From Comamonas sp. JUb58 (lineage in GTDB: Bacteria > Pseudomonadota > Gammaproteobacteria > Burkholderiales > Burkholderiaceae_C), in contig NZ_SOAL01000018.1 in the NCBI RefSeq assembly GCF_004364775.1, positions 1 to 64,000 of the forward strand: a stretch of DNA of 64,000 nucleotides, in the 5' to 3' direction. The position numbers were made by a program, and so were the translations under genes. Shown here piece by piece: positions 1-64,000 of the stretch (the stretch's first letter is position 1; the number at the start of each line of letters is the position of its first letter). A model generated the notes under the pieces. It ran no database searches and was not told the origin of the DNA. It saw only the letters and a program-made list of their open reading frames with translations.

Positions 1-305
1 GAAGGGCCAAGAAACCTTCAACCCGAAACAGTTGCTGCCAAACGCTGCTTGACGAAAAACATAGAACCTAACACAACCCTTGATACGTCGTTGCCAAGCC
101 TTGTCGTACGTCTGTACTGCCTGCGGCTTGACGCCTAGTCTCAACCGCAAACCTTCGGTTTGCTGGGTCGTCTTAGCGGCTCTAGGAGGCGAGAAGCGGC
201 GTGGCCAGTCACTGGCCACGTGCAAAAAACAAGCCCGTCATCTTCACGATGGCGGGCTTTTCTGTTGCGGCTTGGGCGACCTGCTAAACAAGCCGCTGCG
301 CAGGA
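1..305. other. Intergenic stretch with hairpins, no gene seen
   Basis: I find no convincing gene here. Short open frames exist but have no recognisable protein features. The stretch holds a hairpin at 147-163 (GCAAACC, loop TTC, GGTTTGC) and a 19-bp inverted repeat at 201-219 (GTGGCCAGT around a central C). The terminator of the following minus-strand gene is annotated separately. The segment around 80-190 has the look of an interspersed intergenic repeat of this family, but no second copy is visible in the window. Confidence 0.5.
224..259 (-). terminator. Rho-independent terminator after the DUF2242 gene
   Basis: Read on the minus strand, the stem AAGCCCGCCATC pairs with its complement around a short loop (231-259). 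A T-rich tract follows (complement of the A run at 224-229). It lies about 45 bp beyond the stop codon of the minus-strand lipoprotein gene. Confidence 0.8.
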
Positions 306-956
306 TTACTCGACGAACTCTTCGTCGCCGGTCAGGCTTTGCTGGCGCAGTTCATCGTCCTGGCGCAGGTAGGACTTGATCAGGTCAAAGAAGCTGTCGT
401 AGAAGGTGGCCGAGCTCACCGTCTCGCTGCCGACCTTGACCATGGAATCATTGCCGGCAGAGAACGGCAGCGACAACGAACCCAATGCGCCCACACCGAC
501 GCTCGCCGAGTTGCTGCTCTTCTTGAGGTTGTAGGTGTCCTTGAGCGCAGACACAAAGCCCAGGGTGACCTTGCCGTCCTTGCTGTCGGCTGCGCAGACC
601 ACGCGGATGGTGATGATCTGGTGATTGTCAGTGGCAGGCTGGAAGCTCTTCTGACCTTCTACTTCTTTAGCCTTGGAGACATTGATCAGGTAGCCCTGGC
701 TCAGCAGCGCACGGCGTGCGGCCTCGCAAGCGCGCTCAGGCGGCGCATCAAACAGGCGTGAATAGGTGGCAGACGATCCAAAGGTTTCATTGGCCACGAC
801 GTTGTAGCGGTGGCTGTCGGCCTCTCGGTCCAGGCTGCCACAACCCGATACCGCAAGCGCCAGGGCCGCTACCAGGGACCAGGCCGCCAAAGGGCGGCGC
901 GGCTTGCAACCAGTGGATGCAGCCAATAAAAGTAGGTCTGAATGCTTGCCCAACAT
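306..956 (-). CDS. DUF2242 family lipoprotein
   Basis: Predicted outer-membrane or periplasmic lipoprotein of 216 residues; its function is not known. The N-terminus carries a signal peptide with basic KPRRP, a hydrophobic stretch (LVAALALA) and a lipobox ending VSGC. The rest resembles DUF2242 proteins, with a conserved N-terminal half (around YSRLFDAPPERACEAARRAL) and a polar C-terminal tail. The frame stays open upstream to 1079. I chose the ATG at 956 as the latest ATG before the signal peptide, but an ATG at 983 preceded by CAGG, or a TTG nearer the basic region, is possible. It is a single gene with its own terminator at 224-259. Confidence 0.7.
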   Translation of the reverse strand: MLGKHSDLLLLAASTGCKPRRPLAAWSLVAALALAVSGCGSLDREADSHRYNVVANETFGSSATYSRLFDAPPERACEAARRALLSQGYLINVSKAKEVEGQKSFQPATDNHQIITIRVVCAADSKDGKVTLGFVSALKDTYNLKKSSNSASVGVGALGSLSLPFSAGNDSMVKVGSETVSSATFYDSFFDLIKSYLRQDDELRQQSLTGDEEFVE

Positions 957-1193
957 GAACGAAACGAACTCCCGAAACAACATGATGACCTGGACGACAG
1001 GGATGCCAGCCCAGCCGCACCACTGTAACGGATGCGGCGCAGGCACGCTGTCAGCCAACGCCTGTACAGCGCAAGGCATCGGCGGTCTTGCATGCTAACA
1101 GTCACCAAGATGGGCGCCAACAGCAGCGCTCTGGTTTACCAAATTTTGCATATTATGCGCGGCATTTGCCCAAGATAGAAAAGCACAACGCGC

Positions 1194-1211
1194 TATGCTT
1201 TTAAAAGCATA
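1194..1211. promoter_or_regulatory. 18-bp perfect palindrome upstream of M23 peptidase gene
   Basis: TATGCTTTTAAAAGCATA is fully self-complementary. It lies 16 bp before the chosen start of the peptidase gene, where a dimeric repressor could block transcription or translation. It covers an in-frame ATG at 1195, which argues against that codon being the true start. The cognate regulator is unknown. Confidence 0.4.
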
Positions 1212-1227
1212 TTCAACCAGCTTATTG

Positions 1228-2112
1228 ATGCCCATGGCCATGTCTGAACTCCACCGCAAGAACGCCCCCACCCAGCTGCAACGGCGCCGCCTGCTTCAGG
1301 CCGGCAGTGGCCTGGTGCTGCTGCCCTGGTTGCAAGGCGCGCAGGCCGCGGCCAGCGATGGCTGGCCTGCGGACTCCCGCGTTCCGGGCGGGGTGGCGCG
1401 CCTGTCGCTGGGCCCTGCGGCCGAGCGACCCCAGGCCTTTGCGGCCGACATCCCGCTGCTGGTGCTCGGCGATGCGATCGAGTGGACGGCGCTGGTGGGC
1501 ATACCGCTGTCGGCAACCCCGGGGCCGGCCGAGATCAGGCTGCAGACGGCGAGCGGCCCGCGCAGCATTGCCTATACCGTGCGCGACAAAAAATACAGTG
1601 AGCAGCGCCTCAAGGTCGCCCCCAAGACGGTGGACCTGTCTGCCGCCGACAATGCCCGCTACGAGCGCGAGCGCAACCACCAGCAAACGGTGATGGCCAC
1701 GTTTAGCGCGCCCCTACCCGCACAGTTGCAGCTGCCGGTGCCCGTGCCCGGCAGGCGCTCCAGCTCATTCGGGCTGCGCCGCGTCTTCAACGGCCAGTCA
1801 CGCAATCCGCACAGCGGCATGGACATCGCGGCCGCGACTGGCACACCCGTCAAGGCACCGCTGGCGGGCAAGATCATCGATGTGGGCGACTACTTCTTCA
1901 ACGGCCACACGATCTGGATGGACCATGGCGGCGGCTTTCTGACGATGTACTGCCACTTGAGCGCCACCCAGGTGACCGTGGGCCAGAGCGTGCGCGCGGG
2001 TGAGATCATCGGCAAGGTTGGCGCCACCGGCCGGGTGACCGGCCCGCACCTGCACTGGGGCGTGATGCTCAACCGCAGCATGGTCGACCCCGCCCTCTTT
2101 CTGACCGCTTGA
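1228..2112 (+). CDS. M23 family metallopeptidase, exported (LytM/NlpD-like)
   Basis: Predicted periplasmic peptidoglycan peptidase of about 294 residues. The N-terminus has a twin-arginine-like motif (QRRRLLQ) and a hydrophobic stretch ending GAQAA, so export through Tat is likely. A beta-rich middle section precedes the C-terminal LytM domain. That domain shows the zinc motifs NPHSGMD (H-x3-D) and GPHLHWG (H-x-H), so the metal site looks intact and the enzyme may be catalytic rather than only an activator. Three ATG codons at 1228, 1234 and 1240 compete as start and none has a strong ribosome site. An 18-bp palindrome sits just upstream. The gene stands alone. Confidence 0.85.
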   Translation: MPMAMSELHRKNAPTQLQRRRLLQAGSGLVLLPWLQGAQAAASDGWPADSRVPGGVARLSLGPAAERPQAFAADIPLLVLGDAIEWTALVGIPLSATPGPAEIRLQTASGPRSIAYTVRDKKYSEQRLKVAPKTVDLSAADNARYERERNHQQTVMATFSAPLPAQLQLPVPVPGRRSSSFGLRRVFNGQSRNPHSGMDIAAATGTPVKAPLAGKIIDVGDYFFNGHTIWMDHGGGFLTMYCHLSATQVTVGQSVRAGEIIGKVGATGRVTGPHLHWGVMLNRSMVDPALFLTA

Positions 2113-2257
2113 TGCGGGGAGCTGTGGTTATCCCAGATATCTGTGGGTCAGCATGTGGACAAGGCTCTGGACAAGATGGCAAGCCATTGACTTGCTTCAA
2201 TAATTTTCATGCGCCTAAGTTTTAGGCAGACGCTGCTGCGACAGCAGGCATAACGCA

Positions 2258-2304
2258 GGCTGCCAAGCGCCAAGCTTGGCCTACACCAGCGCTTGCTGGC
2301 AGCC
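2258..2304. repeat. Long imperfect hairpin next to the inverted-repeat element
   Basis: GGCTGCCAAGCGC (2258-2270) pairs with GCGCTT-gct-GGCAGCC (2289-2304), giving 13 pairs with one 3-nt bulge. No T tract follows, so it is not a standard terminator for the M23 gene. It lies 18 bp left of the 268-bp element and may be part of the same insertion or an RNA structure. Confidence 0.45.
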
Positions 2305-2321
2305 CCTAGGATGGCAAGCTG

Positions 2322-2589
2322 AGAACGTGTTTACGATCTCCTCGCGCCGCGACAGTGTCTTTGCGGGATGGGATGCGAGGCGCAACACCGCAGCAATAGC
2401 CGCGCTATTGCGAGGATTTGCAACGACGCAGACCGCCCGCAAAGCCACTGTCCCTACGGGTTGGAGTGAAATCGGGCGATTTCTGCGCGCTGGCCCTTGC
2501 TTGCACCCCGGTGCAAGCTGCGGACCAGCCCTTCGAACTCATCCCGATTGCACTCCAACGCGGCTGCGTAGAGATCGTAAACACGTTCT
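2322..2589. mobile_element. MITE-like element with 19-bp terminal inverted repeats
   Basis: AGAACGTGTTTACGATCTC at 2322-2340 is exactly inverted at 2571-2589, bounding 268 bp with no coding capacity. Inside are more inverted repeats: GCAATAGC/GCTATTGC (2393-2411), GCTTGCACC/GGTGCAAGC (2499-2518), and an outer pair TTGGAGTG (2461-2468) with CACTCCAA (2551-2558). The core is recognisably similar to the sequence at about 51830-51930, so this is a family and not a single palindrome. No clear target-site duplication is visible and no transposase is nearby. A non-autonomous element or a large structured repeat are both possible. Confidence 0.65.
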
Positions 2590-2652
2590 AGGTTTGCTTT
2601 CACCAACTGCAGCGCACGCGAGTCCGCTGCCTCTAATAAGGAAAAACTTAAT

Positions 2653-3489
2653 ATGCAACGTTGGAAATTGATGAGCCTCAGCGCAGCCGCAGCGATGGCC
2701 CTGGCCGCCTGCAGCAGCACCCCATCGTCCACGCCTGCGGCACCGGCTGCAGGCAGCACCGCACCCGCCATGAACGCATCTGCCAACGACAAGACCCTGC
2801 AGGCCTACCACTGGGATCTGGAGCGTGCCGAAGACCAGTCCGGCCGCGCACTGCCGGCCTTCACCGCGCTGGCACCCAAGAAGGTGCTGCGCCTGGGCTT
2901 CAGCGGCGATGCCAAGACGGCGCACCGCGTGAGCATTGGCAACCTCTGCAATGTGATGGGCGCGGGCTACCAGCTCGATGGCGACAAGATCAGCATCACC
3001 AACCCGATTGGCACGATGATGGCTTGCGAGCCACCGCTGATGCAGCTGGAGCAAGCGGTGAGCGCACAGATCACGCGCGCTGAGAGCCTGCGCATCACGC
3101 AAGACAACAATGCGCCACGCCTGACCCTGCAGTTCAACGACGGCAGCCGCTGGCTGCTGAAGTCGGTGCCCACCAACGAGACCAAGTACGGTGGCGCCGG
3201 AGAGACCATGTTCTACGAAGTCGGCCCCCAGACCAAGCCTTGCAACCACGGCGTGGCCAAGGGCGTGCAGTGTCTGCAGGTGCGCGAGCTGCGCTATGAC
3301 AGCAACGGCCGCAAGACCGTGGCCGGCGACTGGCAGCACTTCTACGGCAACATCGAAGGCTACCAACACGAGCCCGGCTACAGCAATGTGCTGCGTGTGA
3401 AGCGCTACACAATCGCCAATCCGCCTGCCGATGCCTCGCGCTACGCCTATGTGCTGGACCTGACGGTCGAGACCGCCAAGGCCCCTTGA
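2653..3489 (+). CDS. META and DUF4377 domain lipoprotein
   Basis: Predicted envelope lipoprotein of 278 residues. The signal peptide ends in the lipobox ALAAC at about residue 19 and is followed by a Ser/Thr/Pro/Ala-rich linker. The first half resembles the META (HslJ-type) fold, with a short beta-rich region centred on SIGNLCNVMGAGYQ. The C-terminal third, from about QVRELRYDSNG to the YGNIEGYQHEPGYSNVLRV region, matches the DUF4377 type. HslJ-like proteins are linked to stress and novobiocin resistance in E. coli; a role here is only inferred. AAGGA about 12 bp upstream supports the ATG. A strong terminator follows at 3598. Confidence 0.75.
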   Translation: MQRWKLMSLSAAAAMALAACSSTPSSTPAAPAAGSTAPAMNASANDKTLQAYHWDLERAEDQSGRALPAFTALAPKKVLRLGFSGDAKTAHRVSIGNLCNVMGAGYQLDGDKISITNPIGTMMACEPPLMQLEQAVSAQITRAESLRITQDNNAPRLTLQFNDGSRWLLKSVPTNETKYGGAGETMFYEVGPQTKPCNHGVAKGVQCLQVRELRYDSNGRKTVAGDWQHFYGNIEGYQHEPGYSNVLRVKRYTIANPPADASRYAYVLDLTVETAKAP

Positions 3490-3597
3490 TGGCGCAAGCG
3501 GGTGCTGTTGACAGCGCCCGCTCACTCAGCTGAGATGGAGGTCTGGCAGCTCGGAGCTATTGCCAGTTAAAGGCTTCCAGCTAAATCCAAACCACCA

Positions 3598-3639
3598 ACC
3601 CCCAGTCGCCCACCAGCGGTGACTGGGGGTTTGGTTTTT
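3598..3639 (+). terminator. Rho-independent terminator of the META/DUF4377 gene
   Basis: ACCCCCAGTC (3598-3607) pairs with GACTGGGGGT (3621-3630), followed by TTGGTTTTT. It lies about 110 bp after the stop codon. Confidence 0.85.
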
Positions 3640-3731
3640 GCGGCCCAGGTTGACGCAAGGCGCGCATCGCAGCGGCGTTTGTGCCCATGCCACGCTTTTG
3701 GGCATGCCCTGCTTGCCGCATGGATAAGCCC

Positions 3732-3749
3732 AACTCTTATATAAGAGTT
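3732..3749. promoter_or_regulatory. 18-bp perfect palindrome, candidate operator for the MFS gene
   Basis: AACTCTTATATAAGAGTT is fully self-complementary and AT-rich, so it may overlap a -10 region. It ends 87 bp before the MFS start at 3837. The shape fits a GntR- or MarR-type dimer site, but no such regulator is adjacent. Confidence 0.5.
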
Positions 3750-3836
3750 GAGCAGGCATGGCAGAATGGCGCCACAAACACCTACAACCATCCAGCGGTT
3801 GCAGCAGCTGCACCAGCGCAGGCTGCGCCCCACCCC

Positions 3837-5117
3837 ATGCCAGCGACCACCAACTCCGCCCCTCCGCCGCTGCTGCGCGACCAGCACAGCGGCTTTCTTA
3901 CTTTTCTGATCGCGCGGGTCTTTGCCGTCGGCGCCACCCAGATCCAGGCCGTGGTCGTGGCCTGGCAGGTCTATGACCTCACGCGCAACCCGATGGCCCT
4001 CGCCTTTGTGGGCCTGGCGCAGTTCATCCCCATGCTCTTGCTGCTCTTGCCTGCGGGCGAGCTGATCGACAGGCTGCCACGCAAGAAGGTGCTGGCCACC
4101 AGCTGGGCGCTGGGCAGTGTCTGCAGCGCGCTGCTGCTGTGGCTGTCGGGCCATGGCCATGCCGGGGTCGCAGGCATCTATGCAGTGCTGGTGCTGTATG
4201 GCGCCACGCGTGCCTTCTCCGGCCCATCGCTGCAAAGCCTGTTGCCACAGTTGGTGCCGATGGCGCTGCTGCCCAAGGCGATTGCCACCAACAGCGTGGT
4301 GATGCGCTGCTCGGCCATTGGCGCGCCCATGCTGGGCGGCTTTTTGTATGCCGCTGGCGGGGCCGTGTGGACCTATGCCGTCTGCATGCTGGCCTTTGCG
4401 ATCGGCACCGTGCTGCTGCTGCGGGTGAAGGTGCTGTACGCGGCACCCAAGGCCACCACCGAGCCCGGCGCTGCACGCGACACGATCTGGCAGCGCTTTG
4501 GCGCGGGCATCCGCTTTATCTTTGGCCGCCCCATGGTGCTGGGCACCATCTCGCTCGACCTGTTTGCCGTGCTGCTGGGCGGTGTGGTGGCGCTGCTGCC
4601 CATCTATGCCCATGAGGTGCTGCACACCGGCCCTGAAGGCCTAGGCCTGCTGCGCAGCGCCATGGCGATTGGCGAGGTCTGCGCCGGTCTCTACCTTAGC
4701 AGCCGCCCCTTTGGCACCCAGGTGGGCCGCCGCATGATGCTGGCCGTGGCCGTGTTTGGCATCGCCAACCTGGTGTTCTCGCTGTCGCACTGGCTCTGGC
4801 TGTCCTGCCTGGCGCTGGCTGTGGCGGGCGCTGCCGATATGGTCAGCGTCTATGTGCGCGGCTCGCTGCTGCAATTCGCCACACCCGACAACATGCGCGG
4901 CCGCGTCAACGCGGTCAACATGCTGTTCATCGGCTCGTCCAACGAGCTGGGCGAATTCCGCGCCGGCAGCAGCGCCGCCCTGCTGGGCGCTGTGCCCGCT
5001 GCGGTGGCGGGCGGCCTGTGCTCACTGGCCGTGGTGGCCTTGTGGACGCGGCTCTTCCCCAGTCTGTGGAAGGTGAACCGTTTCGAAGACGCACAGTACC
5101 AGTCTGCAGGCCGTTAA
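3837..5117 (+). CDS. MFS transporter, EntS/MFS_3-like exporter
   Basis: Integral inner-membrane protein of 426 residues with about 12 predicted membrane segments. The N-terminal half has the typical MFS loop after helix 2 (GELIDRLPRKKVLATS). The C-terminal half contains GRVNAVNMLFIGSSNELGEF, a pattern seen in MFS_3/EntS-like exporters. Substrate is unknown; EntS exports enterobactin, but no siderophore genes are nearby. I chose ATG 3837 because the upstream open frame is low-complexity and crosses the 18-bp palindrome at 3732. The gene converges on the hydrolase gene with only 9 bp between stop codons and no obvious terminator. Confidence 0.8.
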   Translation: MPATTNSAPPPLLRDQHSGFLTFLIARVFAVGATQIQAVVVAWQVYDLTRNPMALAFVGLAQFIPMLLLLLPAGELIDRLPRKKVLATSWALGSVCSALLLWLSGHGHAGVAGIYAVLVLYGATRAFSGPSLQSLLPQLVPMALLPKAIATNSVVMRCSAIGAPMLGGFLYAAGGAVWTYAVCMLAFAIGTVLLLRVKVLYAAPKATTEPGAARDTIWQRFGAGIRFIFGRPMVLGTISLDLFAVLLGGVVALLPIYAHEVLHTGPEGLGLLRSAMAIGEVCAGLYLSSRPFGTQVGRRMMLAVAVFGIANLVFSLSHWLWLSCLALAVAGAADMVSVYVRGSLLQFATPDNMRGRVNAVNMLFIGSSNELGEFRAGSSAALLGAVPAAVAGGLCSLAVVALWTRLFPSLWKVNRFEDAQYQSAGR

Positions 5118-5126
5118 AACCGAAGC

Positions 5127-6035
5127 TCAGAGCGCATCCACCGGCAGCTTGAGAAAACGCCGGCCCTGTGCATCGGCATCGGGCAGGCGGCCGGCGCGGA
5201 TATTGACCTGCACCGAGGGCAGCATCAGCTGCGGCATCGCCAAGGTCGCATCGCGCGCCTCGCGCATCGCCACAAAGGCCGCCTCATCCACGCCATCGTG
5301 TACATGGATATTGTGGGCACGCTGCTCGGCCACCGTGCTGCACCAGGCGGCAGCGCGGCTGTCTGGTGGGTAGTCGTGGCAGACATAAAGCCGCGTTTGC
5401 GGCGGGTGCGCCAGCAACCTGCCAATGGATTGGTATAGCGCACGCGCATCACCGCCGGGGAAGTCACAGCGCGCCGTGCCCACGTCGGGCATGAACAAGG
5501 TATCGCCCACAAAAATGGCGGCTACCTCGCCCGCCTCTTCTACCGCATAGGCCAGGTCCGCCGGCGTATGGCCGGGCACACCCAGCGCGCGGATGCGGCT
5601 TGCGCCCAGCGCCAGCACATCGCTATCGCTCAGCAGGCAGTCAAAGTCGGCGCCTTGCGGCGCAATGCAGTCTTCCATGCCATAGATGCCGCCAAACACT
5701 TTTTGCACCTGGGTGATGCGCTGGCCAATCACCACCGGTGCTGCAATGCGCACCGCCCCTGCGGGCATCTGCATGCGCAGCCACTGGGCGGCAGACAGGT
5801 GGTCTGCATGGGCATGGGTCTCCAGCACCCAGCGCAAGCTCAGCTGCTCGGCCTGCAGGTAGTCGGCGATGCACTGGGCAGATGCTGTGCTGGTGCGGCC
5901 GCTCTTGGCATCAAAGTCCCAGACCGGGTCGATAACGGCGGCCTCGCGGCTGGCCACATCGTGCAACACATAGCTGACGGTGCCGGTCACCGCATCAAAG
6001 AAGGCCTGGACGCCAAAAGAAGGGGCAGAGCGCAT
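5127..6035 (-). CDS. blh: Persulfide dioxygenase-type MBL hydrolase (ETHE1/Blh-like)
   Basis: Metallo-beta-lactamase-fold protein of 302 residues, likely an iron persulfide dioxygenase that oxidises glutathione persulfide to sulfite. It has the metal motif ETHAHADHLSAA (HxHxDH), then VPGHTPADLAY, FVGDTLF and CHDYPP, in the order and spacing of ETHE1/Blh proteins. It is divergent from the ArsR-family gene at 6126, an arrangement like the bigR-blh locus of Xylella and Agrobacterium. The ATG at 6035 gives an N-terminus of normal length; no strong ribosome site is visible and the frame stays open upstream. Activity on persulfides is inferred from family and neighbours. Confidence 0.85.
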   Translation of the reverse strand: MRSAPSFGVQAFFDAVTGTVSYVLHDVASREAAVIDPVWDFDAKSGRTSTASAQCIADYLQAEQLSLRWVLETHAHADHLSAAQWLRMQMPAGAVRIAAPVVIGQRITQVQKVFGGIYGMEDCIAPQGADFDCLLSDSDVLALGASRIRALGVPGHTPADLAYAVEEAGEVAAIFVGDTLFMPDVGTARCDFPGGDARALYQSIGRLLAHPPQTRLYVCHDYPPDSRAAAWCSTVAEQRAHNIHVHDGVDEAAFVAMREARDATLAMPQLMLPSVQVNIRAGRLPDADAQGRRFLKLPVDAL

Positions 6036-6055
6036 GGTCAAAACACATTCACACA

Positions 6056-6080
6056 AAACAATATATCTTTCAATATAATA
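6056..6080. promoter_or_regulatory. AT-rich operator candidate between blh and bigR-like genes
   Basis: In the 90-bp divergent gap, TATAT (6062-6066) and ATATA (6073-6077) form an inverted repeat within a run of A/T that contrasts with the GC-rich surroundings. BigR/SqrR-type repressors are known to bind AT-rich imperfect palindromes in this position. The site could control both genes. Confidence 0.5.
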
Positions 6081-6125
6081 AAAACCAAACTTTTCGGCAA
6101 GCCCGCTGCACCAAGTCTTCCGCCC

Positions 6126-6449
6126 ATGTCTGCAAATTCCAAGGCCACCCTCTCCCCCGAAGCCATGCGCGAGGCCGCGCAGCATGCCGTCTCCGCCCTC
6201 AAGCTGCTGGGCAATGAAGACCGCTTGCTGCTGCTCTGCCACCTCAGCCAAGGCGAATGCTGCGTCAGCGATATGGAGGCGCAGCTGGGCATTCTGCAGC
6301 CTACCTTGTCGCAACAACTGGCGGTGTTGCGGCGCGAGAACGCGGTCAGTACCCGGCGCGAGGGCAAGAACATCTTTTACCAGGTGGCCGATGCGCGCCT
6401 GCTGGCGCTGCTGCAGACGCTGTATGCGCAGTACTGCCCTGCCGCCTGA
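6126..6449 (+). CDS. bigR: ArsR-family persulfide-responsive repressor (BigR/SqrR-like)
   Basis: Winged-helix repressor of 107 residues. The recognition region is LGILQPTLSQQLAVLRR and the wing EGKNIFYQV. Cysteines at 38, 45, 46 and 104 are visible. In BigR and SqrR two cysteines, one near the N-terminal third and one near the C-terminus, form a tetrasulfide bridge when reactive sulfur rises and release DNA; Cys45 or 46 and Cys104 fit those places. It faces the persulfide dioxygenase gene and precedes two sulfur permease genes by 33 bp, so it probably regulates the module. Arsenic or metal sensing is less likely given the context. Confidence 0.82.
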   Translation: MSANSKATLSPEAMREAAQHAVSALKLLGNEDRLLLLCHLSQGECCVSDMEAQLGILQPTLSQQLAVLRRENAVSTRREGKNIFYQVADARLLALLQTLYAQYCPAA

Positions 6450-6482
6450 TCAGCGCATTTATCCCCCTCAAGAAAGCCTTCC

Positions 6483-6911
6483 ATGTCGCTCAATCTGTCT
6501 GCCTTTACGCCGCTGAGCGCCCTCGCCGGCGGTGCCTTGATTGGCCTGGCTGCCGTGCTGCTGGTGCTGTTCAATGGCCGCATTGCAGGCATCAGCGGCA
6601 TCGTGGCCGCGCTGCTGCCCTCGCGCTTGCAGGGCGGCGCCTGGCGGCTGGCCTTTGTGCTGGGCTTGCTGGCAGCCCCATGGCTTTACCAGTGGTTTGC
6701 GCCGTTGCCAGCGGCCGGCAGCCCCGCAGCCTCGCCCCTGTTGGTGCTCGCCGGCCTGCTGGTGGGCTTTGGCACGCGCCTGGGCTCGGGCTGCACCAGC
6801 GGCCATGGCGTCTGCGGGCTCTCGCGGCTGTCGCTGCGCTCCCTGGTTGCCACCCTGGTCTTTATGGCCACCGGATTTGCGACCGTGCTTGTGGTGCGCC
6901 ACCTTCTGTAA
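6483..6911 (+). CDS. pmpA: YeeE/YedE-type sulfur transporter half, first subunit
   Basis: Inner-membrane protein of 142 residues with about four helices, one half of the YeeE/YedE (TsuA) fold. It carries the conserved Cys motif [17 protein letters not shown], whose cysteines relay thiosulfate or sulfide-derived sulfur in characterised relatives. It starts 33 bp after the BigR-like gene and ends 10 bp before the second half, so the three are probably co-transcribed. Related pairs are called PmpA/PmpB. The ion carried is inferred as a reduced sulfur species. Confidence 0.82.
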
Positions 6912-6921
6912 GGAGAGAACG

Positions 6922-7335
6922 ATGACTATCCTGATCGCTGCCCTCGCTGGCCTGGTGTTTGGTCTGGGCCTGCTGCTGTCCGGCATGGCCGATCCGCAGA
7001 AGGTGCTGGCCTTTCTGGACTTGGCCGGCGCCTGGGACCCGTCGTTGGCCCTGGTGATGGGCGGCGCGATAGCGCTGGGTCTGCCCGGTTTTGCATGGGC
7101 CCGCCGGCGCAGCCACAGCCTGCTGGGTGAGCCCATGCAGATGCCAACACGCCAGGCGGTCGATGCACCGCTGCTGATCGGCTCTGCGCTGTTTGGCATC
7201 GGCTGGGGCCTGGCCGGCTACTGCCCCGGGCCCGCGCTGGTGGGTACGGCAGCGGGCCTGGATTCCGCAGCGATTTTCAGCGTGGCCATGCTGGCCGGCA
7301 TGCTGTTGTTCGGGCTGTGGTCCAAAAGGTCTTGA
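6922..7335 (+). CDS. pmpB: YeeE/YedE-type sulfur transporter half, second subunit (DUF6691)
   Basis: Inner-membrane protein of 137 residues, the second half of a split YeeE/YedE transporter. It has the motif [15 protein letters not shown] with the conserved cysteine, and [13 protein letters not shown] in the first loop. AAGGAGAG 5 bp before the ATG is a strong ribosome site. In some bacteria the two halves are fused in one protein. Here they are separate genes 10 bp apart, next to a persulfide sensor and a persulfide dioxygenase, which suggests uptake or export of reduced sulfur tied to sulfide detoxification. Confidence 0.82.
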
Positions 7336-7401
7336 GGCCCGGCCACTATAAAATCCATAGCTACTCACCCCAGCACCATCGCTCCACCTACCCGCCCTCC
7401 C

Positions 7402-8235
7402 ATGTCTCTCGCCATCAACCCTGCTGTTGCGCATACCCATGCGCAGGACTGCCCTCTGCCCCTGCTGTGGCGCGACGAGCACCTGGTGGCCATCTACAAA
7501 CCCGCCGGCTGGCTGGTGCACCGCACGGGCCTGGATGCGGGCGAGACGCGCTTTATCGTGCAGACCTTGCGCGACCAGATCGGCCAGCATGTGTTTCCGC
7601 TGCACCGGTTGGACAAAGGCACCTGCGGCGTGCTGCTGCTGGCGCTGCATGCCGAGGCAGCCAGCCGCACGCGCAGCCAGTTTGAAAACCACCAGATCGA
7701 CAAGCGCTACCTGGCCATGGTGCGCGGCTGGGCACCGCTGCATGCGGAGGTGGACCACGCGCTGCGCCCCGATGACGCCCCGGAAGATGCGCCCGCACAG
7801 CCGGCCCAAACCCGCTTTGCGCGCCTGGCCACGCTGGAGCACGCCGAGGCCTACGATGCACGCTTTGCCGGCACCCGCCTGTCCTTGGTGCAAGCCGAGC
7901 CGCATACCGGGCGCCGCCACCAGATCCGCCGCCATCTCAAGCACATCGCCCACCCCATCATTGGCGATGCCACGCATGGCAAAGGCCCGCTGAACCGCTG
8001 GTGGGCCGAGCGCCTGGGCCTGCAACGGCTGTGGCTGCATGCCTGGTCGCTGTCCTTGCAGCACCCCTATACCCAGGCGCCCTTGCATATCGACAGCGGA
8101 CTGCGCTGGCCGAGTACAGCACCGGCAGCCGGCACTTCCGACACGCAGTCGCTGCCTCACCCCAGCCTGCAGCAATGGCAGGCCCTGCTGCGCAGCCCCG
8201 ACTGGGCGCGCGACGAGCCGGGCTTGGCGCCCTAA
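7402..8235 (+). CDS. truC: tRNA pseudouridine synthase, RluA family, TruC-like
   Basis: RNA-modifying enzyme of 277 residues. The catalytic motif FPLHRLDKGTCGV places the nucleophile at Asp71. The motif EPHTGRRHQIRRHLKHI is typical of TruC, which makes pseudouridine 65 in tRNA. No S4 domain is present, also as in TruC. The N-terminus begins with substrate-loop sequence LVAIYKPAGWLVHR. The gene follows the sulfur permease by 66 bp. The exact target base is inferred from family resemblance. Confidence 0.82.
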   Translation: MSLAINPAVAHTHAQDCPLPLLWRDEHLVAIYKPAGWLVHRTGLDAGETRFIVQTLRDQIGQHVFPLHRLDKGTCGVLLLALHAEAASRTRSQFENHQIDKRYLAMVRGWAPLHAEVDHALRPDDAPEDAPAQPAQTRFARLATLEHAEAYDARFAGTRLSLVQAEPHTGRRHQIRRHLKHIAHPIIGDATHGKGPLNRWWAERLGLQRLWLHAWSLSLQHPYTQAPLHIDSGLRWPSTAPAAGTSDTQSLPHPSLQQWQALLRSPDWARDEPGLAP

Positions 8236-8292
8236 CAGCTGCGCCAAAACCAAGGGCGCACATTGTTTTTCTGATACGCGCACACTCGCGCT

Positions 8293-9558
8293 GTGCAAAA
8301 TCAACCAACAACAACTTCTCCCGCCCGCCCCGCCTCAACCACTTCCACCGCCACGCTCAGCCCCGCCGTGCTGCTGCTGATGGCCACGGCCTGCGGCCTG
8401 TGCGCAGGGGCCAATTACTTCAACCAACCGCTGCTCAACTCCATCGCCCATGCGCTGCAGGTGAGCGAGAGCACGGCCGGCATTCTGGTGACCTGCGCGC
8501 AGGTGTCGTATGCCATCGGCCTGCTGTTTCTGGTGCCGCTGGGCGATATGCTGGAGCGCCGCAAACTGACCGTGGGTCTGATGCTGCTGGCCGCACTGGG
8601 CCTGCTGGTCAGCGGTTTTGCTGGCCTGATGCCATCCCCATTTATCGCCCTGGTGCTGGGCACCTTGGTGACCGGCCTGTTCTCGGTCGCGGCCCAGGTG
8701 CTGGTGCCGATGGCTGCCAGCCTGGCCCCGCGTGAGTCCAGCGGCCGCGCCGTCGGCCTGGTGATGAGCGGCCTGCTCACCGGTATTTTGCTGTCGCGCA
8801 CCGTCGCCGGCCTCCTGTCGGCCGTGGGCGGCTGGAGCCTGGTCTACAAGGTCGGCGGCATCGCCATGGTGCTGGTGGCGCTGGCCCTGTACCGGGTGCT
8901 GCCCAAGGTGGCACACAGCGGCGCACGCCTGCCCTATGGCCAGGTGCTGGGCAGCATGGCCACCTTGATTCGCACCCAGCCCCGGCTGCGCACCCGCACC
9001 TTGCTGGGCGGCCTGGCCTTTGCGTCGGTCAGCGTGCTGTTTTCCACGATGGCCTTGATGCTCGGCGGCCCTGAGCACGGTTTGAGTGATTCATCGATCG
9101 GGTTGATTGGACTCTCCGGTGTGGCCGGCGCCTTGATGGCCAATGCCGCAGGTCGCCTGGTCGACAAGGGCCTGGAGCGCCCGACCACCGCCTTCTCGGT
9201 GCTGCTGCTGGTCGTCAACTGGGCGCTGCTCTGGTACAGCCAGCATTCGGTGTTCCTGTTCATCGTCGGCATGCTGGTGATCGAGCTGGCACTGCAAGGC
9301 ACCCATATCTGCAACCAGAACGTCATCTACCGCCTGGCACCCGAGGCGCGCTCGCGCATCAATGCCTGCTATATGACGGGCTACTTCATCGGCGCATCGG
9401 CCGGCTCGGCCATCGGCGCCTGGGCCTGGCACCACGGCGGCTGGACGGGTGCCTGCATCGCCGGCGCGGTGCTGGCCGTGCTCAATGTGGCGGCCTTGCT
9501 GGCTGACCGCCGGCTGTCCCATCCGGGCGCCGTGGCCCCAACGGCCAGCGCCGCCTAA
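8293..9558 (+). CDS. MFS transporter, drug/arabinose efflux-like (GTG start)
   Basis: Inner-membrane protein of about 421 residues with 12 predicted helices. It has the MFS loop motif LGDMLERRKLTVG after helix 2 and a polar central region (KVAHSGARLPYG). Members of this group are annotated as efflux permeases of the AraJ/YnfM kind; no substrate can be assigned. The start is a GTG at 8293, because the next in-frame ATG at 8383 would fall inside the first membrane helix. No ribosome site is obvious. Hairpins follow at 9574-9605. Confidence 0.75.
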   Translation: MQNQPTTTSPARPASTTSTATLSPAVLLLMATACGLCAGANYFNQPLLNSIAHALQVSESTAGILVTCAQVSYAIGLLFLVPLGDMLERRKLTVGLMLLAALGLLVSGFAGLMPSPFIALVLGTLVTGLFSVAAQVLVPMAASLAPRESSGRAVGLVMSGLLTGILLSRTVAGLLSAVGGWSLVYKVGGIAMVLVALALYRVLPKVAHSGARLPYGQVLGSMATLIRTQPRLRTRTLLGGLAFASVSVLFSTMALMLGGPEHGLSDSSIGLIGLSGVAGALMANAAGRLVDKGLERPTTAFSVLLLVVNWALLWYSQHSVFLFIVGMLVIELALQGTHICNQNVIYRLAPEARSRINACYMTGYFIGASAGSAIGAWAWHHGGWTGACIAGAVLAVLNVAALLADRRLSHPGAVAPTASAA

Positions 9559-9573
9559 AAACTGCCAGGCACT

Positions 9574-9605
9574 GCCCGCGATGCACTGTCGCGGGCATGC
9601 CCGCG
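9574..9605. repeat. Two mutually exclusive hairpins before the M20 gene
   Basis: GCCCGCG (9574-9580) can pair with CGCGGGC (9590-9596). The same CGCGGGC is also the left half of a perfect 16-bp palindrome, CGCGGGCATGCCCGCG (9590-9605). Both cannot form at once in RNA. No T run follows, so this may be a weak terminator of the MFS gene, an operator or a leader switch. Confidence 0.4.
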
Positions 9606-9684
9606 GCAGACAGGAGGACAATGGTAGGCTTGCAGTCTTGGCATGGCGGTCCGTCGCCGCCTGCACCGATACGAGAGAGAAACC

Positions 9685-10881
9685 ATGTACCTCGACCAGC
9701 AACAAGCCCCCAATATCAACCAGCTCACTGCATTCCGTCGCGATCTGCACATGCACCCGGAGCTGAAGTACGAAGAAAACCGCACCGCCGACAAGATCGC
9801 AGCCTATCTGACGGCGCTGGGCATCCCCATGGTGCGCGGCCTGGGCACCACCGGCATTGTGGCCAGCATCTATGGCCGGGGGCGTGATGCCAGCAACCCC
9901 GGGCCTGCCATCGGCATCCGTGCCGACATGGACGCACTGCCGGTGCAGGAGACCAACCAGTTCGGCCACATCAGCCAGTACCCAGGCCGCATGCATGCCT
10001 GCGGCCATGACGGCCACACCACCATGGTGATGGGTGCCGCCGAGCTGCTGGCCGGCCAGCGTGATTTTGATGGCACGGTACACCTGATCTTTCAACCCGG
10101 TGAAGAAGGCGGCGCCGGCGCCCGCGCGATGATGAACGACGGGCTGTTCACCCAGTTCCCCTGCCAGGCGGTGTTCGCACTGCACAACTGGCCGGCGCTG
10201 CCGCAGGGCCAGATGGGGGTGCGCGTGGGCCCCATCATGGCGGCCGCGCTGCGCTTTGAGATTGTGGTGCGCGGCCGGGGCGGCCATGCGGCCCTGCCCC
10301 ACACCACGGTGGACCCGATTCCCGTCGCCTGCTCCATCGTCGGCCAGTTGCAGACCCTGGTCTCGCGCGGCACCGATCCGCTCGATGCTGCCGTGCTGAC
10401 CGTGGGCAAGATCGAGTCCGGTACGGTGGAGAACATCATCCCGGATGAGGCGCGCATCTACGGCACCTGCCGCAACCTGACCCTGGCCTCGCAGCAATTC
10501 CTCATCGATGGCCTGCACCGGGTCTCCAGCCACATCGCCGAGGCGCACTTTGCCAGCGCCGAAGTCATCATCAAGCCCGGCTACCCTAACACCACCAACC
10601 ACCGCAAGGAGGCGCTCTTCATGGGCGAGGTGATGCGCGAGATGGTCGGCAACACGCATGCCCACACCGATGTGCTGCCAGCAATGACGGCCGAGGACTT
10701 TGGCTTCATGCTCGAAGAAGTGCCCGGCGCCTACGGCTGGATCGGCAATGGCGCCGATGGCCAGCCCGGCGTGGGACTGCACAACCCCGGCTATGATTTC
10801 AACGACAACAACATCGCCCTGGGCGCCAAGTTCTGGGATCGTCTGGCACGCCGCTGGTTCGATACCCAGGCGCAGCGCTAA
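9685..10881 (+). CDS. M20 family amidohydrolase (hippurate/N-acyl amino acid hydrolase type)
   Basis: Cytosolic dinuclear metal hydrolase of 398 residues that likely releases an amino acid from an N-acyl substrate. Visible motifs are RRDLHMHPEL near the N-terminus, RADMDALPV, ACGHDGHT (metal ligands Cys106 and His108), and FQPGEEGGAGA with the Glu140-Glu141 pair. A dimerisation domain around residues 190-300 contains the RGRGGHAALPH motif. This order is that of hippurate hydrolase and IAA-amino acid hydrolases (M20D). ATG 9685 follows GAGAGAGAAACC. A stronger AGGAGG site upstream belongs to an out-of-frame ATG at 9621. The substrate is not predictable. Confidence 0.85.
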   Translation: MYLDQQQAPNINQLTAFRRDLHMHPELKYEENRTADKIAAYLTALGIPMVRGLGTTGIVASIYGRGRDASNPGPAIGIRADMDALPVQETNQFGHISQYPGRMHACGHDGHTTMVMGAAELLAGQRDFDGTVHLIFQPGEEGGAGARAMMNDGLFTQFPCQAVFALHNWPALPQGQMGVRVGPIMAAALRFEIVVRGRGGHAALPHTTVDPIPVACSIVGQLQTLVSRGTDPLDAAVLTVGKIESGTVENIIPDEARIYGTCRNLTLASQQFLIDGLHRVSSHIAEAHFASAEVIIKPGYPNTTNHRKEALFMGEVMREMVGNTHAHTDVLPAMTAEDFGFMLEEVPGAYGWIGNGADGQPGVGLHNPGYDFNDNNIALGAKFWDRLARRWFDTQAQR

Positions 10882-10944
10882 GGCTTAGTCGCTGCAAGGG
10901 CTCGCACCAACGCCAGGCCTTGCGGCCCTGATCTGGAGCCCGTT

Positions 10945-12045
10945 TTGCAGCGTTCAGCAACCCTTTCGCCTCTCCCCCACCGCCCCGCGCGCAGCCTGCG
11001 CCTGCTGCCACCGCTGCTGCTGGGCCTGGCCTTGCTCGCCGGCGGCCATGCCGCCCAGGCACGCACGCCTGCAGCCGCGCCAGCACCGCAGCTGGCACAG
11101 TTGGACAGGCCGTCCTGCCCGGCCCCAGCCGTCAAGGATCCAGCGGTCTACCAGGCGGAATCGCGCAAGCCGCACCCCGATCGGGGCGTGCTCTGGGAAC
11201 TGCGCAAGGGCGATGATCTCGCCTATCTCTGGGGCAGCATCCATGTGGGCCAGCTGCCCTGGATCTTTCCCGGCCCGCGCACCGCACAAGCACTGCGCGC
11301 CGCCCCCGCGATAGCGCTGGAGCTGGACCCGGTGGACCCCGCCACCTTGAAGGCCCTGACCCAGGCAATGCGCGAAGACAGTGACCGGCAAAAGCTGGTC
11401 ATGCGCCAGAACCCCGAGCTGCAGACGCGCATGGGCCGCATGGCCTTCGAATCCTGTGTGGACCAGAGCACCTGGCAAACCAATGCCGCCACCCTGGCCC
11501 GCCTGATCGCGCTGGGCATGCAGGACATGGCACGCAGCGGCTACCACCCGGCCTACGGCATCGACCTGAACCTGGCCGCCATGGCGCATGCCGTGGGCAG
11601 ACCGGTGCAGGCCATCGAGACGGCGCAGGAGCAGTTGCTGGCCATGGGCCTGGGCGGCGAGGGCGTGCCCGCGCAGCTGGCCACGCCCGACGACATCCGC
11701 AAGGCGCTGGACGATATCGACAGCGGCAAGAACCGCCAGGTCGCCCAGCAGCTGGCCACCTATTGGCAAAGCGGTGACCTGGCCGCGCTGAAGCAGCTGA
11801 TGCAGGACTGCCAATGCCTGGGCGACGTGGGCATGCAAGCGGCGCTGCTCGACACCCGCAACCAGCGCATGGCCGAGCGGCTGCCGGCGATGATTGCAGC
11901 GCAGCCCAAGCTCTTCATTGCCGTGGGCATGCTGCACATGGTGGGCGACAACAACCTGCTGCAGCTGCTGCAAAAGCAGGGCTTCACGGTGCGGCAGCTG
12001 ACCGGTAAGGGCGCCGATGCCAGCGCCCCTGCCAAGGCCCGATAA
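10945..12045 (+). CDS. TraB/GumN family protein, exported (TTG start)
   Basis: Predicted periplasmic protein of 366 residues. The signal peptide runs through LRLLPPLLLGLALLAGGHAAQA. The TraB/GumN (Tiki-like) fold is shown by LAYLWGSIHVG near the start of the mature domain, which has the conserved G-x-x-H, and by FIAVGMLHMVGDNNLLQLL at the end. Tiki relatives are metalloproteases; activity here is not established. The start is a TTG at 10945 with GGAG 8 bp upstream. It follows the M20 gene by 63 bp and could be in the same transcript. Confidence 0.78.
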   Translation: MQRSATLSPLPHRPARSLRLLPPLLLGLALLAGGHAAQARTPAAAPAPQLAQLDRPSCPAPAVKDPAVYQAESRKPHPDRGVLWELRKGDDLAYLWGSIHVGQLPWIFPGPRTAQALRAAPAIALELDPVDPATLKALTQAMREDSDRQKLVMRQNPELQTRMGRMAFESCVDQSTWQTNAATLARLIALGMQDMARSGYHPAYGIDLNLAAMAHAVGRPVQAIETAQEQLLAMGLGGEGVPAQLATPDDIRKALDDIDSGKNRQVAQQLATYWQSGDLAALKQLMQDCQCLGDVGMQAALLDTRNQRMAERLPAMIAAQPKLFIAVGMLHMVGDNNLLQLLQKQGFTVRQLTGKGADASAPAKAR

Positions 12046-12052
12046 GCGCCCA

Positions 12053-12086
12053 TAAAAAACGCCGCCAGCTTTGCAGCGGGCGGCGT
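12053..12086 (-). terminator. Rho-independent terminator after the AAA+/M41 gene
   Basis: ACGCCGCC (12059-12066) pairs with GGCGGCGT (12079-12086). On the minus strand the stem is followed by TTTTTT (complement of 12053-12058). It lies 28 bp beyond the protease stop codon. Confidence 0.85.
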
Positions 12087-12114
12087 AAAAACATCTGCCT
12101 AATTGCTGGATTGA

Positions 12115-14097
12115 TCAGGCCATCAGAGGGCGCTGCTCATGCCTGGCCAGCATGTCGGCATAGGGCTCCAACACCCATTTTTGTTCGGCGGCATCCGGGA
12201 TCTGCGCCGCACTGGCTTGCACCACCTGGCCATGCGCGGCACACAGCTGGGCCATCGCGGCCGGGCTGATCAGGCCCTCCCGCAGCAGCAAAGCCGTCAT
12301 CGCCATCAGCAAGGCGTTGTGCTGCACCAGCAGGTCCTGCGCACGCAGCATTTGCGCTTGCAGCAAGGCTTCAATACCGGCGTTGGTGGGTGCCACTTCG
12401 GTATTGGTGTTGTCGCCAGGCTCCTGGGCCACATCGGTGCGTGACAGGCGCGCACCAAAACCCAGGTGGCGCAGGTGGCGCGCCGCATCCGCCGTGGCCT
12501 GCAGGATGTCCTGCTCGGCCCCGGTGGTACAGGCTTCCTGGCCAAACACATGGCGCTCGGCCGCGCGGCCGGCCAGGCCCACGCAGACCATGTCCAGCAT
12601 ATTGCGCCGCGAGGTGACCTGCAGCTCGGTAAAGCTGTTGTAGCCGCCTTCGAAGGTCGCAATATTGATCTTCAGCTCCTGCGGCGTGCGGCCAAACAGC
12701 AGCGCATAGACGAGGCCATGCCCCGCCTCATGCACCGCCAGCAGCGCGCGGAAATCCGCGCTGGTGCGCTGCTTGACCTTGTTCAGATCCAGCGGCACGG
12801 CAAAGCATTGCTGCAGCACCGCAGCTGCGTCCGGCAGCGCCAGTTGTACCTGCAGTTGCGCCGCGCCAGCGGCCATCTGCACCTGCAACTGCTGGCCCGC
12901 CTGAGCGCCCTGCTCCAGCGCCCACAGCGCCGCATCCACCAGCGCACTCGACAGGATCGTGTGCACCGACGAAAACAGCGGCCGCGTGCCCTGGGTGGGG
13001 AAGACGGCGTTCTGGTAGATCTGCGCCAGCACATCGCTGCCGATGACAAAGCGCAGCCCGCAGTTGGCCTCGATGCCCTGCACATAGTTGTGCACCGTCG
13101 TCGCAATCAGCTGCTCGTAGGCCGAGCGGCTGAACGACGGGTAGATCACATGCTGGTTGCCCAGCCGCGCGATCTGTTCGGGCTTGAAGCGTTCGGCCAG
13201 CGCACGCTTGACATCGATCAGCGACAAGCGGCTGGTAAGCCGGTGAAAAATGTCAGCGTCGGTGTCGCAGTCTTCGACGCGGCTGGCCGTGTCCGTGTAC
13301 ATCTCATCGAGGTTGCCACAGACAAAGACCAGCAGCTTGCTGTAATCGGTCTCCCAGGATTGCTGGGAGCTGCGGAACTGGATCAGCAGTTGGTGAATGT
13401 AGTCATTGCTCCACTGCATGATCTCGAGCAAGGGCGCATCAAGCTTGAGGCTGCGCTTGAGTGCCTGCGCGTCCCAGGCATCGATCTTGTAGCGCATTTT
13501 CTGCTTTTTGTGCCGCTCCTGCGCATCGTCCTCTTCGGCCCGTTCGGCGTCGTAGAGCGCATCCGCCAGCTTGCGCTCGATGCTGTGCAGCTCCGACAAG
13601 GCAGGCGGCAATTTGCCATCCGACAACAAGGCCCAGACATCCTGGTAGCGCTCGACCTTGCTGTCATCGCCACGGCTGCTCACCGTGCGGTAACGCTGGA
13701 ACTCATCGAGCACCAGGATGCCCGGCGCACCCTCCACCAAACCAGCACTCTCGAGCGTGCCAGAGATGGTCGATGCGCCATAGCTGTCACCGTTCTGGCT
13801 GAAGCCGTCCATCTGGACTTCGACAAAGCGATCATAGAAACCCAGCAGCTGCGCCAGGCGGCGCGTCAGCTGGGTCTTGCCCGTGCCTGTCAATCCCCAC
13901 AGGCACACAATCACAGGGCGGGTAATGAGCTGGGGCATCACATACCAGGCGCGCACGGCGCCCGTCACACGGTCAATCACGTCATCAATACCGATCAATT
14001 CGGTTTTCAGCTGGGCCGCAATGGCCTGCAGGTTTTGCTGACGCTCATGCATCTGTACGCGAAGCAATAGCTCCGGGGAGGTTTTCATTTCTTTCAT
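12115..14097 (-). CDS. Soluble AAA+ ATPase fused to an M41 (FtsH-type) zinc peptidase
   Basis: Protein of 660 residues with an unusual architecture. Residues about 30-390 are an AAA+ module: Walker A GLTGTGKT (68-75), Walker B ILVLDE (127-132), sensor-1 region FVCGN (258-262), and a charged, probably helical insert at about 165-245. The ATPase resembles Clp-type more than FtsH-type modules. Residues about 445-630 are an M41 peptidase: HEAGH (456-460), GLAGRAAE and TTGAEQD, whose Asp530 fits the third zinc ligand. No membrane helix is visible, unlike FtsH. It is probably a cytosolic ATP-dependent protease. It lies 30 bp after a small basic-protein gene, likely one operon. Substrates are unknown. 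Confidence 0.85.
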   Translation of the reverse strand: MKEMKTSPELLLRVQMHERQQNLQAIAAQLKTELIGIDDVIDRVTGAVRAWYVMPQLITRPVIVCLWGLTGTGKTQLTRRLAQLLGFYDRFVEVQMDGFSQNGDSYGASTISGTLESAGLVEGAPGILVLDEFQRYRTVSSRGDDSKVERYQDVWALLSDGKLPPALSELHSIERKLADALYDAERAEEDDAQERHKKQKMRYKIDAWDAQALKRSLKLDAPLLEIMQWSNDYIHQLLIQFRSSQQSWETDYSKLLVFVCGNLDEMYTDTASRVEDCDTDADIFHRLTSRLSLIDVKRALAERFKPEQIARLGNQHVIYPSFSRSAYEQLIATTVHNYVQGIEANCGLRFVIGSDVLAQIYQNAVFPTQGTRPLFSSVHTILSSALVDAALWALEQGAQAGQQLQVQMAAGAAQLQVQLALPDAAAVLQQCFAVPLDLNKVKQRTSADFRALLAVHEAGHGLVYALLFGRTPQELKINIATFEGGYNSFTELQVTSRRNMLDMVCVGLAGRAAERHVFGQEACTTGAEQDILQATADAARHLRHLGFGARLSRTDVAQEPGDNTNTEVAPTNAGIEALLQAQMLRAQDLLVQHNALLMAMTALLLREGLISPAAMAQLCAAHGQVVQASAAQIPDAAEQKWVLEPYADMLARHEQRPLMA

Positions 14098-14127
14098 CTG
14101 ATTTTTCTCTTCATCCAGCGCTGTGGC

Positions 14128-14373
14128 TCAATCCCCGGGGTCGGCGCGGCGCGTCATCTGTTGCAAGGCCATCCGGTCGGCACGGCGCTGGGCGCCTTGG
14201 CTGCGGATGTGCTTGCCCGCAGCGCCAGACAGACGCCGCTGGGCCATGGCTTTGGCAACAGGGTTGAAAGGAGTGGCATCGGCCACGATCAGCAACGCGA
14301 TAGGTTGCTTCATGCGACGCAAGGCCTTGACCCGGCCCTCTTCAAAGGCGCGGGAAACAGTTTTTGCACTCAT
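14128..14373 (-). CDS. Small basic protein upstream of the AAA+/M41 protease
   Basis: Predicted protein of 81 residues, rich in Arg and Lys (RVKALRRMKQ, MAQRRL, GAQRRADRMALQQ) with one short hydrophobic patch, IALLIVAD. I recognise no family. A GAGGA ribosome site 10 bp before the ATG and only 30 bp to the protease start support a real, co-transcribed gene. It might be an adaptor, substrate or nucleic-acid-binding partner of the protease; this is speculation from position and charge. The leader in front contains two strong inverted repeats. Confidence 0.65.
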   Translation of the reverse strand: MSAKTVSRAFEEGRVKALRRMKQPIALLIVADATPFNPVAKAMAQRRLSGAAGKHIRSQGAQRRADRMALQQMTRRADPGD

Positions 14374-14434
14374 CTGTGCGGTTCCTCAGGGGCCTGGCGC
14401 GCCGATGGCCTGGTGGCTGGCGCAGCAAAACCCC

Positions 14435-14470
14435 AAAACAAAAAGCCCCGGCGAAGTAGCCAGGGCTTTT
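14435..14470 (-). terminator. Terminator-like hairpin in the leader of the small gene/protease operon
   Basis: AAAAGCCC (14441-14448) pairs with GGGCTTTT (14463-14470). On the minus strand the stem is followed by TTTTTGTTTTGGGG, the form of an intrinsic terminator. It lies 68 bp before the start codon of the small gene with no minus-strand gene in between. It could be a conditional (attenuation) site or the end of a transcript from further upstream. Confidence 0.55.
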
Positions 14471-14511
14471 GTCGATCCCGACTGCAGTGTGCAGGCGGCG
14501 ATCTGGGCCAA

Positions 14512-14539
14512 GGCTAAACCATATGAACATGGTTTAGCC
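14512..14539. promoter_or_regulatory. 28-bp inverted repeat upstream of the protease operon
   Basis: GGCTAAACCAT (14512-14522) and ATGGTTTAGCC (14529-14539) are perfectly complementary around ATGAAC. There is no T run on either side, so an operator or an RNA stem is more likely than a terminator. It lies 139 bp before the small gene's start codon. Confidence 0.5.
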
Positions 14540-14815
14540 GGGGCAGAAACCGTGTTCAGTGGAGAGGGTTGAACATGAAACAGGACATAGCAAAAACTCC
14601 CAATGGTGCGCTGCAGAAGGTCATTCGTTGCTGCAGCGATAAGAAGACGAAGGGTGGACTATAGCGGTAATTTGTTGATTTGGCAAGCCCCATATACAGG
14701 CTGTTGCATAAAACTCAGCGGCAACCGCTGGCTTCCGCCTCTTTTGCGCGGCTTTGTGCGCATAAAACGCAGCAACACGCCAAAGGCGGCCAAAACCACC
14801 TCTGGCGCATGCGGA
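14540..14815. other. Non-coding gap between the protease operon and the GTPase gene
   Basis: No gene is supported here. It probably contains the minus-strand promoter of the protease operon, but I see no convincing -35/-10 pair and no heat-shock type promoter. A hairpin CAGCGG/CCGCTG (14716-14730), followed on the minus strand by AGTTTTATG, may be a weak terminator for the GTPase gene. Confidence 0.4.
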
Positions 14816-15760
14816 TCAGTAGCGCTTGCGGCCGGCCTTGCGATGCTTGGCATGTTCGGCCTTCTTGGCCTGCTGCAAGGCCTCGGCCGCCTCACCGGCA
14901 GCGCGCCATTGCTCGAACTCTGCCGGGGTCTCCACGGTGATGCGGCCCAGCATCTGGGTGCGAAAGTCGGTGATCAGCAGCTCCGCCGCCTTTTGCATGT
15001 TGATGCGCCCGCCGCTCATCACCGCGCCGCGCTTCTTGCCAATCAGGGTCAACAGCTCGTCATCCGCCAGCGCTGCCATTTCGTCATCGTCGAGGCCCAG
15101 CTTGTAGCGCTCGTCCAGCTGGCGGGCGTAATGCTTTTGCAGGTATAGCAGCAGCTCCAGCGCCACCAGCTCGTCGTCATAGGCATTGCGGCCCACCGAT
15201 CCGCAGGCCGCCAGGTTGTAACCCGTCTCCGGCACGATGATCTTGGGCCAGAGCATGCCGGGGGTGTCCCAGAGGTAGAAGTCATCGGCCAGCACAATGC
15301 GCTGCTCGTCCTTGGTCACACCGGCCTCGTCGCCGGCCTTGGCCTGGCCCTTGCCGCTCATGCTGTTGATCAGGGTGGACTTGCCCACATTGGGCACGCC
15401 GCAGATCAGCACGCGCATGGGCTTGGCCAGGCCGCCGCGCCCAGGGGCCAGTTGGCGGCAGGCCTCCACCAGGCGCTTGGCCGGTGCCGGCTCGCTGGCA
15501 TCCAGCGGCAAGGCCTTGGTTTCGTGCTGGGCCTCGTACCAGGCCACCCATTGCGCGGTGCGGCTGGCATCGGCCATGTCCTGCTTGTTGATGATCTTGA
15601 GCGTGGGCTTGTGGCCGGTCAGCTCGGTCAGTGCCGGGTTGGCGCTTGATCCTGGCATGCGCGCATCCAGCACCTCGATGACCACATCGATGTCTTTGAT
15701 GCGCTCGGCAATCAGCTTGCGCGTCAGGTGCATATGCCCGGGGAACCATTGGATACTCAT
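14816..15760 (-). CDS. ylqF: YlqF/RbgA-like circularly permuted GTPase, ribosome assembly
   Basis: GTPase of 314 residues with permuted motif order: G4 NKQD (58-61) comes before G1 GVPNVGKS (121-128) and G3 DTPG (165-168). The N-terminus IQWFPGHMHLTRK is a signature of the YlqF/RbgA family, which helps late assembly of the large ribosomal subunit. A basic tail (KKAEHAKHRKAGRKRY) may bind rRNA. The ATG at 15760 directly before the WFPGHM motif is preferred over upstream codons. The gene is divergent from the small membrane-protein gene at 15831. Confidence 0.88.
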   Translation of the reverse strand: MSIQWFPGHMHLTRKLIAERIKDIDVVIEVLDARMPGSSANPALTELTGHKPTLKIINKQDMADASRTAQWVAWYEAQHETKALPLDASEPAPAKRLVEACRQLAPGRGGLAKPMRVLICGVPNVGKSTLINSMSGKGQAKAGDEAGVTKDEQRIVLADDFYLWDTPGMLWPKIIVPETGYNLAACGSVGRNAYDDELVALELLLYLQKHYARQLDERYKLGLDDDEMAALADDELLTLIGKKRGAVMSGGRINMQKAAELLITDFRTQMLGRITVETPAEFEQWRAAGEAAEALQQAKKAEHAKHRKAGRKRY

Positions 15761-15830
15761 ACTCTTGCTTTCGGGGGGAATGGCAGGCAGGCGGTGCGCA
15801 CGCAGGCGCGCTGTGCCGGATAATGCTGCC

Positions 15831-16082
15831 ATGTCTTCTTTATCTCAACGCCAGTGGGATGCGCAGCGCAAATCCGATCAGGACCTGCTCATCAAAGGCA
15901 TCATCTTGGTCTTGATAGGGCTGGTGATCGTGGTCTCGCCCTATGTCGCTCAGGGCGATATTGTGCAGGGAGTTTTCGCCAAGGCTCCGGCAGTGGGTTG
16001 GTTTTCCCTGGTATTGGGCGCGGCTTTTGTGCTGCGCTTTGGCCTGCGCCGCAAGGCCGTGCCGCCCCGGCCCGAGCAGTGA
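15831..16082 (+). CDS. Small two-helix membrane protein
   Basis: Protein of 83 residues, not assigned to a family. Two hydrophobic segments are visible (GIILVLIGLVIVVSPYVA and VGWFSLVLGAAFVLRFGL), with a charged N-terminus and a basic Pro-rich tail. Its stop codon overlaps the GTG start of the next gene (GTGA), so the two are translationally linked. It begins 70 bp from the divergent GTPase gene, so its promoter must lie in that gap. Confidence 0.6.
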   Translation: MSSLSQRQWDAQRKSDQDLLIKGIILVLIGLVIVVSPYVAQGDIVQGVFAKAPAVGWFSLVLGAAFVLRFGLRRKAVPPRPEQ

Positions 16083-16306
16083 ACCCTGCCCTTCCCAGCA
16101 TCCAGCCGCTCAGCAGCCTGCGCGAGGCACGCCAGTGCTTTGCCGCGCTGCAGGCCAGTGCCAGCGCCCGGCAGATCAGCCTGCGCGAGCCGCCGGCAGC
16201 GCCCACCACCTGTTGTGGCCGGGGCTGCAATGGCTGCGTCTGGGAAGGCTTTTTTGCGGCGGCGATGTACTGGCAGGAATGCGCGCTGGAGGCGCTGCAG
16301 CCTTAG
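16079..16306 (+). CDS. Oxidoreductase-like domain protein, Cys-rich, GTG start
   Basis: Short protein of 75 residues with the motif CCGRGCNGCVWEGFF followed by YWQE, typical of the oxidoreductase-like N-terminal domain (PF09791), which in some proteins precedes larger enzymes and here stands alone. Four clustered cysteines suggest a metal or Fe-S site. The start is a GTG at 16079 overlapping the TGA of the preceding membrane-protein gene, which indicates translational coupling. A different frame covering the same bases extends upstream but does not fit the family. Confidence 0.7.
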   Translation: MNPALPSIQPLSSLREARQCFAALQASASARQISLREPPAAPTTCCGRGCNGCVWEGFFAAAMYWQECALEALQP

Positions 16307-16330
16307 ACCTTCGCCGCTCCGCTTAAACAA

Positions 16331-18706
16331 TTACGTAGATGCCGTCTGTGTAGCTTCTGCCTGCACCGGCGGCAAGGTTTCCTCAAGCGCCAGCAGCTGG
16401 CGGATCTGCACCGCATCCTGCTGCAGCTGGCTGGCCAGAATGCGCGCCGTGGCCAGGCGCCGCATCAGCCAGGGAATGAGCTGGTCGCGGTCTTCCGGGC
16501 CCGGCACACGCTCGGGCGCCGGCATCTTGGCCGGGCGCTGGGCCTCGCCTTCGCCGGCGGGCGGTAGCGGCGGTGCCTGCAGCAGGCAGGCGTCGATGGT
16601 GGCGGCCGTGTCCTTGAGCTGCTGCACCGCAAACGGTGACGGCGTCTGGCCCCGGCGCATCATCAGCATGATCTTGACCGAGGACATCTGGCCCAGCAGC
16701 TGGTAGCAATGGGCCTGGAACAGCTCCAGCGCCTGCAGCGGTGGCTGCACGGCGCGCGGCTCCTTGAGCGAACGGTCGACGGCCTGGATCAGTGCGGACA
16801 GGCTGTCATAAGCTTCGCGCCGCGCCAGGCGCCAGGCCAACTCGGGCGCATTGTCCACCGCCTGCAACTGGTCCACCGCCAGCGAGGTGCTGGCATGGGC
16901 GGCCTGGGCTTTCAGCACCCGCTGCACCAGCGCCGGCAGCTGCGAACGCTCCCAGGACGGCAGCACATAGGCAAAGGCCCAGGCAATGCCGGTGCCGATC
17001 AAGGTATCGACCACGCGCTCAAACATATGGAAGGTGGTGCTGCCACCGGCATGCAGCATATGGGCCTGCACCAGGCCCAGCACCGTGGCGCCCATCGCAG
17101 TGAACAAATAGCGGCGCAGCGCAAAGCCGTGCGATACGCCCTGTGCCAGGGTCAGGCACAGAATCAGGCCCAGCGGTGACAGATGCGCCGACAAGATGGC
17201 CAGCGCGGCCACACAGCCCAGCAAGGTGCCCAGCACCCGCACCGTGCGCCGCTCCAGCGTCTGCGCCAGGCTGCCGCGCAGCACCACCACAATCGTCAGC
17301 AGCACCCAGTAGGCATGGGCATTCCAGGGCAGCACCTGCACCACCAGGTAGCCCACCGCAATAGCCAGCGCCGCACGGATGGCATGGCGCAAGGGAGGCG
17401 CATCCCAGCTCATCAGGCCCTTGAACGGCGTCCAGGACCAGGCAGTGGGGCTGACAAACATCTGCCAGCTGGCACGCACCACGGCCAGATCAGGCTCGAT
17501 CTCGTCGCGGCCCAGGCCGATCAAGCGATTGACCTCTTCATGGATGCGCACAATGCGCTCGCTCAGCTCACGCGACAGCGCCTGGGGGGATACATCGGTG
17601 TCATAGTGGTCGGGCAGGGATTCTTCCAGCCGCTGCGTCGGTAACTTGCAGGCCATCTGCATGGGGCGCAGCAAGGCATCGAGGTTGCTCATCGCCCGGG
17701 GCTTGCGACCCAGCAGCAGGCTGTCGGCCAGGTGCACCACCTCCATCGCCAGCGCACGCAGCATGGCCTGCTGGGCCAGCAGCATCGGCGCCTGTTCGGG
17801 CGCCTTGCGCAAATGCTCCAGGTCCAGCTCGCAGGCCAGCAGGTGGTCGCGGATCTCCAGCATCTGCATCAGCATGCCAGCCAGGCGCTGGCGGCGCGGC
17901 GTGCGTGGGCTCTCCAGCACAATGTCGCGGGCGGCTTGCAGCTGGTCGGCAAAGGCCGCGTGCCGGGCCATCAGTTGGCCCATGTGCTGCTGGGGTGCGC
18001 CGCCACGCGAGAACTTGCCAAAATTGCGGTCGGCCAGGTTGTCGCCATAGGCTTCGCCATCGACCGTCTCGCCTTCCAGCCCGACATGGCGGGCCGCCTC
18101 GGGTAGCACCATGCGGGCTTGCTCCAGCATCAAGGCGGCCAGCGACAGCACGGTATCGGCAATGAACTGCACGCGGTAGCGGAAATTGAGCAAGGTGTTG
18201 GCGATCACCGCATACACCAGGAACATGCCAGCGCCGATGCTGAAGAACATCGTCGACTCGGCCGCTGCGGCCAGAAGCTGGCCCTCGGCCGGCTTGGGCA
18301 CCGACATGCCCAGCACCATGGCCAGCACCACGGCAATCGCGATCGGCGCGCCGCGCTTGCCCCAGGCCATCCACAAAAAGCCCAGAAAGGTCGATACCAC
18401 GGCCACCAGGCCCAGCAGCACCAGGTGCTGGTGCATCAGCTGCACCATGAAAAACAGCGGCGCCCCCAGCAAGGGCGCAGGCAGCATGCGCCAGAACTTG
18501 CCCCGGCGCGGCGCCGGGTTGTCGACCACGATGGTGACGATGACCCCGACCGAGGCCGCCGCCGCATGCTGCGTGCCCCAGATCAGCTGCACCAGGGTTG
18601 TGACCAGAAAGAGGCCCAGCGCCACTTCCAGCCCGTTGAGCACATAGTGGTTGAGCAGGCCACGCTTGAACGTGCGCCAGCTGCGGTCGGAAGAGAAATG
18701 CGCCAT
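16331..18706 (-). CDS. FUSC family membrane protein (YccS/aromatic acid exporter-like)
   Basis: Inner-membrane protein of about 791 residues. Two clusters of helices (about 20-190 and 400-560) flank cytoplasmic regions, the usual FUSC layout in which each half resembles AaeB or YccS. The N-terminal cluster includes VGVIVTIVVDNPAPRRGKF and the second WVLLTIVVVLRGSLAQTLERR, a conserved FUSC motif. Substrate is unknown; relatives export aromatic acids or act in envelope stress. ATG 18706 is used because upstream codons give no hydrophobic or conserved sequence. Translation signals are weak. Confidence 0.82.
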   Translation of the reverse strand: MAHFSSDRSWRTFKRGLLNHYVLNGLEVALGLFLVTTLVQLIWGTQHAAAASVGVIVTIVVDNPAPRRGKFWRMLPAPLLGAPLFFMVQLMHQHLVLLGLVAVVSTFLGFLWMAWGKRGAPIAIAVVLAMVLGMSVPKPAEGQLLAAAAESTMFFSIGAGMFLVYAVIANTLLNFRYRVQFIADTVLSLAALMLEQARMVLPEAARHVGLEGETVDGEAYGDNLADRNFGKFSRGGAPQQHMGQLMARHAAFADQLQAARDIVLESPRTPRRQRLAGMLMQMLEIRDHLLACELDLEHLRKAPEQAPMLLAQQAMLRALAMEVVHLADSLLLGRKPRAMSNLDALLRPMQMACKLPTQRLEESLPDHYDTDVSPQALSRELSERIVRIHEEVNRLIGLGRDEIEPDLAVVRASWQMFVSPTAWSWTPFKGLMSWDAPPLRHAIRAALAIAVGYLVVQVLPWNAHAYWVLLTIVVVLRGSLAQTLERRTVRVLGTLLGCVAALAILSAHLSPLGLILCLTLAQGVSHGFALRRYLFTAMGATVLGLVQAHMLHAGGSTTFHMFERVVDTLIGTGIAWAFAYVLPSWERSQLPALVQRVLKAQAAHASTSLAVDQLQAVDNAPELAWRLARREAYDSLSALIQAVDRSLKEPRAVQPPLQALELFQAHCYQLLGQMSSVKIMLMMRRGQTPSPFAVQQLKDTAATIDACLLQAPPLPPAGEGEAQRPAKMPAPERVPGPEDRDQLIPWLMRRLATARILASQLQQDAVQIRQLLALEETLPPVQAEATQTAST

Positions 18707-18750
18707 GGAACAACAATACGAGAAATCAACACCAAAAGATGTCGGACAAA

Positions 18751-18775
18751 TGATAGCCAACGCGGGGAGCTATCA
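18751..18775. repeat. Inverted repeat TGATAGC/GCTATCA
   Basis: TGATAGC (18751-18757) and GCTATCA (18769-18775) form a 7-bp perfect inverted repeat. The right half, extended to GCTATCAAAA, also appears as TTTTGATAGC at 24574-24583. It may be an interspersed motif of this family. Confidence 0.4.
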
Positions 18776-18841
18776 AAACAGAAGCGCCAGGCTTCTTGCA
18801 AGCTTTTGCATTCTGCGCCAAGACTGGGGCCTCGGCCAGCA

Positions 18842-18866
18842 ACAAAAAAGCCCGCAGCAGCGGGCT
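18842..18866 (-). terminator. Rho-independent terminator of gshA
   Basis: AGCCCGC (18849-18855) pairs with GCGGGCT (18860-18866), loop AGCA. On the minus strand it is followed by TTTTTTGTT. It lies just beyond the gshA stop codon. Confidence 0.85.
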
Positions 18867-18883
18867 CTTGGGCATCAGCAGGA

Positions 18884-20416
18884 TTAGGACACGACCAGGT
18901 GCTCAGGCGACATATAGCACTGGCGCCATTCTTCAAAGGGCACGGTGTCGGCCGCTTCCATGTCCTTTTGCGCCTGGATCGACTCGGCCGCCAGCTGCTG
19001 GTACTTGGCTGTCAGCGCGTCGTTCCAGGGGCGGGCCAAGGTCTGCTCGCGCGCCCATTGCGATTGGGCAGCGCCAAAGGCCTTGAACGAGGTGCCGTAC
19101 TGCTCGCTCACCGCCGCCAGCACCTGGGCCGATGGCGTTTGCTCCGGGTGGGCCAGCAGCTGCTGGGAATGTTTGAGCGCCTGGCTGTAGTCGGTGTTGC
19201 CATGCGCTTGGTCCAGCGCCGCAGCAATCGGCTGGCAGGCTTGCAGCACCTCCTGGGCCCAGTCGGTCAGCAGCACCTCCTTGCCCTGGCGCTGCAGCTG
19301 CAGGCCTGGCTCACGGCCGCGCTCGGCGACCATGTGCTGGTTGTGCTTCATCTCGGCGATTTCGGCCGGCGAATCGGGCGGGCTGTCGCTCAGCAGGCAG
19401 TGCAGCAGGAAGATGTCCAGCAAGCGCATCGTCGGTGCCGAGATGCCCATGCTGTCGAAGGGATTGATGTCCATCAAGCGCACTTCGACGTATTCCACAC
19501 CGCGCTCGCGCAGCGCATGCAGCGGGCGCTCGCCGCGCTGCACCGTGCGCTTGGGGCGGATGGTGCCGTAGAACTCGTTCTCGATCTGCAGCAGGCTGGT
19601 GCCCAGCTGGTTGTACTCGCCACCGGGGTTGAGGATGCCCACCTTTTCATAGGCCGGGTACGGCTGGGTCAAGGCGCCGTAGAGCGAATCGGCATAGCCC
19701 TTGAGGTTGTTGTAGCTGACGCTGATCGAGGCCTGGGCATCGCTTTGGTAGCCCAGACGGCCCATGCGCAGCGACGTGGCATGCGGCAGATGCAGCGCAC
19801 CCTGGCCATCGCCCAAGGGCTGGAGCTGGTGCTGGCGGCCCTGCACAAAACAGGGACAGAGCACCGGCGACGCGCCAAACAGGTAGAGCAGCAAAAAGGC
19901 CTGGCGGCGGAAGTTGCGGATCAGCCCGAAGTAGGCCTCACTGCTGACGCCCGGCAGCGACCAGTTGTAGTGGATGCCGGAGATGGTCTGCATGCGGCGG
20001 CCATAGCGGTGGCCCAGACCCATGCGGTAGATGCTTTTGGAGCGGCCAATGTGCGAGGTGCCAAAACGGCCCAGCGGAATGTTCTCATCCGAGGGCAGCG
20101 AGCAAGGCATGCTCGAGATCCAGAGCCGCTCGTCATTGGCCTCCAGCACCTGGTAGACGTACTGGTGTACTTCGGCCAACTCATCCAGGCAGGCCTGCAC
20201 ATCCTGGTGCACGCCGGTGATGATCTCGATCTGCGATTCGCTGAAATCGGTGGTGATGCTGCTGTGCGTCAGCGCGGAGCCCAAAGCGGCCGGGTGTGGC
20301 GTGAGGGCCAGCGCGCCTTCATCGTTCACGCGCAAGCCTTCTTTCTCGATGCCGCGACCCATGTGCAGCAGGCGCTGCGCGCCAATGGCATCAATACGTT
20401 CTTGGATATGGTTCAT
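18884..20416 (-). CDS. gshA: Glutamate-cysteine ligase
   Basis: Enzyme of 510 residues that makes gamma-glutamylcysteine, the first step of glutathione synthesis, in the cytosol with ATP. The E. coli-type GshA family is shown by GRGIEKEGLRV near the N-terminus, DFSESQIEIITG, SGIHYNWSLP, and YVEVRLMDINPF with PFDSMGI. Length is typical. The ATG at 20416 (MNHIQERI) is preferred over an upstream in-frame start at 20434. The gene has its own terminator. Glutathione made here would supply the persulfide dioxygenase encoded at 5127, though the genes are not linked. Confidence 0.92.
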   Translation of the reverse strand: MNHIQERIDAIGAQRLLHMGRGIEKEGLRVNDEGALALTPHPAALGSALTHSSITTDFSESQIEIITGVHQDVQACLDELAEVHQYVYQVLEANDERLWISSMPCSLPSDENIPLGRFGTSHIGRSKSIYRMGLGHRYGRRMQTISGIHYNWSLPGVSSEAYFGLIRNFRRQAFLLLYLFGASPVLCPCFVQGRQHQLQPLGDGQGALHLPHATSLRMGRLGYQSDAQASISVSYNNLKGYADSLYGALTQPYPAYEKVGILNPGGEYNQLGTSLLQIENEFYGTIRPKRTVQRGERPLHALRERGVEYVEVRLMDINPFDSMGISAPTMRLLDIFLLHCLLSDSPPDSPAEIAEMKHNQHMVAERGREPGLQLQRQGKEVLLTDWAQEVLQACQPIAAALDQAHGNTDYSQALKHSQQLLAHPEQTPSAQVLAAVSEQYGTSFKAFGAAQSQWAREQTLARPWNDALTAKYQQLAAESIQAQKDMEAADTVPFEEWRQCYMSPEHLVVS

Positions 20417-20581
20417 CTGCGTTGTTCTTGTCAAAGCCGGGCTGCACGATAGCAGGTTGCCCGGCGACTGGCAGAGTATTGCACGCTCAGCCTGACCGGG
20501 CTTCGGGATTTAGCCCGATACCCGCAGCACGGCTTGGTAAGAACGTGTAGCGATCGCCCGCATTGTTGTTTTCTGCACTGC

Positions 20582-20609
20582 GAAAAAGCCCGGCAGTCCT
20601 CGCCGGGCT
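20582..20609 (-). terminator. Rho-independent terminator of the HSD17B4-like SDR gene
   Basis: AGCCCGGC (20587-20594) pairs with GCCGGGCT (20602-20609). On the minus strand it is followed by TTTTTCG. It lies about 35 bp past the SDR stop. The remaining gap to gshA contains AGAACGTGT (20540-20548), which repeats the first bases of the 2322 element's terminal repeat and may be chance. Confidence 0.85.
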
Positions 20610-20641
20610 AGCGCACACAACGCGCGATGCAGGCCAGCGCC

Positions 20642-21559
20642 TCAGTGCAGCTTTTGCTGGGCCTTGCGGATTTCCAGATCGCCCTGGACAAAGCCGTTGT
20701 CCGGCACGATGTCGTCCCGGCGGTCGGTCAGCTCGGCCCATTGCTGGGACAGATGCAGGTCCATCTCATCGACCGGCACGCTGTCGGCACTCAGATGCAG
20801 CCCGCGCGTCATCGTGATGTGCGAGGCCTCAAAGCTGCCAGCGCCTGCACACAGAATCGTCCGCGTAGGCGCGCTCTCATGCACCAGGGCCAGCATGGCG
20901 GGGCTGACCAGCTCGGGCCGCAGCGCGCGCAGCATCTCGGGCGCCAGCAGGCCATCGGTCATGCGCGTGGCAGCCGTCGGCGCCAGCGCATTCACATGGA
21001 TGTTGTACTTGGCGCCTTCCAGCGCCAGGGTCTGCATCAGGCCGACCAGCGCCATCTTGGCAGCGGCATAGTTGCTCTGGCCAAAATTGCCGAACAGGCC
21101 CGATGACGAGGTCGTCACCAGAATGCGGCCATAGTTGGCCGCCTGCATGAAGGGCCACACCGCCTTGCAGCAGTGCACGCTGCCCATCAGATGCACTTCC
21201 AGCACGGCGCGGAAGTCGTCCATCTCCATCTTGGCAAAGCTTTTGTCGCGCAAGGTGCCGGCATTGTTGACCAGCACGTCGATCTGGCCCCAGTGCTCGA
21301 TCACCTGGGCCACCATGGCCTGGACGGCCGGCCAGTCGGTCACCGAGGCATGGCTGGCCATCGCGATGCCGCCCAGCGCCTCGATCTCGCGCACCACCTT
21401 CTCGGCGGCGGAGGAATTGCCCTGCCCGTCCACCGCGCCACCCGGGTCATTGACCAGCACCTTGGCGCCGCGCCGGGCCAGCGCCAATGCATGTTCACGC
21501 CCCAGCCCGCCGCCGGCCCCCGTCACAATCGCTACCTTGTCGCTGAAATCCAAACCCAT
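20642..21559 (-). CDS. SDR oxidoreductase, HSD17B4-type 3-hydroxyacyl-CoA dehydrogenase-like
   Basis: NAD(P)-dependent short-chain dehydrogenase of 305 residues. The cofactor motif TGAGGGLGREHAL and the insert LVNDPGGAVDGQGNSS are typical of the dehydrogenase domain of multifunctional enzyme type 2 (17-beta-HSD type 4). The active site is visible as VTTSSSGLFGNFGQSNYAAAK (Ser...Tyr-x3-Lys). It likely oxidises a (3R)-hydroxyacyl-CoA in fatty acid or related degradation, although no hydratase gene is adjacent. It is monocistronic with a terminator at 20582. Confidence 0.8.
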   Translation of the reverse strand: MGLDFSDKVAIVTGAGGGLGREHALALARRGAKVLVNDPGGAVDGQGNSSAAEKVVREIEALGGIAMASHASVTDWPAVQAMVAQVIEHWGQIDVLVNNAGTLRDKSFAKMEMDDFRAVLEVHLMGSVHCCKAVWPFMQAANYGRILVTTSSSGLFGNFGQSNYAAAKMALVGLMQTLALEGAKYNIHVNALAPTAATRMTDGLLAPEMLRALRPELVSPAMLALVHESAPTRTILCAGAGSFEASHITMTRGLHLSADSVPVDEMDLHLSQQWAELTDRRDDIVPDNGFVQGDLEIRKAQQKLH

Positions 21560-21919
21560 ACGTTCGCACCTTTACACCATGCGGGCGCTTATGGCGCCCA
21601 ATATTGGAAGAGGCTTGCTGCCCCTGATGCATTCGCACTGTACGTGTTCACATTTGCTTTGCGCGCCGCTTGGGCGACAGACGCCAGCGGGACATGGGCC
21701 GGTATGGCCTAGGGTTATCCCGAAAATGGCTGAACAACCATGTGGATAACTGCGCATCGCGGGCTATTTAACCCGCTAAGCCCATGTTTTTATTAGCCAC
21801 GTGTTACATTGCCCGCAATTTCAGCAAAACTGGCCTCATCCTTGCTACCTGGCAGCAGTGCTTACCACACTTGGCTGGGCAGCTATGGTTTTGATATAAG
21901 CCCTTCGAATCGACACCCC
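21560..21919. other. 360-bp divergent intergenic region with a DnaA-box sequence
   Basis: No gene is supported. It must carry promoters for the SDR (minus) and ferredoxin (plus). At 21741-21749 TGTGGATAA is a perfect DnaA box (TTATCCACA on the minus strand), and GGTTATCCC lies 29 bp to its left. Nothing else suggests an origin here. AGCTATGGTTTTGATAT at 21881-21897 resembles the recurring GCTATC/GATAGC motif. Confidence 0.45.
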
Positions 21920-22210
21920 ATGCCCATCACCCCCGAGCTCTACAACGCCCAGATCGACAACGAAGACATCCAGGTCGATGCCTGGGCGGACACACCGCTG
22001 CTGCAGTCGCTGGAAGAAGGCGGCGTGGACTGGCCCAGCTCCTGCCGCAATGGCACCTGCCGCACCTGTGTGGGCCGCCTGAAATCGGGCAGCGTGCACT
22101 ATGAAATCGAATGGCCCGGCCTCAGCGCCGAGGACAAGGAAGCCGGCTGCATCCTGCCCTGCGTGGCCTATCCGGATGGCAATGTGGTGCTCTTGCGCGG
22201 CGAGTACTGA
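21920..22210 (+). CDS. Plant-type 2Fe-2S ferredoxin
   Basis: Electron carrier of 96 residues. Cysteines 42, 47 and 50 (SCRNGTCRTC) and 81 (ILPC) form the standard plant-type [2Fe-2S] pattern. It lacks a fused reductase. The partner is unknown; the Rieske oxygenase in the window (50602) is distant. The ATG at 21920 gives normal length; an upstream open frame to 21809 has no family resemblance. It precedes ribBA by 165 bp. Confidence 0.85.
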   Translation: MPITPELYNAQIDNEDIQVDAWADTPLLQSLEEGGVDWPSSCRNGTCRTCVGRLKSGSVHYEIEWPGLSAEDKEAGCILPCVAYPDGNVVLLRGEY

Positions 22211-22317
22211 GGCCCCCGGCCCACCGCCCACAGCCGCAATTGACCCGGCACGCTAGTCCCCAGAAGCGCCAAAGCCGCCCAGCCGGGGAGCAGCTGGTCT
22301 AAAATTGGGGTTTTTAC

Positions 22318-22349
22318 TGTCTGACGCGCCGCAGATCTGCGGGCAGACA
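22318..22349 (+). promoter_or_regulatory. Leader hairpin before ribBA
   Basis: TGTCTG (22318-22323) pairs with CAGACA (22344-22349), enclosing CCGCAG (22329-22334) paired with CTGCGG (22337-22342). The stem-loop ends 26 bp before the ribBA start. It does not resemble the FMN riboswitch, so any regulation would be of another kind. Confidence 0.35.
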
Positions 22350-22375
22350 CGACACAAGTTCTTTAAAGGCATTCC

Positions 22376-23497
22376 ATGAGCAGCCCCCTGATCCCTGCGC
22401 CGATCTCTCCGGTGGAGGACATTGTTGCCGAGATGCGCGCTGGCCGCATGGTCGTTCTGGTCGATGAAGCCGACCGCGAAAACGAAGGCGACCTGGTGCT
22501 GGCCTCCGACCATGTCACACCGGAAGCCATCAATTTCATGGCCAAGTGGGGCCGGGGCCTCATCTGCCTGACCTTGACCCGCGAGCGCTGCGAGCGCCTG
22601 CAACTGCGCCAGATGACCGCCAACAACGGCGCCCCGCTGTCCACCGCGTTCACCGTCTCCATCGAGGCGGCCGAAGGCGTGACCACGGGCATCTCTGCCG
22701 CCGACCGCGCCCGCACCGTGCAGGCTGCCGTGGCCGCCAATGCCCAGGCCAGCGACCTGGTGCAACCCGGCCATATCTTCCCGCTGCAGGCGGTGGATGG
22801 CGGCGTGCTGATGCGTGCCGGCCATACCGAAGCCGGTTGCGACCTGGCGCGCCTGGCCGGCTGCTCGCCCTCTTCCGTCATCTGCGAAGTGATGAAGGAC
22901 GACGGCACCATGGCCCGCCTGCCCGATCTGCAGCTGTTCTGCGCCGAGCACGGCATCAAGATCGGCACCATCGCCGACCTGATCGAATACCGCAGCCGCC
23001 ATGAATCGCTGGTCGAGCGCATCAGCAGCCGCCCGCTGCAAACGGCGCATGGCGAGTTCACGGCCCACCTCTACCAGGACCACGCCAGCCACGCCGTGCA
23101 CCTGGCCCTGGTCAAGGGCAGCGTGCAGGTCGACAGCGATGTGCCCGTGCGCGTGCACGAGCCCCTGTCGGTGATGGACCTGCTCGAGACCGACCGCACC
23201 ATGCACAGCTGGACCCTGGATGCCAGCCTGGCCTACTTGCAGCAGCAAAGCTGCGGCGTGGCCGTGCTGCTCAACTGCAATGAAAGCGCTTCGCAGCTGA
23301 TCCGCCAGTTCGACGGCAAGGCGCGCGCTGCCCAAGCCCCTGAGCGCGGCCGCATGGACCTGCGTACCTACGGCATTGGTGCCCAGATCCTGCGTGACTG
23401 CGGCGTGCAGAAGATGCGCCTGATGGGCGCCCCCCGCCGCCTGCCCAGCATGGCTGGCTACGGCTTAGAGATCACCGGATATATCAGCAAGGAATAA
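22376..23497 (+). CDS. ribBA: 3,4-dihydroxy-2-butanone-4-phosphate synthase with degenerate GTP cyclohydrolase II domain
   Basis: Riboflavin pathway protein of 373 residues. Residues 1 to about 210 are RibB, which converts ribulose 5-phosphate to the four-carbon unit: [13 protein letters not shown] and [13 protein letters not shown] are its active-site motifs. The C-terminal part has the fold of GTP cyclohydrolase II ([30 protein letters not shown]). The zinc cysteine cluster expected after the VRVH motif is absent, so the second activity is probably lost. A separate RibA would be needed elsewhere. ribH follows after 5 bp. Confidence 0.9.
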
Positions 23498-23502
23498 GCA
23501 GC

Positions 23503-23964
23503 ATGTTTGGAGCAGAAAAAGGCAGCGCAGCCAACCTGGACGGCAGCGCGCTCGCCATCGGCATTGTGCAGGCCCGGTTCAACGAAAGCATCACCGACGG
23601 CCTGGCCCAGGCCTGCCTGCAAGAGCTGGCCGCCATGGGCGTGCAGGCCGACAATATTCGCCATGTGCAGGTCCCCGGCGCGCTTGAAGTGCCGATTGCC
23701 CTGCAAGCCATGGCGGAATCCGAGGAATTCGACGCGCTGATTGCGCTGGGCTGCATCATCCGCGGCGAAACCTACCACTTTGAACTGGTAGCCAACGAAT
23801 CGGGCGCTGGCGTTACCCGCATCGGCCTGGATTTCCAGATCCCCGTTGCCAACGCCATCCTCACCACTGAAAACGAAGCCCAGGCCATTGCCCGCCAGGT
23901 CGACAAGGGGCGCGATGCCGCCATCGTCGCCGTCGAGATGGCCAATCTGCTGAAAACACTATGA
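23503..23964 (+). CDS. ribH: 6,7-dimethyl-8-ribityllumazine synthase
   Basis: Enzyme of 153 residues that joins the RibB product to the pyrimidine precursor to form lumazine, the penultimate step of riboflavin synthesis. Motifs seen are [40 protein letters not shown] (with the catalytic His) and [10 protein letters not shown]. Length is normal. Its ATGA overlap with nusB shows tight co-translation in the ribBA-ribH-nusB operon. Confidence 0.95.
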
Positions 23965-24497
23965 ACGAAAACGACCAGAGCGAGTCCTCCTCCAGCCAGC
24001 GCCCTCCGCGCCAGGCCCGCAAGGGCCTTACCTCCACCGGCGCGCGCAAGGCTGCCTCCAAGTCCACCCGCAGCCGCTCGCGTGAGTTCGCGCTGCAGGC
24101 GCTCTACCAGTACATCCTGAGCGGCAACAGCGCCACCGAGATCGACCTGTTCACGCGTGACCTGGCCGGCTTTCACAAGGCCGATGCGGCCCACTACGAT
24201 GCGCTGCTGCACGGCTGCATCGAATCGGCCGAGCAACTCAATGCGCAGATCGTCCCCCACCTGGACCGCAAGATGGACGAGATCTCGCCCATCGAGCTTG
24301 CCTGCATGTGGATTGGCGTCTACGAGTTCCAGCACTGCCTGGATGTGCCATGGCGCGTGGTCATCAACGAAAGCATCGAGCTGGCCAAGGAATTTGGCGG
24401 TACCGACGGCTACAAGTATGTGAACGCCGTGCTCAACGCGCTGGCCCCGAGCCTGCGCGCCGTCGAAGTGGCAGCTGACCGCAACAACGCGGCCTGA
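23961..24497 (+). CDS. nusB: Transcription antitermination factor NusB
   Basis: RNA-binding factor of 178 residues that acts with NusE at boxA in rRNA operons. The helical NusB core runs from about residue 35 ([14 protein letters not shown]) to the end ([17 protein letters not shown]). A basic, Ser-rich N-terminal extension of about 35 residues is longer than in E. coli NusB. It overlaps the ribH stop by 4 bp and is followed by a strong terminator at 24509, which closes the operon. Confidence 0.93.
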
Positions 24498-24508
24498 TCG
24501 CCCTGACA

Positions 24509-24546
24509 ACCGATGCCCATGCCTGCGTGCTGGCATCGGTTTTTTC
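24509..24546 (+). terminator. Rho-independent terminator of ribBA-ribH-nusB
   Basis: ACCGATGCC (24509-24517) pairs with GGCATCGGT (24532-24540), followed by TTTTTT. It ends the riboflavin-nusB transcript. Confidence 0.9.
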
Positions 24547-24646
24547 TAAGGGCTTAGCCGCCGCCAGTTATACTTTTGATAGCACAGTCCGTGCTGGACC
24601 ACATGCCGCCAACGCTGTGGGAGCCCTCTGATCCGAGCCGAAGACC

Positions 24647-25831
24647 ATGAAAATCGCCACCCGAGCCGACCGCATTGAGCCGTTTTATGTGATGGAGGTC
24701 GCCAAGGCCGCCCAGGCACTGGCGGCCCAGGTGGCGGGCAGCGCGGAGCCGATGATCTTCCTCAACATCGGTGAGCCGGACTTCACCGCGCCCCCACTGG
24801 TGCAGCAGGCTGCGGACCGCGCCATCCGCGAAGGCCGCACGCAGTACACACCGGCGCTGGGCGTCGAGCCTTTGCGCCAGGCACTGTCCGACTGGTATAA
24901 GCAGCGCTTTGGCGTCGATGTGCCGGCGCGCCGCATCGTCATCACCGCAGGGGCATCGGCGGCTTTGCAGCTGGTTTGCCTGTCGCTGATCGACTCGGGT
25001 GACGAGATTCTGATGCCCGACCCCAGCTACCCCTGCAACCGCCACTTTGTCAGTGCCGCAGAAGGCCGGGCGGTGCTGCTGCCCACCACGGCGGAAGAGC
25101 GCTTTCAGCTCAGCGCCGACAAGGTGCAGGCCGCCTGGAGCGACAAGACCCGTGGCGTGCTGCTGGCCTCGCCCTCCAATCCCACGGGCAGCTCGATTGC
25201 GCCGCAAGAGCTGCGCCGCATCCACGAGGTGGTCAAGGCCCGCGATGGCGTGACCATCATCGACGAGATCTACCTGGGCCTGTCCTATGACGAGGCCTTT
25301 GGCCAGACCGCGCTGGCGATCGATGACAACATCATCTCGATCAACAGCTTCAGCAAGTACTTCAACATGACCGGCTGGCGCCTGGGCTGGGCCGTGGTGC
25401 CCGAAGCCCTGGTGCCCGTGGTCGAGCGCGTGGCGCAGAACCTGTTCATCTGCGCCAGCACCATTGCCCAGCATGCGGCACTGGCCTGTTTTGCGCCCGA
25501 GAGCATTGCCGAGTACGAGCGCCGTCGCGCCGAGTTCAAGGCCCGGCGCGATTACTTCATCCCGGCGCTTGAAGCACTGGGCCTGACCGTGCCGGTCGCA
25601 CCCGATGGCGCCTTCTACGCCTGGGCCGACTGCAGCCAGGCCGCCAGGAAGCTCGGTGTGGAAGGCTCCTGGGACTTTGCCTATGCGGTGATGGAACGGG
25701 CCCACCTGGCCATCACGCCGGGGCGCGACTTTGGCAGCCATGACACCGGCCGCTTTGTGCGCTTTTCCACCGCCAACTCGATGGCGCAGCTGCAAGAGGC
25801 CATTGCCCGGCTGCGCAAGCTGCTGGCCTGA
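24647..25831 (+). CDS. Class I/II pyridoxal phosphate aminotransferase
   Basis: Cytosolic aminotransferase of 394 residues. The PLP lysine is Lys237 in SFSKYFNMTGWRLGW. Asn178 (SPSNPTG) and Asp206 (IIDEIY) are the expected ring contacts, and the C-terminal FVRFSTANS carries the substrate-binding Arg. Fold type I, subgroup I-alpha. The amino donor and acceptor cannot be predicted. It has a separate transcript start, being behind the nusB terminator. TTTTGATAGC lies at 24574 in its leader. Confidence 0.85.
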   Translation: MKIATRADRIEPFYVMEVAKAAQALAAQVAGSAEPMIFLNIGEPDFTAPPLVQQAADRAIREGRTQYTPALGVEPLRQALSDWYKQRFGVDVPARRIVITAGASAALQLVCLSLIDSGDEILMPDPSYPCNRHFVSAAEGRAVLLPTTAEERFQLSADKVQAAWSDKTRGVLLASPSNPTGSSIAPQELRRIHEVVKARDGVTIIDEIYLGLSYDEAFGQTALAIDDNIISINSFSKYFNMTGWRLGWAVVPEALVPVVERVAQNLFICASTIAQHAALACFAPESIAEYERRRAEFKARRDYFIPALEALGLTVPVAPDGAFYAWADCSQAARKLGVEGSWDFAYAVMERAHLAITPGRDFGSHDTGRFVRFSTANSMAQLQEAIARLRKLLA

Positions 25832-25936
25832 TGATGACCGCTGCGCGCCGCCCTCCTCTGCCAGCGTCTTCCCAGCGAGCGTTGCGCTGCGCTGTGCTGT
25901 TTCAGCGCCATAGAGCCAATGTGAAAGGCTATATCC

Positions 25937-26353
25937 ATGGCCTTTGAGTTCCCGATCCGCATTTACTGGGAAGACACCGATGCCGGCGGCATCGTCTTCT
26001 ACGCGAACTACCTCAAGTTCATGGAGCGGGGCCGCACCGAATGGCTGCGCTCGCTCGGGCTGGAGCAGCAGCGCCTGCGCGAGCAGGTCGGTGGCATGTT
26101 CGTGGTCAGTGAAGCGACTATCAAATATTTACAACCTGCACGCCTGGACGATGAACTCATCGTCACCGCAGAACTCCAAGATGCGGGGCGTGCCTCCATG
26201 CAGATCACACAGCGGGTGCTCTTAAAACAGAAGCAACCAACAGATACACCTCAACTGCTGTGTGAGGGCACAATTCGTATCGGCTGGGTCGACGCTGTCA
26301 GCATGCGCCCGGCAAGAATTCCTCAAACCCTGATCCAAACCATCTCCTCATGA
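25937..26353 (+). CDS. ybgC: Tol-Pal associated acyl-CoA thioesterase
   Basis: Hotdog-fold thioesterase of 138 residues. The motif WEDTDAGGIVFYANYLKFMERGRTE is the YbgC/4-hydroxybenzoyl-CoA thioesterase signature with the catalytic Asp. It hydrolyses acyl-CoA and associates with the Tol system at the inner membrane in other bacteria. Its stop overlaps the tolQ start (ATGA), so it is the first gene of ybgC-tolQ-tolR-tolA. Confidence 0.92.
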   Translation: MAFEFPIRIYWEDTDAGGIVFYANYLKFMERGRTEWLRSLGLEQQRLREQVGGMFVVSEATIKYLQPARLDDELIVTAELQDAGRASMQITQRVLLKQKQPTDTPQLLCEGTIRIGWVDAVSMRPARIPQTLIQTISS

Positions 26354-27048
26354 ATTCCCAAGAAATGTCCATTGCCAGCCTGGTCTTGCACGCCAGCTGG
26401 GTGGTGCAACTCGTGATGCTGATCCTGGTGGCCGCCTCGGTCGCCTGCTGGGCCACGATCCTGCGCAAGGTCGGCATGCTCAAAGCCATCAAGAACAAGA
26501 ATGAGACCTTCGAGAGCGACTTCTGGTCCGGCTCCAGCCTCAACGAGCTTTACCAGAACGCGATGCACAACGTCAAAGCCTGCGGCCCGATGGAACGCAT
26601 CTTTGCCAGCGGCATGCGCGAGTACCAGAAACTGCGCGAGCGCCACATTACCAACCCCGACACCTTGCTGGACGGCACCCGCCGCGCGATGCGTGCCAGC
26701 TTCCAGCGCGAGATGGACGAGATCGAATCGGGCCTGTCGCTGCTGGGCACCATCGGCTCGGTCTCGCCCTACGTCGGTCTGTTCGGCACGGTCTGGGGCG
26801 TGATGCACGCCTTCACCGGCTTTGCCAGCATGGAGCAGATCACCCTGGCCACCGTGGCGCCCGGCATTGCCGAAGCGCTGGTGGCCACCGCCATGGGTCT
26901 GTTCGCGGCCATTCCCGCCGTGACCGCCTACAACCGCTTCTCCAGTGGCATTGACCGCATCGCCAGCCAGCAAGAAACCTTCATCGAAGAGTTCTCCAAC
27001 ATCTTGCAGCGCAACCTGGGCGCCCAGCCGCTGCACGCTGCGCACTAA
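26350..27048 (+). CDS. tolQ: Tol-Pal system proton channel TolQ
   Basis: Inner-membrane protein of 232 residues, homologous to ExbB and MotA, that uses the proton gradient with TolR to drive TolA during envelope constriction. One N-terminal helix (LVMLILVAASVACWATIL), a cytoplasmic region, then two helices around LGTIGSVSPYVGLFGTVWG and APGIAEALVATAMGLFAAIPAV. Length and layout are normal. Confidence 0.95.
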   Translation: MNSQEMSIASLVLHASWVVQLVMLILVAASVACWATILRKVGMLKAIKNKNETFESDFWSGSSLNELYQNAMHNVKACGPMERIFASGMREYQKLRERHITNPDTLLDGTRRAMRASFQREMDEIESGLSLLGTIGSVSPYVGLFGTVWGVMHAFTGFASMEQITLATVAPGIAEALVATAMGLFAAIPAVTAYNRFSSGIDRIASQQETFIEEFSNILQRNLGAQPLHAAH

Positions 27049-27065
27049 ATACAAAGGAAACAGCC

Positions 27066-27500
27066 ATGCCGGCCGTAGCCTCTCGCGGAAAACGCAACCG
27101 CCGCACCGTCAACGAAATCAACATGGTGCCCTTCATCGACGTGATGCTGGTGCTGCTGATCATCTTCATGGTGACCGCCCCCATGCTGACGCCGGGCGCC
27201 ATCAACCTGCCCAAGGCAGGCAAGAGCGAGCGCCCGCCCACCAAGAACATCGCCCATGTGCTGCTGGACAAGGACGGCTCGATCCAGCTGAAGACCGGCA
27301 ATGTCACGCAAACCGTGGCAGCCGGCGATCTGGCAGACCGGGCCAAGGCCTGGCAAGCGGACAACCCGCCTGAAGACAGCGCCATGCTCATCGTGGCGGA
27401 CAAGGACCTGACCTACCAGAAGGTGATCGACACCATGTCGACCCTGCAGAAGGCCGGCGTCAAACGTGTCGCCTTGCAAGTGGCAGGCGGCAGCCAGTAA
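27066..27500 (+). CDS. tolR: Tol-Pal system protein TolR
   Basis: Protein of 144 residues with one membrane helix carrying the conserved acidic residue (VPFIDVMLVLLIIFMV), then a periplasmic ExbD/TolR domain. It forms the stator with TolQ. AAAGGAAA precedes the ATG, 17 bp after tolQ. The N-terminus RKRNRRTVNEINMVPFIDV is typical. Confidence 0.95.
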   Translation: MPAVASRGKRNRRTVNEINMVPFIDVMLVLLIIFMVTAPMLTPGAINLPKAGKSERPPTKNIAHVLLDKDGSIQLKTGNVTQTVAAGDLADRAKAWQADNPPEDSAMLIVADKDLTYQKVIDTMSTLQKAGVKRVALQVAGGSQ

Positions 27501-27511
27501 GAAGAGTGTCC

Positions 27512-28687
27512 ATGTCTCCTCGTCAAGAGCGCGATCAGTTTGCCCCTCCAAAACCTCCGTCGCGGACCAAGTCCTGGACCGTGGCGGCCGCTGCCCACTT
27601 GCTGGTGGTCGTCGCCTTGCTGTGGACCGTACGCAACCCGCGCGACAGCGACCAGCCCTCCGTTGAGGCAGAGCTGTGGGCGCCCACCAATGAGCAGGCC
27701 GCGCCTGCACCGCTGACGCCGCCCCCAGCGCCTCCGCCCGTGGCACCACCGCCACCAGCGCCCGTGCCGCCGCCTCCCCCTCCTGCGCCCGCCCCGGCCG
27801 TGACCACGCCCAAGCCCGTAGCCGCCGTGCCGGATGAGGACGACCGCGAGTCCGAGATTGCCCTGCGCAAGAAAAAGGAGCAGGAAGCCAAGCAGCGCGA
27901 GCAAAAGGAGCGTGAGCTGGCCGAGCGCAAGGAAGCCGAGCGCAAGAAGCAAGCCGAGCAGGACAAGAAGGACCGCCTGGAAGAAGAGCGCCAGGAACGC
28001 CTGCAAAAGGAAAAAGACGCCCGCGAAAAGGCCGAGAAGGCGGAGAAGGACCGCAAGGAAGCCGAGCGCAAGAAGCAGGCCGAGCAGGACAAGAAGGACC
28101 GCCTGCAGAAGGAAAAGGACGCCCGGGAAAAAGCCGAGAAGGACAAGGCCGAGCGCGAAAAGGCCGAGAAGGCCAAGGCAGAAGCCGACGCCAAGGCGAA
28201 GGCCGCAGCGGATGCCAAGGCCAAAGCGGCCGCCGATGCCAAGGCCAAGGCTGCTGCAGACGCCAAAGCCAAGGCCGCCGCCGCAGCGGACGCCAAGGCT
28301 GCTGAAGCCCAGCGCCAGGCCAATATCGCCCGCATGGCTGGCATGGCCGGCGCCGCAGGTGCAGCCGGCAGCAGCCAGGGCGGATCCACCTCGGGAACGG
28401 CCTCTGGCCAGGGTGGCCCATCGGCTGGCTATGGCGGCAAGGTCGCTGCCAAGGTGCGCCCCAACATCACCTTCCCCGATGATGTGCAGGGCAACCCGCG
28501 TGCCGAGCTGGAAGTGCGCGCCGCACCCGATGGCACTATCGTGGGTGTGCGCGTCACCAAGTCCAGCGGCAACAAGGCCTGGGACGATGCCGTCGTCCGC
28601 GCGATGCACAAGACCGAAACCCTGCCGCGCGATACCGATGGCCGCGTGCCATCCAGCCTGGCGATCGGCTTCCGCCCCAAGGACTGA
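27512..28687 (+). CDS. tolA: Cell envelope integrity protein TolA
   Basis: Protein of about 391 residues that links the TolQR motor to the outer membrane. Domain I is one membrane helix (WTVAAAAHLLVVVALLWTV). A Pro-rich segment follows, then a long charged helical domain II (about residues 110-270) made of repeated K/E/A/D units, including duplicated blocks RKKQAEQDKKDRL and a run of DAKAKAAA copies. The C-terminal TonB-like domain is at about 300-391 (FPDDVQGNPRAELEVRAAPDG). ATG 27512 is used; an in-frame GTG lies 6 bp earlier. tolB and pal do not follow; a terminator does. Confidence 0.92.
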   Translation: MSPRQERDQFAPPKPPSRTKSWTVAAAAHLLVVVALLWTVRNPRDSDQPSVEAELWAPTNEQAAPAPLTPPPAPPPVAPPPPAPVPPPPPPAPAPAVTTPKPVAAVPDEDDRESEIALRKKKEQEAKQREQKERELAERKEAERKKQAEQDKKDRLEEERQERLQKEKDAREKAEKAEKDRKEAERKKQAEQDKKDRLQKEKDAREKAEKDKAEREKAEKAKAEADAKAKAAADAKAKAAADAKAKAAADAKAKAAAAADAKAAEAQRQANIARMAGMAGAAGAAGSSQGGSTSGTASGQGGPSAGYGGKVAAKVRPNITFPDDVQGNPRAELEVRAAPDGTIVGVRVTKSSGNKAWDDAVVRAMHKTETLPRDTDGRVPSSLAIGFRPKD

Positions 28688-28711
28688 AGACCGGTTCATC
28701 TTCTCCAAAAA

Positions 28712-28746
28712 AATGCCCTCGGCCACCTGGCCGAGGGCATTTGTCT
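28712..28746 (+). terminator. Rho-independent terminator of the tol operon
   Basis: AATGCCCTCGGCC (28712-28724) pairs with GGCCGAGGGCATT (28729-28741), followed by TGTCTTT. The A run on the other side means it may also serve the converging minus-strand SDR operon. Confidence 0.9.
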
Positions 28747-28789
28747 TTGCAAAGGCAGCGTGCTGCCAACGCCCTGGCGGGCGCCAGCG

Positions 28790-29515
28790 TCAAGTCACCA
28801 TATAGCCGCCATCCACTGGCAGCACCACACCCGTCATAAAGCTGGCCGCCGGCGTGCAGAGGAACACGGCCGCCTGCGCCACATCCTGCGGCGTACCCCA
28901 GCGCCCCAACGGCGTGCGCGCCAGGATGGGGCCGGAGCGGGCCGGGTCGTCCTGCAGCGCCTGGGTCAGCGGCGTCGCAATCCAGCCCGGGGCAATGGCG
29001 TTCACCCGGATGCCGTCCGCCGCATAGGCGATGGCGAGCGACTTGGTGAGCTGGCCAATGCCGCCCTTGCTGGCCGCATAGCCGGGCACCAGGCCACCGC
29101 CAAAGAAGGTCAGCATCGATGCGGTGTTGACAATGCAGCCGCGCCGGGCACGCAGCTTGTCACGTGTGGCGGTGCAGACCCGCATGGTGCCGGTCAGGTT
29201 CACCTCCAACACGCGCTGGAAAACCTCCACATCGTGCTCCAGGCCGCGCTTGATGATGCCCGCGCAGTTGAAGACGATGTCGAATTCGTCCAGATCGGCC
29301 AGCGCCCCATCCAGATCTTCCTGGCGCGTGACATCGGCCTGGCGCACTTCCACCCCGGCGTCCAGCGTGCCATCGCCGTCACCCAGGCCCAGCGCAATCA
29401 CCCTGGCGCCCAGCGCGGCCAGATGGTTCGCAATCACGGCGCCAATGCCTTGGGTGGCACCGGCCACTAAGGCGGTCTTGCCTGTCAACAGGTCTTTCTG
29501 GTAGGTCGTAGTCAT
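28790..29515 (-). CDS. SDR family oxidoreductase (catabolic operon, last gene)
   Basis: NAD(P)-dependent short-chain dehydrogenase of 241 residues. Cofactor motif GATQGIG, NCAGI, and active site Ser with YAASKGG are present; the C-terminal LPVDGGYMVT is typical of classical SDRs. Substrate is unknown; the operon holds a second SDR, a Bug receptor and a cupin dioxygenase, suggesting catabolism of a hydroxylated or keto compound. ATG 29515 is preferred to an upstream one at 29527. Confidence 0.85.
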   Translation of the reverse strand: MTTTYQKDLLTGKTALVAGATQGIGAVIANHLAALGARVIALGLGDGDGTLDAGVEVRQADVTRQEDLDGALADLDEFDIVFNCAGIIKRGLEHDVEVFQRVLEVNLTGTMRVCTATRDKLRARRGCIVNTASMLTFFGGGLVPGYAASKGGIGQLTKSLAIAYAADGIRVNAIAPGWIATPLTQALQDDPARSGPILARTPLGRWGTPQDVAQAAVFLCTPAASFMTGVVLPVDGGYMVT

Positions 29516-29538
29516 CACTCGCATCACTCGCTTGGGGC

Positions 29539-30519
29539 TCAGTTCTTCATGTCCAGCAGTTTGATCAGGTCGGCGAAATAGGTCGCATCCTTCATCATTT
29601 GGTTGCGGAAACCCTGGTCATCGGCATAGACAAAGCCCAGGTTCTGCTTGGCCAGCACTTCCTGGAAGGCGGGCTCATCGACGGTCTTCTTGGCGGCGGC
29701 CTTGAGGTAGTTCAGCACATCGGTGGGCAGCTTCTTGGGGCCGGCAATACCGCGCCAGGTGCCAATGCTCAGGTCGATGCCCTTTTCCTTCAAGGTAGGC
29801 ACCTTGTCGAAGTTCTTCACGCGCTGGTCTGCCATCACCGTCAGCATCTTGAGCTTGCCCGCCTGCAGCTGCTGGGCCACTTCGGCCGGGCTCACGGCCA
29901 CCGCATCCACGTGGCCGCCCATCAGCGCCAGCACAGCCGGGCCCGCACCCTGGAACGGAATATGGTTGAACTGGATGCCGGTCTTGTCGCCCAGCGCCGT
30001 GGCCGCAAAGTGCCAGATCGAGCCATTGCCGGCATTGCCCACGCCCATCTTGCCGGGGTCCTTTTTAGAGGCGGCGAGGAACTCTTCAATCGTGTTCCAA
30101 GGCGCATCGGCGCGCACGGTGATCGCGGCCGGGTCGGCGTTGAACTGGATGATGGGCTGCACATCGTCGTACGAGAACTTGGCCAGCCCCATGGGCTTGA
30201 GGGTCACCAACTCCACCGTCACCACGGCGAGCTTGTAGCCATCAGGCTTGGCATTGATCATGTCCGTCCAGCCAATGGCGCCGCTGGCACCGGGCTTGTT
30301 GATCACCACCACGCTTTGCGGAATATGCTTGCGCGCCGCCTCGCCAAAGGCACGGGCCACGCCGTCGGTGCCGCCACCGGGCTGGAAGGGCACGATCAGC
30401 TCGATCTGGCGCGCCGGAAAGTCCGCCGCCACCGCCCAGCCGCTCATGCCCATCAGCACAGCGCTGGCACCGGCGGCGACAAAACCCATGGCGCCGCGGC
30501 GCGTTTTATTCATAGTCAT
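29539..30519 (-). CDS. Bug/TctC-family tripartite tricarboxylate transporter receptor
   Basis: Periplasmic solute-binding protein of 326 residues. The signal peptide starts MTMNKTRRGAMGF and is cleaved after about WAVAA. The mature protein has IELIVPFQPGGGTDGVAR near its start and VINKPGASGAIG, both Bug-family signatures that contact a carboxylate. No TctA or TctB membrane genes are in the operon, as with most orphan Bug proteins of Burkholderiales. GGAG 5 bp before ATG 30519 supports the start. It lies between two SDR genes and probably binds the compound they act on. Confidence 0.9.
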   Translation of the reverse strand: MTMNKTRRGAMGFVAAGASAVLMGMSGWAVAADFPARQIELIVPFQPGGGTDGVARAFGEAARKHIPQSVVVINKPGASGAIGWTDMINAKPDGYKLAVVTVELVTLKPMGLAKFSYDDVQPIIQFNADPAAITVRADAPWNTIEEFLAASKKDPGKMGVGNAGNGSIWHFAATALGDKTGIQFNHIPFQGAGPAVLALMGGHVDAVAVSPAEVAQQLQAGKLKMLTVMADQRVKNFDKVPTLKEKGIDLSIGTWRGIAGPKKLPTDVLNYLKAAAKKTVDEPAFQEVLAKQNLGFVYADDQGFRNQMMKDATYFADLIKLLDMKN

Positions 30520-30552
30520 ACCGTCTCCTGCTTTTTACTTTTTCGTGCAGTT

Positions 30553-31290
30553 TCAATAGGTCGCACGTCCACCGGATACATCAAACACCGCGCCAGTGCT
30601 GAACGAGCAGGCGTCGGACGCCAGCCACAGCACCTGGGCGGCAATCTCCTCGGGCTCGCCCAGGCGCCCCATCGGGCTCTTGGCAATCATCGTGGCCACA
30701 TGCGCGGGGGCCATCTGCTCCAGAATCGGTGTGCGCACCGCCGCCGGTGCCACCGCATTGACCAGCACGCCGCTGCCGGCCAGCTCCTTGCCCAGCGACT
30801 TGGTCAGCGCCAGCACCCCGGCCTTGGCCGCGCTGTAAGCCGAAGCATTGGGCGTGCCCTCCTTGCCCGCCAGCGATGCAATGTTCACCACCCGGCCATA
30901 GCCCTGGGCGCGCAGCACCGGCACCACGGCCTTGCAGACCTTGTAGACGCCCACCAGGTTGATGTCGATCACCCGCTGCCAGACGGCATCGTCAAAGGCA
31001 TCGAGTGCCATCGTCGGCCCGGTGATGCCAGCACTGTTGATCAGCATGTCGACCCGGCCCAGGCGGGCCAAGGTCTGCGCCAGCGCGGCCTGGATGCTGG
31101 CCGGCTCGGTCACATCGACCGGACAGAACAGCGCATCGCCGGCCACTGCTGCGGCAGGCGGCTGCAGATCCCAGACGGCGACCCGCGCGCCCGCTTGCTG
31201 CAAGGCCTGCACCAGGCTGGCACCAATGCCGCTGGCGCCGCCGGTCACCACGGCCACCCGGCCGCCAAATTGGTAGCTGCAATCGGCCAT
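30553..31290 (-). CDS. SDR family oxidoreductase (catabolic operon, second gene)
   Basis: Short-chain dehydrogenase of 245 residues. Cofactor motif GGASGIG, NSAGITG, and the catalytic YSAAKAG are visible; VNAVAPAAVRTP and FDVSGGRATY complete the classical SDR pattern. ATG 31290 lies 1 bp after the stop of the cupin gene (TGACATG), so the two are tightly linked. It differs clearly from the second SDR at 28790, so they likely act on different steps. Confidence 0.87.
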   Translation of the reverse strand: MADCSYQFGGRVAVVTGGASGIGASLVQALQQAGARVAVWDLQPPAAAVAGDALFCPVDVTEPASIQAALAQTLARLGRVDMLINSAGITGPTMALDAFDDAVWQRVIDINLVGVYKVCKAVVPVLRAQGYGRVVNIASLAGKEGTPNASAYSAAKAGVLALTKSLGKELAGSGVLVNAVAPAAVRTPILEQMAPAHVATMIAKSPMGRLGEPEEIAAQVLWLASDACSFSTGAVFDVSGGRATY

Positions 31291-31291
31291 G

Positions 31292-31819
31292 TCAGCGGAT
31301 GAACTGGTTGGTGTAATCGGCACCCAGGCCCACGGCCTCGAAGTGCTTGCGGCACATCTCTATCTTGGTGAACACATCCTCAAAGCCCATGCCCTTGCCC
31401 CAGGGGTCGGTGTAGTACATGACACCGTTGACCTGGAAGTAGGTGATCATTTCCTCGCAGTCTTCGGGCACGTACAAGGTGTGGGTCTCGCCTGGTGGCT
31501 CGAACACATAGCTGCCTTCCTTGGCCCACCAGTCGTGCTCCAGGTATTTCCAGCGGCCCTTGAGTACAAAGCCATGCACCGCCTGCGGGTGGCGGTGGCG
31601 GCTGAGCACGCCGGACTTGCGCACCTTGAGCAGGTTCATCCAGTAGCCCTGGCTGGCATTGAGGCACAAAGGACGAAACCAGACATTCTCCGCCTGCGGC
31701 ACCCACAGCCGGTCATCGGTGGGGATGGCGCTCTCCACCACGATCTCCGGCAAGGCATCGGGCGGGTTCGGATACTGGTAGGGCATCAAGGGGGTCTGGT
31801 CGGGGCTTTCTACGGGCAT
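31292..31819 (-). CDS. Cupin dioxygenase, 2,4'-dihydroxyacetophenone dioxygenase-like
   Basis: Single-domain cupin of 175 residues resembling 2,4'-dihydroxyacetophenone dioxygenase and ChrR-type cupins. The metal motif is RHRHPQAVHGFVLKGRWKY with a His pair, a later Glu-rich strand (YVFEPPGETHTLYV), and a C-terminal helix. Family members cleave a carbon-carbon bond in aromatic ketones using Fe; the substrate here is unproven. It is the first gene of the operon. The start at 31819 overlaps operator-like sites just upstream; an ATG 11 codons further in is possible. Confidence 0.78.
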   Translation of the reverse strand: MPVESPDQTPLMPYQYPNPPDALPEIVVESAIPTDDRLWVPQAENVWFRPLCLNASQGYWMNLLKVRKSGVLSRHRHPQAVHGFVLKGRWKYLEHDWWAKEGSYVFEPPGETHTLYVPEDCEEMITYFQVNGVMYYTDPWGKGMGFEDVFTKIEMCRKHFEAVGLGADYTNQFIR

Positions 31820-31820
31820 T

Positions 31821-31854
31821 TATCCACCATATGGACTAAAGTTCATAATATGGA
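31821..31854 (-). promoter_or_regulatory. Paired IclR-like operator candidates before the catabolic operon
   Basis: On the minus strand, TCCATATTATGAA and TCCATATGGTGGA lie end to end. Both match TCCATA-n3-TGrA, an imperfect inverted repeat. Equivalently, ATATGGA recurs on the plus strand at 31829 and 31848, 19 bp apart, about two helical turns. IclR-type activators of aromatic catabolism often bind such tandem sites. No regulator gene is adjacent. Confidence 0.45.
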
Positions 31855-31962
31855 TAATTGTAGAGAACGCCGAAAGACCCGCAGCCCAGACAAACCCGAG
31901 GCGTTGGGCTGCGCAGACATGTTGGCGACAGAGACGGCGCTGCATGAGCGCGCAAACGGGCA

Positions 31963-31990
31963 CAAAAAAGCCCGGCTGTCGAGCCGGGCT
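31963..31990 (-). terminator. Rho-independent terminator of uppP
   Basis: AGCCCGGC (31969-31976) pairs with GCCGGGCT (31983-31990), loop TGTCGA. On the minus strand it is followed by TTTTTTGTG. It lies 32 bp past the uppP stop. Confidence 0.85.
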
Positions 31991-32021
31991 TCAGTGTGAA
32001 GAGGTGCAAGCCAGTGCGCGA

Positions 32022-32849
32022 TCAGGAATCCACCCAATTGACCATGCCGCTGAAGGCCGTCACCAGCACGATGATGCCGAACACAATGCGGTACCAGGCA
32101 AACGGCACAAAGCTGTTGGAGGCGATGTAGCGCAGCAGCCAGCGCACGCAGAGCCAGGCACTGATAAAGGAAAAAATCAGACCCGTGGCAAACATAGGGA
32201 TGTCGGCCATCGACAGCAGCGCCCGCTCTTTGTAGAGGCTGTAGACACCCGCGCCAATCAGGGTGGGGATCGCGAGGAAGAAGGAAAAATCGGTGGCCGC
32301 TTGGCGCGACAGGCCCATCAGCATGCCGCCGATGATGGTGGAGCCGCTGCGGCTGGTGCCCGGAATCATTGCCAGGCACTGCACCAGGCCGACCTTGAGC
32401 GCATCGAGCGGCGTCATCTCATCGACGGTCTGCACCCGCACATGGGCGGACTGGCGCTTTTCCGCCCAGAGGATCACAAAGCCGCCCAGGATAAAGGTGG
32501 TGGCCACGACGATGGGCGTGAACAAATGTGCCTTGATGTACTTGCCAAACAACAGGCCCAGCACCACGGCGGGCAAAAAACCGATGAAGACATTGAGCGC
32601 AAAGCGCTGTGCTTGGCGGCTCGATGGTAGCGCCACCACGGTGCTGCGGATCTTTTGCCAGTACACCAGGATCACCGCAAAGATGGCACCGGTCTGGATC
32701 GCGATGTCGAACACCTTGGCCTTGGCATCGTCAAAGCCCAGCAGGCTGCCGGCCAAAATCAAATGCCCTGTCGAGGAGATCGGCAAGAACTCCGTCAGCC
32801 CCTCCACCACGCCCATGATGGCGGCTTTGATCAACAGCAAGGTGTCCAC
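32022..32849 (-). CDS. uppP: Undecaprenyl-diphosphatase UppP/BacA
   Basis: Integral membrane enzyme of 275 residues that recycles the undecaprenyl carrier for peptidoglycan and gives bacitracin tolerance. Motifs [19 protein letters not shown] and [12 protein letters not shown] contain the catalytic Glu, Ser and Arg. Seven or eight helices are visible. The start is a GTG at 32849; no in-frame ATG gives the conserved N-terminus. It has its own terminator. Confidence 0.95.
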
Positions 32850-32959
32850 AACAGTCTTTCAAAAAATCGGTCTGCCCGATTATCCAGCGGTCCAACACGC
32901 GCCACAGGGCTGGCCCCCGGGCGCGCACGAAAATTTACACAATGCAGCGCCCTCGCCTG

Positions 32960-33595
32960 CTATGGCGCCGGCAAGGCCACCACCTGCACGGCGCCGCCGG
33001 CAGGCAGCAGGGGCTCGTAATGCGCCAGCACCAGGTAGCGGCCCTGCGCGGCCAGCTGAGGGGCCGCCGTTTGCAAGGCCTCGCGCAGAAAGCCCAGCGC
33101 TGGTTTGTCCAGCCCCGAGGTAGGCTCATCGAGCAGCACCAGCCGGGCGCCACTGGCCAGGCCCAGCGCGATGACCAGCTTGCGCAGACTGCCGGTGGAC
33201 AGCGCCAGCAAAGGCTTGGCGCCATGCGGGGCCAGATCAAAGCCCGCTTGCCATTGCGCAAAAAGCGCCTCGTCCCAGCCCGGGCAGTCGCGGCGCATCT
33301 GGGCGATCCAGTCTGCGACGAGTGTGGTGTCGGGCGGCATCGTGGCGGGCAGGCGCGGCTCGTGCCAGAACACCGCAGCGGCGCTGTGCAGCGCCTGTGC
33401 GGTCTGGCCGTCAATCCGCAGGCTGCCTCTGCTGGCCTGCAGCTGCCCGGCCAGCAATTGCAAGGCGGTGGTCTTGCCCAGGCTCAGGCTATCGACCAGC
33501 TGCACCAGGCCGGGGGCGGCCTTCCATTGCCAGCCGGCCAGCAGCGGGGCCGCCTGCGAGTATGAAAATTCCAGCGCATTCCAATCCAGGCTCAT
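32960..33595 (-). CDS. Orphan ABC-type ATPase with degenerate Walker A
   Basis: ABC ATPase-like protein of 211 residues. Walker B and D-loop are canonical (LVLLDEPTSGLD), the signature is LSTGSLRKL (usual LSGGQ) and an H-loop His follows (LVLAHYE). The P-loop reads DSLSLGKTT (35-43), so two of the three glycines of GxxGxGKT are replaced. No permease gene is adjacent. It may be a weak or non-hydrolysing ATPase, or belong to a CcmA-like group. It is divergent from the hypothetical gene at 33656. Confidence 0.6.
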   Translation of the reverse strand: MSLDWNALEFSYSQAAPLLAGWQWKAAPGLVQLVDSLSLGKTTALQLLAGQLQASRGSLRIDGQTAQALHSAAAVFWHEPRLPATMPPDTTLVADWIAQMRRDCPGWDEALFAQWQAGFDLAPHGAKPLLALSTGSLRKLVIALGLASGARLVLLDEPTSGLDKPALGFLREALQTAAPQLAAQGRYLVLAHYEPLLPAGGAVQVVALPAP

Positions 33596-33655
33596 AGGGG
33601 TATCCGGCTTGCTTGCTTAACTCCTAAAAACATAGCATAAAATCGCGCAATATCG

Positions 33656-34036
33656 ATGAAAACCCCGCACATGCTCGACTATTTGGACTTTGACACCAGC
33701 GATGACGGCGAAGGCATCAGCAGCCTGGATGCGATGGCCTATGCCAAGGCCGCCCACTGGCCCGCGCTGGCGGCCGAAGTCACCCAGCTGCTGGCCTGGT
33801 GCAGCGATGCCTTTGGCGCCCCCGGCGCGCTGGAAGATGGCCATGCCTGGGATCTGGATCTGCAGCTGCAAAACGATGCCGGTGACGCGCTGGCCTTGCA
33901 CTGGGATGCACGGCAACGCCAGCTGCTGGCCACCCAGGCGGCGCAGCAGCCCGCACTGCAGCTGAGCCTGACCCTCAGCGGCCCCGATCCCTTTGCCCAG
34001 CAGGTGACCGAGCAGTTTCTGGGCGATAGCGACTAA
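33656..34036 (+). CDS. Hypothetical acidic protein
   Basis: Protein of 126 residues (or 121 from a second ATG at 33671), with no recognised family. It is acidic (LDFDTSDDGEGISSLD, EQFLGDSD) and has no signal peptide or membrane helix. Codon use matches its neighbours. It is divergent from the ABC ATPase, with a possible -10 at TAAAAT (33640-33645), and converges on argC with 11 bp between stops. Confidence 0.6.
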   Translation: MKTPHMLDYLDFDTSDDGEGISSLDAMAYAKAAHWPALAAEVTQLLAWCSDAFGAPGALEDGHAWDLDLQLQNDAGDALALHWDARQRQLLATQAAQQPALQLSLTLSGPDPFAQQVTEQFLGDSD

Positions 34037-34047
34037 GCTTTCGCTCT

Positions 34048-34974
34048 CTAAGCAGCCAGCATCAGGTCCAGGTTCTGCACCGCCGCACCCGACGCGCCTT
34101 TGCCCAGGTTGTCAAAAATAGCCGCCAGCAGCACCTGGCCCTGCGCCTCGTTGTGGAAGACGCTGAGCTGCATCGCATTCGTGCCATTGAGCAGTTGCGG
34201 ATCCAGCTGCGTAAGCGCTCTGGCCTCGTCCAGTGACAAGACCTGCACATCGGGCGCCTGCGCATAGTGGCGCGCCAGGCAGACCTGCAGCGCGGCGGCA
34301 TCCACACCGGGTGGCAGCATGCGCAAGGCCAAGGGCACCGTCAACACAATGCCTTGGCGGTATGCGCCATAGGCCGGCACAAACAGCGGGCGCGCGGCCA
34401 GGCCGGCGTGCAGCGCAATCTCCGGCGCATGCTTGTGCGCCAGCTCCAACCCATAGACCTGGAAGGCCGGCGCCGGGCTATCGCCGCCGCCCTCATGTGC
34501 CTCAACCCCAGCGCGCCCGCGCCCGGAGTAGCCCGATACCGCATGCAGGCTGATGGGGTAACTGGCAGGCAGCAGCCCGGCCTGTACCAAGGGCAGCAGC
34601 AGGCCAATCGCGCCGGTCGGGTAGCAACCCGGGTTGCTGACCCGGCGGGCTTGGGCAATGCGCGCTGCCTGCGCAGCCGACATCTCCGGAAAGCCATAAA
34701 CCCAATCGGCCTGGGTGCGGTGCGCCGAGCTGGCATCGATCACCCGCACGGCAGGATTGACGATGGACTGCACCGCCTCGCGTGCAGCCGCATCCGGCAA
34801 GCAGAGGATGGCGATGTCGCAGGCATTGATGGCTTCGGCCCGGCGCTGGGCGTTCTTGCGCTCTGCCGCAGGCAAGGTCAGCAGACGGATATCGGCGCGC
34901 CCGCGCAGCCGCTCATGGATTTGCAGACCGGTGGTGCCCTGGTCGCCGTCGATAAAAACAAGAGGAGTGCGCAT
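34048..34974 (-). CDS. argC: N-acetyl-gamma-glutamyl-phosphate reductase, type 2
   Basis: Arginine-pathway enzyme of 308 residues that reduces the acyl phosphate with NADPH. The catalytic cysteine is Cys117 in SNPGCYPTG, and [11 protein letters not shown] is the conserved His loop. The short length and [16 protein letters not shown]-terminus mark the type 2 subgroup. A LysR regulator gene is divergent, 128 bp away. Other arg genes are not in the window. Confidence 0.93.
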
Positions 34975-35048
34975 ATGCAGATGACTTCCGAGAATGCGGG
35001 CGCTGGCCCATGGATGAAGCCGCTATGTTCCTCCGGGCCCTAGAATAA

Positions 35049-35091
35049 TGAAAGTTGAATTTCACAAACCAGACATTCAGCTTTTCTGAAT
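35049..35091. promoter_or_regulatory. Two LysR-type operator candidates between argC and a LysR gene
   Basis: TGAAA/TTTCA (35049-35064) and ATTCAG/CTGAAT (35075-35091) are inverted repeats in the divergent gap. The second contains a T-N11-A pattern (35077-35089). LysR proteins usually bind such sites next to their own gene. Confidence 0.45.
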
Positions 35092-35102
35092 TTGGAGCCG
35101 CG

Positions 35103-35987
35103 ATGCGAGAAATCAGCCTGGACCGTTTGCGCACCCTGGTGGCGATTGCCGACCAGGGCTCGTTCATCAAGGCCGCCCATAGCCTGCACCTGGCAGCACC
35201 CACGGTCAGCCTGCATATCGCCGAGCTGGAGGAGCGCATTGGCGCGCCGCTCCTGTCGCGCAAGCGTGGGCATATCAGGCCCTCCGCGATTGGGGAGGTG
35301 CTGGTCGCACGCGCCCGCCGCCTGCTGGACGAGGCCGAGCAGGCCCTGAGCGACATCCAACGCCAGGTGCAAGGGCTGGAAGGGCGGGTGCGGCTGGGCG
35401 CCTCGACCGGTGTCATCGCCCACCTGCTGCCGCAGGCGCTGGCCGTGCTGCGCGACCAGCATCCCGGCATCGATGTGCAGATCAGCGTCCAGACCTCGGA
35501 AGAAACACTGGCGCGGCTGGCAGATGGCAGCCTAGATGTTGGGGTGACCGCCCTGCCCCAGCCAGCCGTTGCAGGCCTGGTGATCCAGCCCTGGCGCCGC
35601 GATCCCGTGATGGCCTTTGTGCCTGCCGATTGGAAGAGCCCCGCCCGCATCACGCCCCAATGGCTTGCCAGCCAGCCGCTGATCCTCAACGATGCCAGCA
35701 CACGCCTGTCACGCCAGACCAGCGAATGGTTTGCCGCCGACGGACACCACCCGGTGCCACGCATTGCGCTGAACTACAACGACGCCATCAAGAGCCTGGT
35801 CGCCGCCGGCTATGGCGCCACCTTGCTGCCGCACGAGGCAACCGCCCCGCCGCCCGATGCGCGCATCACCATGCGCCCGCTGCGCCCGGCGCTGTGGCGC
35901 CAGCTGGGCATGGCCCACCGCGCCGGCTATGTGGAGCCATCCACCCAGCATGTGCTGGATGTGCTGTGGAGCCTGCGCCTGGTGTGA
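35103..35987 (+). CDS. LysR-family transcriptional regulator
   Basis: DNA-binding regulator of 294 residues. The N-terminal winged helix is at residues 1-62 (SFIKAAHSLHLAAPTVSLHIAELE) and the effector domain at about 88-290 (GASTGVIAHLLPQ, LADGSLDVGVTALP). Effector is unknown. It is divergent from argC and preceded by two LysR-type sites, so it may regulate itself and argC or another nearby gene. ATG 35103 matches the family start (MREISLDRLRTLV); an upstream frame from 35055 is less likely. Confidence 0.85.
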   Translation: MREISLDRLRTLVAIADQGSFIKAAHSLHLAAPTVSLHIAELEERIGAPLLSRKRGHIRPSAIGEVLVARARRLLDEAEQALSDIQRQVQGLEGRVRLGASTGVIAHLLPQALAVLRDQHPGIDVQISVQTSEETLARLADGSLDVGVTALPQPAVAGLVIQPWRRDPVMAFVPADWKSPARITPQWLASQPLILNDASTRLSRQTSEWFAADGHHPVPRIALNYNDAIKSLVAAGYGATLLPHEATAPPPDARITMRPLRPALWRQLGMAHRAGYVEPSTQHVLDVLWSLRLV

Positions 35988-36050
35988 GGGGCGCACTGGC
36001 AAGTGCGGGTCTGACAACCCGGCCAGCCAACCAGTCCCGCTTGCGCACGC

Positions 36051-37007
36051 TCAACCCGCCCGGGCACTGCCCGGCGCCAAGCGCTTTAACGGCCGCGCCA
36101 GCCGCATGCGGCCCGCATTCATCAGCAGCATGCCGACAATCGCCGCAGCACCACCCAGCAGCAAGGACGCTGTCACCGGCTCGGCCAGCCACAGGCTGGA
36201 CAGCAGCATGCCAAACAAGGGCACCAGCGACATATAGGCAGCCGCGGCCCCGGCGCCCAGCTCCTGCACCCCCTTCAAGTACCAGGCATAGGCCAGCGCC
36301 GTGGCCCCCAGCGCCAGCGCGACCAGGCTGAGCCAGACCTCGGCGCGCACATGCACCAGGCCGGCCCAGGCGGCGGGCCCCTCCACCAGCAGACTGGCCA
36401 CCAGCAGCAACAGCGCGCCTATGCTGGCGGTCGCTGCAGTGGTGGTGAGCGGGTCGATGCTGGTCAGCACCAGGCGGCCCAGCAAGGTATAGCCCACCCA
36501 ACAGGCCGCGCAGCCCAGCAGCAGCCACTCTCCGGCACCTGCAGCGCTGCCCTGGGGCCACCCCAAATGGCCACCGCTCAGGGCATACAAGGCCCCGCCC
36601 ACCGCCAGCCCCAGGCCCAGAAAGATCGGCAGGTTGATGCGCTCACGAAACAGCAAAACCGCAAACAGCATGGTCAGCACCGGGTTGAGCGCGACCACCA
36701 TGGCCGCCTTGCCGGCAGGCACGGTTTTGAGCGCCAGCAAGAAAAACAGCGAGTAGCCCAGCACACCCACCGCCGACGCAGCCGCCAGCCCTAGCCACTG
36801 GCGCCCCGCCAAATTGCGCAAACGGCCCATGCGCCCAGTGCGGCCCAGCCACAGCAGCAGCACGGCACTGGCCAGCAAAAAGCGCAGGCTGGCTGCAGCC
36901 AGCGGTGGCATGGCCTGCGCCACAACGCGGCCCCAAGGCCAGGACGCGCCCCAGAGCGCCGCCATGCCGATGAGACCCAGATGGGTGGAGTATTTTGCGG
37001 AGTTCAT
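36051..37007 (-). CDS. DMT/EamA family transporter
   Basis: Inner-membrane protein of 318 residues with ten predicted helices in two EamA repeats (LIGMAALWGASWPWGRV and LLLGCAACWVGYTLLGRLV start each half). Such proteins export amino acids or drugs; the substrate is unknown. It is divergent from a LysR gene (37084) with an inverted repeat between them, a common pattern of a regulator and its exporter. Confidence 0.85.
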   Translation of the reverse strand: MNSAKYSTHLGLIGMAALWGASWPWGRVVAQAMPPLAAASLRFLLASAVLLLWLGRTGRMGRLRNLAGRQWLGLAAASAVGVLGYSLFFLLALKTVPAGKAAMVVALNPVLTMLFAVLLFRERINLPIFLGLGLAVGGALYALSGGHLGWPQGSAAGAGEWLLLGCAACWVGYTLLGRLVLTSIDPLTTTAATASIGALLLLVASLLVEGPAAWAGLVHVRAEVWLSLVALALGATALAYAWYLKGVQELGAGAAAAYMSLVPLFGMLLSSLWLAEPVTASLLLGGAAAIVGMLLMNAGRMRLARPLKRLAPGSARAG

Positions 37008-37044
37008 GCGCTGCTACTATCCGCTAATCACCACCGATGGTCGA

Positions 37045-37060
37045 ATGAGCAAATGCTCAT
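37045..37060. promoter_or_regulatory. 16-bp inverted repeat between DMT exporter and LysR genes
   Basis: ATGAGC (37045-37050) and GCTCAT (37055-37060) flank AAAT. It lies in the 76-bp divergent gap where the LysR regulator would be expected to bind. Confidence 0.5.
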
Positions 37061-37083
37061 AGCCATTCCACGTCATACCCGCC

Positions 37084-37965
37084 ATGACCTTCACCCAGCT
37101 CGAAGTCTTTGCCACCCTGGCCAAGGTGGGCAGTTTTTCCCGCGCCGCAGCGGGGCTCGGCATCTCGCAAAGTGGCGTCAGCCATGCGATCAAGCAGCTC
37201 GAAACCGCGCTCGGTGTGGGCCTGTTCAGCCGCGATGGCGCAGTGGTCAGCCTGACAGAGGTCGGCGCCCGCCTGCTGGTGCGCGCCCAGGACATGCTGC
37301 AGCAGCAAGAAGCGCTGCGGCAGGAAGCCCAAGCGGCACAGGGCGCGGCACGCGGGCGCCTGCATATCGCTTCATTTGGCACTACGTCTTCGCTGCGCCT
37401 GCTGCCGCAGCTGCTGGCAGGCTTTCGCCAGGCGCATCCGCTGGTCGAGGTGCATATCGAAGAAGCGGTGGACAGTGTGGTGCTGCAATGGCTGCTGGAG
37501 CGCCGCGTGGAGCTGGGCTTTGTGGTCTTGCCCGACGAGCGCTTTGACACCGTCGCGCTGCTCGAAGACGAGCTGGTGGCGGTGCTGCCTGCGGCGCACC
37601 CCTTGGCTGCGAAGACCAGCATCAGCGCGCTGGATTTTCATGGCCAGCCTTTTATCCGCACCTCGGCAGGCTCGGGGCCCCGGGTCGATGCTTTTCTGGC
37701 GGAGAAGGGCGCCGTGCCCAACACCTTGTACCGGTTTGAGCAGCTCAGCTCGATGATGGGCTTTGTCGCCCAAGGCGATGCGCTGACGATTGCCGCGCGC
37801 CTGGCACTGCCTGCGCCACCGGACGGCGTCGTCTACCGCCGGCTGACGCCGCGCAACCACCGCCAAATCGCGCTGGCGGCACTGCGCTTTGACCGCCTAT
37901 CTCCCGCAGCGGCGGCCTTTGTCGAGACCGCCCGAAAAGCCCGCAGGCGCCTGGTGATGGAATAA
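37084..37965 (+). CDS. LysR-family transcriptional regulator, likely of the DMT exporter
   Basis: Regulator of 293 residues. Winged helix at the N-terminus (SFSRAAAGLGISQSGVSHAIKQLE), linker to about residue 87 and a periplasmic-binding-like effector domain (GRLHIASFGTTSSLRLLPQLL). Divergent from the EamA transporter, 76 bp apart. The exporter is the most likely target. The effector is probably the exporter substrate, but this is inferred. Confidence 0.87.
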   Translation: MTFTQLEVFATLAKVGSFSRAAAGLGISQSGVSHAIKQLETALGVGLFSRDGAVVSLTEVGARLLVRAQDMLQQQEALRQEAQAAQGAARGRLHIASFGTTSSLRLLPQLLAGFRQAHPLVEVHIEEAVDSVVLQWLLERRVELGFVVLPDERFDTVALLEDELVAVLPAAHPLAAKTSISALDFHGQPFIRTSAGSGPRVDAFLAEKGAVPNTLYRFEQLSSMMGFVAQGDALTIAARLALPAPPDGVVYRRLTPRNHRQIALAALRFDRLSPAAAAFVETARKARRRLVME

Positions 37966-37994
37966 AACGCCTGGGTGTCAGAAGCAGGCCGGAT

Positions 37995-38825
37995 TTACTC
38001 TCCGCTCAGCGCAATCACCACGGCCGAGGGCTCCACCGTCACCTGCACCGCAGACCGCGCCCGCAGCGACGATGCTTGGCGGCTGAAACCCACCAGCTGC
38101 ACGCCGGACTGCAGGCGCACGGCCAGCTCCTGCACCGTGCCGCCCCGCGTGGCACGCGTGACCTTGCCCTGCCAGCCATTGCTGCCCGGCGCCAGTGCGG
38201 CGGCTTCGGACGCGGCCTGCACCGTGACGGCGGTGGCCTTGCACATCGCGAGCACCGGCAAGCCCTGGCGCAGGCCCAGCAGCTGCGCGCTCTCGTCGGT
38301 GATATGGGAATGCAGCACAAACTGCGCGCCGGCATCGGCGCCCTGCAGCTCCACCTGTACCAGCGGGCCGCTGCGGCTCAGCTGGGCCACCACGCAAGGC
38401 CATTGGTTGCGCATGCTGGTCATCACCTGCAAGCGCGCCAAGGTGGTGGCGACGGAAATGCCAGCTTGCCCGGCAGCGCGCGCCTGGGGGTCTGCGGCCG
38501 CTGGCAGCTGGCGCGCATGCTCCAGCTGCACATGCAATTGCTCGCGGGCATGGCCCATCGCGTCTGCCGCTTCGAGCAGCAGCAGGGCATCGGCCGTGAG
38601 CTGAGCACCGCCGCCCCCCTTGCCACCCACGCTGCGCTGCACCAGCTCCACCCCTGCCAGGTTGGACAAGGTATCCAAGGCCTGCCAGGCCGCCTTGTAG
38701 CTGATGCCCACGCGGCGTGCGGCCTCCGAGATGGAGCCGCAGTCCTGGATATGGCGCAGCACATCTATGCGGCGGTCAGAGCGCTTCTCGGCGAGCGCGG
38801 CAGCGAGCGATGCTTGGGGAATCAT
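37995..38825 (-). CDS. modE: Molybdate-responsive regulator ModE
   Basis: Molybdate-sensing regulator of 276 residues. The N-terminal winged helix (RRIDVLRHIQDCGSISEAARRVGISYKAAWQALD) is that of ModE/LysR-type modulators. Two C-terminal MOP/TOBE modules follow (around NQWPCVVAQL and SNGWQGKVTRATRGGTVQEL) and bind molybdate. ATG 38825 is used. It is divergent from modA with a ModE-box candidate in the gap, so it likely represses modABC and itself when molybdate is plentiful. Confidence 0.92.
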   Translation of the reverse strand: MIPQASLAAALAEKRSDRRIDVLRHIQDCGSISEAARRVGISYKAAWQALDTLSNLAGVELVQRSVGGKGGGGAQLTADALLLLEAADAMGHAREQLHVQLEHARQLPAAADPQARAAGQAGISVATTLARLQVMTSMRNQWPCVVAQLSRSGPLVQVELQGADAGAQFVLHSHITDESAQLLGLRQGLPVLAMCKATAVTVQAASEAAALAPGSNGWQGKVTRATRGGTVQELAVRLQSGVQLVGFSRQASSLRARSAVQVTVEPSAVVIALSGE

Positions 38826-38963
38826 GGCGCGAATCTTCGCATGCTTTAAGCCCCGTGCCGATGCCCTCAGCACTACGGAAACGGACTGCGTAAAAATATC
38901 GCGGCTATGCGGCGGCCTTTGACCCCCACCATTTGGTGCGCCAAAACAATCTCGTTACACTCG

Positions 38964-39756
<793 letters not shown>

Positions 39757-39776
39757 GAACCTGTTCTAGCGTGCGG

Positions 39777-39796
39777 CCCGCCAGCACTCTGGCGGG
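39777..39796 (+). terminator. Hairpin between modA and modB
   Basis: CCCGCCAG (39777-39784) pairs with CTGGCGGG (39789-39796), loop CACT. The following bases (TCCTGG) are not a T run, so it is probably a weak or processing hairpin that lowers modBC expression relative to modA. Confidence 0.45.
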
Positions 39797-39948
39797 TCCT
39801 GGTTCGCCGGGGGGACACTACCCGGCCGGCTCCTTAGGCTAACCACTTCAGCGCGTTGGCCCGGCCACAGATTCCGCTTGCCGGGCCCGCGCTGTGCGTG
39901 CACCATGTGCGCAGCCATCTCCTCCTTTTTGCCACGACCCCGCCTGCC

Positions 39949-40647
39949 GTGAGTACTTCCATTCTCAGCCCCGACGATTGGGCCGCCATCTGGCTGACGC
40001 TTGAGCTCGCCAGCTTCACGACGATCTTGCTGCTGGTGCTGGCCACGCCGCTGGCCTGGTGGCTGGCGCATACGCCATCGCGCTGGCGTGGCCCCATCGG
40101 TGCGGTGGTGACCCTGCCCCTGGTGCTGCCCCCCACGGTGATTGGCTTTTACCTGCTGGTCACGATGGGCCCCAATGGCCCGATGGGCCACCTCACCAAT
40201 GCGCTGGGCCTGGGCTATCTGCCCTTTACCTTTGCGGGTTTGGTGGTGGGCTCGCTGGTCTACTCGCTGCCCTTTGCGGTGCAGCCGCTGCAGCGGGCCT
40301 TTGAAGGCCTGGGCCGCCGCCCGCTGGAAGTAGCGGCCACCCTGGGCGCCAGCCGTATCGACAGCTTCTTCAGCGTGGCGCTGCCGCTGGCGCGCCCCGG
40401 CTTTATCACCGCTGCCGTGCTGACCTTTGCCCACACGGTGGGCGAGTTCGGCATCGTGCTGATGCTGGGCGGCAATATCCCCAGCAAGACCCGCGTGGTC
40501 TCCGTGCAGATCTACGACCACGTCGAAGCCATGGAGTATGCCCAGGCGCACTGGCTGGCTGGCGGCATGGTGGTGTTTGCCTTTGTGGTGCTGGTGGCCT
40601 TGCAATGGCTGCAACCCCGAGACAAGAACAACGCGAGCCCCCTATGA
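39949..40647 (+). CDS. modB: Molybdate ABC transporter, permease
   Basis: Inner-membrane permease of 232 residues with about five helices. The EAA loop that contacts ModC is visible (EVAATLGASRIDSFFSVALPLARPG). GTG at 39949 is chosen because it precedes the family N-terminus (SPDDWAAIWLTL); upstream frame to 39856 looks non-coding. It overlaps modC by 4 bp (ATGA). The 192-bp gap from modA is unusually long. Confidence 0.9.
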   Translation: MSTSILSPDDWAAIWLTLELASFTTILLLVLATPLAWWLAHTPSRWRGPIGAVVTLPLVLPPTVIGFYLLVTMGPNGPMGHLTNALGLGYLPFTFAGLVVGSLVYSLPFAVQPLQRAFEGLGRRPLEVAATLGASRIDSFFSVALPLARPGFITAAVLTFAHTVGEFGIVLMLGGNIPSKTRVVSVQIYDHVEAMEYAQAHWLAGGMVVFAFVVLVALQWLQPRDKNNASPL

Positions 40648-41780
40648 CGCAAGCCCAGAACGCCAACGACGGCATTCACGCGCGCCTGCAGCTGCAGCGC
40701 GCCTCGTTCCAACTGCAGGTTGATCTGCAGATGCCCGGCCAGGGCGTCACCGCGCTGTTTGGCCCCTCGGGCTGCGGCAAGACCAGCTGCCTGCGCTCCA
40801 TCGCCGGGCTGGAGCGCGCCCAGGGCCAGGTCAGGGTCAATGGCGAGCGCTGGCAGGACGATGACAGCGGCCACTGGCTGCCCACCCACCAGCGGGCGCT
40901 GGGCTATGTGTTTCAAGAGGCCAGCCTGTTCCCGCACCTGAGCGCGCATGACAACATCCGCTACGGCCTGCGCCGCACACCGGCCGCACGCCAGCGCGTG
41001 CAGCTGGAGCGCCTGGTCGAGCTGCTGGGCATTGGCCCGCTGCTGCCGCGCAAGCCCGCCACCTTGTCGGGCGGCGAGCGCCAGCGCGTCGCCATTGCGC
41101 GTGCGCTGGCCACCAGCCCGCGCGTGCTGCTGATGGACGAGCCGCTGGCCGCGCTGGATGCCGAGCGCAAGGCCGAGGTGCTGCCCTACCTGGACCAGCT
41201 CAGCGATCAGCTCAAGCTGCCGATCCTCTATGTCAGCCACTCCATCGACGAAGTGGGCCGCCTGGCCGACCAGGTGGTGCTGCTGCAAACCGGCAAGGTG
41301 GTGGCCCAGGGGCCGGTGGCCGATATGCTGACCCAGCTGGACGCCCCGCTGGCCCAGACCCTGCCCGATGCCCAACAGGCCAGCCTGCTCGAAGGCCAGG
41401 TCTGTGGCCACGACACGCAGGACCACCTGTGGTCGCTGCAAATCGGCACCCTGCCCCAGTTGCAGCTGCACTGGACGCAGGCCGATGCCCACTACCAGCA
41501 GGGCGAGCGGGTGCGCCTGCGCGTGCTGGCACGCGATGTCAGCCTGTCGCTGATGCCGCAGACGGGCAGCTCCATCCTCAACAGCCTACCGGCCGTGGTG
41601 ACCGCCATCCAGCCCAGCAGCCCGGGCCAGGTGCTGGTGCAGCTGCGCCTGGCACCCGGCACTGCCGATGACACGCCCCATCTGCTGGCACTTGTCTCCG
41701 CTCGCTCGGCGCGCCTGTTGCAGCTGACGCCGGGCCTGCTGGTGCATGCCCAGCTCAAGGGCGTGGCCGTGTTGCGCTAA
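40644..41780 (+). CDS. modC: Molybdate ABC transporter, ATP-binding protein
   Basis: ATPase of 378 residues that powers molybdate uptake. Walker A is GPSGCGKTS, the signature LSGGERQRVAIARAL, and Walker B LLMDEPLAALD. The C-terminal TOBE domain (about 300-378; LPAVVTAIQPSSPGQVLVQLRL) is a regulatory molybdate-binding module found in ModC. It overlaps the modB stop. A bidirectional terminator follows at 41820. Confidence 0.94.
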   Translation: MTQAQNANDGIHARLQLQRASFQLQVDLQMPGQGVTALFGPSGCGKTSCLRSIAGLERAQGQVRVNGERWQDDDSGHWLPTHQRALGYVFQEASLFPHLSAHDNIRYGLRRTPAARQRVQLERLVELLGIGPLLPRKPATLSGGERQRVAIARALATSPRVLLMDEPLAALDAERKAEVLPYLDQLSDQLKLPILYVSHSIDEVGRLADQVVLLQTGKVVAQGPVADMLTQLDAPLAQTLPDAQQASLLEGQVCGHDTQDHLWSLQIGTLPQLQLHWTQADAHYQQGERVRLRVLARDVSLSLMPQTGSSILNSLPAVVTAIQPSSPGQVLVQLRLAPGTADDTPHLLALVSARSARLLQLTPGLLVHAQLKGVAVLR

Positions 41781-41819
41781 ACGCCGCTGGCCGCCGCTGA
41801 CCGCCGCCCCAAAAACAAA

Positions 41820-41843
41820 AAAGCCCGGATGCATCCGGGCTTT
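41820..41843. terminator. Bidirectional terminator between modC and the OmpA-like gene
   Basis: AAAGCCCGGAT (41820-41830) pairs with ATCCGGGCTTT (41833-41843). The symmetry allows it to end both modABC (plus) and the OmpA-like gene (minus). Confidence 0.85.
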
Positions 41844-41863
41844 GTCGTATCGGGTCGGGCCGA

Positions 41864-42484
41864 TTAAGGGGCCAGCACCACTTCCACGCGGCGGGCTTGG
41901 GCATTGTTGCCAGCGTTTTCCACCGCTTCGGGCTTCTTCAGCTCCAGCTTGTCTTCGGTCACACCCAGGGCCAGCAGCGCATCGCGCACGGCAAAGGCGC
42001 GTTGCTTGGCCAGCTCGGCGTTCTTGTCGGCGTCGCCGGTGGCATCGGTGTAGCCCGAGATCACGGCACGTTGGCCTGCCTTGACGCCGGCGATCACATC
42101 GACCAGCGCTTCGTTGGCGCCAGGGGCCAGTTCGGCCTTGGCGGTGGCGAAGTAGAACTTGACCACACCGTTTTCGATGACCACGGCAGCGGCGTCGTCG
42201 GCAATCACGGCTGCACCGTTGGCAGCAGCAGCGCCGGTGGCGGCTGCGGCATTGGCAGCCTCAGCAGCACGGGCAGCGGCCACGGCTGGGTCAGTACCAC
42301 CCAGCACGGCACCACCCTTGGAGCCGCTGGCCGTTGCCGTCACAGCGGCCTTTCCGGACTTGGCGCCATGGATGCCCTTGTAAGCACCGAACCACACCAC
42401 ACCCAACACCACCAAAATGATCAGGGCAAAAACAAGGCCCAAGGCAAAGCGCTCATCACCGTCATTATTTTGCGAAGAACTCAC
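41864..42484 (-). CDS. Inner-membrane-anchored OmpA-like protein (GTG start)
   Basis: Protein of 206 residues. One N-terminal membrane helix (FALGLVFALIILVVLGVVWFG) with no cleavable signal, an Ala-rich linker (about 60-95) and a C-terminal OmpA-like peptidoglycan-binding domain (VVKFYFATAKAEL, ISGYTDATGDADKNAELAKQRA). Its placement resembles MotB-like or inner-membrane OmpA proteins. The GTG at 42484 has a GGAG ribosome site 7 bp upstream, which decides the start over a longer upstream frame. Confidence 0.8.
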   Translation of the reverse strand: MSSSQNNDGDERFALGLVFALIILVVLGVVWFGAYKGIHGAKSGKAAVTATASGSKGGAVLGGTDPAVAAARAAEAANAAAATGAAAANGAAVIADDAAAVVIENGVVKFYFATAKAELAPGANEALVDVIAGVKAGQRAVISGYTDATGDADKNAELAKQRAFAVRDALLALGVTEDKLELKKPEAVENAGNNAQARRVEVVLAP

Positions 42485-42936
42485 GGTCAGACTCCAGGCA
42501 CCCGTAGTGCATAAAAAGAGAGAAAAAAGAAAGTGTTTCAGGCAGCGGGCCGTGGCCATGCAGGCCGCGCATACCCCGCTCCCCAGTACGCGCGAGATTG
42601 TACCTTGCAGCACCGGCGCCTTGCGACGAAGCGCCCCGCCATCGCACGGCAAAACAAGCGCTGCAAACGGGAGCTATACAGGTAGTAACCCGGTATTCAG
42701 CGCTCGAAAATAGATAGCAGGTAATCGCGGCACCATGCCCTTTAACTAGTGATTACCCTTGAGTTTGTCGCTTTCCCAAAAATATTTTTTCATCCTTGCG
42801 CCTGTTCGCAACATCGGCAAGGGAATTTGTATGAGGAAGCGCGTACTTATTCGTAAAATCAGTGCTTTTCGAAAATGTGCATTTGCTTACCAGCATTGAG
42901 CATGTATTACAGGACTAGCCAACCATTGGAGACACC
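42485..42936. other. 452-bp gap between the OmpA-like gene and the TRAP operon
   Basis: No gene is supported; an open frame at 42417-42713 is antisense to the OmpA-like gene and has no family features. The gap must hold the promoters of both flanking divergent transcripts. It becomes A/T-rich near 42770-42890. I see no tRNA, terminator or clear operator. Confidence 0.4.
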
Positions 42937-43566
42937 ATGCAGGCTTTACTTGCCCTATCCAGGGCTATCGACAGGCTCAATGCCTTCGTCGGCAAACATT
43001 CAATATGGCTGATCTTTGCCGCCACCTTCATCAGCGCCGCCAACGCCATCGTTCGCAAGGCCTTTGACGCCAGCTCCAATGCCTTCCTGGAAGTGCAGTG
43101 GTACCTGTTCGCCTGGTCCTTCTTGCTCGCCGCTGGCTACACCTTGCTGCACCGCGAGCATGTGCGTATTGACGTGATCAACTCGCGCCTGTCCAAGACC
43201 AAGCAGGTCTGGATCGACATCATCGGCTTTGCGTTCTTCCTCACCCCGCTGTGCCTCACCATCCTGTGGCTGAGCATGCCAGTGGTCATCCAGATGTACC
43301 AGTCCGGTGAAGTCTCGGGCAACCCGGGCGGCCTGATCCGCTGGCCCGTGTGGGCAGCAATCCCCGTAGGTATCACCTTGCTGATGCTCCAGGGCCTGTC
43401 CGAGCTGGTCAAGCGCATTGCGTTCTTGACGGGCGACGGCCCTGACCCAATGGGCAAGCTCAGCGACAAGAGCGCCGAGGAAGAGCTGGCCGAGGCACTG
43501 CGTGCCGAAGCTGAAATCAAGCAGGCGCAGGCCGCCGCAGCCCAGGCTGCAGCGCGCCAGGGCTAA
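42937..43566 (+). CDS. dctQ: TRAP transporter, small permease
   Basis: DctQ-type small permease of 209 residues with four helices (SIWLIFAATFISAANAIV, FLEVQWYLFAWSFLLAAGYTLL, WIDIIGFAFFLTPLCLTILWL, AAIPVGITLLMLQGLSEL). LHREHVRIDVINSRLS is typical. An acidic/Ala-rich C-terminal tail follows. TTGGAGACACC precedes the ATG, nearly the same leader as in front of the receptor gene dctP. dctM follows after 20 bp. Confidence 0.88.
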   Translation: MQALLALSRAIDRLNAFVGKHSIWLIFAATFISAANAIVRKAFDASSNAFLEVQWYLFAWSFLLAAGYTLLHREHVRIDVINSRLSKTKQVWIDIIGFAFFLTPLCLTILWLSMPVVIQMYQSGEVSGNPGGLIRWPVWAAIPVGITLLMLQGLSELVKRIAFLTGDGPDPMGKLSDKSAEEELAEALRAEAEIKQAQAAAAQAAARQG

Positions 43567-43586
43567 GGCCAGCCAGAGGACCTCAC

Positions 43587-45407
43587 ATGGAATTTCTCGT
43601 TACCAATTACGCCCCGATCATGTTCGCGGGCCTGATCGTCTTTCTGCTGCTTGGCTTTCCCGTGGCGTTCAGCCTGGGCGCTGCCGGCCTGATGTTCGGC
43701 TTTATCGGCATTGAACTCAATGTCTTCCCCTCGTCGGTGATGGCCTGGCTACCCCAGCGCCTGATCGGCATCATGGCCAACGACACCTTGCTGGCCGTGC
43801 CCTTCTTCACCTTGATGGGTTTGATACTGGAGCGCAGCGGCATGGCCGAGGACTTGCTCGACACGGTGGGCCAGGTCTTTGGCCCGATCCGTGGCGGTCT
43901 GGCCCTCGCGGTGATCTTTGTCGGCGCGCTGCTGGCTGCGACCACCGGTGTGGTGGCCGCATCGGTCATCTCCATGGGCCTGATCTCGCTGCCCATCATG
44001 CTGCGCTACGGCTATGACCGGCGCCTGGCCTCGGGTGTGATTGCCGCCTCGGGTACGCTGGCCCAGATCATTCCGCCATCGCTGGTGCTGATCCTGATGG
44101 CCGACCAGCTGGGCAAGAGCGTGGGCGACATGTACAAGGGCGCCTTCATCCCCGGCTTCATGCTGATGGGTCTGTATGTGGTCTGGGTCGCCTTCCTGGC
44201 CATCTTCAAGCCAAAGCTGGTGCCTGCACTGCCGGTTGAAGCCCGTATCTACCGCGAAGCCAATGGCAACGCCGGCTACACCTCGCTGATCGTGGTGATG
44301 GGCCTGTCGACCATTGTGGCGATCTTCCTGGCCAGCCATATGGCCGACATCCACACCTGGTGGGAAGGCCATCTGGTCACCGACGTGGCTACTGACGAAA
44401 AGATCGTGACGGCCATGTGCGGCGGCACCTTCATCGCCTTTGTGATCGCATCGATCAACCGCGTCTTCAAGCTGGGCCTGCTGTCCAAGCTGGCCGAGCG
44501 CGTGACCTTTGTGCTGATCCCGCCGCTGCTGCTGATCTTCCTGGTGCTGGGCACCATCTTCCTGGGCATCGCAACGCCTACCGAAGGCGGTGCGATGGGT
44601 GCCATGGCTGCGCTGATCATGGGCTTTGCCCGCAAGCGCCTGAACATGAACCTGCTCAAGCAGGCGCTGGGCTCGACCACCAAGCTCGCCAGCTTTGTGA
44701 TGTTCATCATGATTGGCGCGACCACCTTCAGCCTGGTGTTCCAGGCCGCTGACGGCCCCAAGTGGGTGGAGCATCTGCTGACCAGCCTGCCAGGCGGCCA
44801 GACCGGCTTTCTGATCGTGGTCAACATCATGATCTTCTTCCTGGCCTTCTTCTTGGACTACTTCGAGCTGTCCTTCATCGTCGTGCCGCTGCTCGGCCCG
44901 GTGGCCGAGAAGATGGGCATCGACCTGATCTGGTTCGGCGTGCTGCTGGCGGTCAATATGCAGACCTCGTTCATGCATCCGCCGTTCGGCTTTGCGCTGT
45001 TCTTCCTGCGATCGGTCGCGCCTGACAAGCAGTATGTGGACCGGGTCACGCACAAGGTGATCGAGCCGGTGACCACGATGCAGATCTACAAGGGTGCCGT
45101 GCCGTTTGTGCTGATCCAGCTGGTCATGGTCGGTGTGCTGATTGCCTTCCCCGGCATCGTGACCGGCGCGCTGGACAAACCGGTGGTCGTCGACATGCAG
45201 AAGATCGACGAGCAGATGATGAACCAGCTGGGCGACCACGACGGCGGCTACGGCGCAGACAACCCGTTTGCAACGCCCGACGCCCCTGTCGATGCTGGCG
45301 CCGCAGGCAGCACGCCCGCACCTGGCGCAGAAGGCTATGGATCGGACGACCCGGCCAAGGCCCTGCAGGATTCGCTGGGCACCGCCCCCGCTGCAGAAAG
45401 CAAATAA
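43587..45407 (+). CDS. dctM: TRAP transporter, large permease (long form)
   Basis: Large permease of 606 residues, well above the usual 430. The DctM core has many helices with FFTLMGLILERSGMAEDLLD and GTLAQIIPPSLVLILMAD near the N-terminus, and FLDYFELSFIVVPLLGP near the end. The extra length comes from an insertion of about 80 residues (about 215-310) with two more helices and a hydrophilic Gly/Ala/Pro/Asp-rich tail of about 65 residues. The group resembles TRAP systems annotated for mannitol or chloroaromatics; the substrate is unknown. Confidence 0.85.
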   Translation: MEFLVTNYAPIMFAGLIVFLLLGFPVAFSLGAAGLMFGFIGIELNVFPSSVMAWLPQRLIGIMANDTLLAVPFFTLMGLILERSGMAEDLLDTVGQVFGPIRGGLALAVIFVGALLAATTGVVAASVISMGLISLPIMLRYGYDRRLASGVIAASGTLAQIIPPSLVLILMADQLGKSVGDMYKGAFIPGFMLMGLYVVWVAFLAIFKPKLVPALPVEARIYREANGNAGYTSLIVVMGLSTIVAIFLASHMADIHTWWEGHLVTDVATDEKIVTAMCGGTFIAFVIASINRVFKLGLLSKLAERVTFVLIPPLLLIFLVLGTIFLGIATPTEGGAMGAMAALIMGFARKRLNMNLLKQALGSTTKLASFVMFIMIGATTFSLVFQAADGPKWVEHLLTSLPGGQTGFLIVVNIMIFFLAFFLDYFELSFIVVPLLGPVAEKMGIDLIWFGVLLAVNMQTSFMHPPFGFALFFLRSVAPDKQYVDRVTHKVIEPVTTMQIYKGAVPFVLIQLVMVGVLIAFPGIVTGALDKPVVVDMQKIDEQMMNQLGDHDGGYGADNPFATPDAPVDAGAAGSTPAPGAEGYGSDDPAKALQDSLGTAPAAESK

Positions 45408-45431
45408 AGGGCTCCCAGCCCATCACCCCCG

Positions 45432-45456
45432 AACCCTGGCTTGCCAGGGTTTTTTT
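45432..45456 (+). terminator. Rho-independent terminator of dctQM
   Basis: AACCCTGGC (45432-45440) pairs with GCCAGGGTT (45443-45451), followed by TTTTT. It ends the plus-strand TRAP permease operon. Confidence 0.9.
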
Positions 45457-45566
45457 ATGGCTGCCTGCAATCGGGCCCAGGCTCTTCTATGTGCCGGCTG
45501 CCTGCCCCCTGCAGCCCCTCTGAATGCGCCAACAAAGCACCAGCACTACCTTGTGCCCCATAGACG

Positions 45567-45592
45567 CAAAAAAGCCGCAGCAAGCTGCGGCT
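45567..45592 (-). terminator. Rho-independent terminator of dctP
   Basis: AGCCGCAG (45573-45580) pairs with CTGCGGCT (45585-45592), loop CAAG. On the minus strand it is followed by TTTTTTGCG. It lies about 46 bp past the dctP stop. Confidence 0.85.
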
Positions 45593-45638
45593 CTTGGCTG
45601 CTGCGACCAAGCCTCAATGGCCTGGCGCATGCTCCCGA

Positions 45639-46724
45639 TCAGGGCAGTTTGACCTGGGCCATGTACTGGTTGAACGGGTACTCGGAGAAGCGGTTCCACA
45701 GGATCTGGTCCTTCTGGAAGGCGCGCATGTCCTGGTGGATCTTCTTGAACTCGGGCGAGCGCGCTTCGTGTTCGGCAAAGGTTTCCATCGAGGCCTTGAA
45801 GCCAGCGTCCATCAGCTCCTTGGAGAAAGGCTTGAGCTGGGTCTTGTTGGCCACCAGGTTCTTCAGCGCGATGGGGTTGAGCACCTGGTACTTGGCGGTC
45901 ATGTCGGCTGCTGCCACGCGGGTGGCGGCGTCCAGGATGGCCTTGTTCTCAGGCGACAGCGCGTTGTACTTCTTGATGTTGATGAAGAACTCCAGATCGG
46001 CCGAGCCTTCCCACCAACCGGGGTAGTAGTAGAACGGCGCCACCTTGTTGAAGCCCAGCTTTTCATCGTCGTAAGGACCAACGAATTCCACGGCATCCAG
46101 GGTGCCCTTTTCCAGCGCCTGGTACACGTCACCAGCAGGCATGTTTTGCGCCACCACGCCCAGCTTGGCCATGGCCTCGCCGAACACGCCGCCGCCCATG
46201 CGCATCTTCAGGCCCTTCAGGTCGGCCACGGTCTTGATTTCCTTGCGGTACCAGCCGCCCATCTGGGTGGTGGTGTTACCGGCCGATGCGGTCTTGAAGT
46301 TGTACTTCTCAAAGAAGGCATCGAGGAGCTTGCGGCCGTTGCCGTGGTCCTTCCAGCCCGCCATCTGCAGGGTGGTCAGGCCAAAGGGCACCGCGCAGCT
46401 GAATGCGAAGATTGGGTCCTTGCCGGTGAAGTAGTAGGCCGCCGTCTGGGCCATGTCGATGGTGTCGCCTTGCAGCGCATCGACCACGCCGAACGCGGGC
46501 ATCAGCTCGCCTGCGGGGTGGACCGAGATTTCAAACTTGCCGCCCGACATGGCCTTGACGGCCGAGGACAGCTTTTCGGCAGAGCCGAAGATGGTGTCGA
46601 GCGACTTGGGGAAGCTCGATGCCAGGCGCCAGCGCACTGCTGCCTGCGCATGCACCGCCGGCGCTACCCCAGCAGCCAGAACGCCAGCGATACCGGCATT
46701 TTTGATAAGCGAACGACGATCCAT
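45639..46724 (-). CDS. dctP: TRAP transporter solute receptor, Tat-exported
   Basis: Periplasmic receptor of 361 residues. The N-terminus MDRRSLIKNAGIAGVLAAG carries a twin-arginine motif, so it is folded before export. The mature protein begins VRWRLASSFPKSLDTIFGSAEKL and has FVGPYDDEKLGF and WWEGSADLEFF, typical of TRAP receptors grouped with mannitol/chloroaromatic systems. TTGGAG 7 bp before ATG 46724 supports the start. It is on the opposite strand to dctQM, converging on it, yet is the only receptor nearby and most likely its partner. Confidence 0.88.
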   Translation of the reverse strand: MDRRSLIKNAGIAGVLAAGVAPAVHAQAAVRWRLASSFPKSLDTIFGSAEKLSSAVKAMSGGKFEISVHPAGELMPAFGVVDALQGDTIDMAQTAAYYFTGKDPIFAFSCAVPFGLTTLQMAGWKDHGNGRKLLDAFFEKYNFKTASAGNTTTQMGGWYRKEIKTVADLKGLKMRMGGGVFGEAMAKLGVVAQNMPAGDVYQALEKGTLDAVEFVGPYDDEKLGFNKVAPFYYYPGWWEGSADLEFFINIKKYNALSPENKAILDAATRVAAADMTAKYQVLNPIALKNLVANKTQLKPFSKELMDAGFKASMETFAEHEARSPEFKKIHQDMRAFQKDQILWNRFSEYPFNQYMAQVKLP

Positions 46725-46925
46725 GTATGTCTCCAATTATTTGTAGAAAGTAAAGGTAGCTATCCTGCCATAGGCGCATGCCGCTTTTAGCTTTGCAAAT
46801 TGTAGAAATGGTTGCAGAAGTGACTTCAGCGGGTTTTCCCCAGAGTAGGACAAAGGATTTTGTTCGCATTGCGCCACAGGCCGTGCAAACCCGCAGCGGC
46901 CCCGGCGCAGCGCTGTCGCAGACAA

Positions 46926-46956
46926 CAAAAAGCCCGGTACGCGAACGACCGGGCTT
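46926..46956 (-). terminator. Rho-independent terminator of the dxs operon
   Basis: AAGCCCGGT (46930-46938) pairs with ACCGGGCTT (46948-46956). On the minus strand it is followed by TTTGTTG. It lies 34 bp past the dxs stop codon. Confidence 0.85.
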
Positions 46957-46990
46957 GTCGGTGGGCGCCAGGCGCCGGCCTGGCAGTGGA

Positions 46991-48904
46991 TCAGGCCGCC
47001 GCGCTCTGGCCGGCTGCAGCCTCGGGCAGCGCAAAGCGTTCGCGGATGCTGCGCTCGATGCCAGCGGCATCCAGGCCCTGCATGGCCATCAGCTTGGCCG
47101 GGTCGCCATGCTCGATGAAGACATCGGGGAGGCCGAGTTGCAGCACGGGCACATCGATATGCAGTTCCTGCAGCGCTTCAAGCACGGCACTGCCAGCGCC
47201 GCCCATCAGGCAGCCGTCTTCCACGGTAACCAGGGCATCGTGGCTTTCCGCCACTTGTTGCAGCAGCTCGGTGTCAAGCGGCTTGGCCCAGCGCATGTTC
47301 ACCACGCTGGCGTTCAGCGCCTCGCCCGCCTGCAAGGCCGGGTAGAGCAAGCTGCCAAAGGCCAGGATGGCGATGCGCGGGCGGCCGGCCACGGCAGGCT
47401 GGGCCTGGCGGCGGATCTCACCCTTGCCAAAGGGCAGGCCTTCCAGCGACTCGAGCGGTGCCACACCGGCACCGGCGCCACGCGGGTAGCGCACGGTCAC
47501 CGGGTGGTTCTGCGCAAAGGCGGTGCTCAGCAGCTGGCGGCATTCGCGCTCATCGGCGGGGCAGGCCACGCTCATATTGGGGATGGCGCGGGTAAAGGCG
47601 ATGTCGTAATTGCCGGCATGGGTGGCGCCATCGGCACCTACCAGACCGGCGCGGTCCAGTGCAAACACGACGGGCAGGTTTTGCAGTGCCACATCGTGGA
47701 TCAGCTGGTCATAGCCGCGCTGCAGAAAGGTCGAGTAGATGGCGACCACGGGCTTGAGCCCTTCGCAGGCCAGGCCGGCGGCAAAGGTCACGCTGTGCTG
47801 CTCGGCGATGCCGACGTCGAAGTAGCGCTTGGGAAAGCGCTTTTCAAACTCGACCATGCCGGAGCCTTCGCGCATCGCCGGGGTGATCGCGACCAGGCGC
47901 TCGTCCTGGGCGGCCATGTCACAGAGCCAGTGGCCAAACACCTGGGTAAAGGTCGGCTTGGGCGGCGTGGCGGGCTTGACCAGGCCGATGGCCGGGTCGA
48001 ACTTGCCCGGGCCGTGGTAGGCGACGGGATCGGCTTCGGCCAGCTTGTAGCCCTGGCCCTTTTTGGTGACCACATGCAGAAACTGCGGGCCCTTGAGCTG
48101 GCGGATGTTTTCCAGAGTCGGGATCAGCGAATCGAGGTCATGGCCATCGATGGGGCCGATGTAGTTGAAGCCGAAGTTCTCGAACAAGGTGGCAGGCACC
48201 ACCATGCCCTTGGCCTGCTGCTCCAGGCGCTTGGCCAGTTCCAGCAGCGGCGGCACCTGCTTGAGCACGCTCTTGCCCACGCCACGCGCCTTGGCATAGA
48301 ACTGGCCGCTCATCAGCTGCGCCAGGTAGCGGTTCAGCGCGCCCACCGGCGGGCTGATGCTCATGTCGTTGTCATTCAGGATCACCAGCAGGTTGGCATC
48401 GCTGACGCCGGCGTTGTTCAGTGCTTCGAAGGCCATGCCGGCGGTCATCGCGCCATCGCCAATGATGGCTACGGCCTGGTGGTCGCTGCCCTTGATCTTG
48501 AAGGCCTCGGCCATGCCCAGCGCCGCCGAGATGCTGGTCGACGAGTGGGCGGTGCCAAAGGCGTCGTATTCGCTCTCGCTGCGCAGCGGGAAGCCCGAGA
48601 TGCCACCCCACTGGCGCAGGCCCTGCATGCGGTCGCGGCGGCCGGTCAGAATCTTGTGCGGGTAGGTCTGGTGGCCCACATCCCAGACAAAGCGGTCGTG
48701 GGGCGTGTCATAGACGGCGTGCAGCGCGATCGTCAGCTCCACCGTGCCCAGGTTGGAGCTCAGGTGGCCGCCGGTCTTGGACACGCTCTCGAGCACAAAT
48801 TCCCGCAGCTCACGCGCCAGGGTCTTGAGCTCGGCGCGCGACATCTTGCGCAGATCCGCCGGGTCGTTGACGGTGGCTAGCAGGGGAAAGGTCTTCGTGG
48901 ACAT
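46991..48904 (-). CDS. dxs: 1-deoxy-D-xylulose-5-phosphate synthase
   Basis: Thiamine diphosphate enzyme of 637 residues that condenses pyruvate and glyceraldehyde 3-phosphate, the first step of the MEP isoprenoid pathway. TPP and metal motifs are [15 protein letters not shown] and [15 protein letters not shown]. The central and C-terminal transketolase domains ([30 protein letters not shown]) are intact. ispA and xseB lie upstream; 125 bp separates dxs from ispA. Confidence 0.96.
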
Positions 48905-49029
48905 ACTATGGTTTGGTCACTTGCTACGCATACCTCGGAAGCATCCGCGCAGTTTTTTTACTGGAATGGCAAGGGGCTATGTTAGCGCCTTGAGCCCGGT
49001 TAAGCCGTCACAAGGCGCATTTGGCCTAC

Positions 49030-49938
49030 TCAATGGCTGCGGCGCACCACCATGTCGGCCAGGGCAGCCAGCGCCGCCGTCTGGGGCAAACCACTGCCCG
49101 CCAGCGCCTGCTGGGCCTCGGCCAGCAGCTCATGGGCATAGTCGCGCGCGGGCTGCAGGCCCATCAGCGATACATAGGTGGGCTTGTCGTTGTCGGCATC
49201 CTTGCCGGCCGTCTTGCCCAGAGTGGCAGAGTCGGCCACCACATCGAGCACATCGTCGATCACCTGGAAAGCCAGTCCCAGGGCCGCGCCGTATTGCTTC
49301 AGCGCTGCAAGCGCTGCGCCCTGGATGCCGGCACAGGTGGCGCCCATCTCGACGCTGGCTTGCAGCAGCGCACCGGTCTTGAGCTTGTGCATCTGCTGGA
49401 GCTGGTCGCGTGTCAACTGCTTGCCGACGCTGGCCAGGTCGATGGCCTGGCCACCGGCCATGCCGTTGTAGCCCGCAGCCCAGGCCAGCTGGCGGCACAG
49501 GCGCGCCTGCACGCCATCGGAGATGGCACTGCCCTCGGGCACCAGAATCTCGAAAGCCAGCGCCTGCAGCGCATCGCCCGCCAGCAGCGCCTGGGCCTGG
49601 CCAAACTGCACATGGACCGTGGGCTTGCCACGGCGCAGCACATCGTTGTCCATGCAGGGCATGTCGTCATGCACCAGCGAATAGGCATGGATCAGCTCCA
49701 CCGCGCAGCCGGCGCGCAAGGCGGCCTCTGCCTGGGCAGCATCCAACTGGCCTACGGCCTGGGCGGCTGCCAGCACCAGCAAGGGGCGCAGGCGCTTGCC
49801 GCCGTCGAGCACGGCGTAGCGCATGGGCTCGCCCAGGTTGGCGGGGGCATCGGCGGCAATCCACAGCGTGAGGGCGTCTTCGACGCGGGCAAGTTCCTGG
49901 CTGCACCAGAGTGCAAAATTATCGTGCGCTGAAGTCAT
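49030..49938 (-). CDS. ispA: Farnesyl diphosphate synthase
   Basis: Trans-prenyltransferase of 302 residues that makes farnesyl diphosphate from IPP and DMAPP. The first Asp-rich motif is DDMPCMDND and the second DDVLDVVAD. GGKRLRPLLV and GGQAIDLAS are family motifs. It begins 9 bp after xseB and feeds the products of the MEP pathway whose first gene, dxs, follows. Confidence 0.95.
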   Translation of the reverse strand: MTSAHDNFALWCSQELARVEDALTLWIAADAPANLGEPMRYAVLDGGKRLRPLLVLAAAQAVGQLDAAQAEAALRAGCAVELIHAYSLVHDDMPCMDNDVLRRGKPTVHVQFGQAQALLAGDALQALAFEILVPEGSAISDGVQARLCRQLAWAAGYNGMAGGQAIDLASVGKQLTRDQLQQMHKLKTGALLQASVEMGATCAGIQGAALAALKQYGAALGLAFQVIDDVLDVVADSATLGKTAGKDADNDKPTYVSLMGLQPARDYAHELLAEAQQALAGSGLPQTAALAALADMVVRRSH

Positions 49939-49947
49939 TGTTAGAAC

Positions 49948-50205
49948 TTATTCCTCGCTGGTCCAGGGCTTGAGCTGGCCCTCATCCAGTACTTTGATCT
50001 GGTCCTGCACCGCTTCGAGCTTGCCCCGGCAGAACGCCAGCAGCACCGCGCCGCGCTGGTAGGCGGCCAGCATGTCCCCCAAAGGCAGCTGACCGGACTC
50101 GATGCGCGCGACCAGGCCTTCGAGCTCCTGCAGCGCGCTTTCGTAGTTATCGGGTTCGGGCAGGTCTGGCGTGGCAGACGTCTTGGAAGCAGTGGCCTTG
50201 GGCAT
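49948..50205 (-). CDS. xseB: Exodeoxyribonuclease VII small subunit
   Basis: Small subunit of 85 residues. The family core is [32 protein letters not shown] with the [10 protein letters not shown] tail. It forms the single-strand exonuclease with XseA, encoded elsewhere. ATG 50205 fits the family length; the frame stays open upstream but the sequence there is not conserved. It leads the xseB-ispA-dxs order that is common in proteobacteria. Confidence 0.93.
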
Positions 50206-50601
50206 GGGCAAAGGGGGCAGACAGCGTGCCCAGGTGCATGGATGTAAAGGCTCGATTTTAGGCGCATGGGAAGCGACCGCGAACACAGCGGCGACCGCGC
50301 ACGCTGGCGCAGGCTGCCGGCCGGCGCCAATTCCCACAAAAAAACCTGGCGATCTATGGTGAAATAAGAGGCTGCAGCTATCAATTTGATAATATCGGCA
50401 GCCTGTCGATGCCATTGCCAACCCGTGACAAGCCCTGTCATTTATGACAATTCACGCATGGACAGAACGGGAATAACCCCACTGGGTATAATCCCATTTT
50501 TCGCGAAACCGGCCATCCTTTGTTGTTGCTGCCGGTTTTATTTTTTTCTCCGCGTGCGCACGCGCACCCTCCCTGTGGGGAGTCTTTAGGTCAGGTCACC
50601 C
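50206..50601. other. 396-bp divergent region upstream of xseB and the Rieske gene
   Basis: No gene is supported. A perfect -10 TATAAT lies at 50487-50492 within GGGTATAATCCC, but no well-spaced -35 is seen. AGCTATCAATTTGAT at 50376-50390 is one of the recurring GCTATC/GATAGC motifs. The run TTTTATTTTTTTCT at 50536-50549 lies in front of the oxygenase gene. Confidence 0.45.
50436..50449. promoter_or_regulatory. Operator-like palindrome TGTCAT-tt-ATGACA
   Basis: A 14-bp inverted repeat lies about 38 bp upstream of the TATAAT at 50487 and 152 bp before the oxygenase start. A second TGACA lies 14 bp to its left (50426-50430). It could be the site of a regulator of the oxygenase gene. Confidence 0.4.
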
Positions 50602-51741
50602 ATGTCTGATTTAAGTCTTCAACTGCAGCAGGCCGCAAGCCAACTTCCAGTTTCAAGCTACTTTGATCAAGCGCTGTTTGAGCGCGAGATGCAAACCATC
50701 TTCCAGCACGGCCCCAAGTATGTGGGCCACCAACTGGCGATTCCCGAGATTGGCGACTACTACGCCCTTCCCCATGAGAAGGAAGGGCGCGCCCTGGTGC
50801 GCAATGCCGCAGGCCAGGCCGAGCTGATCTCCAACGTCTGCCGCCACCGCCAAGCCGTGATGCTCAAGGGCCGCGGCTCGCTGAACCACCAGCAAAAGGG
50901 CAGCGCTGGCGGCAATATCGTCTGCCCACTGCACCGCTGGACCTACAGCCCCAGCGGCGAACTGCTGGGCGCGCCGCATTTTGCACAGGACCCCTGCCTC
51001 AACCTGAACAACTACAAGTTGCAGGAATGGAATGGCCTGCTGTTCGAGGACAACGGCCGCAACATCCAGGCTGACCTGGCCAATATGGGCCCAGCTGCTG
51101 CGCTGAGCTTTGATGGCTTTGTGCTCAACCATGTCGAGATGCACGAGTGCAACTACAACTGGAAGACCTTCATCGAGGTCTACCTGGAGGACTACCACGT
51201 CGGCCCCTTCCACCCCGGACTGGGCAACTTCGTCACCTGTGACGATCTGAAGTGGGAGTTTGCCAAGGAGTACTCGGTGCAGACTGTGGGCGTGGCACCC
51301 ACCTTTGCCAAGCCTGGATCGGACATCTACAAGACCTGGCACGAGGTGTTGCTGAACTTCCGCGACGGCAAGATGCCCGAGCATGGCGCGATCTGGCTGA
51401 CCTACTACCCTCACATCATGGTGGAGTGGTACCCGCATGTGCTGACGGTCTCGACCCTGCACCCCGTCGGCCCGGACAAGACCATGAACGTGGTGGAGTT
51501 CTACTACCCCGAGGAAATCAGCGCCTTCGAGCCCGAGTTTGTGCAGGCCCAGCGCGCCGCCTATATGGAGACTGCCATCGAGGACGATGAGATCGCCGAG
51601 CGCATGGATGCTGGCCGCAAGGCCTTGTATGAGCGCGGCGACAACGAAGTCGGCCCCTACCAGAGTCCGATGGAAGACGGCATGCAGCACTTCCACGAGT
51701 GGTATCGGGGTATGATGCAGGCCGCTGTTCCAGACAAGTGA
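50602..51741 (+). CDS. Rieske non-haem iron oxygenase, catalytic subunit
   Basis: Ring-hydroxylating oxygenase alpha subunit-like protein of 379 residues. The Rieske [2Fe-2S] ligands are Cys80-x-His82 and Cys108-x2-His111 (CRHR and CPLHRW). The mononuclear iron site is at EDYHVGPFHPG (His199, His204) with a nearby Asp as electron bridge. No beta subunit or reductase is adjacent, so it resembles three-component or carnitine/stachydrine-type enzymes that work with an external reductase. The substrate is unknown. The leader is long and AT-rich near 50540. Confidence 0.88.
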   Translation: MSDLSLQLQQAASQLPVSSYFDQALFEREMQTIFQHGPKYVGHQLAIPEIGDYYALPHEKEGRALVRNAAGQAELISNVCRHRQAVMLKGRGSLNHQQKGSAGGNIVCPLHRWTYSPSGELLGAPHFAQDPCLNLNNYKLQEWNGLLFEDNGRNIQADLANMGPAAALSFDGFVLNHVEMHECNYNWKTFIEVYLEDYHVGPFHPGLGNFVTCDDLKWEFAKEYSVQTVGVAPTFAKPGSDIYKTWHEVLLNFRDGKMPEHGAIWLTYYPHIMVEWYPHVLTVSTLHPVGPDKTMNVVEFYYPEEISAFEPEFVQAQRAAYMETAIEDDEIAERMDAGRKALYERGDNEVGPYQSPMEDGMQHFHEWYRGMMQAAVPDK

Positions 51742-51799
51742 TCTGCCACAGCCAGGCACTCCCAACTATTTAGACCCTCAGATAGCTGTCAGGGACGCT

Positions 51800-51955
51800 T
51801 TGCATAACCCTCGCCAAGCGGGATGGATGCGGATCGGGATGAGACGCAAGGCGTCTTTTGCAGTCAATAGCCGTAGCTATTGACAAGGAAGACAACGCAG
51901 CGGATCGCCCGAGACCGCGTTCAGACCACGGCAGGGAGTTTTGCAGAGGGTTCCT
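51800..51955. mobile_element. Second, diverged copy of the inverted-repeat element family
   Basis: AACCCTC (51806-51812) and GAGGGTT (51946-51952) mark the ends. Inside are GACGC/GCGTC (51843-51855) and TCAATAGC/GCTATTGA (51864-51883). The core shares the order GATG-GA-GC-AGGCG, CAATAGCcg-GCTATT, AGGA, CAACG-GCAG and CGCCC with the element at 2322-2589, so the two appear related. It is non-coding and lies between the Rieske and DMT genes. Confidence 0.55.
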
Positions 51956-51995
51956 TACGCTCCGCGATAGCAGCTTTTTTCATTAAAGATCTCCC

Positions 51996-52877
51996 ATGCA
52001 AGCCCTTTGGATGGTGGCCGCTGCGTTCATGTTTGCACTCATGGGCGTGTGCATCAAGTTCGCCTCTGTGTATTTCAACGCGGCCGAGATCGTGTTCTAC
52101 CGGGGTCTCATCAGCATGGCGCTGATCTGGTGGCTCACCCGGCGCCAAAATATCTCCCTGACCACCCGCTACCCCAGGATGCATGCCTGGCGTAGCTGCA
52201 TCGGCGTCACCTCGATGGGCATGTGGTTTTATGCGATCGGCAAGCTGCCGCTGGCCACCGCGATGACCTTGAACTACATGAGCAGCCTCTGGGTGGCGGC
52301 CTTTGTTGTGGGCAGCGCCCTGCTCACCTGGCGCCCCAAGGGCGAGGGCGACCAGCCCGCGCTGAATATTCCACTGGTGCTGACGGTGATCAGTGGCTTT
52401 TGCGGCGTCATTCTGATGCTGCGCCCCAACATCGAGGCCGACCAGATGTTTGCCGGCCTGGTGGGCCTGATGTCCGGCCTGATCTCTGCCTTTGCCTATA
52501 TGCAGGTGGTGGCCTTGTCGCGCATGGGTGAGCCCGAGCAGCGCGTGGTCTTCTACTTTGCCGTGGGTTCGGCCATCGCCGGCGGCCTGGCCACCTTGTT
52601 TGTCGGCACCTCCAGCTTCCCCGGCTGGCCCTCGCTGTGGCTGATCCCTGTCGGCATTCTGGCCGCCGGGGCCCAGCTGGCGATGACGCGCGCCTATGGC
52701 TCGGCCACCACGCGCCGCGCCACCCTGGTCGTCGCCAACCTGCAGTACTCGGGCATTGTGTTTGCAGGCCTGTTCAGCATCGTTGTCTTTGGCGACCAGA
52801 TTCCAGCCATCGGCTGGATGGGCATGGCCTTGATCGTGGGAAGCGGCATCGTCGCCACGGTACTGCGCAAGCGCTGA
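51996..52877 (+). CDS. DMT/EamA family transporter
   Basis: Inner-membrane protein of 293 residues with about ten helices in two EamA repeats (MVAAAFMFALMGVCIKFAS, FAGLVGLMSGLISAFAYMQVVAL). A typical metabolite exporter; the substrate is unknown. Translation signals are weak (ATCTCCC before the ATG). The repeat element lies just upstream and could affect its promoter. Confidence 0.85.
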   Translation: MQALWMVAAAFMFALMGVCIKFASVYFNAAEIVFYRGLISMALIWWLTRRQNISLTTRYPRMHAWRSCIGVTSMGMWFYAIGKLPLATAMTLNYMSSLWVAAFVVGSALLTWRPKGEGDQPALNIPLVLTVISGFCGVILMLRPNIEADQMFAGLVGLMSGLISAFAYMQVVALSRMGEPEQRVVFYFAVGSAIAGGLATLFVGTSSFPGWPSLWLIPVGILAAGAQLAMTRAYGSATTRRATLVVANLQYSGIVFAGLFSIVVFGDQIPAIGWMGMALIVGSGIVATVLRKR

Positions 52878-52977
52878 TCCGGTCGGGCGGCCGGCGCATG
52901 GTGGTGGCGCCCATGTTGGCTGCAGCGGCTGCGGCGCTGCCACATAATGTTTGCAAGATTCTTCTTGGAGCACTGCC

Positions 52978-53898
52978 ATGGCCACCACACCCCTCCCCGC
53001 TGCCTACACCACCCTGATCACCGTCGCCCAGTTGCAGGCGTTGCAGCAGTCCAGCCCGCAGCAAGTGATGGTGTTTGACTGCAGCTTTGACCTGACCAAG
53101 CCGGCGGCCGGTGCCGAACAGTTTGCCCAGGCCCATATTGCAGGCGCCGTCTACGCCAATCTCGACAAGGACCTGAGCGCCCCGCATGGCGCCCTGAGCC
53201 ACGGCCAAAGCATTGCGGCCACCGACCTGGGCGAGCCCGCATCGGGCGGCCGCCACCCGCTCCCCAGCCGCGAGCGCTTTGCCGTGTGGCTGTCGCAAGT
53301 GGGCTTTCGCAATGACATGCAGGCCGTCGTCTATGACCGCAATGGCGTGAACTATGCCGGCCGCCTGTGGTGGATGCTCAAATGGGCCGGCCACGATGCA
53401 GTGGCCGTGCTCGACGGCGGCTTGCAGGCCTGGCAGGCCGCAGGCGGCCCGGTGGAGGCCGGCGAGCCTGCCAGCCATTTCCAAAGCAACTTTGAACTGC
53501 GCCCGGCGCTGCGCAATCTCAAGACCGCCGCGCAGGTGCAGCAGGCCTTGGGTACGGCGCAAACCATCATCGATGCCCGCGCGCCTGCACGTTACCGTGG
53601 TGAGGTGGAGCCGCTGGACCCGGTGGCCGGCCACATCCCTGGCGCGCTGAACCGGCCCTTCACTACCAATATCGACGCGAATGGCCGCTTCAAACCCGCC
53701 GCGGAGCTGCGCGCCGAGTTCGATGCGCTGCTGGCCGGGCAGGATCCGCAGACGGTCGTGCACCAATGCGGCAGCGGCGTCAGCGCCCTGCCCAATTTGA
53801 TCGCGATGGAGATTGCCGGCTATGCGCCCACGGCGCTGTTTGCCGGTAGCTGGAGCGAGTGGTGCAGCGACCCATCGCGCCCCGTCGAACGAGGCTGA
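52978..53898 (+). CDS. sseA: 3-mercaptopyruvate sulfurtransferase
   Basis: Sulfurtransferase of 306 residues with two rhodanese domains. The active-site loop is VVHQCGSGVSALPN, with the nucleophilic Cys in CGSGV, as in mercaptopyruvate sulfurtransferases; thiosulfate sulfurtransferases carry a different loop. The conserved YDRNGVNYAGRLWWMLKW is in domain 1. TTGGAG precedes ATG 52978. It could feed sulfane sulfur to the persulfide pathway, though it is far from the bigR-like locus. Confidence 0.88.
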   Translation: MATTPLPAAYTTLITVAQLQALQQSSPQQVMVFDCSFDLTKPAAGAEQFAQAHIAGAVYANLDKDLSAPHGALSHGQSIAATDLGEPASGGRHPLPSRERFAVWLSQVGFRNDMQAVVYDRNGVNYAGRLWWMLKWAGHDAVAVLDGGLQAWQAAGGPVEAGEPASHFQSNFELRPALRNLKTAAQVQQALGTAQTIIDARAPARYRGEVEPLDPVAGHIPGALNRPFTTNIDANGRFKPAAELRAEFDALLAGQDPQTVVHQCGSGVSALPNLIAMEIAGYAPTALFAGSWSEWCSDPSRPVERG

Positions 53899-53964
53899 TA
53901 GGCCGGCGCTGAGTGCTGGGTCCGACCACCCTCCAGCCGGTGGTCAGACCCGGTCGGTGCTGCC

Positions 53965-55914
53965 TTACTGGCTGCCCCACACGTAGTAAGCAATGCCTTC
54001 AAACAGAAACTGCGGATAGGTCGCCACCACAAAATCACGCTCGGATGGGTTGGTGGTATAGAAGTGCGCGCCGGTGAGCGTATTGTAGAAACGGTACATG
54101 GGCACCGAGCCATCGCCTTGCACCTGGCGCGCATACCAGGCCACACCCTCCACACTGAACTGCGGATAGTTCGCCATCACGAAGGCGCGCTCGTCGGCAT
54201 TGATGGTGTAGAAGTGCGAGCCCGAGTTGTTGTTGTAGAAACGGTAGACCGCATTGGGCGCTGTAGCGGTCTGCGTGGACGCATAGAAGCCAATGTTTTC
54301 GTACTGGTAGTTCGGGTTGCCCTGGATCACTGCATCGCGCTCCTGCGCGCTGGCGGTGAAGAAGTGCGTACCGTTCTGGGTGTTGTAGAAGCGGTAAATC
54401 GGCATGCGACCGGATACCGGGGTAGTTGCCGCACCGCCTGCGTCCACCAGCCACTTGCGCAGCGCTGGCATCACACTGTTCAAGCTCGGGTAGAAGCTGT
54501 AGGCACCTGCACCGTTGGCACGGCAGCTGGCTTCCGACGCGCCCGTCAACACACCGGTCACGGCGCCATTGTTAAACAGCGGCGAGCCACTGCTGCCCTG
54601 CTGGGTCAGGCCCATGGACCAGGGCACGTAGTAGTAGTTGCCAGAATTGGGCGCTGAGGTGCAGAGCACACTCTTGCCATCCAGGTTGCAATCGAAGCGG
54701 GAAGACATGGTGCCAAAACTGATCTTCTGCAAGCCGCCGTCTGGATGGTGCACACCGACCACGGGCGTGTTGTTGGGCACGATGCTGCTGTCCCAGCCCA
54801 GGAACACGGCGCCTGCAGGGGGCGTGTCATTGAGCTTGAGCAAGGTGACATCGGGGTTAGCGCTGCTGTAGAGCAGCTGGGCGCCATTGCGCAGGTTCAC
54901 GCTGTTGGGCGAGAGGCTGTTGCTGGAGCAGCGGGTGGAGGTGTAGAACCAGTCGGTCTCCAGCGCGGAGGCCAGGGTCTGGGTCGACATGCAGTGCGCA
55001 GCGGTCAGAAAGTATGGCGTTTTAGAGCCCTGCGCGTCGTTGAGCAGGCTGCCGGTGCACAAACCGTAGTAGTAGCTGCCATCGGCCATGCGCTCGGTCA
55101 CATAGGCCATGCGGGCAACGCCTTTGCGCTCATCTTGCAGCTGGGTAAAGCAATTCACATCCAGATGGCATGCCACTGGATCGCCAAGCGGCATCGCCTT
55201 GGCATCCTCTTGCGCTGCATCCGTCTCATCCGTGCCCAGCGGCAGCGACAGGTTTTCATAGATGTGCATGACTTGTGGCAGCGAGACCTTGAGCTGCTCG
55301 GGCATGGTGCCTGGGGGCAGCTCGATCTCCAGGGTCACTTGCTCGCCGGAGCTGCTGGGTGTCCACCAGGTGCGGCCCGCTTCGCTGTTATCGCCAGCAT
55401 CCAGGTTGGCCTGCAGCATCTGCATGACGCGCTGGCCGGAAATCTCGAACACCGCAGCAGGCTGGTGGTCGGTATAGAGGCGCAGCATGGCGCTGCCAGG
55501 CAGTTGATCCACCACCAGGCCCAGACGCAAGCCCTGGGCGCCGCCCGAGCGCACACTCAAGGCCGCCACGGTGCCGCCGTTGGCCGATGTCTGCCATTGC
55601 AGCAGTTGCGCAGTTTGCGTGGCGGACTGGGCTTGCTGCACTGCGCGTGATGCACCGATGATCTGCACGGGCAGCTCGGGGGCAGACTTGAGGGCTATCC
55701 ACTCACCCAGGTCAATCGCGACAGGCTGGATGGCCAGACCGGCTTCCATGCTCTTGGTACGCACAAACTCCTGCGGCACGCCCGCTGGCTGCTCTAACGC
55801 CGGTACCTTGAAAACCTGATCTGCCTGGCCTGGCGAACCCGCCGCAGCAGCCAAGCCCGCCATTGCGCCCCAGCTGACCAGACTGGCCACCCCTATTTTT
55901 GCCATCCAACCCAT
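53965..55914 (-). CDS. Secreted trypsin-like serine protease with three DUF5648 repeats
   Basis: Exported protein of 649 residues. Signal peptide to about residue 25. An N-terminal region of unknown fold (about 30-230) precedes an S1 protease domain (about 245-490) resembling lysyl endopeptidases: His307 (TAAHC), Asp355 (NPDVTLLKL) and Ser442 (GSSGSP), with paired cysteines. The C-terminus has three DUF5648 repeats (505-550, 555-600, 605-649), each beginning YRFYN and containing HFYT or HFFT. These Tyr-rich repeats may bind surfaces or cell walls. The catalytic triad is complete. Confidence 0.85.
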   Translation of the reverse strand: MGWMAKIGVASLVSWGAMAGLAAAAGSPGQADQVFKVPALEQPAGVPQEFVRTKSMEAGLAIQPVAIDLGEWIALKSAPELPVQIIGASRAVQQAQSATQTAQLLQWQTSANGGTVAALSVRSGGAQGLRLGLVVDQLPGSAMLRLYTDHQPAAVFEISGQRVMQMLQANLDAGDNSEAGRTWWTPSSSGEQVTLEIELPPGTMPEQLKVSLPQVMHIYENLSLPLGTDETDAAQEDAKAMPLGDPVACHLDVNCFTQLQDERKGVARMAYVTERMADGSYYYGLCTGSLLNDAQGSKTPYFLTAAHCMSTQTLASALETDWFYTSTRCSSNSLSPNSVNLRNGAQLLYSSANPDVTLLKLNDTPPAGAVFLGWDSSIVPNNTPVVGVHHPDGGLQKISFGTMSSRFDCNLDGKSVLCTSAPNSGNYYYVPWSMGLTQQGSSGSPLFNNGAVTGVLTGASEASCRANGAGAYSFYPSLNSVMPALRKWLVDAGGAATTPVSGRMPIYRFYNTQNGTHFFTASAQERDAVIQGNPNYQYENIGFYASTQTATAPNAVYRFYNNNSGSHFYTINADERAFVMANYPQFSVEGVAWYARQVQGDGSVPMYRFYNTLTGAHFYTTNPSERDFVVATYPQFLFEGIAYYVWGSQ

Positions 55915-56032
55915 GCCTATATCCCTCCAGTGTTATTAATACAGAACCACGCATTCTAAGATTTATTTTATAAATCGCTAATGGAGTTTCTGTGTCAATA
56001 GCTGAGGCCAGCGCATCTGTGGACAACAAGCA

Positions 56033-56365
56033 TCAATGCCCTGCCGACTTAGAAAACAGATTGATCACCAGCACCCCGGCAATAATCAGCCCCATGCCCG
56101 CCATGGCCCCGGCATCGAGCTTTTGCCCATGCAAGGCCCAGGCGATCAGCGAGATCGCCACAATGCCCACGCCCGACCAGATCGCATAGGCAATGCCGGT
56201 GGGCACGGTCTTCAAGGTCTGCGCCAGCAGGTAGAACGACAGCACATAGCCAATGCCGCAGATCAGGCTGGGCACCAGGCGGGTAAAGCCTTCGGAGGAC
56301 TTCATGGCCGTAGTGGCCATCACTTCCAGCGCAATGGCGCCGCCCAGGTAAACATAGGCATTCAT
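56033..56365 (-). CDS. SMR family multidrug/guanidinium exporter
   Basis: Four-helix inner-membrane protein of 110 residues. The essential Glu14 ([20 protein letters not shown]) is in place, as in EmrE. ATG 56365 has a GAAGGAA ribosome site 5 bp upstream. It could be a quaternary-compound exporter or a guanidinium exporter; the sequence cannot separate these. No mini-ykkC riboswitch was seen in front. The ppc terminator lies between it and ppc. Confidence 0.87.
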
Positions 56366-56421
56366 CACAATTCCTTCTTGTTGGGCAGCGTTCTGCAAAG
56401 GCAGACAAGCCAGCTGCCCCG

Positions 56422-56458
56422 TAAAAATAACAAAGGCCCCGGCTTGGCGCCAGGGCCT
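56422..56458 (-). terminator. Rho-independent terminator of ppc
   Basis: AGGCCCcGGC (56434-56443) pairs with GCCaGGGCCT (56449-56458). On the minus strand it is followed by TTTGTTATTTTT. It lies between the ppc stop and the SMR gene, so the SMR gene needs its own promoter. Confidence 0.85.
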
Positions 56459-56515
56459 CATCACTGGGGTGGGTTCTTGCCTATGGCAAGGGGCCCAGCC
56501 CAAGTCCAGATCACC

Positions 56516-59401
56516 TCAACCGGTATTGCGCAGCGCAGCGGCAATGCCGTTGATGGAGATATGGATACCGGTCTTCACCCGCTCATTGTCCTCTCCATTG
56601 CGCCAGCGGCGGATCAGCTCCACCTGCAGATGGTGCAAAGGATCGATGTAGGGGAAGCGGTGGCGGATGGAACGCTCCAGCGCCGGGTTGTTGGCCAGGC
56701 GGTTGGCCTCGCCGGTGATCAAGGCCAAGGCCTCGGCCGTGCTCTTCCATTCGGCTTCGATGGCCTGGAACACGCGCTTGCGCAAGCGCGTGTCTGCCAC
56801 CAGCTCGCTGTAGCGCAGCGCCAGCGCCATATCGCTCTTGGCCAGCACCATGTCCATATTGGACAGCAGCGTGCGGAAAAACGGCCACTGGCGGTACATC
56901 TTCTGCAGCAAGGCCCACTGCAACTTGGCGGTTTTCCCCTCTTGGCTGACAAAGGCCTGCACGGCCGAGCCAAAGCCATACCAGCCCGGCAGAGTCAGGC
57001 GGCACTGGCCCCAGCTAAAGCCCCAGGGGATGGCGCGCAAATCCTCGATGCGCTGGCTGGCCTTGCGCGATGCGGGGCGCGAGCCGATATTGAGCTCGGC
57101 AATCTCGCGGATCGGGGTGGAGCTGAAGAAATAGCTCTCAAAGCCCTTGGTGCCGTAGACCAGATCGCGGTAGGCGGCCATGCTGGCGGCCGACAGGTCT
57201 GCTGCCGCATCCAGAAATGCCTGGCTGGCGGGCTTGGTGGGCTGCAGCAAGGTGGCTTCCAAGGTGGCGGCCACAAGGGTCTCCAGGTTGCGCCGACCGA
57301 TCTCGGGGTTGGCGTACTTGGAGGCAATCACCTCGCCCTGCTCGGTCAGGCGGATCTGGCCGCGCACGGTGCCCGGCGGCTGCGCCAGAATCGCCTGGTA
57401 GCTGGGGCCACCGCCACGCCCCACCGTGCCGCCCCGGCCATGGAACAGGCGCAGTTGCACGGGGTTGGGCTGGCTCAGCTCGTCAAACAGCGCCACCAGC
57501 GCCAGCTCGGCCTGGTACAGCTCCCAGTTGCTGGTGAAGATGCCACCATCCTTGTTGCTGTCGCTGTAGCCCAGCATGATGTCCTGCTCGGCACCGCTGC
57601 GCTGGATCAGCGCGGCGATATGGGGCAGCGCATAGTATTCGCGCATGATGCTGGCCGCATGGCGCAGGTCATCGATGGTCTCGAACAGCGGGCTCACGAT
57701 CAGGGTCGCACGCGACTGGCCATCGTTGATGCGGCCACTCAGCAAGCCCACTTCCTTTTGCAGCAGCAGCACTTCGAGCAGGTCGCTGACCGATTCGGTG
57801 TGGCTGATGATGTAGTGGCGGATGGCGTCCTGGCCGTAGAGCTGCACCGACAGGCGCGCTCGCTCGAAAATCGCCATCTCGCTCTGGCAGCGCTCGCTGT
57901 AGCTGGCGCCCACCACGCGCAGCGGGCGGGCATCGCTCAGCAACTGCAGCAGCAGCTCGCGCTTGGCCGCCTCGTTGAGCTGGCTGTAATCGGCCTGCAG
58001 GCCCGCCGTGGCCAGCAGCTCGCTGATCACCGCCTCATGCTGGTCCGAGCTTTGGCGCAGGTCAACGGTGGCCAGGTGGAAGCCAAACACCTGCACCGCG
58101 CGGATCAGCGGCGACAGGCGCTGTTCGGCCAGCGCGCGGCCGTGGTGGTCGCGCAAGGAGTCTTCGATGACGCGCAGATCGGCCAGAAACTCCTCGCTCG
58201 TCGCATAGGGGTTTTGCGGCGCCACCGCATGGCGGGCGGCTTCACCACCGCTCAGGTTCTTCAAGGTCGCAGCCAGGCGTGCATACACGCCAATCAGCGC
58301 GCGGCGGTAGGGCTCATCCTCGCGGTGCTGGCTGGTATCCGGGGAGCGCGCGGCCAGCGCCTGCAAGCCCGCGGTATTGCCGGCCAGGCGCTGGGACATC
58401 GACAGCTCGCCGCCCAGGTAGTGCACCTCGGTCAGGTAGTGGCGCAGCACCAGGTCGGACTGGCGGCGCAGCGCTTCCTGCAGGCTCTTAGCCGTGACAT
58501 TGGGGTTGCCGTCGCGGTCGCCACCAATCCACTGGCCCATGCGCAAGAAGGTGGCCAGATCGCGCTCGCCCAGCTCGCGCTCCAGCGCGGCGTAGAGCTT
58601 GGGGATTTCGGTCAGGAACGTCGCCTGGTAGTAGCTCAGCGCATTGTCGATCTCGTCCTCGACCGTCAGCTTGGAATAGCGCAGCAACCGTGTCTGCCAC
58701 AGCTGGGTGACCTGGGCGCTCAGTTGCAGCTCGTTGTCGGCCAGCTGGCGCGGGGTCAGGGTGTCCTTGCTGCTGTTAAACAGTTGGGCGCGCTGGGCGA
58801 TATCGTCGCGCGCCACCAGCAGGGCGGCAATCGCACGCTCGGCATCCAGAATGCTCTTGCGCTGCACCTCGGTCGGGTGGGCGGTGAGCACCGGCGAGAT
58901 CAGGCTGTGCGCCAAGGTCTGCGACACCGCCTTGACGGGGATGCCGGCCCAGCGCAGGCGCGCCAGGGCTACCTCGATGCTGCCTTCCTGCGTGTTACCG
59001 GCGCGCTCATGGATCTCACGGCGGCGGATATGGTGGCGGTCTTCCGCCAGGTTGGCCAGGTGCGAGAAATAGGTAAAGGCGCGGATCACGCTGACCGTCT
59101 GGTCGCCCGACAGGCCCTTGAGCAAGGACTTGAGCGATTTCTCCGCGTCCTGGTCGTCATTGCGGCGGTAGGCCACCGACAGCTGGCGCACCTGCTCGAT
59201 CAGGTCAAAGGCGGCCTGGCCCTCCTGCTCGCGAATCACATCGCCCAGAATCCGGCCCAGAAGCCGGATGTCATCCATCAAGGGCTGGTCCTTGTCCGCA
59301 CGGCGCGTAACGGCCTGGGTGGCGGCAGGGCTGCTCGCCTTGGGTTTGCGCGCCGGGGGCTTGGCGACTGCAGGAGTGTCTTTTTTGCTGGCAGTGGTCA
59401 T
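56516..59401 (-). CDS. ppc: Phosphoenolpyruvate carboxylase
   Basis: Anaplerotic enzyme of 961 residues that makes oxaloacetate from PEP and bicarbonate. Motifs seen are [14 protein letters not shown] (catalytic His), [21 protein letters not shown] and [15 protein letters not shown] basic, low-complexity N-terminal extension of about 50 residues precedes the conserved part. ATG 59401 is preferred over an upstream in-frame codon. It is divergent from hemC, with 171 bp between the start codons. Confidence 0.95.
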
Positions 59402-59572
59402 GGGCGAAGAAGCAAAGGTGCTGAAAGATCCACGCCGCCCAAAGTCGCACTGCGCCAAAGAGCGGCGCTGCACATGCTAGCATCAGCCGCCTGTTGTGAA
59501 CCGCTTGTTGACCACGTAAGGTGTCCGGCCGCCGATAAAGAGGAGACCGGGCCAGGCGTGGCCCCCTATCCC

Positions 59573-60493
59573 ATGAGCTCCTTGTCCCTGACCATCGCCA
59601 CGCGCGAAAGCCAGCTTGCCCTGTGGCAGGCTGAACATGTGCAACATATCCTGCAGCGCCTGGGCCACCAGGTCAGCCTGCTGGGGATGACCACCTTGGG
59701 CGACCAGATTCTGGACCGCACCCTGTCCAAAGTGGGCGGCAAGGGCCTGTTCGTCAAAGAGCTGGAAACCGCGCTGGAGACCGGCCGCGCCGACCTGGCC
59801 GTGCACTCGCTCAAGGATGTGCCGATGGAGCTGCCACCGGGTTTTGCGCTGGCAGCCGTGCTCGAACGCGAAGACCCGCGCGATGCCTGGGTCTCCAACC
59901 ACTACGCCAGCCTGCAGGATCTGCCCCAGGGCGCCGTGGTCGGTACCTCCAGCCTGCGCCGCCAGGTGCTGCTGCGCGCCTTACGGCCCGATCTGGATAT
60001 CCAGCCGCTGCGCGGCAATGTCAACACCCGCTTGCGCAAGCTGGACGAAGGCCAGTATGACGGCATCGTGCTGGCCGCGGCCGGCCTCAAGCGCCTGGCG
60101 CTGGATGCACGCATCCGGCATGCCTTCGACACCGACACCATGCTGCCCGCCGCAGGCCAGGGCGCGCTGGGCATTGAAGTGCGCAGCGACCGCCAGGACC
60201 TGCTGGACCTGTTTGCCGGTCTGGCCGATCAGCGCACCTGGCAAACGGTGACGGCCGAGCGTGCTGTCAGCCGCTGCATGGGCGGCAGCTGCTCCATGCC
60301 TTTGGCAGCCCATGGCGAATGGAAAGACGGCCAGCTCTGGCTGCGCGCCGCCTGGGGCGACGAAGCCAATCCCAACGCCCCCCTGGTCTCTGCGCAGGCC
60401 AGCGCCGCCGTCACCGATCTGGACAGTGGCGATGCGCTGGGCCAGCAAGTGGCTGCACTGCTGCAACAAGCGGGCGCCCAGGTGCGCCGTTGA
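59573..60493 (+). CDS. hemC: Porphobilinogen deaminase (hydroxymethylbilane synthase)
   Basis: Haem-pathway enzyme of 306 residues that polymerises four porphobilinogens. It binds its own dipyrromethane cofactor through Cys240 in [23 protein letters not shown] holds the catalytic Asp, and VGTSSLRRQ the conserved Arg. The start ATG at 59573 gives the family N-terminus ([14 protein letters not shown]). hemD follows after 19 bp. Confidence 0.95.
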
Positions 60494-60512
60494 GCGGCCC
60501 GCCAGCACTGCC

Positions 60513-61349
60513 ATGGCCCAGCCTCCGCGCCGTATCATCATCACCCGCCCCCAGCCCGAAGCGGACGATTGGGTGGCCCAGCTGCGCCAGCGGGGCCTGC
60601 AGGCCGATGCCCTGCCGCTGATCGAGATTGCCGCTGCCGACAGCCCCGCCCACCAGGCAGCCAGCATGCAGGCGCGCCAGCACTGGCAACGCTATGGCGC
60701 GCTGATGCTGGTCAGCACCAATGCGGCACGCTTTTTTCTGGACCCAGACCTGGTGCAGGCGCTGGCCCAGCAAGCGCGCGAGGCGCCCCACACCCGGCTG
60801 TGGTGCCCCGGCCCCGGCACCGCGCGCGCAGCCCGGGCACTGGGTGTGCCCAGCGATTTGATCGACCAGCCCGCCACCGATGCCCCGCAGTTCGACTCCG
60901 AATCGCTGTGGACCGAGGTCGGCCCGCAGGCCGCCGCCATGGCGGCATCGGGCCAGCGCGTGCTGGTGGTGCGCGGCGCCAGTGCCGGCAGTGCGATTGA
61001 CCAGCTGGTGACCGGCTCGGGCCGCGAATGGCTGGCCCGCCAGTTGCAAGCGGCCGGTGTGGGCGTGGATTTTGTTGGTGTGTACGAGCGCCGCGCGCCC
61101 GCCTGGACGCCAGCGCAACTCGCATTGGCAGAGCAAGCACTGGCGGATGGCAGCATCTGGCTGTTCAGCAGCTCCGAGGCGGTGATGCATTTAAGCAACA
61201 GATTCAGCGCCAGCGCATTGGCACCGGCCCAGGCGCTGAGCACCCATGCGCGCATCGCCCAGGCGACCCGCGCGGCAGGATTTGTCCACATTCTGCAGTG
61301 CCGGCCTGCCCTGGAAGACGTGGTAGCGTCGTTAGAATCTGCGCTATGA
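60513..61349 (+). CDS. hemD: Uroporphyrinogen-III synthase
   Basis: Enzyme of 278 residues that closes and inverts ring D of the tetrapyrrole. It is poorly conserved as a family, but the N-terminus IIITRPQPEADDWVAQL, the middle GQRVLVVRGASAG and the C-terminal WLFSSSEAVMHL match. Its stop overlaps the hemX start (ATGA). Position after hemC supports the call. Confidence 0.9.
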   Translation: MAQPPRRIIITRPQPEADDWVAQLRQRGLQADALPLIEIAAADSPAHQAASMQARQHWQRYGALMLVSTNAARFFLDPDLVQALAQQAREAPHTRLWCPGPGTARAARALGVPSDLIDQPATDAPQFDSESLWTEVGPQAAAMAASGQRVLVVRGASAGSAIDQLVTGSGREWLARQLQAAGVGVDFVGVYERRAPAWTPAQLALAEQALADGSIWLFSSSEAVMHLSNRFSASALAPAQALSTHARIAQATRAAGFVHILQCRPALEDVVASLESAL

Positions 61350-62479
61350 CGCTGCCAGAGCAAGCACCGAACCCCACGCCCTCCCACCCGGCCACCGCTT
61401 CCAGCCAGGTCCACCCTGCCGGCAGCCGCATGCCGCAAGCCTGGGTCTGGACGTCCGTGACCTTGGGCATTGCCGCCACTATCGCGATCATCAGCGCAGC
61501 CATGCTGTGGCAACGCCTGAACAACATCCAGCAGCAGCTGGCCTTGCAAAGCGCCGACTCGCGCAGCCAAGCGGTAGAAGCCCGCACCCTGGCCCGCCAG
61601 GCAGACGATGTATCGCGCGACACCGCCTCGCGCATGTCGGTGATGGAGGCCCGCGTTGGCGAAGTGGCGCTGCAGCGCGGCCAGCTGGAAGAGCTGGTGC
61701 AAAGCCTGTCGCGCAACCGCGATGACACCATGGTCGGCGACATCGAAAGCGCCGTGCGCTTTGCGATGCAGCAAAGCCAGTTGAGCGGCAGCCCTGATCC
61801 GCTCGTCAGCGCCCTCAAGATTGCGCAGCAGCGCGTGACCGTGTCGGCCCAGCCCCGCCTGGCTCCGCTGCAACGCGCCATTGCCCGCGATCTGGACCGC
61901 ATTGCCGCCAGCAAATCACTGGACACCGCCGGCCTGCTGGCCCGCATGGACGACCTGCTGCGCCAGATCGATGATCTGCCGCTGCAAAACGATGTGCTCG
62001 ATAAAAACGCCCGCCGCACGGCGCCCGCCCGCAACCGGGGCAACGCAGCGGCGGCGCCATCAGCAGCCAATGCAAATGCTGCTGCAGACGACACTGCAGC
62101 CCCAAGCTGGTGGCTGTCTGCGCTGAGCAGTGCCTGGGACGTGGTGCATGAAGAGGCACGCAGCCTGGTGCGCGTGCGCCGCATCGACTACCCCGATGCA
62201 GTACTGCTCTCGCCCACGCAGGCGTTTTTTGTGCGTGAGAACCTCAAGCTGCGCATCCTGAACGCACGCATGGCCTTGCTGGGCCGCCAGATGAACGCCT
62301 CGCGCAATGACCTGGCCGCTGCGGCTGACGCCGTGCACAAGTATTTCGATATCTCTTCGCGCCGTGGCCAGCAGGCCGCCCAGCAGCTCAACCAACTGCA
62401 GCAGGCCATGCAGGATGTGGAAGTGCCACGCGCCAATGACACGCTGGCCGCACTGGCCACTGCGGCCGCAGGACGTTAA
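61346..62479 (+). CDS. hemX: HemX-like membrane protein
   Basis: Protein of 377 residues. Cytoplasmic Pro/Ser-rich N-terminus, one membrane helix (WTSVTLGIAATIAIISAAMLW), a coiled-coil (about 55-130) and a mostly helical periplasmic domain. It belongs to the HemX/DUF513 family, often misnamed uroporphyrin-III C-methyltransferase; no methyltransferase motif is present. ATG 61346 overlaps the hemD stop. Role is unknown beyond linkage with haem synthesis. Confidence 0.85.
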   Translation: MTLPEQAPNPTPSHPATASSQVHPAGSRMPQAWVWTSVTLGIAATIAIISAAMLWQRLNNIQQQLALQSADSRSQAVEARTLARQADDVSRDTASRMSVMEARVGEVALQRGQLEELVQSLSRNRDDTMVGDIESAVRFAMQQSQLSGSPDPLVSALKIAQQRVTVSAQPRLAPLQRAIARDLDRIAASKSLDTAGLLARMDDLLRQIDDLPLQNDVLDKNARRTAPARNRGNAAAAPSAANANAAADDTAAPSWWLSALSSAWDVVHEEARSLVRVRRIDYPDAVLLSPTQAFFVRENLKLRILNARMALLGRQMNASRNDLAAAADAVHKYFDISSRRGQQAAQQLNQLQQAMQDVEVPRANDTLAALATAAAGR

Positions 62480-62482
62480 GCC

Positions 62483-63769
62483 ATGAGAGCCGCACTTTGG
62501 TTGATCGGTCTGTTTGCCGTGGCAGTGGCCGCCGCCTTGTTTGCTGGCAGCAACCAGGGCAGCGTCACCCTGCACTGGCCGCCCTACCGCATTGATTTCT
62601 CGCTGAACATGGTCGTCGTGTTGCTGCTGCTGGCCTTTGTGCTGGTCTACGGCGCGCTACGCGGCGTCAGCGCCATGTTCGAGCTGCCGCGCCAGGCCAA
62701 GCGCTGGCGCATTCAGCAAAAAGAGCGCGCCATGCATGGCGCAGCGCTGGATGCCGTGACCCAGCTGCAGGCCGGCCGCTTTGTGCGCGCCCGCAAGGCC
62801 GCGCTGTCGGCCCTGGCGCAGGAGCAGGCCTTGCAGGACAGTGGCGCCGCCATCCCCAATGGCTTGCCGCTGCGCGTGCTGGGCCATGTGCTGGCAGCCG
62901 AGAGCTCGCACGCGCTGCAGGACCAGGCCCAGCGCGACCAGCACTGGGACATGGCGATGCAGGAAGCCACCGCCCCCCAGGCCAGGAATCTGCCCGAGCT
63001 GGCCGAAGGCACCCAGCTGCGCGCCGCGCAGTGGGCGCTGGATGACCACAATGCCCATGGCGCGATCGAGCAACTGGCACGCCTGCCCCAGGGCGCCGCA
63101 CGCCGCACCCTGGCGCTGCGCCTCAAGCTCAAGGCGGCGCGCCAGCTGCGCCAGGCCCTGACCGCGCTGGATACGGCCCGGCTGCTGGCCAAGCACCGCG
63201 CGTTTTCGGCCGCTGCGGCGCAGAGCATCATCAAGGGCCTGGCGACCGAGCTGATCAACGATGCCCATGACCCCGAGCAGCTGATGCAGGCCTGGCGCAA
63301 CCTGGATGCGAACGAGCGCAACCTGCCCGAGGTCGGCATCCATGCCGCGCGCCGCCTGCAACAACTGGGCGGCAACCCGCAGCAGATGCGCGAATGGCTG
63401 CTGCCCGCCTGGGAGCGCTACACCACCAGCAACAACGGCCTGCCCAGCCTGCAGGCCGAACGCCTGGTGCGCGTGCTTGAAGACAGCATGGGCGCGCTTG
63501 ATGCGACCTGGCTGGCCCGCATCGAGACCGCCCAGCAGCGCCGGCCTCACGACCCCTACCTGCAGTACCTGGCCGGATGCGCCTGCCTGCAGCGCCAGCT
63601 CTGGGGCAAGGCCCAGCAGTGGCTGCAGCAAGCTGCGCCTTCGCTGCAAGAGGAATCGCTGCGCCGCCGCGCCTGGCAGCACCTGGCCCGCCAGGCGGAG
63701 TACCGGGGTGATGCCGCTGCCGCCGCCCAGGCCTGGAAGCAGGCCGCGCTGGCTGGCGAGCAAGTCTGA
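62483..63769 (+). CDS. hemY: HemY-like TPR membrane protein
   Basis: Protein of 428 residues. Two N-terminal helices (ALWLIGLFAVAVAAALFAG and MVVVLLLLAFVLVYGALRG) form the HemY-N domain. A long helical region with TPR-like units follows (ALDAVTQLQAGRFVRARKAAL and later repeats). It is not the protoporphyrinogen oxidase also called HemY. It begins 3 bp after hemX and ends the operon. Confidence 0.88.
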   Translation: MRAALWLIGLFAVAVAAALFAGSNQGSVTLHWPPYRIDFSLNMVVVLLLLAFVLVYGALRGVSAMFELPRQAKRWRIQQKERAMHGAALDAVTQLQAGRFVRARKAALSALAQEQALQDSGAAIPNGLPLRVLGHVLAAESSHALQDQAQRDQHWDMAMQEATAPQARNLPELAEGTQLRAAQWALDDHNAHGAIEQLARLPQGAARRTLALRLKLKAARQLRQALTALDTARLLAKHRAFSAAAAQSIIKGLATELINDAHDPEQLMQAWRNLDANERNLPEVGIHAARRLQQLGGNPQQMREWLLPAWERYTTSNNGLPSLQAERLVRVLEDSMGALDATWLARIETAQQRRPHDPYLQYLAGCACLQRQLWGKAQQWLQQAAPSLQEESLRRRAWQHLARQAEYRGDAAAAAQAWKQAALAGEQV

Positions 63770-64000
63770 AGCGCAGCCCCGGGCGGGGGCTGCCTTCACT
63801 GCATGCGATATACAAGGCGATACAAAATCGCGCGTCACCCGGGTTGCCAGCAGGCTTTAAAACCGCCTGTTTGTGCCTGCTCGGCATATGCTTATGAACA
63901 TTGGTTCTGGAACCAGCCAAGCCGAGGTCGATCAATTCAATTAATTTGAACTTCGCCATCAATCGGGCTGAACTTCTGGCAATTGATCCGCTCCTACACT
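63770..64000. other. End of window: intergenic, hairpin after hemY
   Basis: GCAGCCCC (63773-63780) pairs with GGGGCTGC (63786-63793) directly after hemY, but no T run follows, so it is a weak terminator at best. A further inverted repeat, TGGTTC/GAACCA, lies at 63902-63915. An AT-rich tract (63937-63955) may be a promoter of a gene outside the window. No gene is supported. Confidence 0.5.

Follow-up and report, generated by a model that had tools for sequence, protein, structure and literature searches.

A putative soluble protease family that joins a Clp-D2-type AAA+ module to an M41 peptidase in bacteria and viral contigs, with a candidate leader attenuator in Burkholderiaceae

Background

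Is a 660-aa protein of Comamonas sp. JUb58, in which an AAA+ ATPase is joined to an M41 peptidase, another form of FtsH, or does it belong to a separate family of soluble proteases with a motor of a different type? The gene occupies positions 12115..14097 of the window (the whole stretch of DNA analysed, namely the first 64,000 nt of contig NZ_SOAL01000018.1) and lies on the reverse strand, as do all the window features discussed below; its open reading frame is matched by Pfam and NCBIfam models, by homologs and by PDB entries. An earlier note, made without database searches, had described a Clp-like AAA+ module with intact Walker motifs and a charged helical insert of about 80 residues, joined to an M41 peptidase with the HEAGH motif and D530, had seen no membrane helix, and had proposed a little-described soluble family. 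The link to phages, the small upstream gene and the leader RNA reported here are new relative to that note.

Domain architecture and type of the motor

In Pfam, residues 448-615 (12253..12756) match M41 with 55.8 bits (cut-off 29.9) and residues 64-150 match AAA (PF00004) with 28.9 bits (cut-off 21.2); the window protein passes these two models and does not reach the cut-offs of PF07724 and PF10431. Among distant relatives, P0187 scores above the Pfam cut-offs for AAA_2, ClpB_D2-small and M41, and L008 for ClpB_D2-small and M41. In NCBIfam, the FtsH model TIGR01241 covers the peptidase part only, with 49.9 bits against a cut-off of 600, and the N-terminal part is matched by ClpB and ClpA models, at no more than 33.1 bits against the equivalog cut-offs of ClpA, ClpB and ClpV, which are at least 884.95. 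The PDB matches are to FtsH for residues 443-600 and to ClpE, Hsp104, ClpC and ClpB for residues 18-138. None of the listed PHROG families covers both protease domains, the AAA part matching phrog_4871 and the M41 part phrog_30773.

Profiles were built from 55 of the 321 family sequences, from 12 and 18 of the 23 FtsH loci and, for the Clp proteins, from 7 loci taken as ClpB and 9 of the 10 taken as ClpA by size and score. The family AAA profile aligns to ClpB D2 with P 98.3 over 280 columns and to ClpA D2 with P 97.1 over 275 columns, with 134 columns aligned to HslU and 68 to ClpX; the family M41 profile aligns to FtsH M41 with P 99.7 over 176 columns, and two crossed controls gave P < 1. 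Compared separately, a check that the earlier note had suggested, the two domains thus go to different relatives, the AAA part to the Clp D2 type and the peptidase to the M41 domain of FtsH. Conservation and the ClpB D2 alignment delimit the module at residues about 18-400 (12898..14046) and place within it Walker A (68-75), Walker B (131-132), sensor-1 N262, the arginine finger R311 and sensor-2 R372, with R311 at the arginine finger position of ClpB D2 and a GTRP motif at sensor 2. With D2 large and small domains, arginine finger and sensor 2, the motor is classed by these alignments as the Clp/Hsp100 D2 type.

Conservation was assessed in an alignment of 321 sequences, comprising 36 bacterial loci (the window included), 239 database proteins and 46 viral sequences. 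It was obtained from 336 by dropping the partial sequence P0154, a frameshifted piece from G417 and 13 of the 59 viral loci, which were either identical to others or not within 520-1000 aa. Residues D131, Q134, N262, D264, R311, H456, E457, H460 and D530 are unchanged throughout, and four more are near-invariant: K74 (a gap in one viral row), T75 (one gap and one S), E132 (one D) and R372 (one G). The invariant set includes both histidines and the glutamate of the HEAGH zinc motif (residues 456-460, 12718..12732) as well as D530 (12508..12510), which by alignment is the third zinc ligand and falls on that of FtsH, D495 in E. coli. In the pore loop, one position carries an aromatic residue, W or Y, in 118 of the 119 members of the second database group; this residue is not strictly conserved in Burkholderiaceae or viruses. 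Both the Clp-like module with intact Walker motifs, for which NCBIfam, PDB matches, profile comparison and conservation agree, and the M41 peptidase with HEAGH and D530, as first read from the letters, are therefore confirmed.

The same holds for the charged insert, residues about 170-247 (13357..13590), which is seen as a gap in ClpB D2 and lies in that alignment between the end of the LLSDG helix and the sensor-1 strand. It is present in all 321 sequences and 35% of its residues are charged; the stretch between positions 163 and 251 measures 83-164 residues across the family and, in the window protein, exceeds that of ClpB D2 by about 78 residues. As far as the alignment places it, the insert occupies the position of the presensor-1 (pore-2) hairpin of other Clp-type ATPases; the pore-2 loop of ClpX, which corresponds to it, faces ClpP. 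Because it takes the place of this hairpin, the charged insert may line the channel that leads from the motor to the peptidase.

A small basic protein gene upstream of the protease gene

A gene for a small basic protein (81 aa, pI 11.9) at 14128..14373 ends 30 nt before the protease start. Comparison with the L006 homolog gives dN of about 0.15 of dS, so that the gene is coding, and the length varies only between 77 and 83 aa across the 18 sequences compared. A search yielded 637 database matches at E 0.01, with no functional name among the 120 listed; there is no match in Pfam, NCBIfam or PHROG, and none of 23 pattern matches to possible viral relatives was confirmed.

The small gene adjoins the protease gene in 17 of the 20 sampled Burkholderiaceae loci, a count that includes the partial match in L059, and is absent from L049, L057 and L060. 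It lies upstream of the protease gene in all four named Comamonas loci; the spacing is mostly short, reaching about 0.8 kb in L050. Among 200 Burkholderiaceae genomes, 17 have both genes, 2 the protease gene only, 1 the small gene only and 180 neither (Fisher p 2e-21, with kinship between genomes ignored), when weak small-gene matches in G394 (on another contig), G469, G319 and G403 are counted as absent. Each gene also occurs without the other: the small gene is found without the protease gene in G418, and a distant relative of it lies away from the protease gene in G394; the protease gene has no adjacent small gene in G394, in G444, in the second copy of G412 and in all 13 loci from the order of G074. 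Neither gene, therefore, needs the other everywhere.

A toxin role for the small protein, with the protease keeping it in check, was rejected, given that the gene is kept where the protease gene is broken (G417) or missing (G418). Most likely, the small protein acts as an adaptor or a privileged substrate of the protease.

A candidate leader attenuator

The region upstream of the small gene has the elements of a putative leader RNA, and its stretch 14436-14650 has a predicted folding energy of -82.7 kcal/mol (z -6.0). These elements are a sigma-70-like promoter, TTGCCA-17-TATAGT (14658..14686, 10 of 12 matches), which, as the single site found in the region against 0.6 expected, does not stand out from chance; a short leader ORF, MSCFMFNPLH (14556..14588), the TGA of which starts 15 nt before a CCCCGGC motif; this motif (14537..14543), conserved in the leader alignment as a putative 5' segment of an antiterminator; and an intrinsic terminator (14441..14470) with a 3' arm, GCCGGGG (14446-14452), complementary to CCCCGGC.

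Outside Comamonas, a profile of the five leaders of that genus finds the same region in 12 loci (E <= 0.0034), in each case before the small gene, with weak matches in L051 and L099 and none in L058, L061 and L098. In all 22 leaders collected, a set that leaves aside L059 with its partial small-gene match, a short ORF starting with ATG (other examples are MFVPLFAPT and MSSLFISTID) ends so that the stop codon begins 15-19 nt before the CCCCGGC motif, which is exact in 20 of the 22 and differs by one base in L061 and L098. No stretch of residues common to the leader peptides points to a particular signal, and the peptides contain no repeated amino acid. A second hairpin begins at the leader stop codon and beats 95% of mononucleotide shuffles in 17 of the 22 leaders, the others being L045, L047, L050, L062 and L099.

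Eighteen of these leaders were aligned, leaving out the near-duplicate L003, L061 and L098, which have no clear terminator, and the distant L099. The CCCCGGC-GCCGGGG pairing is possible in all 18, and RNAalifold finds no compensatory change for it, because both segments are invariant. Such pairing would break the terminator, so that antiterminator and terminator are predicted to be mutually exclusive. At E 0.01 the leader model gives 28 matches in 27 of the 200 genomes. The 16 strong ones (at least 39.8 bits) all lie directly upstream of a small gene; 15 had gone into building the model, and the sixteenth precedes the distant small gene of G394. The 12 weak matches are all without a small gene. 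Of the 18 genomes in which the small gene is matched strongly, three (G291, G359 and G418) have no leader match at this threshold, and the terminator of G291 and G418 looks degenerate by eye. In Rfam, two matches far below the gathering scores were taken as chance.

Ribosome-mediated transcription attenuators combine a leader ORF, alternative hairpins and a terminator before an operon, and the leader looks like an attenuator of this ribosome-sensing kind. The upstream neighbor (14816-15832) encodes a GTPase of the 50S-ribosome-binding type (MMR_HSR1); together with the leader ORF, this gene fits a translation theme at the window locus. The stretch could instead be an independent small RNA, or the terminator of a neighboring transcript, with no bearing on the small gene and the protease gene. 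In favor of this, it has a promoter-like site and a full terminator, and in Comamonas about 70 nt separate the end of the leader from the small gene. However, the leader stays with the small gene across genera, even with the protease-free distant small gene of G394, the leader ORF and its spacing from the motif are kept in 22 of 22 cases, and the predicted antiterminator and terminator could not form together. We regard the small-RNA or terminator reading as quite possible, yet less probable than attenuation of the small gene and the protease gene.

Distribution in bacteria and viral contigs

A protein search started with the window protein gave 2148 matches among 7996 scored candidates, and one started with a distant member gave 2112, the tails of which may include plain FtsH; where the 240 relatives listed (the best 120 from each search) have names, these are AAA family ATPase, peptidase M41, hypothetical protein, FtsH or Pfam domains. 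The genome of the window lies close to Comamonas koreensis, whose copy (L003) shows 99% protein identity to the window protease. The gene is patchy in bacterial genomes: it was found in 19 of 200 Burkholderiaceae genomes, in 2 of 274 sampled genomes of the class and in 2 of 398 of the phylum, the last with few candidates scored per genome and all three counts including the window's own genome, and in 13 of 63 genomes in the order of G074, to which, among named database relatives, Thiothrix and Thiolinea come nearest. A genome of the same genus, G224, has no protease gene and only a weak leader match with no small gene there.

Individual loci show further variation, the neighbors in each case being read by eye. 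In L044 and L036, the two loci of the G074 order that were inspected, the protease gene has hisF on one side and a hisE-like gene on the other, with a tatA-like gene next. L060 (G412, contig 59, 8088-10025) is a second family copy with no small gene, in a mobile-looking region with two umuC-like ORFs, a mercury-resistance-like regulator, a recombinase-like ORF and an IS3-like transposase. In L063 (G417), the protease gene is split around residues 138-153 by a frameshift, which may be natural or an error of sequencing, and the small gene is intact.

A scan of uncultivated virus contigs identified 59 loci, with 25-52% identity, on contigs of up to 548 kb. Terminase is above its cut-off in 10 of 45 viral records and the Gp23 capsid protein in 13, with one or both in 14; neither was found in the other 31, many of which are short contigs. 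The L116 and L136 records, near the Burkholderiaceae clade, have both markers. L112 and L113 are short contigs inside this clade and may be bacterial or prophage; by eye, L112 is beside toxin-antitoxin-like ORFs and L113 beside phage-structural-looking ORFs. The contigs of L120, L137, L138, L139, L144, L151 and L163 form one phage clade and carry, near the protease gene, overlapping subsets of genes read by eye as peptidyl-tRNA hydrolase-like, tRNA-His guanylyltransferase-like and a helicase with an intein. Among 50,697 phage records, none of three queries found a full-length family member: one gave no match, one gave two over 38% of the query, annotated as ftsH, and one gave sixteen over at most 28%, in the M41 part.

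The Burkholderiaceae sequences nest among viral ones both in the full-length tree of 30 bacterial or database and 46 viral sequences (76 in all) and in the M41 tree (65 sequences); both trees are drawn midpoint-rooted with low deep supports, and in the M41 tree the FtsH group is attached next to divergent viral sequences. A topology that puts all viral sequences on one side was rejected (AU p = 0.0005, with L112 and L113 counted as bacterial and 5000 replicates, fewer than the program advises). Bacterial and viral copies are not two separate clades. The family appears to be common to T4-like jumbo phages and bacteria and to have been exchanged between them. That the fusion of Clp motor and M41 peptidase was an invention of T4-like jumbo phages, captured by bacteria at least twice, is a tentative and rather doubtful proposal.

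The viral connection also invites the view that the protease is a weapon, with which phages would degrade host proteins or counter defense, the bacterial copies being captured accessory genes directed against phages. Much of the diversity of the family is seen in viral contigs, its distribution is patchy both in Burkholderiaceae and in the order of G074, and the surroundings of L060, L112 and L113 would suit such a role. Against this stand the hisF and hisE-like neighbors in the two inspected loci of the G074 order, the lack of any match to the family in 72,556 plasmid records, and the comparison with the PADLOC defense models, which gave only three partial matches, all to Clp-like regions (the best is DolB, 25.5 bits, residues 19-137). 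We consider a role as a weapon unlikely.

Relationship to FtsH

FtsH has an N-terminal membrane domain, as described in the accessible text of PMC9020784, and no such anchor was detected by hydropathy in the window protein or in the 321 family members. The best 19-residue hydropathy mean is 1.41 in the window protein and at most 1.97 across the family; it is at least 2.0 in 22 of 24 comparison M41 proteins. The two that stay below are L181, whose frame has just 378 aa, and L195, which is not a classical FtsH. A twenty-fifth protein, L185, was left out of this set, the trees and the profiles because of a wrong reading frame. By the measure of hydropathy, then, the first impression of a protein with no membrane helix is upheld. 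The M41 tree, a test that had likewise been suggested, comprises 65 sequences, 41 from the family and 24 other M41 sequences; 23 FtsH and L195 form one group (support 99) apart from all 41 family sequences. This group attaches beside a very divergent viral sequence, L168, and deep supports inside the family are low.

The protein could still be an FtsH paralog that lost its membrane anchor and in which the AAA domain merely drifted, given that the M41 domain is FtsH-like and that one relative is named FtsH 3 in one source. However, the family AAA profile aligns to FtsH AAA over 67 columns only (P 93), against the near full-length alignment of 280 columns with ClpB D2 that takes in the small domain, the arginine finger and sensor 2, and the M41 domains are apart in the tree. 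An AAA part within FtsH, together with a membrane anchor, would have spoken against a separate family; neither was found by profile comparison and hydropathy, and descent from FtsH in this manner is highly improbable. Equally improbable is a remodeling ATPase that no longer uses its M41 part as a protease, a loss known for plant FtsHi proteins in the accessible text of PMC8197885, as HEXXH and the third ligand are kept in 321 of 321 sequences.

An ordinary FtsH is also encoded in the genome of the window, and an M41 match of FtsH strength (at least 169 bits) is present in all 24 genomes examined, 15 of which carry the family; hence the protease is no FtsH replacement. The statement of the earlier note that known M41 proteases are membrane-bound FtsH needs correction in view of L195, from G001, which combines a classical AAA domain with no strong hydrophobic stretch. 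L195 and L260 (G001:C118) represent a non-classical M41 protein with an open frame of 714 aa and an N-terminal region that has no Pfam match; L195 has a full classical AAA domain (145.8 bits), an M41 domain (117.6 bits) and a hydropathy maximum of 1.51, and falls with FtsH in the M41 tree. Outside classical FtsH, M41 also occurs beyond the Clp/M41 family. With profiles, M41 tree and hydropathy in agreement, the proposal of a little-described soluble AAA+/M41 family is sustained: neither a description of this architecture nor a named, characterized family was found in the open-licence literature, subscription journals being mostly beyond the search.

Proposed function

Taken together, these observations are probably best explained by a soluble, self-contained ATP-dependent zinc protease which, in Burkholderiaceae, is under leader attenuation together with the small basic protein. 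Judging from sequence comparison, six subunits would form a cytosolic ring in which the Clp-D2-type module draws the substrate protein into an axial channel, the family-specific insert would line the passage from the motor to the peptidase ring, and the M41 ring would cut the chain, with zinc bound by H456, H460 and D530 and with E457 as the base. The Burkholderiaceae unit would run from the promoter through the short leader ORF and the attenuator to the gene of the small basic protein (pI about 12), usually with the protease gene second. Ribosomes stalled on the leader ORF or at its stop codon may allow CCCCGGC to pair with GCCGGGG of the terminator; the broken terminator would permit read-through and turn on the small protein and the protease. 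In Burkholderiaceae, the protease would accordingly be induced by translation trouble.

E. coli possesses five AAA+ proteases, according to the accessible text of PMC9020784. The present family would add a soluble AAA+ protease with a combination of motor and peptidase of which no description was found. It suggests that an M41 ring may work with a Clp-type motor and may offer a natural soluble M41 enzyme for study; it also links jumbo phages to proteolysis and provides a regulatory leader and a partner gene that can be tested.

Comparison with known systems

The predicted leader resembles ribosome-mediated attenuators in its leader ORF, alternative hairpins and terminator, and differs from them in that the leader peptide has no repeated amino acid and the RNA matches no Rfam family above chance level. 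An M41-type protease in a jumbo phage has a parallel in gp107 of phage MIJ3, which is FtsH-like and, unlike the present family, is reported in the accessible text of PMC6892783 as closer to bacterial FtsH. Like FtsH, the family combines in a single chain an AAA+ motor and an M41 peptidase that has HEXXH and Asp as the third ligand; FtsH, however, has a classical AAA and a membrane domain, whereas the family has a D2-small domain within its Clp-D2-type module, an insert (about 78 residues in the window protein) and, by hydropathy, no membrane helix. The D2 modules of ClpA and ClpB (PF07724 and PF10431) are matched over 275-280 profile columns, including the arginine finger and the GxRP sensor 2, but the family has a single AAA module with neither N-domain nor D1, and the presensor-1 hairpin is replaced by the insert. 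In place of a separate ClpP, the Clp/M41 family has a fused metalloprotease. Lon, finally, is likewise a single-chain AAA+ protease, which differs in that its peptidase is of the serine-lysine type, whereas that of the Clp/M41 family is M41.
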